Shown piece after piece: positions 1-35,072 of a stretch of DNA of 35,072 nucleotides. The position numbers and the translations under genes were made by a program. This DNA is from an uncultured Ruminococcus sp. (GTDB taxonomy: Bacteria; Bacillota; Clostridia; Oscillospirales; Ruminococcaceae), in the NCBI GenBank assembly GCA_947178195.1, contig CAMWXM010000002.1, forward strand, positions 1 to 35,072, given 5' to 3'. The notes under the pieces were generated by a model. The model worked only from the letters and a program-made list of their open reading frames with translations. It did no database searches and had not been told where the DNA came from. Position 1 is the first letter of the stretch. Each line of letters opens with the position of its first letter.

Positions 1-401
1 ATCATAAAAAAGCATACCGTAGCCGGAAAATGACCGATCATGGTACATCTGTTGTCGTCAGTTCTCTCATCATTTATATCTATAAGTCCGATAAGAGTTT
101 TGTCAGAAAGAGTATTAAGATATTCTGAATACCTGCATTCCTGCAATGTCATCTGTGTAACCTCGCAGAAGACCCGAAGAAGGCTTGATAGATTTGAGGC
201 AAAGATTCTGACAATATGTTCGTTTACTGTATTGAGTCCCCTTAGATGTTCTTTTGTAAATTTTTTTGGTTTTTTAAAATCGTAATTCTTAATTATTGAT
301 TTTTCGCTCTGAACAGTATTCTGCCGAAAATCATAGCTTGAAACCGAACCCTTAGCCTTTCCTTTCGCTTTAGGCTTCGGACTGCCTTTTTTTTGCTTCA
401 T
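1..401 (-). CDS. fliM: Flagellar motor switch protein FliM, N-terminal part (runs off the window)
   Basis: The reading frame starts at an ATG at 401 behind an AGGAG eight bases upstream and stays open to base 1, giving about 133 residues. After a Lys-rich leader, the segment YDFKKPKKFTKEHLRGLNTV and the following NEHIVRIFASNLSSLLR match the start of the FliM middle domain, which sits in the C-ring and carries the rotor switch between FliG and FliN/FliY. It follows motB by 28 bases in the same operon. The usual FliM N-terminal CheY-P-binding peptide (LSQxEIDALL type) is absent. A basic stretch, MKQKKGSPKPKAKGKAKG, stands in its place, and there is no room upstream for a longer start. The family call is firm; the C-terminal part lies outside the window. 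Confidence 0.88.
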   Translation of the reverse strand, partial: MKQKKGSPKPKAKGKAKGSVSSYDFRQNTVQSEKSIIKNYDFKKPKKFTKEHLRGLNTVNEHIVRIFASNLSSLLRVFCEVTQMTLQECRYSEYLNTLSDKTLIGLIDINDERTDDNRCTMIGHFPATVCFFM

Positions 402-429
402 CTTTCATTCTCCTGACCGATGGATTGTA

Positions 430-1347
430 TTATTGACCCGCTATATTCTGAATATCTCCGGCGTTTTCTTTAAAGGATGCGCCAAGAATTCTCAAAAGCT
501 CACCGCTCTTTGCCAGATCGCTGTTTTTGCTTATTATAACGATTTCAACACGGCGGTTTTTACTTCTACCCTCTTCATTTTCATTTGTAGCGATAGGATA
601 ATCCCCTGCTAGACCTATAGGATATAGCTTTGTTGATTTAATTTTATGATTTCTTTCTAAGAAGTTTGAAATTGTACTTGCACGCTCAGAGGAAAGCAAT
701 CGTGAGTCCACTATTGAGTTCGGAGCGTCGGCGGTATGACCCTTGATTATGACCATTGCAATGTCATCATCGACTTTTTTCAGACATTCTCCCAAAAAAT
801 CGATAACCTCATTGCTGCCCTTTTTAAGGGTCGATTCGTCCGGATTAAAAAGCACATCGTTAGTAAACTGTATATAAATATTTTTAGAAGCATCGCCCAT
901 TCCCGGAGATGCCAAAGCGTCCGTAGAACTGCTTTCGTCCTTCTCGTCAACAATTTCAGCGCCTGTTTTACCCTCTGTTTCGCCCAGTTGGACAATGATA
1001 CTGTCCTGCATACTATGTTTATCCACATATTGCTGTATCGCAACAAACAATTCGTCCATGTCGTTACTTATGCGTTCTTCATCGCTCATTCCGGGATTAA
1101 GCCCCGAATTTGTATTATCCAGAGGATTGTCACCCGAACTAAACATATCGGGAGTAATAACAATCTGATCTACGCTTTCAGTACCAAATCTGTTATTAAA
1201 CGCCTCAACAAGAGCTGCCCATTTGTCCTCGGCAACTGACGCCATACTATAAAGCATTACAAAGAATGTGAGAAGAAGCGTTACCAGGTCGCCATAGGTA
1301 TCCATCCAGCTTCCGCCGCCCTCTTCTTCCTGTTTTTTTCTAGCCAA
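430..1347 (-). CDS. motB: Flagellar stator protein MotB
   Basis: MotB anchors the stator to peptidoglycan and carries the ion-binding aspartate of the MotA4MotB2 channel. The 305 residues show a short cytoplasmic N-terminus, then one membrane helix beginning TYGDLVTLLLTFFVMLYSM, with Asp20 as the expected ion-binding residue. A low-complexity linker (about 110-150) leads to an OmpA-like peptidoglycan-binding domain (about 150-290) with GHTAD and the RSKNRRVEI motif. The start is a TTG behind AAGGAG, 11 bases away; no better start is seen. It lies 21 bases after motA. Proton or sodium coupling cannot be told from this sequence. Confidence 0.95.
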   Translation of the reverse strand: MARKKQEEEGGGSWMDTYGDLVTLLLTFFVMLYSMASVAEDKWAALVEAFNNRFGTESVDQIVITPDMFSSGDNPLDNTNSGLNPGMSDEERISNDMDELFVAIQQYVDKHSMQDSIIVQLGETEGKTGAEIVDEKDESSSTDALASPGMGDASKNIYIQFTNDVLFNPDESTLKKGSNEVIDFLGECLKKVDDDIAMVIIKGHTADAPNSIVDSRLLSSERASTISNFLERNHKIKSTKLYPIGLAGDYPIATNENEEGRSKNRRVEIVIISKNSDLAKSGELLRILGASFKENAGDIQNIAGQ

Positions 1348-1368
1348 ATCGGATCACACTCCTTGTCT

Positions 1369-2169
1369 TTATTGATTATTATTAGCCGCAATATTTTTAG
1401 CAGCAGATTCCGGAAGCAGACGGGTAAGCTTTTCCTGAATAAAGTTAGGGTTATCTCCGCCCTGGATCGCCTGCACACCTTCTGCAATTATCATCTTACA
1501 AAGATATTCTTCATTATGTCTTTCTTTAAGCTTTCTTGCAATAGGCTTAAAGATAACGTTTGCCATAATAGTACCATAAAATGTCGTAATAAGGGCAACA
1601 GCCATGCTTTGTGCCAGAGCCGCCTGGTCAGACAGATTAGCAAGAAGATTTATAAGACCGATAAGAGTACCAATCATACCGAATGCCGGAGCATATTCCG
1701 CTGCCTGTAAATAAAACGACTGATCCTGTCCGTGTCGTTCTTCCATATAGTCCAATTCATTATTGAGCAGAGCATTTACCTTATCAGGTTCAACCGAGTC
1801 AACAACCAAAAGAAGGGAATTTTTAAGAAATTTGTCTTCAACATTGTTAAGCTTATCTTCAAGAGCAAGAAGACCGTTGATTCTCGCTTCCTTTGCAAAG
1901 AAAACAATTTGCTCTATATAATTTTGAGGATTATATTTTTTAGGCATAAGTACTATCTTTAAATGCTTTGGTATTTTTCCGAGACTTTTTGCCGGGAACG
2001 ATATCATTAAAGCGGCGATCGTTCCGCCTATAACGATCATAACCGAAGGTATATCACCAAACTGCACTAAATTTCCCGGAATAATCGACCATGTATCACC
2101 ATCAAGCATTATTGACAGCAATATAAAGCCTGCCCCAAATATATATCCAAGCACTGACATTAAATCCAT
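1369..2169 (-). CDS. motA: Flagellar stator protein MotA
   Basis: MotA is the torque-generating stator subunit that surrounds MotB in the membrane. The 266-residue length is usual for the family. Four hydrophobic segments are visible, two near the N-terminus (about 5-22 and 40-60) and two after the large cytoplasmic loop (about 150-205). The loop holds the charged stretch that contacts FliG, and PAFGMIGTLIGLI marks the third helix with its conserved proline. The start is an ATG behind GAAAGGGACG. It lies between flbD and motB, the common order in Clostridia, so stator and motor genes are transcribed together. Confidence 0.96.
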   Translation of the reverse strand: MDLMSVLGYIFGAGFILLSIMLDGDTWSIIPGNLVQFGDIPSVMIVIGGTIAALMISFPAKSLGKIPKHLKIVLMPKKYNPQNYIEQIVFFAKEARINGLLALEDKLNNVEDKFLKNSLLLVVDSVEPDKVNALLNNELDYMEERHGQDQSFYLQAAEYAPAFGMIGTLIGLINLLANLSDQAALAQSMAVALITTFYGTIMANVIFKPIARKLKERHNEEYLCKMIIAEGVQAIQGGDNPNFIQEKLTRLLPESAAKNIAANNNQ

Positions 2170-2218
2170 AATTTACGTCCCTTTCTATATGGTATTTTAA
2201 TTTTTATTTATTAATTTA

Positions 2219-2401
2219 TCAAACACGGATGCCTTTTTCAAATTTATAAATCATCTGTAAAATAACCTCTATCGGCTCTTTTACCAGATATGTATCGCCG
2301 TTTGACATTTTTATAGTTGTATCGGGATTTTCCTGAATTGTCTCTATCAAATGATGATTAAGAACAAATTTTTGTTCATTAAGCTTTGTAAGAATTATCA
2401 T
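2219..2401 (-). CDS. flbD: FlbD family flagellar protein
   Basis: This is a small protein of the FlbD family, found after flgE in Firmicutes and spirochaete flagellar operons; its molecular role is poorly known. Starting at the ATG at 2401, it gives 60 residues beginning MIILTKLNEQKFVLNHHLIE, which fits the family start. The later segment NPDTTIKMSNGDTYLVKE is also typical. The frame stays open upstream to an ATG at 2461, but that one falls in the loop of a strong hairpin and would add 20 unrelated residues. The SD-like AGGAG is 28 bases from the ATG at 2401, so the true start is unsettled (an ATT or TTG in between is possible). Confidence 0.85.
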   Translation of the reverse strand: MIILTKLNEQKFVLNHHLIETIQENPDTTIKMSNGDTYLVKEPIEVILQMIYKFEKGIRV

Positions 2402-2446
2402 ACTGCATACTGTGCAAATAAAGCACAAGCTCCTTTTACATTTATG

Positions 2447-2476
2447 CTGCGGGACGGACATTTTCCCGCCCCGCAG
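2447..2476 (-). other. Intercistronic stem-loop between flgE and flbD
   Basis: An 11-base-pair inverted repeat with an 8-base loop: CTGCGGGACGG at 2447-2457 pairs with CCGCCCCGCAG at 2466-2476, with one G-U pair. It starts 11 bases past the flgE stop. There is no T-run after it on the minus strand, so it is not a standard terminator. A role in protecting the flgE mRNA 3' end or in partial attenuation is inferred. Confidence 0.65.
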
Positions 2477-2487
2477 ATAATTTCAAA

Positions 2488-4065
2488 TTATCTCTTCAGG
2501 TTAATAAGCTCTTCAAGCATTGTATCAGAAACTGTTATAAGTCTTGAACAAGCCTGGAAACCTCTCTGAGTTGTTATCATATCAGAAAATTCCTGAGAAA
2601 GGTCGGTATTTGAAGTTTCAAGAGTACCGCCAAGAATACTGCCCGTACCGTTACTACCTGCAATTGCAAGCTCCGGTTCGCCCGAGTTCAGTGATTCTGA
2701 GAAGTATGTATCGCCCACCTGTGTAAGACCAGCAGGGTTTGCAAATGTAGCAAGGCTTATCTGACCGAGTTCAAGAATACCGAAAGTAGCGTGAGTTCCG
2801 GTAAGAACGCCCTTATCGTTAATTGAAAGACCTGTAAGATCGGCAACTGTTTGCTCGCCGCCTTCAGTACCACCTGACAAGATAAAGTTACCATCGCCAA
2901 GACCCAGATTTGAAGATGGCTGGCTGGCTGTCATCTGAACCTGACCGCTCATACCATTAATACCATATGCATTAATAGTATTAAGGTTAGGATATGAGAT
3001 TACAATAGAGTCGCTTGAATCTGTACCGCCTCTTTTAAGCACTACCGAACCCGCCGTTGCAAGCTGACTGTCGTTTACTGTTCCTACATAATTACCGATT
3101 GTAATTGTGAGCGCATTAGCAGCTGACAATGACGCTGTAAATGTAGAAGTACCAGTACCGCTGAATTGATCTCCTACTGACTGAATTGCAAAATGCTGAG
3201 CCAGGTTGTTAGGGAGAGTAACACTACCTGAGCGAACGCCGAAATCTGCTTCAACGATTTCCGCACCGGTAAGAGTCTTATTGAATTTAGAAGGGTCACT
3301 CATAGTGATATTAAAATCACCGCCTGCATGTGCAACGCCGCCATTAGCAGCTCTGATAGCATTATTTACTTCCGTATTAAGCTGTGCGAGGCTTGAAAAT
3401 GTTTCATCAGCATTAAGCGTAACTACGATAGATGAGCTTGTAACGGTAGCAGAAGCCTTCTGTCCGATAGGGAGCTTTTTGCTTGTTGCAAAAACTATAT
3501 TAACGTTACTTGCTTCATTCTGATTTGAACCGCTAATAGTATAGCCCACATTGTTTATAGTATCAGTTACTGAGCCTGCCTTTGCGTTTTCATATGGAAG
3601 AGAGATTCTGATTCTGTTTGAAGCCGGATCTTTACCTGTAGGATTTCCGGAAACACCAAGAACAAAGTTACCGTTTACATCAACAAGATTACCTGACGGA
3701 TCAATATCGAGCATACCTGCCTTTGTATAGAAGATATTTCCGTCACCATCCATAACCTGGAGATAGCCTTCACCTGCGATAGCAACGTCAAGAGTATAGC
3801 CAGTTGTAGACATAACCGACTGTGAATGGTTTACGTCAACGCTTCCCAACTTTGCGCCGTAACCTATCTGTGTAGGATTAACACCACCGCTTGTAGGAGT
3901 CGGAGCGGAAGCAGCCGAATTTGTCTGATAATAAACATCTCTGAAGGTTGCTCTACCGTGCTTGTAACCATATGTACTTACGTTTGAAATATTGTTACCA
4001 ACTACGTCCATTTTGTTCTGATGAACCATCATACCTGCAACGCCTGAATATAAAGATCTAACCAT
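2488..4065 (-). CDS. flgE: Flagellar hook protein FlgE
   Basis: FlgE polymerises into the flexible hook outside the cell. The 525 residues carry the N-terminal rod/hook signature (SLYSGVAGMMVHQNKMDVVG, then NNISNVSTYGYK), the FlgE/F/G-like DVAIAGEGYLQV segment near residue 95, and a C-terminal coiled segment ending NTDLSQEFSDMITTQRGFQA. The middle (about 150-400) is a Ser/Thr/Gly-rich variable region, as expected for surface-exposed hook domains. The start is an ATG at 4065 behind a strong AAAGGAGG. It lies downstream of flgD (hook cap) and the TIGR02530 gene. FlgG was considered, but the length and position after flgD favour FlgE. Confidence 0.95.
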   Translation of the reverse strand: MVRSLYSGVAGMMVHQNKMDVVGNNISNVSTYGYKHGRATFRDVYYQTNSAASAPTPTSGGVNPTQIGYGAKLGSVDVNHSQSVMSTTGYTLDVAIAGEGYLQVMDGDGNIFYTKAGMLDIDPSGNLVDVNGNFVLGVSGNPTGKDPASNRIRISLPYENAKAGSVTDTINNVGYTISGSNQNEASNVNIVFATSKKLPIGQKASATVTSSSIVVTLNADETFSSLAQLNTEVNNAIRAANGGVAHAGGDFNITMSDPSKFNKTLTGAEIVEADFGVRSGSVTLPNNLAQHFAIQSVGDQFSGTGTSTFTASLSAANALTITIGNYVGTVNDSQLATAGSVVLKRGGTDSSDSIVISYPNLNTINAYGINGMSGQVQMTASQPSSNLGLGDGNFILSGGTEGGEQTVADLTGLSINDKGVLTGTHATFGILELGQISLATFANPAGLTQVGDTYFSESLNSGEPELAIAGSNGTGSILGGTLETSNTDLSQEFSDMITTQRGFQACSRLITVSDTMLEELINLKR

Positions 4066-4101
4066 TGTTAATTTCCTCCTTTAATTTTGAGGAACTGTGT
4101 C

Positions 4102-4127
4102 GTGTACCGTCTGTCGTTCGGGCACAC
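4102..4127 (-). other. Stem-loop in the 85-base gap before flgE
   Basis: GTGTACC at 4102-4108 can pair with GGCACAC at 4121-4127 (7 pairs, one G-U) around a 12-base loop. It lies between the TIGR02530 gene and the flgE ribosome site, in the longest gap inside the operon. With the hairpin at 2447-2476 it brackets the flgE mRNA. The function is inferred only. Confidence 0.4.
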
Positions 4128-4150
4128 TCGACCCCCTGTAAGGTCCGGTC

Positions 4151-4540
4151 TTAAATTACAACAGTTCCGTCGATGTTTGTAAACACATTTCCTGTCATTT
4201 CTTCTTTATTGACAGTTGTTATTACTGTGTTGTTCTTTACGCTTACTATAAAAGCTGCTTCGTCAAGAAGAATAAGAGTGTCGTCAAGTCCCTTCTCCTC
4301 CGCAAGTCTTACTCCTTCGTTCAGCCTTTCAAGATTATCAATTGACAAATCAATATCTCTTTCCAGCACACGGTTCATAGCGTGTCTTGAAAAGTTGACC
4401 CCAAGAGAGGTATCTATCTGTTCCTGGAGAATATCTCTGAAACTTCTGCATGAAGTTGAATCAGCAACCTCCTGCGGTGTTTTCAAAGGAATACCGGTAG
4501 TAATAGGGGCGGATATGCGTTTGATATCAATTTCGTTCAT
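4151..4540 (-). CDS. Flagellar operon protein, TIGR02530 family
   Basis: A 129-residue protein of the small family found between flgD and flgE in many Firmicutes flagellar operons. The function is unknown; a role in hook assembly is implied only by position. Family marks are FSRHAMNRVLERDIDLS near the middle, KGLDDTLILLDEAAFIVSVK, and the C-terminal NVFTNIDGTVVI. No signal peptide or membrane helix is seen, so it is probably cytoplasmic. It starts at an ATG behind AAAGGAG and sits 37 bases after flgD. Confidence 0.85.
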   Translation of the reverse strand: MNEIDIKRISAPITTGIPLKTPQEVADSTSCRSFRDILQEQIDTSLGVNFSRHAMNRVLERDIDLSIDNLERLNEGVRLAEEKGLDDTLILLDEAAFIVSVKNNTVITTVNKEEMTGNVFTNIDGTVVI

Positions 4541-4577
4541 ACTAACAGACTCCTTTCCGTTAGATATTCAGTCAGAA

Positions 4578-5087
4578 TTACAATTCTTCTGCCTGAACAG
4601 TGTCATTTTTATTTGAATTATTCTTATTATCAGATACTGATGAAGCATTGATTGAAGTAACTTTGCTGTAATCGTAAGGTTTACCGTCTATGTAAATTTT
4701 ATAGTCGTTATTCTCAACAACAATTTTCTCAACCCTGCCAGTGATTGTTTTAGACTCACCGCCGATTTCATTTTTCGTAAGCGAAACTTCCTGTCCCAGC
4801 ATACCCATTACATAATTCTGCTTGGAATACTGACAAAGATCCATCATTTCCTGCATTGTAGCAAACTGTGCCATCTGCGCAAGATACTGAGTATCGTCCA
4901 CCGGATTCATAAAATCCTGATTTGTAAGCTGAGCCACCATAAGATCGAAGAAATCGGTTACAGACAAATCGCTCTTATTGCTTCCAAAAACAGCATTATA
5001 GGTTTTGCCAGTCGAAGCCGTACCGTTTAATATGTCCAGATAATTTCTGTCATAGCTACCAGACGGATTTGTTGAATTTACTGCCAT
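4578..5087 (-). CDS. flgD: Flagellar hook-capping protein FlgD
   Basis: FlgD forms the temporary cap under which FlgE subunits assemble into the hook. The N-terminal signature is clear: SVTDFFDLMVAQLTNQDFMN followed by PVDDTQYLAQMAQFATMQEM. A short C-terminal beta-rich region with GQEVSLTKNEI and GRVEKIVVEN follows. The ATG at 5087 is chosen over the one at 5096 because AAAGGA then lies eight bases upstream; the earlier ATG overlaps the ribosome site. The resulting 169 residues are short compared with enterobacterial FlgD but usual for Firmicutes. It lies 24 bases after fliK. Confidence 0.93.
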   Translation of the reverse strand: MAVNSTNPSGSYDRNYLDILNGTASTGKTYNAVFGSNKSDLSVTDFFDLMVAQLTNQDFMNPVDDTQYLAQMAQFATMQEMMDLCQYSKQNYVMGMLGQEVSLTKNEIGGESKTITGRVEKIVVENNDYKIYIDGKPYDYSKVTSINASSVSDNKNNSNKNDTVQAEEL

Positions 5088-5111
5088 AAATACCATCCTT
5101 TCTTAAAAATA

Positions 5112-7184
5112 TTAAATTGTTATATTGAGTGCCGAATCAACTGCGCTTACGCTTATCGATTCGCTCTCGTTTTCATAGGAAACATTTCCTACTGAAAGAT
5201 TACCAAGCTTTTTCCTGATTTTTCTGAACTGATTTTGCTGAGCCCCCTCGTCCTGACGCCGTTCATCATACTGAGTAAACGCCGACTGCTGAGAAGCCGT
5301 CACAGTTTCAAGAGTTTTAACGCTGTTATCTTCAATTTCAACGTTATGCTGATTAAGCGAAGACTGAAGCATCGGTAAATCACGGTTTAAAAGCTGAGCA
5401 GTTTTTGCGCTTGAAGTCACCATAGAAAGAATTGCTTTTCCGCCGTCCTCTGAGACAAGCTTTACAAGAATTTCACCAAGTCCTTCCGGTTTCAGCTTAA
5501 CTGTAAATTCGCTTCTTCCCTTCTGGAGATTTTTAGAGATCCCATCAAAAAGCTGCTTATCTGCCGAAGCGTATTTAGCCTTGTTCAATTCATATTCCGC
5601 ATAAGCTCTGTCGAAGCTTATATCAATTTTTTCTGCGGTATTGTTCATATCCTCCGCAGTCATCAAAACAATTTCCGGCTTAACCTCATCATCTTCATCT
5701 GAGATAACAGGCATTACATTTTCCCTGACGCTTTTCATTGTACGGGCAAAATCAATAGTTTTCTCATCGTTTTCAAGCATATTCTGCGGCTTTGGCAAAA
5801 CAGGCTTCTGCATTGTTTCAGCTGGCTTATAGCTTAAAATTTCCATTTCACCGCTTCTGATCATATCTTCAGGATCAAAAAGCGATCTTTCAGAAATTCT
5901 TTCCATTGCCCCCGATTCGCTGATGTTCTTAAACAGCTGACTATCGGAAATATCGGTAGCTTCCGGTATTCCTGTACCTGTACTGATAAAATCAAGAAGT
6001 CCTGCAAGCTGAAGCGGGTCAGCTTTTATAACATTTTCAGAAAAATCAAAACTGTCTTTTCTGTCCCTTTCGTCATTGTTCATGAGCTCAGGCGTTATAA
6101 TTCCGAAAATATCCGTAAGCTTCTGGGTCATAGCATTATAGGAATGCAAACCTTCATTAGCAACAGCAGTATTACCAGCCTTTGCCGGAACAACATTTTT
6201 ATCAGCATTCGATTGGTTAAAATCAATCTTGTTATAAGCGTTTGGCTTATCAGCATTTTTTCTGCTATCCTTGAGTTTACCAGACGCAATTTTAATGTCG
6301 TATAAGTTAAATTTACTTACATTAACCTGCTGTTCGTCCTTATTGTAAAAAGACTCATAAGGATTTTTAGTTGCGACCGGCTTATCCGTGGTCTGAGGTT
6401 TATCAGCATTGATCTTATCTGTGAGTTCAGGTTTTTCCTTATTCTCAACATTTGGTTTTTTCTCAGATACGGGAGTTTTTATTTCCGGTGAATCCTGCGA
6501 ATCTGGTTTTACCTTGTTCTGGGTTTCAGCATTATTTTCAGGCTTAACAATATTATTTTCGTTTTTTACCTCAAAAGTCTCCTTTTCATCAGTCGGCTTA
6601 ACAATAACCTCTTCATTTTTTACTTTGATGTCATTATTTTCAGGCTTTGAAACAGAAATATCATTTTTATCTTCAACTTCAATAACATTATTTTCATTTT
6701 TGGTATCAACAATGTCAATGTTATTTTCGTTTTTTACTTCAACAGCATTATTTTCATCTGTTATTTCAGCAACATTATCCATAGTATCATTTACATCGCT
6801 GTCTATAACATTATTTTCGCTTTCAGAATCAACGATATCAGCTTCACCTGAGGCCGCAAAAAGATTTTCCAGATCCAGGATTGGAGCCTGAATATTCGGT
6901 AAAATCGCCGAAGCATCATTTTTAACAGCGAACAAATCGGTCATATTCAAAAGATTTTTCAGATAAGACATATCCTGCGTATTCAAAAGATTCTGCAGAA
7001 TTTCCATATCCTGACCTGCAAGAATATCACCTTCATTCTGACCATTCTGCACATTTGCAATAATTACATTCATAATATCTGCAAAGGAAGCGCCTGAGCC
7101 AGTAGTCTGCCCGGCAACAGAGCCGTTTACATTCTGCATCATAGAATCGGTTCTCAATCCCTGAGTAATCTGTCCTGCATCCAT
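5112..7184 (-). CDS. fliK: Flagellar hook-length control protein FliK
   Basis: FliK is exported as a molecular ruler and switches the export gate from hook to filament substrates. The C-terminal Flg_hook domain (about 560-640) has the conserved VKLKPEGLGEILVKL and a following SSAKTAQLLNRDLPMLQ. The N-terminus is hydrophilic with a Gln/Asn-rich export region. The middle (about 120-260) is a low-complexity ladder of short NENN/PENN-containing repeats. The ATG at 7184 is preferred to the GTG at 7196, which falls inside the ribosome site. At about 690 residues it is long for FliK. It is placed between fliJ and flgD, as usual. Confidence 0.9.
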   Translation of the reverse strand: MDAGQITQGLRTDSMMQNVNGSVAGQTTGSGASFADIMNVIIANVQNGQNEGDILAGQDMEILQNLLNTQDMSYLKNLLNMTDLFAVKNDASAILPNIQAPILDLENLFAASGEADIVDSESENNVIDSDVNDTMDNVAEITDENNAVEVKNENNIDIVDTKNENNVIEVEDKNDISVSKPENNDIKVKNEEVIVKPTDEKETFEVKNENNIVKPENNAETQNKVKPDSQDSPEIKTPVSEKKPNVENKEKPELTDKINADKPQTTDKPVATKNPYESFYNKDEQQVNVSKFNLYDIKIASGKLKDSRKNADKPNAYNKIDFNQSNADKNVVPAKAGNTAVANEGLHSYNAMTQKLTDIFGIITPELMNNDERDRKDSFDFSENVIKADPLQLAGLLDFISTGTGIPEATDISDSQLFKNISESGAMERISERSLFDPEDMIRSGEMEILSYKPAETMQKPVLPKPQNMLENDEKTIDFARTMKSVRENVMPVISDEDDEVKPEIVLMTAEDMNNTAEKIDISFDRAYAEYELNKAKYASADKQLFDGISKNLQKGRSEFTVKLKPEGLGEILVKLVSEDGGKAILSMVTSSAKTAQLLNRDLPMLQSSLNQHNVEIEDNSVKTLETVTASQQSAFTQYDERRQDEGAQQNQFRKIRKKLGNLSVGNVSYENESESISVSAVDSALNITI
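6520..6830 (-). repeat. Degenerate tandem repeats in fliK encoding NENN-type units
   Basis: Blocks of the form ATTATTTTC(A/G)TTTTT recur on the plus strand at intervals of roughly 30-60 bases. In the fliK frame they encode repeated short units such as VKNENNIDIV, TKNENNVIEV, KPENNDIKV, VKNENNIVKP. They lie in the ruler region of FliK. Copies are imperfect, so this looks like an old, drifting minisatellite rather than a recent expansion. Confidence 0.6.
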
Positions 7185-7224
7185 TTTTCTCACCACCTTT
7201 CACTGTAAAATATTATATATATAA

Positions 7225-7665
7225 TCACTCGGTCGAAAGCTTAAATGAAAGAAACTCTTCAATAGCACTTTCATTTTCCTTTATGGCGAGATGATCATAT
7301 TCTGATTTTTGTGCATCTCTGAGCTTTTCAAGCCCTGAGACGTCCTGAGAAACAGCAACAACCTTTCTTCTTTGCTTCTCAATTTTCATATCCATTATGT
7401 TGATTTCATATTTTATCTGAGTCTGTTCACGTTTAATTCCGTCCATCTGCATGCTGAAAAACATAAGCTTAGCAGCAGTCGTACCTTTTGAAACCTCTTC
7501 CACCGATTTCACACGAACATCATCCATAGTCTGAGCCAGAACCTCAAGCCGGTTCAGGTACTCATTTTTTTCACGTCTCAGACTCATTAGGGTATTTTTT
7601 TCAGATTCAAGAATCTGCTTTTTATAATCATACATCTTTTGGAGAGAAAATGCAAATTTTTTCAC
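7225..7665 (-). CDS. fliJ: Flagellar export chaperone FliJ
   Basis: FliJ is the coiled-coil stalk that links the FliI ATPase ring to the export gate FlhA. The protein has 146 residues and is almost wholly charged and helical, with long heptad-like stretches, no membrane segment and no signal. The start FAFSLQKMYDYKKQILESEK is typical of FliJ. It starts 16 bases after the fliI stop, and its position between fliI and fliK supports the call, which matters because FliJ sequences diverge strongly. Confidence 0.9.
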   Translation of the reverse strand: MKKFAFSLQKMYDYKKQILESEKNTLMSLRREKNEYLNRLEVLAQTMDDVRVKSVEEVSKGTTAAKLMFFSMQMDGIKREQTQIKYEINIMDMKIEKQRRKVVAVSQDVSGLEKLRDAQKSEYDHLAIKENESAIEEFLSFKLSTE

Positions 7666-7681
7666 CTGTTAAATTCCTCCA

Positions 7682-9001
7682 TTATGCTAATATTTCACTC
7701 ATAATAGACACCGTTTGCTCAAAATCGACCTTTTCATCAACAGGCTGCTGAAGAAATTCATTAATTTTCTCCATTCTCTGTATAGCATCGTCAAGCTCAG
7801 GATTTGTACCACTTTTATATGCGCCGATAGAGATAAGATCTGCATTTTCCTGATAAAGCGACATGATTTTTCTTATTTTTGACGCACACCTTTTCTGTTC
7901 CGGAGAAGCCACCTCCGACATAAGACGGCTCAGACTCGCCGTAACGTCGATTGCAGGATAATGATTCTTCATAGCAATTTTTCTTGAAAGCATTATATGT
8001 CCGTCAATAATTCCCCTTACGGTATCTGATACCGGTTCATTTGAATCGTCACCTTCAACAAGCACTGTAAAAAGTCCTGTTATCGAGCCTTTGCGGAAAT
8101 TACCGCAGCGCTCAAGCAACTTTGGCAGTGACGCATAAATTGACGGAGTATAGCCTCTTGCAACCGGAGGCTCACCAATACTGAGACCGATCTCACGTTC
8201 AGCCATGCAGTAACGTGTAAGTGAATCCATCATAAGCAGGACGTCCTTACCCATATCTTTAAAATATTCGGCAATAGTTGTAGCTGTCAGCGCACATTTA
8301 GAGCGAAGCATAGCAGGTTGGTCAGAAGTTGCGACAACCAGCACAGACCTTGCCAGTCCCTCAGGACCCAGGTCACGATTTATAAACTCCATTACTTCCC
8401 TGCCACGCTCTCCCACAAGAGCAATAACATTCACATCTGCCTTGATATTCCTGGCTATCATACCCATAAGAGTACTTTTTCCAACACCGCTTCCCGCAAA
8501 GATTCCCATTCTCTGTCCTTTACCGATGGTCATCATTCCATCTATAGCCTTTACTCCAAGCTCGATAGGCTGAGCGATAGGTGGTCTTTCCAACGGATTA
8601 GAACGGTTTCCGTTAATGCTGTAGCGAGTTCCCTCATCAATAGGACCCTTACCGTCTATAGGATTTCCCAGGGCGTCAATGGTCCTGCCGATCAAAGATT
8701 CACTTACATTTACGGTCAGCTTTTCACGAGTATTTTCAACATAACTGCCATACCCGATACCGTCGGTATCAGAATAAGGCATAAGCAACACCTTGTTATC
8801 TCTAAAGCCTACGACCTCTGCAAGAACCTCTGCTTTGTTCTGCCCTTTTGTAAACATCTTACATACATCTCCGATATTGCATTCAATTCCGGAGGCTTCC
8901 ACTGTCATAGCGACAATCTGTTCTATTTTTCCATATATTTTATAAAAATTATTTAATCTGATATTTGTACATAAATCAGTCTGATCGAGATTAACCTTCA
9001 A
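7682..9001 (-). CDS. fliI: Flagellum-specific ATPase FliI
   Basis: FliI is the cytoplasmic hexameric ATPase that helps feed unfolded substrates to the flagellar type III export gate. The Walker A motif GSGVGKST lies near residues 170-177, the Walker B region around DVLLMMDSLTRYCMAEREIG, and the family stretch GEPPVARGYTPSIYASLPKL follows. About 439 residues is normal. The preferred start is a TTG at 9001 with AAAGG eight bases upstream, overlapping the end of fliH by 11 bases; a GTG at 9010 in frame overlaps that ribosome site. Overlap with fliH suggests coupled translation, fitting the FliH2-FliI complex. Confidence 0.95.
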   Translation of the reverse strand: MKVNLDQTDLCTNIRLNNFYKIYGKIEQIVAMTVEASGIECNIGDVCKMFTKGQNKAEVLAEVVGFRDNKVLLMPYSDTDGIGYGSYVENTREKLTVNVSESLIGRTIDALGNPIDGKGPIDEGTRYSINGNRSNPLERPPIAQPIELGVKAIDGMMTIGKGQRMGIFAGSGVGKSTLMGMIARNIKADVNVIALVGERGREVMEFINRDLGPEGLARSVLVVATSDQPAMLRSKCALTATTIAEYFKDMGKDVLLMMDSLTRYCMAEREIGLSIGEPPVARGYTPSIYASLPKLLERCGNFRKGSITGLFTVLVEGDDSNEPVSDTVRGIIDGHIMLSRKIAMKNHYPAIDVTASLSRLMSEVASPEQKRCASKIRKIMSLYQENADLISIGAYKSGTNPELDDAIQRMEKINEFLQQPVDEKVDFEQTVSIMSEILA

Positions 9002-9833
9002 AGTTATCACCTTTATCGATAGTATTTAAAAAATCCCTCAGATTTTTCAACTGTTCAGAAAGTGTAGCGACAATAACGCCATCGGAGGTATTCAGAATAC
9101 ATGTATCTCTCGGAACGCTTTCAGAAAGAATAAATTCAACATTCTGTCCCGATTCCTGTAATTCCTTTTCAAGAGAATCTATGTACCCGGAAAGCTGACT
9201 TGAAACATCGGCTTTAATCCATTTTGTATCTCTTGCATACCTCACAGCGTTTTTTATAACGCCGTACATGATCATATCGTCATCTTCAATTTTCTGAGAG
9301 ATCACCTTTTCGCATATTTCAATAGAAAGGTGTTTAAGTTCTTTGGCATACTCTGCAAAAAACTGATTTTTTTCTCTTTTTATCTCTTCAATTGAATGAG
9401 AAATATAAAGAGCAAGATTATCTAAAAGCGCTGTTTTTTCCTTAAAGCCCTTATACGAGCCTTCTTCATAAGCTGCCGCCGCAGTCTGTTGCGCCTTAGC
9501 GTTTGCTTCGCTTAAAATGCGTTCTTTTTCTGCGTTTGCCTGAGCAATAATGACCCCTGCCTCATTTTTGGCGTCACGCAGAAGCATATTACATTCCTTC
9601 TGAGCATTTAATTTTTTCCTGCCCAGTTCGCCGACAAGCTCCTCACGGATCTCCGCAGCTATCTGCTCACGGAGCTCCTGAGTAAGGGCCGGTTGGGTCT
9701 GAGATTCTTCCTTTTGAACTTCCTCATTAGTTTCGGAATCTTCTTCCGGCGTTTCTATTTCAAATTCAATATCAGGAATTTTAACAATTTTTTTGTCCCG
9801 CCTGATGTCATCAGGCTTGAATATCTTACGCAA
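8991..9833 (-). CDS. fliH: Flagellar assembly protein FliH
   Basis: FliH binds and restrains FliI and docks it at the C-ring. The 280 residues have an acidic N-terminal region (about 20-60), a long Ala/Glu-rich coiled coil (about 60-150) and a C-terminal domain similar to V/F-type ATPase subunit E (about 150-270, including LSIEICEKVISQKI). The start is a TTG at 9833 with GGA eight bases upstream, overlapping the fliG stop by eight bases. Sequence identity in FliH is usually low, so the call rests on domain form and position between fliG and fliI. Confidence 0.9.
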   Translation of the reverse strand: MRKIFKPDDIRRDKKIVKIPDIEFEIETPEEDSETNEEVQKEESQTQPALTQELREQIAAEIREELVGELGRKKLNAQKECNMLLRDAKNEAGVIIAQANAEKERILSEANAKAQQTAAAAYEEGSYKGFKEKTALLDNLALYISHSIEEIKREKNQFFAEYAKELKHLSIEICEKVISQKIEDDDMIMYGVIKNAVRYARDTKWIKADVSSQLSGYIDSLEKELQESGQNVEFILSESVPRDTCILNTSDGVIVATLSEQLKNLRDFLNTIDKGDNFEG

Positions 9834-10863
9834 TTATTTCATCCTCTCCGCCTTTGGAAATTACAATCTCACCGGATTCTTCAAGTCGTCTGATAACAGA
9901 AACAATCTTCTGCTGTGCTTCTTCAACATCACGCATACGAACGTTATGCAGATACTGCATATCCGTCTGTATCTGTTCTCTCTGACGCTGTGACATATTG
10001 TTGAATATAACGTTTGTAACCTCTTCTGAAGCCGCCTTGAGGGCAATAGTAAGGTCTTTTGCATCGATTTCTCTGATAAACATCTGAATCTCCATATTGT
10101 CCAGATAGATAATATCGTCGAATACAAACATAAGCTTTTTGATTTCTTCTGCGAGTTCCGGATCTTCGTCCGACAGTTCCTCGAAAATAAATTTCTCGGT
10201 TTTTCTGTCCACTCTGTTCATAATTTCGGCAATGAAGTTTACGCCGCCAAATTCCGTAACGTCCACAGAAGCGATCGCTGACGCTTTTTTACTGAGCACT
10301 GATTCAACAACGGCAATAATTTCCGGTGAAGCTCTGTCCAGATTTGATATTCGCTTAATAACATCAAGCTGTATATCGCTGGGCAGCTCAGAAATAATCT
10401 GCGAAGTCTGTTCAGCGCTCACATAAGAAAGTACAATCGCAATTGTCTGCGGATGCTCATTCTGAAGCATCATCAGTAAATTTTTATAATCAACACGCCT
10501 TAAAAACTCAAAGCTTCTTGTTTTATTTGACTTCAGCACCTGTTCCATAAGAAACGCCGCACGCTGAGGACCGAAGGCCTTATCAAGGACGCCTCTGGCA
10601 TAAGCCTCACCGCCCTCGGTAACCACCTTCTGAGTTACGCAAAGATCGTAAAAGTCCTCTATAATGCGCTGCATTTCATCAGATGAAAGCAGATCAATTT
10701 TAGCAATTTCACTTGTTATAGCTTCAATTTCGTCATCTCTGAGGTATTTATATACTTCCGATGCACTGTCAACACCCAAAGCAATCATTATTGCAGCAAC
10801 TTTAGTGGCCGACGTTATTTTCGTTTCCTGTTCTGTAGTTGCTGTTGATGTTACTGAAGCCAT
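9826..10863 (-). CDS. fliG: Flagellar motor switch protein FliG
   Basis: FliG is the rotor protein that contacts MotA and transmits torque to the MS ring. The 345 residues include the middle-domain EHPQTIAIVLSYV motif (near 135-150) and a C-terminal armadillo region with the charged torque helix (about 275-305, MQMFIREIDAKDLTIALKAA-like). The N-terminal domain that binds FliF starts after a short Thr/Ser-rich leader. It begins two bases after the fliF stop, so the two proteins that join to form the MS/C-ring interface are translationally linked. Confidence 0.96.
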   Translation of the reverse strand: MASVTSTATTEQETKITSATKVAAIMIALGVDSASEVYKYLRDDEIEAITSEIAKIDLLSSDEMQRIIEDFYDLCVTQKVVTEGGEAYARGVLDKAFGPQRAAFLMEQVLKSNKTRSFEFLRRVDYKNLLMMLQNEHPQTIAIVLSYVSAEQTSQIISELPSDIQLDVIKRISNLDRASPEIIAVVESVLSKKASAIASVDVTEFGGVNFIAEIMNRVDRKTEKFIFEELSDEDPELAEEIKKLMFVFDDIIYLDNMEIQMFIREIDAKDLTIALKAASEEVTNVIFNNMSQRQREQIQTDMQYLHNVRMRDVEEAQQKIVSVIRRLEESGEIVISKGGEDEIIA

Positions 10864-10865
10864 AT

Positions 10866-12476
10866 TTATTCGTCACGCTCCTTCAGCATTGAGCGGATAA
10901 GAGCCGCTGTGATCTCAGGATTATTCTTAGCAAATTCTCTGACTTCTTCTTCTGTTGCCTTTTCTTTCTTGTTGTGTTCATCCGCCTGTTCTTCAAGGCT
11001 CATACTTTCAGCCTCTTCAAGCCTCTGGTTAAGCTCTGCAATAGTCTGTTCATGCTCTGCCTGCTGTGCAAGTCTATGTTTCTTTGCACGTCTGAGAAGC
11101 AAGAATATAATAAGACCTGCAATAAGAAGAAGTGCCAAGAGACAAATACCGCAAATAATAAGAACACGGCGTAAGTTTTCATCAGAATCGTCATCCTTCT
11201 TATTAGGATCATCAATAGGATCCACAGGACTTTTTCTGCTGTAAACTGAAATTTTATCTTCATCAATATTTGTAGCATTTTTAACAAGCATAATAACAGC
11301 ATTTCTGTCATCTCTTGTCATATATGCATTTTCTGTTGTAACTACGACAGATATAGATGCATCGCTTACAGTACCTTGAGCTCTTTCTGTTTGTCTGAGC
11401 AAGTATCCCAGATCGTAATCTCTGTCTCTTTCATAATAAGGCGTATCATCGGTATTGAGATTATCCTCCTCATCATTCTGATAATTAGGAAGATCGGTAT
11501 TTTCTTCTTCTCCAGTCACGCCTCCCGGATTAATGGGATTTCGGTTGGTATTGTATTCAACATGCTCCGTATCTAAGTATCCCACACCTGTTTCTTCATC
11601 AGGAATCAGCTGTTTCAATTCTTCAACGACCTTATTATAGTCGATTTCAACGGAAGCAACTACATCAACTCCGTCGGGGAACATATTCTGAAGTACTCTT
11701 CTTGCCTTATCTTCATATTGCTCTTCAATAGCTTTTACATATTCCATTTTTTCAGCAATATCAATACCCGATTTATCATTCTTAGCTTCCACCTCTTCAG
11801 CTGAAAGAAGCTGATTACCAGTGCTGCTGTCTATAACGGTTACATTTTCAGGCTCTATCTGCTGCGCACTGAACGCAACCAGATTTTTAACCGCCGAAAC
11901 ATTTTCCGCCGTAAACGCCCCACTGTTCACAAGACTCAGAGTAACGCTTGCCTTTGCCTTTTCGTTACTTTCCTTCCACGCATAATCGTTACTTTCAGGG
12001 AAGGTGATAGTAACTACCGCTCCCTTTATGCCTTCGATTCTTTTAAGCGTGGTCTGTAGTCTGTCCTGAAGCTCGAATCTCAGAGTCTGTTCCTTTTCAA
12101 ACTGGGTCATAGTCATACCAAGGTTATCAAAGAACGTACCGTAAGAAGGAGCTGTCTGCGGATAACCTCGCTGAGCGAGATCATAAACCAGCGTATCCCA
12201 CTGATTTCTTCTTACATATATTTCTCCGTTGGAATCAAGCTTAGTTTCAACTCCCTGATTCTGCAGTTCCAGATAAACCGCCGTTGATTCTTCCGAGGAC
12301 ATTCCGGGAAAGAGAACAATGAAATCATCATCTCCCGAGCTATTCAGGATTACCGTCAGGACTATAGCTCCTATTACAAGAGCCGCACCTCCGATTATAG
12401 CTATTTTCAGGATCTTGGTAAGACCATTCCAGAATGTTTTGATTTTTTCCCAAATATTTTTTAACTTATCTTTCAT
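10866..12476 (-). CDS. fliF: Flagellar MS-ring protein FliF
   Basis: FliF is the membrane ring on which the rotor and export gate assemble. The 536 residues have one membrane helix at about 24-44, a periplasmic-type ring-building region with FPGMSSEESTAVYLELQNQG, a loop rich in Asn/Asp/Glu (about 310-350), a second membrane helix at about 425-450, and a cytoplasmic C-terminal tail that binds FliG (ending NPEITAALIRSMLKERDE). The ATG is at 12476 with a distant GGAAAG, so the ribosome site is weak. It lies 62 bases after fliE and two bases before fliG. Confidence 0.96.
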   Translation of the reverse strand: MKDKLKNIWEKIKTFWNGLTKILKIAIIGGAALVIGAIVLTVILNSSGDDDFIVLFPGMSSEESTAVYLELQNQGVETKLDSNGEIYVRRNQWDTLVYDLAQRGYPQTAPSYGTFFDNLGMTMTQFEKEQTLRFELQDRLQTTLKRIEGIKGAVVTITFPESNDYAWKESNEKAKASVTLSLVNSGAFTAENVSAVKNLVAFSAQQIEPENVTVIDSSTGNQLLSAEEVEAKNDKSGIDIAEKMEYVKAIEEQYEDKARRVLQNMFPDGVDVVASVEIDYNKVVEELKQLIPDEETGVGYLDTEHVEYNTNRNPINPGGVTGEEENTDLPNYQNDEEDNLNTDDTPYYERDRDYDLGYLLRQTERAQGTVSDASISVVVTTENAYMTRDDRNAVIMLVKNATNIDEDKISVYSRKSPVDPIDDPNKKDDDSDENLRRVLIICGICLLALLLIAGLIIFLLLRRAKKHRLAQQAEHEQTIAELNQRLEEAESMSLEEQADEHNKKEKATEEEVREFAKNNPEITAALIRSMLKERDE

Positions 12477-12538
12477 GTATAAAAATCATACTTTCCATCA
12501 AAATTTTATAATATAATTTTACTTGAATCTTACTCAGA

Positions 12539-12850
12539 TCAGACCTGTATATTCAGAATATCCTTATATGCATTAACAGCTCTCGTTGTAAGCTGAACTG
12601 TCATTTCTATAGCCGTCTGAGCCTTACTGGCGTTCATCATAGCCGTTTCAATATCGTTCGAGTTTCCCGTTGCGATATCGTAAGCGCTCTGAAGTGACTG
12701 ACTTTCAAGATCCTTGACATTCTGTATTTTGCTTTTAAGTATATCGCCGAAAGATACTGTATTGTCCTCTTTTTCAGCAGCATTTGCTTTTAAAGGAGTA
12801 ATAAAATCATCTGAAACTGATGATAAACCTGTAAGCGGAACTATGTACAT
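12539..12850 (-). CDS. fliE: Flagellar hook-basal body protein FliE
   Basis: FliE connects the MS ring and export gate to the rod. It is a small 103-residue protein with the typical SFGDILKSKIQNVKDLE segment and a helical C-terminus (MMNASKAQTAIEMTVQLTTR). The ATG at 12850 follows TGGAGG at good spacing. It sits in the expected place between flgC and fliF. Confidence 0.93.
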   Translation of the reverse strand: MYIVPLTGLSSVSDDFITPLKANAAEKEDNTVSFGDILKSKIQNVKDLESQSLQSAYDIATGNSNDIETAMMNASKAQTAIEMTVQLTTRAVNAYKDILNIQV

Positions 12851-12873
12851 TTTAAATTACCTCCAAATTATTT

Positions 12874-13302
12874 TTAACCGTTTCTGCCGATTTCAAGAGC
12901 CTTTGTCGCCATTGCCTTAATGACAGACAATGCACTCATATTAGCCTCATAAACTCTTGAGACTTCCAGAAGATCCACCTGTTCTTCCGTGTTGTTCACA
13001 TTAGGATAGTATACGTATCCGTCCTCGTCTGCATCGGGATGATCCGGGTCGTAAACCGGTTTGAAATCCTCCTGGCTTTCAGCGACTCTTGTCACCCTTA
13101 CGCCGCCGCCCCGAACCTGATTCAGTGCCTCGTTAAAGGTTTGTGTTCTTTCCTGGAAAATCACCTGTTTTCTGCGGTAAGGCTCGCCGCTGGCGGTTCT
13201 GGTAGTATTCTGATTTGCCAGATTCTGCAAAATTATATCCGAACGGAATCTCTCAGCCGTAAGAGCAGAACCGATCGTATTAAGCGAATTAAGAAAAGCC
13301 AT
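12874..13302 (-). CDS. flgC: Flagellar basal-body rod protein FlgC
   Basis: FlgC is a proximal rod subunit exported through the flagellar gate. The N-terminal helix with DIILQNLANQNTTRTASGEP matches the rod/hook family, and the C-terminus (LLEVSRVYEANMSALSVIKA) matches the family tail. The size of 142 residues is standard. It starts at an ATG behind AAGGAG, 18 bases after flgB. Confidence 0.95.
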   Translation of the reverse strand: MAFLNSLNTIGSALTAERFRSDIILQNLANQNTTRTASGEPYRRKQVIFQERTQTFNEALNQVRGGGVRVTRVAESQEDFKPVYDPDHPDADEDGYVYYPNVNNTEEQVDLLEVSRVYEANMSALSVIKAMATKALEIGRNG

Positions 13303-13320
13303 TTTTTATCACTCCTTGAA

Positions 13321-13683
13321 TTATTTGAAGTTACTGTTCATAAATACATAGCGAAGGTTGCTCACAGCGGAATTATACTGGCTGATAATAGCCGATTCCT
13401 GAATATATGTACTATAAAGCTCAAGACCCTCCTTGTCTACGTCAACATTATTTCCGTCAACTCTGACATCTGTTTCATAAATTTCGGAAACGTCTGCCTT
13501 GAAAGAATATTTCTTTTTACCCTTGTCCATTGCGTCGTCAAGGGTATTCTTAAAGCTTACGGTTTTGTAATTGTAATCTGGTGTATCAATGTTTGCAATA
13601 TTCTGTGTATGTATTTCTTTTTTTAAAGTCATTTGCTTCAGACCGTTTTCCATTGCCTTGAAAGCTATTGAATCAAGATACAT
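13321..13683 (-). CDS. flgB: Flagellar basal-body rod protein FlgB
   Basis: FlgB is a proximal rod subunit and the first gene of the operon. About 120 residues begin MYLDSIAFKAMENGLKQMTL. The rod signature HTQNIANIDTPDYNYKTVSF follows. The ATG at 13683 is preferred because GGAGGG lies six bases upstream; an upstream in-frame TTG at 13698 would swallow the ribosome site. The promoter and a leader of about 230 bases lie upstream. Confidence 0.94.
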   Translation of the reverse strand: MYLDSIAFKAMENGLKQMTLKKEIHTQNIANIDTPDYNYKTVSFKNTLDDAMDKGKKKYSFKADVSEIYETDVRVDGNNVDVDKEGLELYSTYIQESAIISQYNSAVSNLRYVFMNSNFK

Positions 13684-13715
13684 AATTTCCCTCCACAATA
13701 CTTAGGACGCAGCCG

Positions 13716-13748
13716 TAAAGAAGCGTCATTAATTTACAGAAGCGTCAT
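13716..13748 (-). repeat. Short direct repeat in the flgB leader
   Basis: On the minus strand ATGACGCTTCT occurs at 13748 and again at 13729, 19 bases apart. The first copy follows an AGGAGG at 13765-13760 and reads ATG-ACG-CTT-CTG-TAA, a four-codon frame. The second opens an 18-codon frame that runs over the flgB start. A translated leader is possible but unproven. Confidence 0.35.
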
Positions 13749-13775
13749 ATTTTTTAAAGCCTCCTATGTCTTTCA

Positions 13776-13895
13776 TCATAGTCCGACGCAGTCGCTGTTC
13801 ATTGCCGGTATCGGCAGAAGCCGTATTTCCACCGATGGATTGTTCCCCATCATCTCAAAGAAACGGTCAATCTGCTTCAATTTATGAATAGACAT
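13776..13895 (-). CDS. Possible leader micro-ORF (39 aa) or frameshifted remnant upstream of flgB
   Basis: An ATG at 13895, about 20 bases after the predicted transcription start, opens 39 codons beginning MSIHKLKQIDRFFEMMGNNP. There is no ribosome site. In another frame a stop-free stretch runs on to about 13733 and ends RTMMKDIGGFKKYDASVN, so a single-base shift would join the two into a frame of about 55 codons. No family was recognised. It may be a decayed small gene, a leader peptide or chance. Confidence 0.25.
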   Translation of the reverse strand: MSIHKLKQIDRFFEMMGNNPSVEIRLLPIPAMNSDCVGL

Positions 13896-13921
13896 AGTTC
13901 AACTATTACTGCTTATAAGAT

Positions 13922-13950
13922 ATTATATCATATTATTCTCCAAAAAGCAA
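13922..13950 (-). promoter_or_regulatory. Sigma-A promoter of the flagellar operon
   Basis: On the minus strand TTGCTT (13950-13945), a 17-base spacer and TATAAT (13927-13922), with an extended TG one base before the -10. Transcription would start near 13,915, leaving a leader of about 230 bases before flgB. This fits early-class flagellar expression by the vegetative sigma factor. Confidence 0.7.
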
Positions 13951-13977
13951 CAGGAAATCTCAATTTTTTTCTAAGAA

Positions 13978-13999
13978 ATTTCGTAAATTATGCCGAAAT
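13978..13999 (-). terminator. Weak terminator candidate after the helicase gene
   Basis: ATTTCG at 13978-13983 pairs with CGAAAT at 13994-13999 (six pairs, 10-base loop), just past the helicase stop. The following minus-strand bases are only partly T-rich. Some readthrough into the flagellar operon is possible. Confidence 0.3.
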
Positions 14000-14001
14000 G
14001 A

Positions 14002-17000
14002 TTACACATTGTAATCTTTCAGTAATAAAAACGTCGTATTTTCGGCGTTTTCGCTAAGTTTAATATTTTTATTTTTATATACAATTAAGCCATGATTTTC
14101 CAGATATTTCACTCTATTTTCAATGAAAACAGGCGCAATTCCCAGTACATTTGATATATTTTTGACAAATAGGGGTTGATTTTTAAATTCCTGGGCTGCT
14201 TTAAGTATAAAATAATCCAGAATATTAACACTGTCTGCATCATCAACGCTGTCGTCTCCGGGCGTCGTGTCGAATTTGTAACTATTTTTTTCAGCCGTCT
14301 GAAAATTCCCCTCCGGCAACCTTATATCCGGTATTTCAGCGGCATTTTTCAAGCCGTCAAGTCTTTTAACAATATTATATGCATTACTGAACATTATTGA
14401 CGCATCATTATCTGACGAAGATATAAAATTTTCAGAGCTACCTGTTATAATAAGAAGCTCTCTTGCTCTTGACATTGCCACATTTATTCTTCTGCTGTCC
14501 TTAGCAAAGCCAATCTGACATTCACGATTATTTCGCACAAAGCTTAAAATAATAATATCCTCTTCCATGCCCTGAAATCTGTCCACCGAGCCTACCCTGA
14601 GGGACATATGTCCGAAACGGCTGCAAAATCCACTGTTTATTATTTTATCCTCGATAAGCTTCACTTGTGCGTCATAAAAGGTAATGACCCCGACGCTTTT
14701 TTTACAGTTGTTTTCAGAAAGATTTTTTTCCAGAACGCATAAAATTTTCTTCACACATTCCGCCTCATACTCATTATAAAAGCTCTTATTTTTCTTTTTT
14801 TCAAAATAGCGTTCACTATTTGGTATATCATACCAAATAACATGGTTGTCCTCGGATATTTCCGTTCCCTGACAGCAATGCTTTTTAAATTCGGAAGCAG
14901 GAGATTCAAGTCTTCCTGCATCAGTATCTATGTAAAACTGATTTATAAGAGCGGCAATATCTCTGTGCATACGATATTGTCTGAAAAGCATAGTTCTCAT
15001 AGTCTTTTCCGATTTTTCATACAATTCCTCAAAAAGGCTTACCTTTATAAGCTTTTTAAGCTGTTCGTTATCGTTTTCCAGCTCGTCATAAGCGTTCGAG
15101 TCTATAAACGGTGGAAGCTGCTTATGGTCTCCCACCAGAACAATTTTTTTGCCCTTGAGCATCGGCAGTATTATATCCGGCGGAGTGCTCTTACTTGCCT
15201 CGTCGATTATAACCACATCGAATGAAGGATAATTTTCATTAAAATCCTTAGTACCACTTTGTATGCAGGTTATACCGATAACATTGGCGTTTTCAATATA
15301 AAGCTTTTTAAGGGCATGATAATTCTGACCTTTTGAATCTGAAATTTTTCTTCGCCATTCATCAAGCAGTTTTTTCCATTTATCATATCTTGTATATCTC
15401 AATTGAAAATACCTGTTAATATTATATTCAACTTGTTCAAGACTAATGTCATATGGATCGATATTATTAAGCGCTTTTGAAAAAAAATCATCTTGAATTT
15501 TTTCTTTAAAAAGCTCCACTGCATAATTATATTCTTTTACGGAGTCTGCGCTTTCATTATATAACTTTTCACATTTTGCCTTAAAGCTGTAATACTGATT
15601 GTCGTAATTTTCCCCCAGTGCGTCAAGGCACAGTCGAAAGGACTGTACATTATCAATAAATACGCTGTCATTTTTAATTTTATCTATTCTTTCACAAAGC
15701 CTTATGGTTTTCTGCTGAATGCTCACAATAAGATTTTCCGCACGTCTGTAATAAATAGCGGCGACCTGACGCCATTTATGCCCAAAAATAATTTTCCGGA
15801 TTCCCACCGGCTCAGAGTCGATTATTCTTTCTCCCTCTTCAAAAAGAGCATTCACCATTTCCCTGTCGGCATAGTAAAATACGCCCTCATAAGCGGTATT
15901 TTCCATCATTCCTGCACTTATTCTGCGGCGGAGGTATGCAAACTGAGCGACAAATTTTTCAGTGAAATAATTCAAAAAATCAAGCTCATCTGTATATTCG
16001 TGATACATTTCAGCGTCTGCCTTTATATCAAGGTACTTGCTTTCCAAGTCGTTATAAATGCTGTTTGGAATCTGAAAATCCTGTGGATAACAGTTTCTGG
16101 CTGTTTCAGCATATTCAATATTATCAGTTTCATATGCCTGTGCAATAAGTTCAAAAAAATTCGTTCTTTGTTTTTTGGCCTCGTCAAGAACATTTTTATA
16201 AAAATAAAGCTGAGATTCCTGAACATTTTTTTCATATTTAAGCTCATTCACATTTTCAGCAGCTGAAAGAATATCCGGGAATTTCAACTTTTGCTTTTTC
16301 AGACGGTCAATTCTTGCCGAAAGATCAGCATTCATATTTTCAGTCGCTTCAGCGATCTTAGCTATCCACGTACCTACAACATTATCCTCCACAAAGGGCA
16401 GTCCCTCCTGCTCCACCCTTGAGCTGTCTCCTTTTCTGAGCACTCTTAGGTCGGCATGGTTCATAACTCTTGAAATTGCGTTATCCACCGCCAGATTGGA
16501 TTGCGAAACAATAAGAGTTTTCAGTCCTCTTACGGCGTTCTGATAGCATATTTCAGCAATTACAGTAGTTTTACCTGTGCCCGGAGGTCCCTGAATAAGA
16601 TACAGATCTTCAGCGTTAAGAACTCCCTCCACTGCGCTTATCTGTTCAGGGTTCATATTTTTTGCCAGAAGCTCGTAATCATTAAGGGTTATATTTTCTC
16701 CTACCGTTTTGTTTGCCTTCTGCGGATCAAAAATAAATTCAGGAAGCCTTTTATTTACCGCATCTCCCCTGCAAAGCTTGTCCAACCCCGATTTCATTCT
16801 TTTACAGGTAATATCCGACGCCCCGTCATAAGCGATAAGCCTGATTCCCGAAGAAAGCTCTTTCATAATGTTAATAGTATCGCTCCCGAATGGTTTTACA
16901 GTCAGTATATCATTTTCAAGTCGTTCACAACTCCCGAAGCCCCAGGCAGGACGATTTTTTTCATCAAGAAAACCAACAGTAAGATTCCGTATGTCCGTAC

Positions 17001-17481
17001 CAGGCTTCAGGTCGTATGTAACTATATCTATCCTGCCGTTTTTTACCGAAGCGCCTTTACAGAAAAATATATGTGAAGAAGCGTCAGCCTTTTTCATGAC
17101 CGATTCGATATAGTCGTACCACATGGAAAAACGCTGTTTAACCTGTTCATTAATGTATGCAAAATCCTCGTTTTTTTCCTGAGCAAAATAAAGTGTAAAT
17201 CCCTTGCCAGCTATTTTTTTATCAGAAACGGAGGTACAGAAAAAATTATTATGGTCAAGCTTGCCGGAAAGTGTAATATTTTCTCCGTCAATATCCAGCC
17301 CCAGCATAACAAGCTGACTATCCGATACTGCTGCAGATATTTCAAATGCCTTTTCTTCCGGAAACATTATAAGAGGAAGCTCATATTTTGAAATTCCTTT
17401 AAGGGTACTGAATTGTTTCAGCTCATCGATCGCTCTCGGCGACATAGACAGATTAAGTCTTAATATTCTGTTGTCTTCCAT
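14002..17481 (-). CDS. UPF1/DNA2-like superfamily 1 helicase
   Basis: A large (1159 aa) cytoplasmic ATP-dependent nucleic-acid helicase of the SF1B UPF1/DNA2 type. Walker A GPPGTGKT is at 298-305, followed by motif Ia (VSQSNLAVDNAI), Walker B VVIIDEASKSTPPD with motif III GDHKQLPPF, motif IV FRQYRMH, motif V VGSVDRFQGMEED and motif VI INVAMSRARELL. A long helical insertion lies between motif Ia and motif II. The last 75 residues resemble a winged helix (FVKNISNVLGIAPVFIENRV). The start is an ATG behind GGAGGCGGG. No nuclease motif was seen. Its substrate is unknown; it stands alone between its own promoter and the flagellar operon. Confidence 0.88.
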   Translation of the reverse strand: MEDNRILRLNLSMSPRAIDELKQFSTLKGISKYELPLIMFPEEKAFEISAAVSDSQLVMLGLDIDGENITLSGKLDHNNFFCTSVSDKKIAGKGFTLYFAQEKNEDFAYINEQVKQRFSMWYDYIESVMKKADASSHIFFCKGASVKNGRIDIVTYDLKPGTDIRNLTVGFLDEKNRPAWGFGSCERLENDILTVKPFGSDTINIMKELSSGIRLIAYDGASDITCKRMKSGLDKLCRGDAVNKRLPEFIFDPQKANKTVGENITLNDYELLAKNMNPEQISAVEGVLNAEDLYLIQGPPGTGKTTVIAEICYQNAVRGLKTLIVSQSNLAVDNAISRVMNHADLRVLRKGDSSRVEQEGLPFVEDNVVGTWIAKIAEATENMNADLSARIDRLKKQKLKFPDILSAAENVNELKYEKNVQESQLYFYKNVLDEAKKQRTNFFELIAQAYETDNIEYAETARNCYPQDFQIPNSIYNDLESKYLDIKADAEMYHEYTDELDFLNYFTEKFVAQFAYLRRRISAGMMENTAYEGVFYYADREMVNALFEEGERIIDSEPVGIRKIIFGHKWRQVAAIYYRRAENLIVSIQQKTIRLCERIDKIKNDSVFIDNVQSFRLCLDALGENYDNQYYSFKAKCEKLYNESADSVKEYNYAVELFKEKIQDDFFSKALNNIDPYDISLEQVEYNINRYFQLRYTRYDKWKKLLDEWRRKISDSKGQNYHALKKLYIENANVIGITCIQSGTKDFNENYPSFDVVIIDEASKSTPPDIILPMLKGKKIVLVGDHKQLPPFIDSNAYDELENDNEQLKKLIKVSLFEELYEKSEKTMRTMLFRQYRMHRDIAALINQFYIDTDAGRLESPASEFKKHCCQGTEISEDNHVIWYDIPNSERYFEKKKNKSFYNEYEAECVKKILCVLEKNLSENNCKKSVGVITFYDAQVKLIEDKIINSGFCSRFGHMSLRVGSVDRFQGMEEDIIILSFVRNNRECQIGFAKDSRRINVAMSRARELLIITGSSENFISSSDNDASIMFSNAYNIVKRLDGLKNAAEIPDIRLPEGNFQTAEKNSYKFDTTPGDDSVDDADSVNILDYFILKAAQEFKNQPLFVKNISNVLGIAPVFIENRVKYLENHGLIVYKNKNIKLSENAENTTFLLLKDYNV

Positions 17482-17537
17482 TTTTCCCGCCTCCGCTTAA
17501 TAACGATTAATGCCGCTTAATATAATAGCTAAAATTA

Positions 17538-17566
17538 ATTATAACACAAAATGGCAGATAATACAA
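17538..17566 (-). promoter_or_regulatory. Sigma-A promoter of the helicase gene
   Basis: On the minus strand TTGTAT (17566-17561), a 17-base spacer and a consensus TATAAT (17543-17538). It lies 57 bases before the helicase ATG. Confidence 0.6.
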
Positions 17567-17579
17567 TAAGCTTTTATAC

Positions 17580-17621
17580 AAAAACCCGTATTCCAACAAG
17601 ATAAGCGTGTGAATACGGGTT
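17580..17621 (-). terminator. Intrinsic terminator after the LUD gene
   Basis: AACCCGTATTC (17583-17593) and GAATACGGGTT (17611-17621) form an 11-pair stem with a 17-base loop. On the minus strand the stem runs into a T-run of five, just past the LUD stop at 17639. Confidence 0.75.
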
Positions 17622-17638
17622 CTATAGAATAATTTCTT

Positions 17639-18307
17639 TTAATATCCCAGCGGTTCTGCAACAAGAATGACCTTGATTCTGTTTTTATGCCTTTGCTGTG
17701 CCGAAACAAGAAAATTGCAACATATTCTTCCGTCTCCTGCGCAGCCTGCTGTCATACCCTTACAGTCCTGAGCCAGAGATAAACATTCGCCTTTGTCACG
17801 GCAATAGGTATCGCAGTTAAGCCTTGAAGTATTAGCTGGTGCGGCAATGGTTTTTACACGCTTTATCGCATCATCAAGATTTTTCACAATTTTGTTGCAG
17901 CCTGCCACAACGATGACCGACTTTGGCCCGAAAGCGATCGCCGCAATCCTGTTACTGTTGCCGTCAACATTATAAAGCTCGCCGTTTTCGGTAATAGCGT
18001 TCGAGCTTGTAAAATAAACGTCGGTACTAAAGCATTTAATGTAAAATTCATTAATATTTTCAGGAGCATAATCATCTCTGTCAACAAAACGATAATTTCC
18101 TGTACGGAGCATGTCAATGACGCCGGTTTCTTTAAGGGTAACAGAACCGCCGCTTCCGACCATATCATTTTCCGAAATAAGTGATTTTACAATACCCACA
18201 ACTTCATTTTTTGAATCGGCAATAAACACCTGCATATTATTATTTTCCAAAGCTTTTTTTGTTTTTTCCAGGCGAAGCTTAGTGACCTTACGTGTATTTT
18301 CGTCCAT
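17639..18307 (-). CDS. LUD (LutC/YkgG, DUF162) domain protein
   Basis: The protein has 222 residues and belongs to the LUD family, whose members take part in lactate utilisation (LutB/LutC) or act alone. Seen in sequence: a helical N-terminus, the GSGGSVTLKETGV segment, TSSNAITENGELYNVDGNSN, and FGPKSVIVVAGCNKIV, all LUD hallmarks. It ends in a cysteine-rich tail (CDTYCRDKGEC, then CKGMTAGC and ICC), which could hold a metal or iron-sulfur centre. The ATG at 18307 has GGAGGATAA upstream; the frame is open upstream to 18370 without a ribosome site. No lutA/lutB partner is next to it, so its substrate is open. Confidence 0.85.
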   Translation of the reverse strand: MDENTRKVTKLRLEKTKKALENNNMQVFIADSKNEVVGIVKSLISENDMVGSGGSVTLKETGVIDMLRTGNYRFVDRDDYAPENINEFYIKCFSTDVYFTSSNAITENGELYNVDGNSNRIAAIAFGPKSVIVVAGCNKIVKNLDDAIKRVKTIAAPANTSRLNCDTYCRDKGECLSLAQDCKGMTAGCAGDGRICCNFLVSAQQRHKNRIKVILVAEPLGY

Positions 18308-18346
18308 AATATTATCCTCCCGTTTTCTGATGTATCTGATAAAGAA

Positions 18347-18389
18347 CAGGATTTCTCTATAAACGCTCATGCTATTCAGAGAAATCCTG
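18347..18389 (-). terminator. Inverted repeat between the lipoprotein and LUD genes
   Basis: CAGGATTTCTCT (18347-18358) and AGAGAAATCCTG (18378-18389) are a perfect 12-base inverted repeat with a 19-base loop, 20 bases past the lipoprotein stop. The bases that follow on the minus strand (TTCTTTATC) are only partly T-rich, so it may be a partial terminator or processing hairpin. Confidence 0.5.
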
Positions 18390-18408
18390 ATTCAACTACG
18401 ATTCTGTC

Positions 18409-19668
18409 TTAATATTTTACCTGTACCCCGCCAGCCTGAGTAGTTTCTTCCTTTTCATAATCAAATGGCTTATATCTGTCGATTGCCGATTGATTCAGTT
18501 CAATAGGCAAAGCCTCTGCCCAGTCGCCGATTTTTACCTGCATATCCTTAGCATATTTTGAATATCTTTGCGTATCAACAGCATTTTCACTCCAAAGGTC
18601 GTCCTCTGTCATGCGTTCTTTAATATCCAGCTTTACGGCAACATAAATCGTTCCTTCTTCTTCAATAATTTCAGGAACGCCTATCTTAGTTGAATCATTG
18701 TAGACCCAGTCGTAGAATGTTTTGGAAGGATAATATGTCACATCATTCTCAGCAGTACCCTCTTCTGTTGTAACCACCGGAATAATAGATTCATTAGCAT
18801 AAGGGTTTGTAGTGGTAGTTGTGGTAGTTGTTTCGGTATCAGATTCGGAAGCCGCCGTGGTGACCGCTTCTGTAGGCGTTTCGGTTTCTTCTTCACTTTC
18901 AGCAGCCGCTTCCGCAGCTTTATCGGACACATACTCGTCATATTCTTCCTGAGCGGTATTAAACGCTTCCAGCATATCCTTTTCAGATGAAGTCTTTTTT
19001 ATATCTGCAAGGAATTTATTTGCCATATCCTTGATTTCTTTTTGACCTGCCTCATCAAGGTCGTTTCCGTCAGCGTCATGCAGATCCAGATCAACATATT
19101 TAACTCTTGAATTATTTTCAACATAATAATCTTTAAGCTCGTCTTCCGTTACATTTTCAGTACCGCCTTCTCCGTAAACTGCGTCAAAAAGATCGTTTGT
19201 TTTATATGTCATTTCCAGAATTTCAGCTATTGACTCTTCTCCTATGCCGTTTTCAGAATATTCAGGATACTGCTCTATATTTAAAGCTGCTGCTGCCTTG
19301 ATGTTTTCGATCTCGCTTTCCTCAAGCTCCAGCTTATATTCCTCAAATTTTCTTGTTACAGCAACATGCTCCCTGCAGCTTGCTATAGTTTTAGCGTTTA
19401 TCCAATCAAGGAATTTTTTTCCCTCGATAGTTGTATTTTCCAATGCGTCCTGATCCTCCAGGTCTATATTTGCATCAGCCTCCTGAGCAAGCTGCTTTGC
19501 GTCCTCCAGAGCAGCGTTCTGATAATAAATATAAACTCCGGCTTTAATTTCATAACCGTCGATGGTCATAGCGTTAGCGGTGGAATCGCCTATTGTACAG
19601 CCTGCGCATGAAATTGTAATTGCAGCGGCGATTACCGCTGTCAGATATTTTTTTAACTTCTTTAACAT
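18409..19668 (-). CDS. PrsA/SurA-like lipoprotein (predicted extracytoplasmic foldase)
   Basis: A 419-residue predicted lipoprotein. Residues 1-24 form a Lys-rich signal peptide with a lipobox ending CAGC; Cys24 is the likely lipidated residue. The rest is highly charged and helical, in the style of the SurA/trigger-factor N-terminal fold of PrsA-type foldases: LDWINAKTIASCREHVAVTR near residue 90, then DELKDYYVENNSRVKYVDLD. No clear rotamase core is seen. A low-complexity linker (about 245-300) contains acidic and Ser/Thr residues and a run of eight threonines (SDTETTTTTTTTNPYAN). It probably acts on the outer membrane face in folding secreted proteins; that is inferred from form only. Confidence 0.7.
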   Translation of the reverse strand: MLKKLKKYLTAVIAAAITISCAGCTIGDSTANAMTIDGYEIKAGVYIYYQNAALEDAKQLAQEADANIDLEDQDALENTTIEGKKFLDWINAKTIASCREHVAVTRKFEEYKLELEESEIENIKAAAALNIEQYPEYSENGIGEESIAEILEMTYKTNDLFDAVYGEGGTENVTEDELKDYYVENNSRVKYVDLDLHDADGNDLDEAGQKEIKDMANKFLADIKKTSSEKDMLEAFNTAQEEYDEYVSDKAAEAAAESEEETETPTEAVTTAASESDTETTTTTTTTNPYANESIIPVVTTEEGTAENDVTYYPSKTFYDWVYNDSTKIGVPEIIEEEGTIYVAVKLDIKERMTEDDLWSENAVDTQRYSKYAKDMQVKIGDWAEALPIELNQSAIDRYKPFDYEKEETTQAGGVQVKY

Positions 19669-19721
19669 GATGTATCTCTCCTGTTCTGCCGCAAAAAAGC
19701 TGCGGTATCGTTTTTATCAAT

Positions 19722-19750
19722 ATGCAATCCGTTTCAATCGGATATTGCAT
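19722..19750 (-). promoter_or_regulatory. Inverted repeat at the 5' end of the lipoprotein transcript
   Basis: ATGCAATCCG (19722-19731) and CGG-AT-ATTGCAT (19739-19750) pair apart from a two-base bulge. It lies 16 bases downstream of the predicted -10, so it may be an operator or a 5' leader hairpin. Confidence 0.4.
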
Positions 19751-19765
19751 ACCATATACTTTATT

Positions 19766-19794
19766 ATTATACTATATTACGATTTATAAGTCCA
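19766..19794 (-). promoter_or_regulatory. Sigma-A promoter of the lipoprotein gene
   Basis: On the minus strand TGGACT (19794-19789), a 17-base spacer and TATAAT (19771-19766), about 100 bases before the ATG. Confidence 0.6.
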
Positions 19795-19861
19795 TAGTTT
19801 TTTAAAATTTTTTTTAATTTTTCATAACTTTTTCATAATTATGGATTTTTTAAAAAAATAT

Positions 19862-19869
19862 GGTATAAT
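19862..19869 (+). promoter_or_regulatory. Extended -10 promoter of the SDR gene
   Basis: TATAAT at 19864-19869 is preceded by TGG, giving an extended -10 element. No good -35 is seen at 16-18 bases. It lies 45 bases before the ATG at 19914. Confidence 0.55.
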
Positions 19870-19913
19870 AAATATAGTATATCAAAATAAAAATTTTATA
19901 GGAGTGAAATAAA

Positions 19914-20666
19914 ATGAATGTATTAATAACAGGAGCAAGCTCAGGTATAGGGCGAGATATGGCAAGATATTTATCCGGGAAAGGACATGACCTGATCCTT
20001 GCGGCAAGAAATGTTGAAAAGCTCAAAGAGCTTAAAAGTGAATTAAAAACAAATGTTGAAATAATCCACTGTGATTTATCTCAGGATAATGCGCCATTTG
20101 AATTATACAAAAAATGTCGTTTTAAAAATATAGATTTTCTTATCAATAATGCAGGATATGGCATTTTCGGAGAATTTCACAAAACAAATTTAACCGACGA
20201 GCTTAAAATGCTTAATGTAAATATCCGTTCGGTTCATATTCTTACTAAGCTTTTTTTAAAGGATTTTAAGTGTGCAAATAAAGGAATTATACTTAATGTG
20301 GCTTCCAGCGCAGGCTTTATGACCGGTCCGCTGATGTCCTCTTACTATGCTTCAAAAAATTATATAGTAAGACTTTCTCTTGCCGTTTCTGAGGAACTCA
20401 GAAGAAGCAGAAGCAAAGTAAAAATAAGCGTTTTTTGTCCCGGCCCAGTAAGTACTAACTTCAACAACAGAGCCGGTGTAAAATTCAGCGTACCTTCCAT
20501 TTCAAGCGAATACGCTGCAAAATATGCCATTGATAAAACACTGGAGGGAAAAACAGTTATTATTCCCACAAAAATTATGAAGCTGGGAGTTGTGGCATCA
20601 AGACTTGCGCCAATAAAGCTACTGGGAGCGATAACCTATAATATCCAGCATAAGAAAAGCAGATAA
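19914..20666 (+). CDS. Short-chain dehydrogenase/reductase (SDR)
   Basis: A 250-residue classical SDR, an NAD(P)-dependent oxidoreductase of the cytoplasm. The cofactor motif TGASSGIG is at 6-13, NNAG at 78-81, catalytic Ser about 131 and the YxxxK pair Tyr144/Lys148. The Ala-Ala-Arg after the second beta strand (LAARN) often goes with NADPH use. The substrate cannot be predicted. It starts at an ATG behind GGAGTG and stands alone between its promoter and a strong terminator, convergent with spoIVA. Confidence 0.9.
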   Translation: MNVLITGASSGIGRDMARYLSGKGHDLILAARNVEKLKELKSELKTNVEIIHCDLSQDNAPFELYKKCRFKNIDFLINNAGYGIFGEFHKTNLTDELKMLNVNIRSVHILTKLFLKDFKCANKGIILNVASSAGFMTGPLMSSYYASKNYIVRLSLAVSEELRRSRSKVKISVFCPGPVSTNFNNRAGVKFSVPSISSEYAAKYAIDKTLEGKTVIIPTKIMKLGVVASRLAPIKLLGAITYNIQHKKSR

Positions 20667-20672
20667 ACAGAC

Positions 20673-20701
20673 CGCCGTGAAAAAATTCACGGCGCATTTT
20701 T
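20673..20701 (+). terminator. Intrinsic terminator after the SDR gene
   Basis: CGCCGTGAA (20673-20681) and TTCACGGCG (20686-20694) form a perfect nine-pair stem with an AAAA loop, followed by CATTTTT. It ends 13 bases before the convergent spoIVA stop and may also help end that transcript. Confidence 0.8.
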
Positions 20702-20713
20702 GCAATATTGCCT

Positions 20714-22189
20714 TTACAATATGAAACATATCAATCCGCTGCAGCCTTCATTTATCACTCTTTCAAGAGTTTCCTGAAGCTTTATTCTTGCGTCCATAGG
20801 CATTTTATACAGCTTATTATGAAGTCCTTCGTTTACAAGCTCATGGAGAGATTTACCGAAAATATTCGACTCCCATATTTTTTTCGGGTCCTCTTCAAAG
20901 CCTGACAACAAATATCTGATAAGCTCCTCACTTTGTTTTTCAGTACCCACAATAGGGCTTACCTTAGTATTTATAGCCGCCCTCATCATGTGGATAGACG
21001 GTGCGGAAGCTTTAAGCCTTACGCCGTATTTGCCGCCCTGCTTTATTATCTCTGGCTCTTCCAGAGAAAGCTCGTCAATGTCCGGCATAACTATTCCATA
21101 TCCGGTAGCCTCTACCTCGTCAAGAGCCGGCTTGATTTTTTCATATTCTTTCTTTATTTTATTAAGCTCCAGCAAAACCGGAAGCAGGTCGCTTTCATTT
21201 ACTATCTCAATACCCGTAGTTTCGCCTAAAATTTTATAAAACAGCGTACCCTCAAGGTTTACCTGAATCGTAACGCTACCCTGCCCCAGATCTATTTCAG
21301 CAATTTTTGAATCAGTAATATACCGGCAGTCGTTTATCCTTTCCGCAACCTCCTTTGCGTCTTTAACAAGATTAATATTTTCAGCTGCCTCCCTTACTGC
21401 ATTAAACACCTCGTCTTTAAGCCAGTGCCCTTTTTTAAGACCGGTTATCCATTTTTCCATTCTAATATTTATTTCTCTGATAGGAAAAGCAAAAAGAATT
21501 TCCGACATAATTTTTTCAATGTCCTTTTCGTCCAGCTCCAGGCAATTTACAGGAACTACCGAAGCCTCATATTTTTCGGACAATTCCGCAGCTAAATTAA
21601 TAGAATCCTCCGAATATGGATCCTGACAATTCAATACTATTATGAATGGCTTGTTGATTTCCTTTAATTCGTTTATTACACGCTTTTCACAGTCTGCATA
21701 TTCTTCCCTGGGAATATCAGAAATGCTCCCATCGGTAGTTATTACCATTCCTATAGTAGAATGCTCTGAAATAACCTTTTGCGTACCCACCTCTGCCGCC
21801 ATATTAAATGGTACTTCTTCTTCAAACCAGGGAGTGACCACCATTCTTGGCGCTTCGTTTTCAATATATCCCAGCGAGCTTGGCACTATATAACCTACGC
21901 AGTCGATAAGTCTTACGTTGAATTTTGCACCGTTTTCAAGATTTACTTCAACCGCTTCTTCGGGAATAAATTTAGGCTCTGTAGTCATAATAGTCTTTCC
22001 AGCTGCCGACTGGGGGAGCTCGTCAATAGCTCTTTCACGCTTATATTCGCTTTCAATATTGGGAATAACCAGGGATTCCATAAATTGCTTTATAAAGGTG
22101 GATTTTCCGGTTCTTACAGGTCCTACAACGCCGATATAAATATCACCGTCTGTACGTTTTGAAATATCGTTATAAATATTGCTATCCAT
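20714..22189 (-). CDS. spoIVA: Stage IV sporulation protein A, spore-coat basement ATPase
   Basis: SpoIVA polymerises with ATP hydrolysis over the forespore to form the base layer of the coat, and in Bacillus also supports cortex formation. The 491 residues match the family's usual length. Walker A GPVRTGKS is at 23-30 with Lys29, the paired threonines TT at 69-70 match the functional threonines of B. subtilis, and the Walker B aspartate is Asp96 (LIDCVGY). The C-terminus ends GCSGLICFIL, in the region needed for localisation. It starts at an ATG behind AGGAGGG that overlaps the sipL stop, nine bases downstream, so translation is probably coupled. Confidence 0.97.
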   Translation of the reverse strand: MDSNIYNDISKRTDGDIYIGVVGPVRTGKSTFIKQFMESLVIPNIESEYKRERAIDELPQSAAGKTIMTTEPKFIPEEAVEVNLENGAKFNVRLIDCVGYIVPSSLGYIENEAPRMVVTPWFEEEVPFNMAAEVGTQKVISEHSTIGMVITTDGSISDIPREEYADCEKRVINELKEINKPFIIVLNCQDPYSEDSINLAAELSEKYEASVVPVNCLELDEKDIEKIMSEILFAFPIREINIRMEKWITGLKKGHWLKDEVFNAVREAAENINLVKDAKEVAERINDCRYITDSKIAEIDLGQGSVTIQVNLEGTLFYKILGETTGIEIVNESDLLPVLLELNKIKKEYEKIKPALDEVEATGYGIVMPDIDELSLEEPEIIKQGGKYGVRLKASAPSIHMMRAAINTKVSPIVGTEKQSEELIRYLLSGFEEDPKKIWESNIFGKSLHELVNEGLHNKLYKMPMDARIKLQETLERVINEGCSGLICFIL

Positions 22190-22198
22190 TATACCCTC

Positions 22199-23737
22199 CT
22201 ACACAATTGGTATCAATAACATTCCGTTTTCCGGTAAACATTCATTTTCAAGAGAATTTTCTTCCATTATGGCATTTACTGATGTGCAGTATTTTTTTGC
22301 TATATTCCATACCTGTTCGTCTTTGACGCCGTAATAAAGCTTTAAGGCATAGTCTCCGTCACGGGTTATTTTTACCGTATCGTCAACGCTTAGGTCAGTA
22401 ACTGCTTCACAGTAGGAAGAAGTAAAAAGCTCTCCTTTAACGCAAATATCCGCCTTGATGGATATACCGTCCGAATCGGTCAGAGTATATGTACATTCCG
22501 ACGGAATAACGCAAAGTTCAGCGATACTGTTTTCCGTCACCTCGCCGCATTTTATCTCATGCTCAAAGGCCGATTCCTTTTCAATGATCGACGGGTAATT
22601 ATTTTCATTTTTCACCATTGCCTGATAGCAAAGCATACCGCTGACTCTTATGGCTTTTTCTTCACTGTCAACATTTATATTAATATTTTTTACATTACAC
22701 CATACATCATAAACGCACAGAATGCGACTTCCATCATTTTCTATCAATATCTTATTCTGGAATTTTTCGTTTATCATTATAGGAGTCTGTTCAACGGGAA
22801 GCTTTGCACAAGCAGACTCACAAGGATAAGATGTGGAATATGCGTCTGCAACAAGCCTTACGGGTATAGTTTTATACGCCAGGCATTTTATGCTTATTTT
22901 AAGCTCACATTTTAACAGCCTGTTTTCGCCGCTGCTGTCAGGAAAAACAGAAAAATCACATGTAGTCCCCTCGGTTTTCACCATACATTTAAAGCTTTCG
23001 TCCAGCCCCTCCATATCCACTATCTGGCTGTATGGCACTGAAAATGTCATGGTTTCCATATTTTCAGGACAGGTGTAAAGAATCTTTATTTCAGCCTCTC
23101 CTTTTACAACCAGCTTGTTGGCAATGATTTTTTTATCAGGCTCAGAAAGCCTTATATCATATCGTACAACATCTGATACAGGCGGCTTTGCCGTATTCAG
23201 TTCAAGGTCCTCGCTTAAAGTAATGACCTTATTCTGAATTATTTTCTTGGCCATGCATTCAACAGGCATTTTTTTCATCTGAATATTCATTCCGAAAATA
23301 TCGCTTACCGCCTCACGCTTCGACTCGCCGAAAACCTTTATTTTTATAGACACCGCACCACGAAGGTCGATCCTGCGCTTATTTACCACACGGCAGTTGA
23401 TATGGTCCGATTTGGGAACAATTGTTACTTCGGGATTATTTACACTGTCTCCCAGATTTACGGTCTTGTTAAAAACAAGCCTTTGTGGTATGCATTGCAG
23501 ATTGTTGTCATTCTCCGAGCAATAGAGTATTTTTACATCTGCAATAAGCTCATACGTTAAAGTATCTCCATTTATGCTGTAGGAATTAATTGACGGCTGA
23601 ATACTGGATTTTATCATTTTGAAAATGTCGGGATAATAATCGGGCAGAATATAATCCAGCTCTACATTCTGCTCTTGAATACCGTCATAAATTTTCTCAT
23701 TTACAGAAATCATTTCACGGTTGATCTTCAAATTCAT
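22199..23737 (-). CDS. sipL: SipL-like spore-coat morphogenetic protein (DUF3794 + LysM)
   Basis: A 512-residue protein with repeated DUF3794 (SPOCS) type beta-rich domains and a C-terminal LysM domain (about 460-512, YYGVKDEQVWNIAKKYCTSV, ending LLIPIV). In Clostridioides difficile SipL this arrangement binds SpoIVA through the LysM domain and tethers the coat to the forespore. The N-terminus has the family segment QNVELDYILPDYYPDIFKMI. No signal peptide is seen, fitting action in the mother cell. It is the first gene of a two-gene operon with spoIVA. Some DUF3794 proteins have other roles, but the LysM domain plus the neighbour make SipL the best fit. Confidence 0.88.
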   Translation of the reverse strand: MNLKINREMISVNEKIYDGIQEQNVELDYILPDYYPDIFKMIKSSIQPSINSYSINGDTLTYELIADVKILYCSENDNNLQCIPQRLVFNKTVNLGDSVNNPEVTIVPKSDHINCRVVNKRRIDLRGAVSIKIKVFGESKREAVSDIFGMNIQMKKMPVECMAKKIIQNKVITLSEDLELNTAKPPVSDVVRYDIRLSEPDKKIIANKLVVKGEAEIKILYTCPENMETMTFSVPYSQIVDMEGLDESFKCMVKTEGTTCDFSVFPDSSGENRLLKCELKISIKCLAYKTIPVRLVADAYSTSYPCESACAKLPVEQTPIMINEKFQNKILIENDGSRILCVYDVWCNVKNININVDSEEKAIRVSGMLCYQAMVKNENNYPSIIEKESAFEHEIKCGEVTENSIAELCVIPSECTYTLTDSDGISIKADICVKGELFTSSYCEAVTDLSVDDTVKITRDGDYALKLYYGVKDEQVWNIAKKYCTSVNAIMEENSLENECLPENGMLLIPIV

Positions 23738-23785
23738 TTATATACCTCCTAATTTAAATCCTGTCGGACTTGTCTTGCTAAATCA

Positions 23786-23814
23786 AGTATATTCATAAGA
23801 TTTTGCATTTATGA
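23786..23814 (-). promoter_or_regulatory. Sigma-E-like promoter of sipL-spoIVA
   Basis: On the minus strand TCATAAA (23814-23808) and AATATACT (23793-23786) are separated by 14 bases. This resembles the sigma-E consensus (kmATAtt, 13-15 bases, CATACAnT) with six of eight -10 bases. It lies about 50 bases before the sipL ATG and fits mother-cell expression of both genes. Confidence 0.55.
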
Positions 23815-23932
23815 CAAATCCGAGTTGACGAAAATGTTTGGGACGGTTGGTCAGAAAAATTTATCCGGATCGGAACAGAACAAAAATTAGTCGTGGATAA
23901 AACATACTTGCAGCCAATTTTTTAAAAATAGG

Positions 23933-23961
23933 TTGACATGATTGTAATTTTACAGTATAAT
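23933..23961 (+). promoter_or_regulatory. Consensus sigma-A promoter of a small RNA
   Basis: TTGACA at 23933-23938, a 17-base spacer and TATAAT at 23956-23961: an exact consensus. It points into the gap with no sizeable ORF downstream and drives the predicted antitoxin RNA, starting near 23,967-23,970. Confidence 0.85.
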
Positions 23962-23996
23962 AATAAAAAAGGAGCATACCGATAAGCGGTCGCTCC
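23962..23996 (-). terminator. Terminator of the toxin mRNA (same DNA as the 5' hairpin of the antisense RNA)
   Basis: Read on the minus strand, GGAGC-G-ACCG-CTTAT-CGGT-AT-GCTCC is a nine-pair bulged stem followed at once by TTTTTT. It ends about 45 bases past the stop of the 22-codon ORF. Read on the plus strand, the same bases make the first stem-loop of the antisense RNA, with loop ATAAG. Confidence 0.7.
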
Positions 23997-24052
23997 CAAA
24001 CTATGATTTTAATAAACCGCTAAGTTTGGTTGCTGGGCGGTTTATTTCTTTA
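23967..24052 (+). ncRNA. Predicted antisense RNA (type I antitoxin)
   Basis: A transcript of about 85 bases from the consensus promoter at 23,933-23,961. It starts with a hairpin (23,971-23,996) and ends with a terminator stem, AATAAACCGC (24,011-24,020) with GCGGTTTATT (24,037-24,046), then TTCTTTATATTC. CCAAAC (23,996-24,001) can also pair with GTTTGG (24,024-24,029), giving an alternative fold. It is fully complementary to the last few codons and the 3' tail of the small hydrophobic ORF on the other strand. This layout matches TxpA/RatA- and BsrG/SR4-type pairs. Confidence 0.6.
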
Positions 24053-24110
24053 TATTCTTAATAATCTCATTGATAACAACAAGACTCAGGAAAATAATGA
24101 TAGATTCCAT
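24042..24110 (-). CDS. Small hydrophobic peptide, predicted type I toxin (22 aa)
   Basis: The ATG at 24110 lies behind a very strong ribosome site, GGAGGTGA, and opens 22 codons. The peptide begins MESIIIFLSLVVINEI and ends with a short Lys-rich tail (KNIKK). That is one short membrane helix with a positive C-terminus, the pattern of membrane-acting type I toxins (Fst/TxpA/BsrG-like). Its 3' end is covered by a convergent short RNA with a consensus promoter. No convincing minus-strand promoter was found upstream. It is not similar enough to any family I can name to give a symbol. Confidence 0.55.
   Translation of the reverse strand: MESIIIFLSLVVINEIIKNIKK
24070..24098 (+). promoter_or_regulatory. 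Possible second plus-strand promoter inside the toxin ORF
   Basis: TTGATA at 24070-24075, 17 bases, then AATAAT at 24093-24098, each one base from consensus. A transcript from about 24,105 would be antisense to the toxin start and ribosome site and could end at the terminator at 24,233-24,266. It may be chance in AT-rich DNA. Confidence 0.3.
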
Positions 24111-24144
24111 ATCTATCACCTCCCTGCCATGCTTATTTCGCCTG

Positions 24145-24159
24145 CACATAATTTATGTG
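24145..24159. other. Short palindrome upstream of the toxin ribosome site
   Basis: CACATAA-T-TTATGTG is a perfect 15-base palindrome 35 bases before the toxin ATG. It could be an operator or a leader hairpin; nothing else supports either. Confidence 0.3.
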
Positions 24160-24232
24160 TGGACGATACTAAGTATTTTGGCATATGGAGGGAACAACCG
24201 CCTACCGTTTTATGGTATGCTCTATGCCTATT

Positions 24233-24266
24233 AAAAGTACCGTGAGTTACCGCTCCGGTACTTTTT
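24233..24266 (+). terminator. Terminator in the gap before the cyclophilin gene
   Basis: AAAAGTACCG (24233-24242) and CGGTACTTTT (24256-24265) form a ten-pair stem with a 13-base loop, followed by T. It has no gene upstream on the plus strand apart from the small RNAs, so it implies a transcript crossing 24,100-24,230. Between them, GGCATA (24,180-24,185) and TATGCC (24,223-24,228) can enclose a further small stem. Confidence 0.6.
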
Positions 24267-24279
24267 GTCATATAAGAAT

Positions 24280-24308
24280 TTGCATTTATCTTAAATATGT
24301 GTTATAAT
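24280..24308 (+). promoter_or_regulatory. Sigma-A promoter of the cyclophilin operon
   Basis: TTGCAT (24280-24285), a 17-base spacer and TATAAT (24303-24308), 43 bases before the ATG at 24352, which has GGAGG at 24339-24343. Confidence 0.75.
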
Positions 24309-24351
24309 AAAATGTCAAATAAAAATTTCTACTTTAGCGGAGGTTTAAAAA

Positions 24352-24822
24352 ATGGTTATTATTGAAATGGAAAACGGCAAGGAAATGAAAATCGAGCTTT
24401 ATCCTGATATTGCTCCCATCTCTTGTGAAAACTTTGAAAAGCTTGTAAATCAGGGATTTTACGACGGGCTCTGCTTTCACAGGGTCATTCCCGGATTTAT
24501 GATTCAGGGCGGCTGTCCCGACGGCACAGGTATGGGTGGTCCGGGTTGGTCTATTCAAGGCGAGTTTGCTTCAAACGGCATAAAAAATGATCTGAAACAT
24601 ACCAGAGGTGTTATTTCCATGGCTCGTTCCATGATGCCCAATTCAGCAGGCTCACAGTTTTTTATAATGCACGAGGACGCTCCTCATCTTGACGGTGATT
24701 ACGCCGCATTTGGAAAAGTAGTTGAAGGAATTGAAACGGTTGACGAAATAGCCTCTGTACAGACCGATAGAAACGACAAGCCGGTTACTCCCCAGGTAAT
24801 AAAAAGAGCGTATATCAAGTAA
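24352..24822 (+). CDS. Cyclophilin-type peptidyl-prolyl cis-trans isomerase
   Basis: A 156-residue single-domain cytoplasmic cyclophilin that speeds proline isomerisation in folding proteins. The active-site motif FHRVIPGFMIQGG includes Arg44, Phe49 and Gln52; GSQFFI near 100-105 and PHLDGDYAAFGKV with His112 complete the pocket. There is no signal peptide. The start is fixed by GGAGG nine bases upstream. The downstream gene begins 13 bases after its stop, so the two form an operon. Confidence 0.94.
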   Translation: MVIIEMENGKEMKIELYPDIAPISCENFEKLVNQGFYDGLCFHRVIPGFMIQGGCPDGTGMGGPGWSIQGEFASNGIKNDLKHTRGVISMARSMMPNSAGSQFFIMHEDAPHLDGDYAAFGKVVEGIETVDEIASVQTDRNDKPVTPQVIKRAYIK

Positions 24823-24835
24823 GGAGGACCGTTTT

Positions 24836-25420
24836 ATGAAGCTTCATTACAAAGGAACTTACGACCTGAATCCCGACTCTCTTCCTCACGGAGAGCATAA
24901 ACCAAATGCCGTACCTTTCAAGGAAGCAGAAAGTCCCAAACAGCTTGCAATAATAGCAAATATTGTGGGAGTTGTTATAATGATACTGTTGGCAATACCG
25001 GCGTTTATAAGATGCCGGGAATATATAAACCAATATAACTATTGGCAGCTGTGTGTCGGCGGTCTTGTATCGATTTTGACTTTGTTCCCTCATGAATTTC
25101 TTCATGCTGTTTGCTTTAAAGAAGATGTTTACTTATATACGAATTTTAAGCAGGGCATGCTTTTTGTTGTAGGTCCTGAGGTCATGTCAAAAAGCAGGTT
25201 TATTTTCATGTCGCTTTTGCCTAATATAGTTTTTGGATTTATTCCCTATATTATCGGAATGATATTCCCCAAGCTTCTCTTTCTGACCGCTCTTGGAATA
25301 ATCGCAACAGGTTCGGGCGCAGGAGATTATTATAACGTATTTAACGCTCTGACCCAGATGCCCAAAGGCGCTAAAACATATTTATATAAATTCAATTCGT
25401 TCTGGTTTATGCCGGAATGA
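24836..25420 (+). CDS. DUF3267 family membrane protein with HExxH motif
   Basis: A 194-residue membrane protein of the DUF3267 type, related to M50-like zinc metalloproteases. Hydrophobic segments are at about 37-58, 72-92, 122-143 and 145-160. HEFLH (86-90) fits the HExxH zinc site inside a membrane helix, and Asp164 in GAGDYYN is a candidate third ligand. Substrate and role are unknown; regulated membrane proteolysis is an inference. The ATG lies behind GGAGG, 13 bases after the cyclophilin stop. Confidence 0.75.
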   Translation: MKLHYKGTYDLNPDSLPHGEHKPNAVPFKEAESPKQLAIIANIVGVVIMILLAIPAFIRCREYINQYNYWQLCVGGLVSILTLFPHEFLHAVCFKEDVYLYTNFKQGMLFVVGPEVMSKSRFIFMSLLPNIVFGFIPYIIGMIFPKLLFLTALGIIATGSGAGDYYNVFNALTQMPKGAKTYLYKFNSFWFMPE

Positions 25421-25422
25421 AG

Positions 25423-25458
25423 AAAAGCAGTGTTCAGAAACAAGAACACTGCTTTTTT
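25423..25458. terminator. Bidirectional terminator
   Basis: AAAAGCAGTGTTC (25423-25435) and GAACACTGCTTTT (25444-25456) form a 13-pair stem with an eight-base loop. It has T-rich flanks on both strands and lies between the convergent DUF3267 and GIY-YIG genes. Confidence 0.85.
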
Positions 25459-25460
25459 AA

Positions 25461-25802
25461 TTAATTCAACTTAAATATTTCATTTATTTTTTCAGGAGAA
25501 ACATATTCGAACGCCTCATCTGGAATATCTATTCCAAAATCAGAAAATGAAGCATGAGGATTTTCAACAAGACGTTTTTTAGCGGCATGAGTAAGTTTTC
25601 TTTTCAGCCGTATCTCAAGCTTTCTTGCATATTCGCCCGATTTATCCTCCCAGACAGCCGCCACAGCCGTCACTCTATGCGTATGAGTATACTTTGCGCC
25701 GCCTTTCAAAATTCCCAGATGCTGCTTTAAACGGCGCTCCATATCAGCTGCGATACCGATATAGTATGAATTGTCCCTGCATTTTAAAATATATACATAC
25801 AT
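25461..25802 (-). CDS. GIY-YIG domain protein (UPF0213-like)
   Basis: A small protein of about 113 residues made up of one GIY-YIG nuclease-fold domain. MYVYILKCRDNSYYIGIAAD carries the two halves of the signature (YVY and YIG). Arg and the helix MERRLKQHLGILKGGAKYT follow, as in the single-domain bacterial group close to YhbQ. Members may cut DNA, but many have no known role. The ATG at 25802 gives the family start; an in-frame ATG at 25829 would overlap the kinase gene by 25 bases. No strong ribosome site is present, so it may depend on coupling to the kinase gene that ends three bases upstream. Confidence 0.85.
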   Translation of the reverse strand: MYVYILKCRDNSYYIGIAADMERRLKQHLGILKGGAKYTHTHRVTAVAAVWEDKSGEYARKLEIRLKRKLTHAAKKRLVENPHASFSDFGIDIPDEAFEYVSPEKINEIFKLN

Positions 25803-25804
25803 GC

Positions 25805-28717
25805 TTAACCAATTATCACCGCTCTCCATTTCGCAACTATCTCACAGCAACGATCTATATCGCTCTGCTCAGCATACTCCTTCAATTGTTCATAATATTC
25901 CTGATAAGCGTTGGCATATTTGTATTTTCCAAGTGATTCGACCTCTTCATCAATTTTAAGAATATCAAAATTATTCAAAGCGTCCTGCAGATTTTCAAGC
26001 ATATTCAGAACGGTCTTATCAGATATATCATTGCTTCCCGAAGAAGGCACCGAATTAATTTCTTCACGCCATTGAGCGGCTATTTCAAGGCATTTATCTA
26101 TATCGCTGTTTTCAGCAGCCTTTTTCAGATTGTTAAAAATCGGCTGATACCGTTCATCATATTCATATCCGTCCATCTCGGCTATGACATCATCTATCTG
26201 GAGAATATCATAATTTTCCAGAGCTTCATCAATCTTACTGATAAGCGACAGCATAATATTGTTATCAGCATGCTCTGTATTGGCTTCTGTTTCTTCCTCA
26301 GCAAAAATCGGAGCAAGTATTTTCTTGAATCTCATATATTCATCAAGCAAATGCTGTGTTTTCTCCCTGATAAGCTCAATGTTATTATCCTTGCCTGCCT
26401 GTTCAAGCTCTGCGGCAAGCTCGCCTACATCGTCTGCACCTATCTGCCGTGAGGTACTCTTTAAAGCGTGTACCTCAATAGTATATTCCTTCCATTCTTC
26501 CCGGCAGTAATGGGACTGAATAGAACCTGCTTTTTTATCTATAGAGCTGTAATACTCCTTCAGAACCGAAAGATATAATTTTTCACTTCCAAGCATTGAA
26601 ATTGCATTTTCAACATTAAGCTCGGGAATATCAACAAGCTTTCTTTCGCTGCTTTCTTCATTCCCTTCCACTTTATTTGCAGGAAGTATCTTATCCTGTG
26701 GCAGCCATTTTCTTAGCTTTGATATAATATCCTTTACTTCGATAGGCTTTGCTACAAAATCGTTCATGCCTTCCTTGATAAACATTTCCCTTGCACCGCC
26801 TACTGCATTGGCCGTAAGTGCGATTATCGGAGTATCGCTGTAGCTTGGAAGCATACGGCGGATAATATGAGTTGCCTCAATACCGTCCACCTCAGGCATC
26901 ATATGATCCATAAAGATAAGGTCATATTTTGTTCTGCTTGCAAGCTCAATTGCAACCGACGCACTTTCAGCAGTATCTACTATCATATTAATAGGCTCAA
27001 TAAGACCCTTTGCTACAGTAAGATTGGTTGAATTATCGTCAACAATAAGTATACGGGCGTCAGGAGCAACAAATGTAAAGCTGTCAATTTCCTTATTCTC
27101 AGCTATAACATAATTGCTTATACCCATTGCGTTATAGAGCGTAAGTGAATAAACGGGCTTATGTATGATCTTTACGTTGGGACTTTCAATATCGTTGGGA
27201 GCGTCATAATTGGCTATAACGATAATGCACTGGGTATTTGGAGCTTTCTTCAGACGCTCTTCCATTTCATGGGAGTAGAAATCCCTTTCCATAATAATAT
27301 ATTCAAAGTCATCAATTTCCGAAAGAGCAACATCGTCCAGCATAACAGGCTCTGCGCCGATACGGTTAAGGTCTCTTATAAGCTGTTTTCTTACATATTC
27401 GTTGCTAATGATTATACCAGTTTTAGAATTTTTATTCAGCATAGGGATAGCAGGAGTATCGTCAATAATTCTCTGCGGAAGTTCAAAGAAGAAATTACTA
27501 CCCTTGCCGTATTCACTTTCCACGGAAATTTTTCCGTCCATAAGCGACAGAAGCTGCTTGCTTATGGCAAGACCTAATCCTGTCCCCTCAATATTTCTGT
27601 TTCGCTTGCTGTCCACCTGCTGGAAGGAATTAAACAGCTTCTGGAAATTTTCCTCTTTAATACCCATGCCGGTATCAGACACCGATACTTTAAGATTGAC
27701 CATGCCTTCTTCAGCTTGAACGCATTCAAATTTCAGATGCACTTCGCCCTGCTTTGTAAATTTAATAGCGTTTGTAACAAGATTTAAAAGTATCTGATGT
27801 ATTCTTACGTTATCGCCGAAAATCAATTGCGGCATATCGGGAGAAACATCAATAGTAAATTCAATATTCTTATTTCCTATTCGGCTGTTTGCTATGCTTG
27901 CAAGGTCGTTTATAAGCGAAAGAGGTTCATAAGCTACGTTAATAATATCCATTTTACCGGATTCGATTTTTGAAAAGTCAAGGATATCGTTAATAATTAC
28001 AAGCAGATTTTTAGCCGATGACTTAATCTGATGAACATAATTTTTTGCGTTAGGCGGCATCTCTTCTCTGAGTGCCAAATCGACCATACCTATAACGGCG
28101 TTCATAGGAGTACGAATCTCATGACTCATATTGGCAAGAAAATCGCTTTTCATATGAGAAGCTTTTTCAATTTCAAGATTACTTCTATAAAGCTCCAGGC
28201 TCTGATATGCCATATAAGAAAAGGCATTTGCGATAGCGGCAAGAGATTCTGCTGATTTTCTTATCTGCTCACTGTCGAGTATTTTAACCTTTGATGCAGC
28301 TATTTTATATTCTACAGGATTGATACCCAGTTCAATAGCCGTTTTTTCTATCTGATTCATATTGGGCGGAGTAGGAAGAACCTGACCGCCTATAAAGCTG
28401 CCTATCATTTTATCCTTGAAAAGAATAGGGGCGGCAAAGTCAACAAGTCCTGCATGGCAATAATATGTACATGCCCTTCCTGAGTTCATCGTAAGCTCAG
28501 CGCCCATTTTATCGCATCTCATACAACGGCTGTTTCCAAGAGGGGTCTGTCTGGTATATTTCATGCAGAATTCGCTGAAATTTGAAGGCTCTGTTATTGG
28601 TACTCCGTATGCATCGGTGGTAACAGCTGCCATTCCTGTCATTTCAGAAAATGCATTTTGCAGCTGCTGTAGTATATCGACGCTTATGACATCAGTAAGA
28701 TAGAGTTCTTCGTCCAT
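25805..28717 (-). CDS. Hybrid sensor histidine kinase: PocR-HisKA-HATPase-REC-HPt plus C-terminal repeats
   Basis: A 970-residue soluble sensor kinase. Residues 7-175 form a PocR-type ligand domain with Cys51, Cys65, Cys68, Cys83 and Cys87. HisKA has SHEIRTPMN with phospho-accepting His199. The HATPase has N-box NLVTNAIKF and G-boxes DTGMGIK and GTGLGLAI. Residues 432-540 look like a degenerate receiver. A true receiver (553-672) has Asp604 and Lys657. An HPt domain (about 698-800) has His750 in HALKS. Two tandem repeats of about 63 residues (825-888 and 904-967) end the protein. No membrane helix is seen. It follows a response regulator gene by 44 bases; its ligand is unknown. Confidence 0.93.
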   Translation of the reverse strand: MDEELYLTDVISVDILQQLQNAFSEMTGMAAVTTDAYGVPITEPSNFSEFCMKYTRQTPLGNSRCMRCDKMGAELTMNSGRACTYYCHAGLVDFAAPILFKDKMIGSFIGGQVLPTPPNMNQIEKTAIELGINPVEYKIAASKVKILDSEQIRKSAESLAAIANAFSYMAYQSLELYRSNLEIEKASHMKSDFLANMSHEIRTPMNAVIGMVDLALREEMPPNAKNYVHQIKSSAKNLLVIINDILDFSKIESGKMDIINVAYEPLSLINDLASIANSRIGNKNIEFTIDVSPDMPQLIFGDNVRIHQILLNLVTNAIKFTKQGEVHLKFECVQAEEGMVNLKVSVSDTGMGIKEENFQKLFNSFQQVDSKRNRNIEGTGLGLAISKQLLSLMDGKISVESEYGKGSNFFFELPQRIIDDTPAIPMLNKNSKTGIIISNEYVRKQLIRDLNRIGAEPVMLDDVALSEIDDFEYIIMERDFYSHEMEERLKKAPNTQCIIVIANYDAPNDIESPNVKIIHKPVYSLTLYNAMGISNYVIAENKEIDSFTFVAPDARILIVDDNSTNLTVAKGLIEPINMIVDTAESASVAIELASRTKYDLIFMDHMMPEVDGIEATHIIRRMLPSYSDTPIIALTANAVGGAREMFIKEGMNDFVAKPIEVKDIISKLRKWLPQDKILPANKVEGNEESSERKLVDIPELNVENAISMLGSEKLYLSVLKEYYSSIDKKAGSIQSHYCREEWKEYTIEVHALKSTSRQIGADDVGELAAELEQAGKDNNIELIREKTQHLLDEYMRFKKILAPIFAEEETEANTEHADNNIMLSLISKIDEALENYDILQIDDVIAEMDGYEYDERYQPIFNNLKKAAENSDIDKCLEIAAQWREEINSVPSSGSNDISDKTVLNMLENLQDALNNFDILKIDEEVESLGKYKYANAYQEYYEQLKEYAEQSDIDRCCEIVAKWRAVIIG

Positions 28718-28761
28718 AATGATTATGCTTCCTTTTTATAATTTTTTTGATTATTATAATT

Positions 28762-29595
28762 TTAGTCAATAAGGTTGCTTATAGTGGCAAGAAACGCTTC
28801 CATATTAACCGGTTTAAGTAAGTATGCGTCAGGTTTAAGGGAAAGTATTTCCATAATTTTTTCTCTGTCTGCGATACCAGTCAGGAAACAGATCGGAATT
28901 TTATTTGCGCTGTCTATAGTTCTGATATTTCTCAGAACATCAGCTCCTGTTTTGACAGGCATTTCATAGTCAAGTACGATAAGATCGACCTTACGGCTCT
29001 GCAAGAACTTTTCAACTAAAACACCGTTGACCATAGTCGTAACCTCATAGTTTTCCTCCAGAGCGGCTTTGAGCATTTTAAGTATAGACCTGTCATCGTC
29101 CACAACAAGAATATGCTTTTTGGCATTTGAACTCTCAGAGGCAGCAATAGCATTTTTTTCACTTGAACCATCTTCGGGAATAAAGTCAATAGTTTTTGCT
29201 TTTTCTTCAGCGGCACGCTTCTTTTCCTCATCGCTGAAATATTTAACTATTCTCAATGAAAGGTTATCGGCTGAAACAGGACGTTTAAGCATAAGATTTA
29301 CAAGTTTCGGATTATTTCTCTGTATTTCAGCACACACGTCCACCGGTGCGCACATAAAAAGCGGACAGCCATTATAATTAACATAATTTTTAAGCTTGTT
29401 AATCATAGAAATTATGTCGTCATTTGCCGTTTCAGGAAAAATCAGGTATGCTTCCGGTTCAAATAAATCAAAATGCTTTTCCACGTCGTGCCAGCAGTCG
29501 GTACAGCCAAGAGTTTTGAAATATCTGTCTGAATGCTGAATAAAATCCTTTACAATAGCCATATTTGTACCTGTTACCAGTATTTTTTTCTTCAT
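28762..29595 (-). CDS. Response regulator with degenerate N-terminal and intact C-terminal receiver
   Basis: A 277-residue protein without a DNA-binding or enzymatic output domain. Residues 1-120 have the receiver fold pattern but lack the acidic pocket. A charged linker leads to a true receiver (160-277) with DDD at 166-168, phospho-acceptor Asp209 in VLDYEMP, Thr239 and Lys261. It starts at an ATG behind GAAAGGATAA and lies 44 bases before the hybrid kinase gene. The likely role is as phospho-partner of that kinase or as a protein-interaction module. Confidence 0.88.
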   Translation of the reverse strand: MKKKILVTGTNMAIVKDFIQHSDRYFKTLGCTDCWHDVEKHFDLFEPEAYLIFPETANDDIISMINKLKNYVNYNGCPLFMCAPVDVCAEIQRNNPKLVNLMLKRPVSADNLSLRIVKYFSDEEKKRAAEEKAKTIDFIPEDGSSEKNAIAASESSNAKKHILVVDDDRSILKMLKAALEENYEVTTMVNGVLVEKFLQSRKVDLIVLDYEMPVKTGADVLRNIRTIDSANKIPICFLTGIADREKIMEILSLKPDAYLLKPVNMEAFLATISNLID

Positions 29596-29637
29596 AAGTA
29601 TTATCCTTTCAAAAAATAAAATTTCTGAGTTAGTAAC

Positions 29638-29666
29638 ATTTTAACATATTTTTATTGTTTTGTCAA
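29638..29666 (-). promoter_or_regulatory. Sigma-A promoter of the two-component operon
   Basis: On the minus strand TTGACA (29666-29661), a 17-base spacer and TAAAAT (29643-29638), 43 bases before the response regulator ATG. It is the only clear promoter for the regulator-kinase pair. Confidence 0.8.
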
Positions 29667-29685
29667 TACGATTTTGTTTTATTTT

Positions 29686-29723
29686 AAAAATGCCGCATAA
29701 GGATTTACGAATCCTTATGCGGC
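29686..29723 (-). terminator. Terminator after the ABC permease gene
   Basis: GCCGCATAAGGATT (29692-29705) and AATCCTTATGCGGC (29710-29723) form a perfect 14-pair stem with a TACG loop. On the minus strand it runs into ATTTTTAAAAT. It lies nine bases past the permease stop. Confidence 0.85.
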
Positions 29724-29731
29724 GTCATATC

Positions 29732-31339
29732 TTAAAGAAAACTAAATATCTGAGTACCTTTTTTTCTTATCCATATATACATAACAACGGATATTGCTGC
29801 AATAAGTGCAACGCTTAACATCAGATATATTTCAGCAGAAATTATCTTATTGACCAAAAAATACAAACCGGAAAGAAGAATAACAGTCACCCAGCTTGCG
29901 AATAAAGCTATAAGAACGCTTACCCCTTGTTTAACGGCAACCGCTTCGTTTGTCCATTTCAAATCAGGCATTTTCAGATTTAATATCATTCCGAAAACGG
30001 CCTCAAAAAATGAAAATACTACACCGACAACCAAAAGCATTATTTTTGAAACAAGAGCTATATCCACAAGGCAATCTGCTACAACCGATATTATAAGCGC
30101 AGGTACTGCCGTCATTATCATATGCAGCAAAATTTTAGATTTAAGTACCTTCCATGCCGGAACAGGACAGGACTGAACTATCCATATATTTTTTCCTTCA
30201 AGAGAAATTGAAGGAGCCGTAAGGTAATTTGAGCTTACTATAAATGCAAGAGCTGCGCATAATATAAGTCCCATATATTCTTTTCCGATAACGTCGGTCA
30301 TTTGTGCGATAACATCACGCTTTATAATTAGAAAAACAGTCGCTATTATCATGAGCATTGTTCCCATACTGCAATTTAAAATATATACGGGACTGCTTTT
30401 AAATCTTAAAAGCTCACGTTTTAACAACGTGCCGTCAACTGAAGATGAATTAAGCTCTTTTTTGGTGAATTTTTTTAGTGTCGAGCCTTTGTTTGCCGTT
30501 GTAAGCGATAAGAATGTTTTTGAAAGTATAGCATGGATTATTGAAAATACCAAAATTGTAATTCCTATGCTTATAAGGAATGAACTGATTTTACCTACGC
30601 TGCCCCAGCCATATTCAAAAATCGGATAAAAAGCATATTTTGCGATTTTAGTAATACCTTCCTGATTTTCAGCAATACTGCTTATCATACCCGGAATCAC
30701 TTCATTTGCCGCAGAAATCATATAAAAGTATAAGCTGATAAATGCAACAGATACCAAAATTATAACAACTGTTTTAGCGTTTTTAGGCAGCTTTGACGCA
30801 ACAAGAGCAATGATCCAGCCAAGAATACATGAAATCGACAGCGACATTAGCGGCATGATAAATAAATTAATTACTGCAAAAATTATATTTAAAGCACTGA
30901 AATCACGGTTTACAATATATACCGCATAACAGGGAATAAAAACAAGGCTTTCAAAAAACAATGTCATTATATAACAGCCTGATATTCTTGCAGTTAAAAT
31001 TTTTGACGGAGGTATCGGCAATGATATTAACTGTTCATTATCCTTTGCCACATATATGGAGGCATATGTAGTAAATATACTGCCGATCACGCCAAATCCT
31101 GTAGCAGTAAGCCCTGCAAATATAAAGTAAATCTCGCCAATACCGGTGTCAAAATACAAATTGCACATATGGTCAAACAGCATATAAAACATTCCGCCGA
31201 ACACGCCCACAGCATAGATAAGCAAAAATATGTAAATCAATATTGAAGCTTTGCTTCGTGTTTTTCCACTTTTTTTACTTCGAAAAATAAATGACGTCAT
31301 TTCCCGCAATTGCTTTATTATTAAAGTTTTAAGCATCAT
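29732..31339 (-). CDS. ABC-2 type exporter permease
   Basis: A 535-residue integral membrane protein with about 12 hydrophobic segments spread over the whole length and a basic N-terminus (FRSKKSGKTRSK). It fits the large 'putative ABC exporter' permease group of Firmicutes. The first helices are at about 30-65 and 75-105, and the last pair at 465-530. Its ATG overlaps the stop of the ATPase gene (ATGA), so the two are translated together and form one exporter. No accessory immunity or bacteriocin gene is adjacent, so the substrate is open. Confidence 0.82.
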   Translation of the reverse strand: MMLKTLIIKQLREMTSFIFRSKKSGKTRSKASILIYIFLLIYAVGVFGGMFYMLFDHMCNLYFDTGIGEIYFIFAGLTATGFGVIGSIFTTYASIYVAKDNEQLISLPIPPSKILTARISGCYIMTLFFESLVFIPCYAVYIVNRDFSALNIIFAVINLFIMPLMSLSISCILGWIIALVASKLPKNAKTVVIILVSVAFISLYFYMISAANEVIPGMISSIAENQEGITKIAKYAFYPIFEYGWGSVGKISSFLISIGITILVFSIIHAILSKTFLSLTTANKGSTLKKFTKKELNSSSVDGTLLKRELLRFKSSPVYILNCSMGTMLMIIATVFLIIKRDVIAQMTDVIGKEYMGLILCAALAFIVSSNYLTAPSISLEGKNIWIVQSCPVPAWKVLKSKILLHMIMTAVPALIISVVADCLVDIALVSKIMLLVVGVVFSFFEAVFGMILNLKMPDLKWTNEAVAVKQGVSVLIALFASWVTVILLSGLYFLVNKIISAEIYLMLSVALIAAISVVMYIWIRKKGTQIFSFL

Positions 31340-32043
31340 TCTTCCTCCAATTCAAGAAATACAGCTTCAAGAGAAGTATCGCCCTTGACCTCTTCCATTT
31401 TTCCGGCTTTGACAAGCTTACCATCCTTAATAATTGCAATTTTATCGCAAAGCTTTTCCGCAACCTCAAGCACATGAGTTGAAAAGAAAATCGCTCCGCC
31501 ATCGTCACAAATTTTTCTCATTATTTCTTTTACAATATGAGCGGCTTTCGGGTCAAGTCCAACAAAAGGCTCATCCATAATAATAAGTTTAGGTTCATGG
31601 ATAAGAGCGGAAATAATTGCCAGCTTCTGCTTCATTCCGTGGGAATATTCGCTGATATACTGGGAAAGGTTTGCCGTAAGCTCAAATGTATCCGAATATT
31701 TATAAATACTTTCTTCACGCTTTTGTTTATCTATGCCAAAAATATCCGCAATAAAATTCAGATATTGTATACCTGTCATATATTCGTATAAATCAGGATT
31801 ATCAGGTATATATGCAATTACTTTTTTGCATTCAAGTGGCTTTTCCTTAAGCGACATACCGTCAACATAAATTTCACCATCATCAAATTTTAATATACCG
31901 CAGCAGGATTTTATGGTAGTAGTTTTGCCTGCCCCATTATGACCGATAAATCCGTAAATTTCTCCTGGACAAATATGTAGCGACAAATCGTCAACTGCTT
32001 TTTTCTCCCCGTATTGTTTTGTCAAATGTTGTACTTTTAGCAT
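31336..32043 (-). CDS. ABC transporter ATP-binding protein
   Basis: A 235-residue cytoplasmic ATPase. Walker A GHNGAGKT is at 34-41, the Q-loop region at about 80, the signature is degenerate (YSHGMKQK), Walker B is LIIMDEPFVGLDP, and the H-loop is FFSTHVLEV. It belongs to the CcmA/drug-exporter ABC-2 group. It starts at an ATG behind GGAGG and overlaps the permease gene by four bases. Confidence 0.94.
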   Translation of the reverse strand: MLKVQHLTKQYGEKKAVDDLSLHICPGEIYGFIGHNGAGKTTTIKSCCGILKFDDGEIYVDGMSLKEKPLECKKVIAYIPDNPDLYEYMTGIQYLNFIADIFGIDKQKREESIYKYSDTFELTANLSQYISEYSHGMKQKLAIISALIHEPKLIIMDEPFVGLDPKAAHIVKEIMRKICDDGGAIFFSTHVLEVAEKLCDKIAIIKDGKLVKAGKMEEVKGDTSLEAVFLELEEE

Positions 32044-32114
32044 TTTAGCCTCCTAAGCGTCACGACAACACAGCATAAGAATATGCACTATTGCCGAATT
32101 TTTCTACAATATCC

Positions 32115-32143
32115 ATTATACAACATTTTCAAAATTTTGTAAA
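32115..32143 (-). promoter_or_regulatory. Sigma-A promoter of the ABC exporter operon
   Basis: On the minus strand TTTACA (32143-32138), a 17-base spacer and TATAAT (32120-32115), about 72 bases before the ATPase ATG. The -35 begins inside the T-tail of the preceding terminator. Confidence 0.75.
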
Positions 32144-32166
32144 GAAAAAACACCTTAAAAGGCGTT
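32142..32166 (-). terminator. Terminator of the pilus operon
   Basis: On the minus strand AACGCCTT-TT-AAGGTGTT is an eight-pair stem with one G-U pair, followed by TTTTC. It lies just past the stop of the second sortase gene (32170). Confidence 0.7.
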
Positions 32167-32169
32167 CTT

Positions 32170-32784
32170 TCATTGAGTATTTTTTTTACAGCGAATAGTA
32201 ACTCTTTCAGTACCATCAAATGTACAGGTAAACATAGACAAATCCCAATCTCCTGCCAGCATTTTATCCGCACTATTTCCATCTATAATTTCAATATAAT
32301 CCACATAGAATTCATAAACTTTTCCGTTCACATCAATAAAATAAACTTCATCGTCCAGTATAAGATTTTTAAGTTTACCAAAGTGTCCCGAATAGTTATG
32401 GGCAGCCAAAATCATGCTACTGTCGATAGTTCCGCTGTATCTGCATGGTGCAATCTTGAGGTTATCATAATTCCACTCGCTTAGCACTGGCAATTTAATA
32501 TTGATAGCCGGAATATCAATAATGCCTATGTAATTTTTATTTTTCACCATAATTGCATCAAGAGTATCCGTTTCATTCAGATTCTCATGGCTTACGTTCA
32601 GTTCAATATTTGTATTGTTTGTTTCAGAACGCTGAGTGATTTCTTCTTCAAGCTTTACAAGTACGCTCATAGATTTTTTTTCAGCTTCCCTATCCGCATG
32701 AATATTAAAAACAGCAAGGGACAATGCTGCGATAACAAGCATTGCCCCTAAAATCATCAATGTAACGCCAAGTTTACTTTTCAT
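32170..32784 (-). CDS. Sortase (class B/D-like), last gene of the pilus cassette
   Basis: A 204-residue membrane-anchored transpeptidase. An N-terminal membrane helix (about 5-28) is followed by a charged linker and the sortase beta-barrel. The catalytic residues are His129 (LAAHNYSGHF), Cys187 (SMFTCTFDG) and Arg194 (ERVTIRC). It lacks the C-terminal membrane helix of class C enzymes. The ATG at 32784, with AGAGGA upstream, overlaps the pilin gene by 11 bases. It probably anchors the finished pilus or the LPQTG protein to the cell wall; the exact class is unsure. Confidence 0.85.
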   Translation of the reverse strand: MKSKLGVTLMILGAMLVIAALSLAVFNIHADREAEKKSMSVLVKLEEEITQRSETNNTNIELNVSHENLNETDTLDAIMVKNKNYIGIIDIPAINIKLPVLSEWNYDNLKIAPCRYSGTIDSSMILAAHNYSGHFGKLKNLILDDEVYFIDVNGKVYEFYVDYIEIIDGNSADKMLAGDWDLSMFTCTFDGTERVTIRCKKNTQ

Positions 32785-33886
32785 ATTTTTTCCTCTTGTG
32801 CGAATTAAATTTCCAGCCCGCCGCAAAAACGATCAAGCCTAATGCTGACATTGCAGGAACCGGCCACCATAATTGTCCAGTCTGAGGAAGCTGCTTTGAG
32901 TGTACAGCAGGTTTAACTTCTACCTGCGGTGTCGGAGCTTTAGGTGCAAGATTTCCTCTGTTCACTATAATATATTCAATATCATGTTCCTTTGGATTTT
33001 CAGGATTAACATTTATATTATTTTCGGAATAGGTAACGCTGTAACCATCCAATTTGCCCTCTTCAATTACAGTCCACTTATATTTTGAAGATAATTTTTC
33101 AAAGGTATAAGTCCAGTTATTTTCTTCGCTGAGAGTGACTGTTTTAAATTTCTCACCATCTTTTGCAAGCGTAACATCTATCGATTTAGGGCGTGTTTTT
33201 TCATCATCGTTTTCCCAGATTTTTTTTACAATACCCGAATAATGAAATACTCTGTTATTTGCGCCTAAAACCGTAAGCTTTGGCATAGCCGTAACATTAT
33301 AACTCCAATTCGGAATACCCGACCCGTCGTTTTGGGTTAATGTCACAAGCGATGGTGCAGGAAGATAATATTTACCGTTAATAGTAACATCTGAACCACT
33401 TAAAAGATACATTCCATACGAAAGACCGCTAAATTTAATTATACCCTCGGCGTCTGTAGTTCCTGAACCCAACGGCTGAATATTGTTTATCTCTGCATAT
33501 GCCTCAAGAGTCTCAGCAGCGACAACAATTTGCGAAGTACTAAGATTATTTAAGCTAATATTACAGTTTTCAAATTCATCAGTATTAATATAAGCATTAT
33601 CAGAATTTCTTTCAGCGACCTTAAAAATTTTCCAATCCATGCCGCTTAATACTGATTTATTATCATGGCAATCTATTGTTAATACATTATTATTAACGTT
33701 TATGGTACTCTCTTCAGGTAAATCATCAACGTTATTTTCAGAGTTTAAATCCTCTTCGTAATTCTCTGAACTGACATCAGTTACAAAATTTTCAGTTATA
33801 TCTTCATCTTCAGCATAAACGCCAAAAGTTCCCGAGATCATAAACATCATAAGAGTAACAAAAACTGCAAATAATTTACTTTTCAC
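32774..33886 (-). CDS. LPQTG-anchored surface protein, ancillary pilin with CnaB-like domain
   Basis: A cell-wall protein of about 370 residues. It has a signal peptide (KSKLFAVFVTLMMFMISG), an acidic spacer, a beta-rich N-terminal domain (about 60-200), and a CnaB-type domain (about 215-320, SGIVKKIWENDDEKTRPKSI). A C-terminal sorting signal follows: LPQTG at about 333, a hydrophobic helix and KRKKYEK. The GTG at 33886 is preferred to an earlier GTG inside the ribosome site; it overlaps the end of the class C sortase gene. It is probably a basal or tip pilin joined by the neighbouring sortases. Confidence 0.85.
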   Translation of the reverse strand: MKSKLFAVFVTLMMFMISGTFGVYAEDEDITENFVTDVSSENYEEDLNSENNVDDLPEESTINVNNNVLTIDCHDNKSVLSGMDWKIFKVAERNSDNAYINTDEFENCNISLNNLSTSQIVVAAETLEAYAEINNIQPLGSGTTDAEGIIKFSGLSYGMYLLSGSDVTINGKYYLPAPSLVTLTQNDGSGIPNWSYNVTAMPKLTVLGANNRVFHYSGIVKKIWENDDEKTRPKSIDVTLAKDGEKFKTVTLSEENNWTYTFEKLSSKYKWTVIEEGKLDGYSVTYSENNINVNPENPKEHDIEYIIVNRGNLAPKAPTPQVEVKPAVHSKQLPQTGQLWWPVPAMSALGLIVFAAGWKFNSHKRKKYEK

Positions 33887-33891
33887 TATGA

Positions 33892-34734
33892 TCACCACCC
33901 TTTTTTCTTAGAACGTTTTTTTCTACGGTTGCCTATAATGGTAACAACAATAATAGCTATTAAAAACGGCATTGCTATAAATATTGCAACTATCATAGGT
34001 TCTACCTGAACTGCGTCCGCACCAATTCTTATAGAATGAGTATTTCCGGCTTCCAATCTTGTGCCTCTGACAAGAAGTCTATGGGTATTAATACCATAAG
34101 GAGTACAAGTAATAAGCGTTACCAGATCCCGACCTTCCACAATTTGAATTTTGCTTAAATCTTCGGGAGTCACCACATTAATTTCGTCAATAGAATATTT
34201 TAGAACCTCATTCAAAACGGTTATTTCAAAGGTATCGCCAATATCCAGCCTGTCAAGATCGCTGAAAAGCTTGGCTGACGGAAGTCCCCTATGAGCAGAA
34301 ATAACTGCATGAGTACTAACGCCGCCTATTGGCAAAGTCGAACCCTGAAGATGACCCACGGCAACATTTAAAACCTCTGCGCTTGTTCCGTGATAAATCG
34401 GGAGTTGAACGTCAATTTTAGGAATAGTTATATATCCCATAATTCCCGTACCTGTTACGTCAAGCGTTTGTTCATAGCCATAAACCGCACTATAATTTTC
34501 AAGAGGAGCATATACTTCGCTAAGCTTTTTATTATAATTCTCAGCAGCTTCTCTCATTTTGACATGTTCGGTATCGTCCATTTGGTTTAAAACGCTGTCA
34601 TAATGTGTAATTGCTCTTCGCTGTTCTCTGGTATTCAGATAGTCGCTTATTGTTGGATAGAGCATTAAGGAGAGTCCCGATAGAAAAACAATTATTAATA
34701 ACCCCGTTGAAAAATATTTTTTCTTCTTCCTCAT
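33892..34734 (-). CDS. Class C sortase (pilin polymerase)
   Basis: A 280-residue enzyme that joins pilin subunits through the sorting threonine and a pilin lysine. It has an N-terminal membrane helix (about 8-30), the sortase core with His148 (VISAHRG), Cys210 in TLITCTPYGINTHR and Arg219, then a C-terminal membrane helix (about 240-268) and a Lys-rich tail, as in class C. I saw no typical DP(W/F) lid motif ahead of the core. The ATG at 34734 has GGAGCG upstream; the frame opens further upstream without a ribosome site. It follows the main pilin gene. Confidence 0.92.
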   Translation of the reverse strand: MRKKKKYFSTGLLIIVFLSGLSLMLYPTISDYLNTREQRRAITHYDSVLNQMDDTEHVKMREAAENYNKKLSEVYAPLENYSAVYGYEQTLDVTGTGIMGYITIPKIDVQLPIYHGTSAEVLNVAVGHLQGSTLPIGGVSTHAVISAHRGLPSAKLFSDLDRLDIGDTFEITVLNEVLKYSIDEINVVTPEDLSKIQIVEGRDLVTLITCTPYGINTHRLLVRGTRLEAGNTHSIRIGADAVQVEPMIVAIFIAMPFLIAIIVVTIIGNRRKKRSKKKGW

Positions 34735-34754
34735 GAAACGCTCCTTAACGCTGC

Positions 34755-34772
34755 CCCCGGAAAGCTCCGGGG
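34755..34772 (-). other. Stem-loop between the pilin and sortase genes
   Basis: CCCCGGA (34755-34761) and TCCGGGG (34766-34772) form a seven-pair GC-rich stem with a four-base loop. No T-run follows on the minus strand. It may protect the pilin mRNA or lower sortase expression relative to the pilin. Confidence 0.5.
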
Positions 34773-34811
34773 ACATTGTTATGATTTAGAAAAATTCTTT
34801 AATATTTATGT

Positions 34812-35072
34812 TTATTTGTTTACACGTCTTTTAACTACTAAAAGAACTACTGCGCCAGCCATTAAAACGCCGCCTGCAATGTAGAATATTGTTGTACCGA
34901 TGCCGCCTGTGCCGACTAACGCTGTACCGGATGTGTTTAAAATTAATAATGTACCATTATCTAATTTATCTAATGTTGATATATTATCATCAGTCATCGA
35001 TACAGATCGCTTAGTAACACCTGGAGTATAGGTCTCATTACCATACGACGCAGTTAATTTTAATTTCACATA
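34812..35072 (-). CDS. Major pilin, C-terminal end only (cut by the window)
   Basis: The frame is open to the right edge, so the gene starts outside the window. The visible 86 residues hold the end of a beta-rich domain, with TYTPGVTKRSVSMTDDNIST, and a sorting signal. The sorting signal is LVGTGGIGTTIFYIAGGVLM, a hydrophobic helix, then KRRVNK. The motif LVGTG departs from LPXTG at the second position. Its position just before a class C sortase gene suggests the main shaft subunit. A GTG at 35069 is in frame but is not a convincing start. Confidence 0.75.
   Translation of the reverse strand, partial: YVKLKLTASYGNETYTPGVTKRSVSMTDDNISTLDKLDNGTLLILNTSGTALVGTGGIGTTIFYIAGGVLMAGAVVLLVVKRRVNK

Follow-up and report, generated by a model that had tools for sequence, protein, structure and literature searches.

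In the window studied here, i.e., the whole stretch of 35,072 nucleotides of Ruminococcus DNA that was analysed, the gene of SipL directly precedes that of the coat morphogenetic ATPase SpoIVA. The two very probably constitute a two-gene mother-cell operon, which would be transcribed from one sigma-E promoter and whose products would bind each other through the LysM domain of SipL; the transcript, the use of sigma-E, the translational coupling and the binding are all predicted features of this model. The linkage itself is real and, for the most part, restricted to one order, the Oscillospirales. The features of the locus are the following:

20673-20694: terminator-like inverted repeat, better on the plus strand, between spoIVA and a converging short-chain dehydrogenase gene
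20714-22189, minus strand: spoIVA, encoding the coat morphogenetic ATPase (491 aa; TIGR02836, 731.8 bits, and all three Pfam SpoIVA domains)
22194-22200, minus strand: ribosome site of spoIVA, AGGAGGG, read in the sequence and overlapping the stop codon of sipL (22199-22201)
22199-23737, minus strand: sipL, encoding a protein with SPOCS/DUF3794 and a C-terminal LysM (512 aa; PF12673, 86.5 bits)
22202-22345, minus strand: LysM domain of SipL, residues 465-512 (matches in orthologues, structure model, LysM chains of the PDB, alignment)
23745-23750, minus strand: ribosome site of sipL, AGGAGG, read in the sequence
23785-23793, minus strand: predicted sigma-E-type -10 element, AATATACTT (score of a trained motif), 14 bases from the -35 element
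23808-23814, minus strand: predicted sigma-E-type -35 element, TCATAAA (score of the trained motif)

The two genes lie on the same strand and are separated by 9 bp that contain no terminator, the junction reading 5'-...GTG TAG GAGGGTATA ATG-3'. The initial annotation had pointed to this nine-base gap and to the overlap of the spoIVA ribosome site with the upstream stop codon, both of which are seen in the open reading frames and the sequence. The domain set of the full-length SpoIVA is complete (ATPase, middle and C-terminal domains, by Pfam and TIGR02836), and the short-chain dehydrogenase gene located 3' of spoIVA converges on the pair.

The neighbourhood survey of spoIVA proposed by the same annotation found linkage in most Oscillospirales genomes and in no other order sampled. 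The survey covered the spoIVA genes of 61 relatives and of 196 genomes spread over the class, whose flanks were searched for an adjoining sipL. The order of the window was judged from named relatives to be Oscillospirales, its position among them being in Ruminococcus, close to R. flavefaciens. All ten genus members with spoIVA carry sipL directly upstream on the same strand, as do about 19 of 23 other members of the family and 11 of 25 genomes from other families of the order, several of these counts coming from draft or metagenome assemblies in which single unlinked cases could be misassemblies. Linkage occurs in none of about 136 genomes from the other orders of the class, most of which have sipL elsewhere. 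In a second, named sample, about 64 of 80 loci are linked, including those of R. flavefaciens XPD3002, Caproicibacter fermentans, Massiliimalia timonensis and Neobittarella massiliensis. Across 36 distinct linked loci, the gap measures between -4 and 164 bp. Since about a third of the order lacks the linkage, it is not required for the SipL-SpoIVA partnership.

Some individual loci deserve mention. In L181 (genome G047), the order is reversed: both genes are on one strand, with sipL about 1.5 kb downstream of spoIVA, before which a strong sigma-E-like site is kept. The contig L263, titled Bacteroides sp., is probably mis-binned or mislabelled metagenome DNA, since it bears a sipL-spoIVA pair typical of Oscillospirales. 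A long SpoIVA frame in genome G042 was considered as a possible SipL-SpoIVA fusion and rejected, SipL being encoded there by a separate upstream gene.

The neighbouring genes suggest where the linkage arose. The common place of spoIVA in other orders is downstream of a DUF512 gene, der, plsY and gpsA, and sipL is often found there between veg and ispE. Within Oscillospirales, the genes prkC, rsgA and thiN frequently precede sipL, both in linked loci (L124, L173, L225, L231) and in unlinked ones (L210, L215, L217). From this comparison, spoIVA would have moved to sipL, or been joined to it there, within Oscillospirales. On a tree built from both proteins, linkage requires 8 changes of state versus about 20 with shuffled labels, and both sides of the deepest split hold linked lineages. 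The prkC-rsgA-sipL-spoIVA context common to distant lineages speaks for a single origin with later separations rather than for several origins.

As for the promoter, the initial annotation had proposed a sigma-E-like -35/-10 pair with a 14-base spacer, and TCATAAA-N14-AATATACTT is indeed found at 23785-23814, 47 bp upstream of sipL. It was scored with a two-block motif trained solely on 134 regions upstream of spoIVA from unlinked genomes. The learned motif consists of [TG][CA]ATA[AT]T, 13-14 bases and [CA]ATATATAT, and we take it to be of the sigma-E type. The sipL site scores 11.5, a value reached by none of 500 control upstream regions, and is the top site of the whole 35-kb window on both strands. 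It combines an ATA-type -35 element, a spacer within 13-14 bases and a CATA/AATA-type -10 element, as expected for sigma-E, and GTCATA...GAATATA is also visible in three relatives from the genus or family (L232, L234, L177). Among linked sipL genes, 76% of the first set (about a quarter being below) and 37 of 55 in the named set exceed the 95% level of the controls. By analogy with C. difficile and B. subtilis, we infer that this promoter is used by sigma-E in the organism studied here.

Other elements were noticed around the start of sipL. A conserved hairpin in the 5' leader looked possible within the genus and was discarded, as it is not conserved across the named relatives. GGACAR/YTGTCC is over-represented in linked sipL promoters (L238-L317), where it clusters between the -35 and -10 elements (15 of 50 versus about 4% in shuffles); the sipL promoter of the window does not contain it. 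This sequence resembles the SpoIIID core, and its presence in the promoter spacers of many linked sipL genes hints at an additional control by SpoIIID. Further upstream, 23933-24110 holds a pair resembling a type I toxin-antitoxin system: a hydrophobic 22-aa ORF, MESIIIFLSLVVINEIIKNIKK, with a good ribosome site (24042-24110, minus strand), and, on the plus strand, a perfect promoter TTGACA-N17-TATAAT (23933-23961) for an RNA opposing this ORF. Its sole Rfam match is sub-threshold (RF00242, 30.9 bits).

A sigma-E promoter raises the question of sigma-E itself, since neither a sigE gene over the family cut-off nor, among the matches, a sigG-like gene was found in the assembly of this organism (446 contigs). 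The operon could on this ground be a relic of a Ruminococcus lineage that no longer sporulates, in which both genes are decaying or have taken on a different function. This appears improbable: the frames of sipL and spoIVA are intact here and in the genus relatives, the promoter elements of sipL are kept, the genome contains spoIIID and a sigma-F-like gene, and a sigE of nearly full length is found in 8 of 10 genus relatives. Given the last two observations, an assembly gap is a likelier explanation for the missing sigE than its loss.

The sigK genes of the genus show a peculiarity of their own. In two relatives, sigK is interrupted, its N- and C-terminal halves lying about 7.5-9 kb apart (L328:1691-11533 in G007; L329:1686-9967 in G006), and a gene for a large serine recombinase (568 aa) directly adjoins the C-terminal half. 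This organization is reminiscent of the skin element known from B. subtilis and C. difficile. In the genome studied here, a sigK-like C-terminal half lies at a contig end (L319:1480-1761), and sigK is apparently uninterrupted in G004 and G010. A literature search on sigK, skin element and Ruminococcus found no paper.

If sipL and spoIVA form one operon, spoIVA should no longer need a promoter of its own. A sigma-E-like site is present within 130 nt of spoIVA in 124 of 134 unlinked genomes, a count that owes part of its height to the training of the motif on this same set, versus 3 of 36 linked ones (P=6.6e-23). The difference recurs in the named sample, which lies outside the training set (15/16 unlinked versus 3/61 linked, P=3.5e-12). 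Unlinked genomes of the same order all keep the site (16/16, these also being part of the training set), and so do all unlinked genomes with a codirectional gene less than 100 nt upstream of spoIVA (15/15). In the first set, the three linked loci that do have a site show wider gaps (57, 111 and 122 bp). Linked spoIVA genes have lost their own sigma-E-like site, which fits a single transcript from the sipL promoter and strengthens the earlier proposal of one operon. With the linked spoIVA devoid of its own site, a single promoter is predicted to serve both genes.

Alternatively, the two genes could be neighbours by passive inheritance, each with its own transcript, that of spoIVA starting from a promoter within the end of sipL. 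The sigma-E-like site kept before spoIVA in three linked loci of each set goes in this direction, as does a near-perfect sigma-A-like sequence, TTGATA-N17-TATAAT, at the junction (22216-22188). However, this candidate was rejected: its TATAAT overlaps the start codon of spoIVA, so that the transcript would begin within the gene, and sigma-A-like matches of such quality are expected by chance about 12 times in the region. Furthermore, the 9-bp gap lacks a terminator, and the sigma-E-like site, near-universal before unlinked spoIVA, is absent before linked ones. Separate transcription is thus quite unlikely, and the two-gene operon is retained below.

The operon model also depends on the identity of its first gene, which the initial annotation had equated with sipL on the basis of its DUF3794 domain, the family PF12673 that now carries the name SipL. 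PF12673 matches the 512-aa protein in two or three stretches, with 86.5 bits for a cut-off of 23.6. The only two SPOCS matches of the genome both lie inside the 22199-23737 gene, and no match to SpoVID is detectable in this genome. By Pfam, the LysM domain is weak in this protein, the C-terminal piece giving E=0.0014 and 18.9 bits for a cut-off of 20.9; a LysM match is found in 42 of 51 SipL orthologues (E up to 0.01). The AlphaFold model (pLDDT 92, pTM 0.81) displays a long run of beta domains, and its C-terminus has the strand-helix-helix-strand order of LysM. LysM chains of the PDB match this domain, and a Foldseek search against the PDB gave no confident match for the SPOCS part.

In C. 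difficile, the LysM domain of SipL binds SpoIVA; I463R abolishes detectable SpoIVA pull-down and W475E lowers it, while W475F works (PMC6436350). In the alignment, these two positions correspond to L465 and W477 of the protein studied here, the W being identical and the I to L change conservative, and relatives that differ from W at the position equivalent to W477 carry F. Being the product of the sole SPOCS gene of a genome without detectable SpoVID, and keeping the LysM positions involved in SpoIVA binding, the protein is SipL, as first proposed. Although several coat proteins contain SPOCS domains (PMC10659427) and the LysM match is weak, it is very unlikely that it would be another SPOCS-LysM protein rather than a SipL orthologue, in view of these same observations and of a length and domain order that agree with those of SipL from unlinked Clostridia.

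Taken together, the operon would work as follows. One sigma-E promoter upstream of sipL would give a single mRNA for both genes, from which spoIVA would be translated using the ribosome site that overlaps the sipL stop codon. From this shared mRNA, SipL and SpoIVA would be made simultaneously, within one cell and in a constant ratio, and the LysM domain of SipL would bind SpoIVA and assist it in encasing the forespore, as happens in C. difficile. Concerning its history, spoIVA, ancestrally downstream of der-plsY-gpsA, would have been brought next to sipL (often downstream of prkC-rsgA-thiN) in Oscillospirales, and would then have lost its own sigma-E promoter. More speculatively, SipL-SpoIVA might have become in this order an obligate unit produced from one mRNA, with coupled translation fixing the ratio, an idea that we consider possible but rather doubtful. 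If true, the repeated gain or break-up of the operon, with loss or retention of the spoIVA promoter, would be a natural experiment on whether coat encasement is constrained by the dosage or the timing of the partners.

The linkage supports, on independent genomic grounds, a SipL-SpoIVA partnership beyond C. difficile, and predicts that coat encasement depends on this partnership in a large group of gut commensals. The sipL-spoIVA pair is also a clean marker and a testable operon in bacteria whose spore assembly is almost unstudied, and the loss of a promoter accompanying linkage would be a case of operon formation with regulatory simplification. While the two proteins and their partnership are already known, no report of their linkage or operon, of its near-restriction to one order or of the promoter loss was found in a literature search, subscription papers being outside its reach.

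The closest known system is the SipL-SpoIVA pair of C. difficile, with which the locus shares orthologous proteins, the LysM binding positions and a sigma-E-type promoter before sipL. As the initial annotation had stated, the two genes are apart in C. difficile (CD2629 for spoIVA and CD3567 for sipL), each with its own mapped sigma-E promoter (PMC3789822), whereas one operon with one promoter is predicted here. The SpoVID-SpoIVA pair of B. subtilis likewise includes a LysM-bearing partner of SpoIVA acting in coat encasement. Two differences are that the genome studied here has no detectable SpoVID and that, in B. subtilis, SpoIVA binding does not require the LysM (PMC6436350). Compared with the ancestral clostridial loci der-plsY-gpsA-spoIVA and veg-sipL-ispE, the same genes are involved, but spoIVA of Oscillospirales has left that context and follows sipL.
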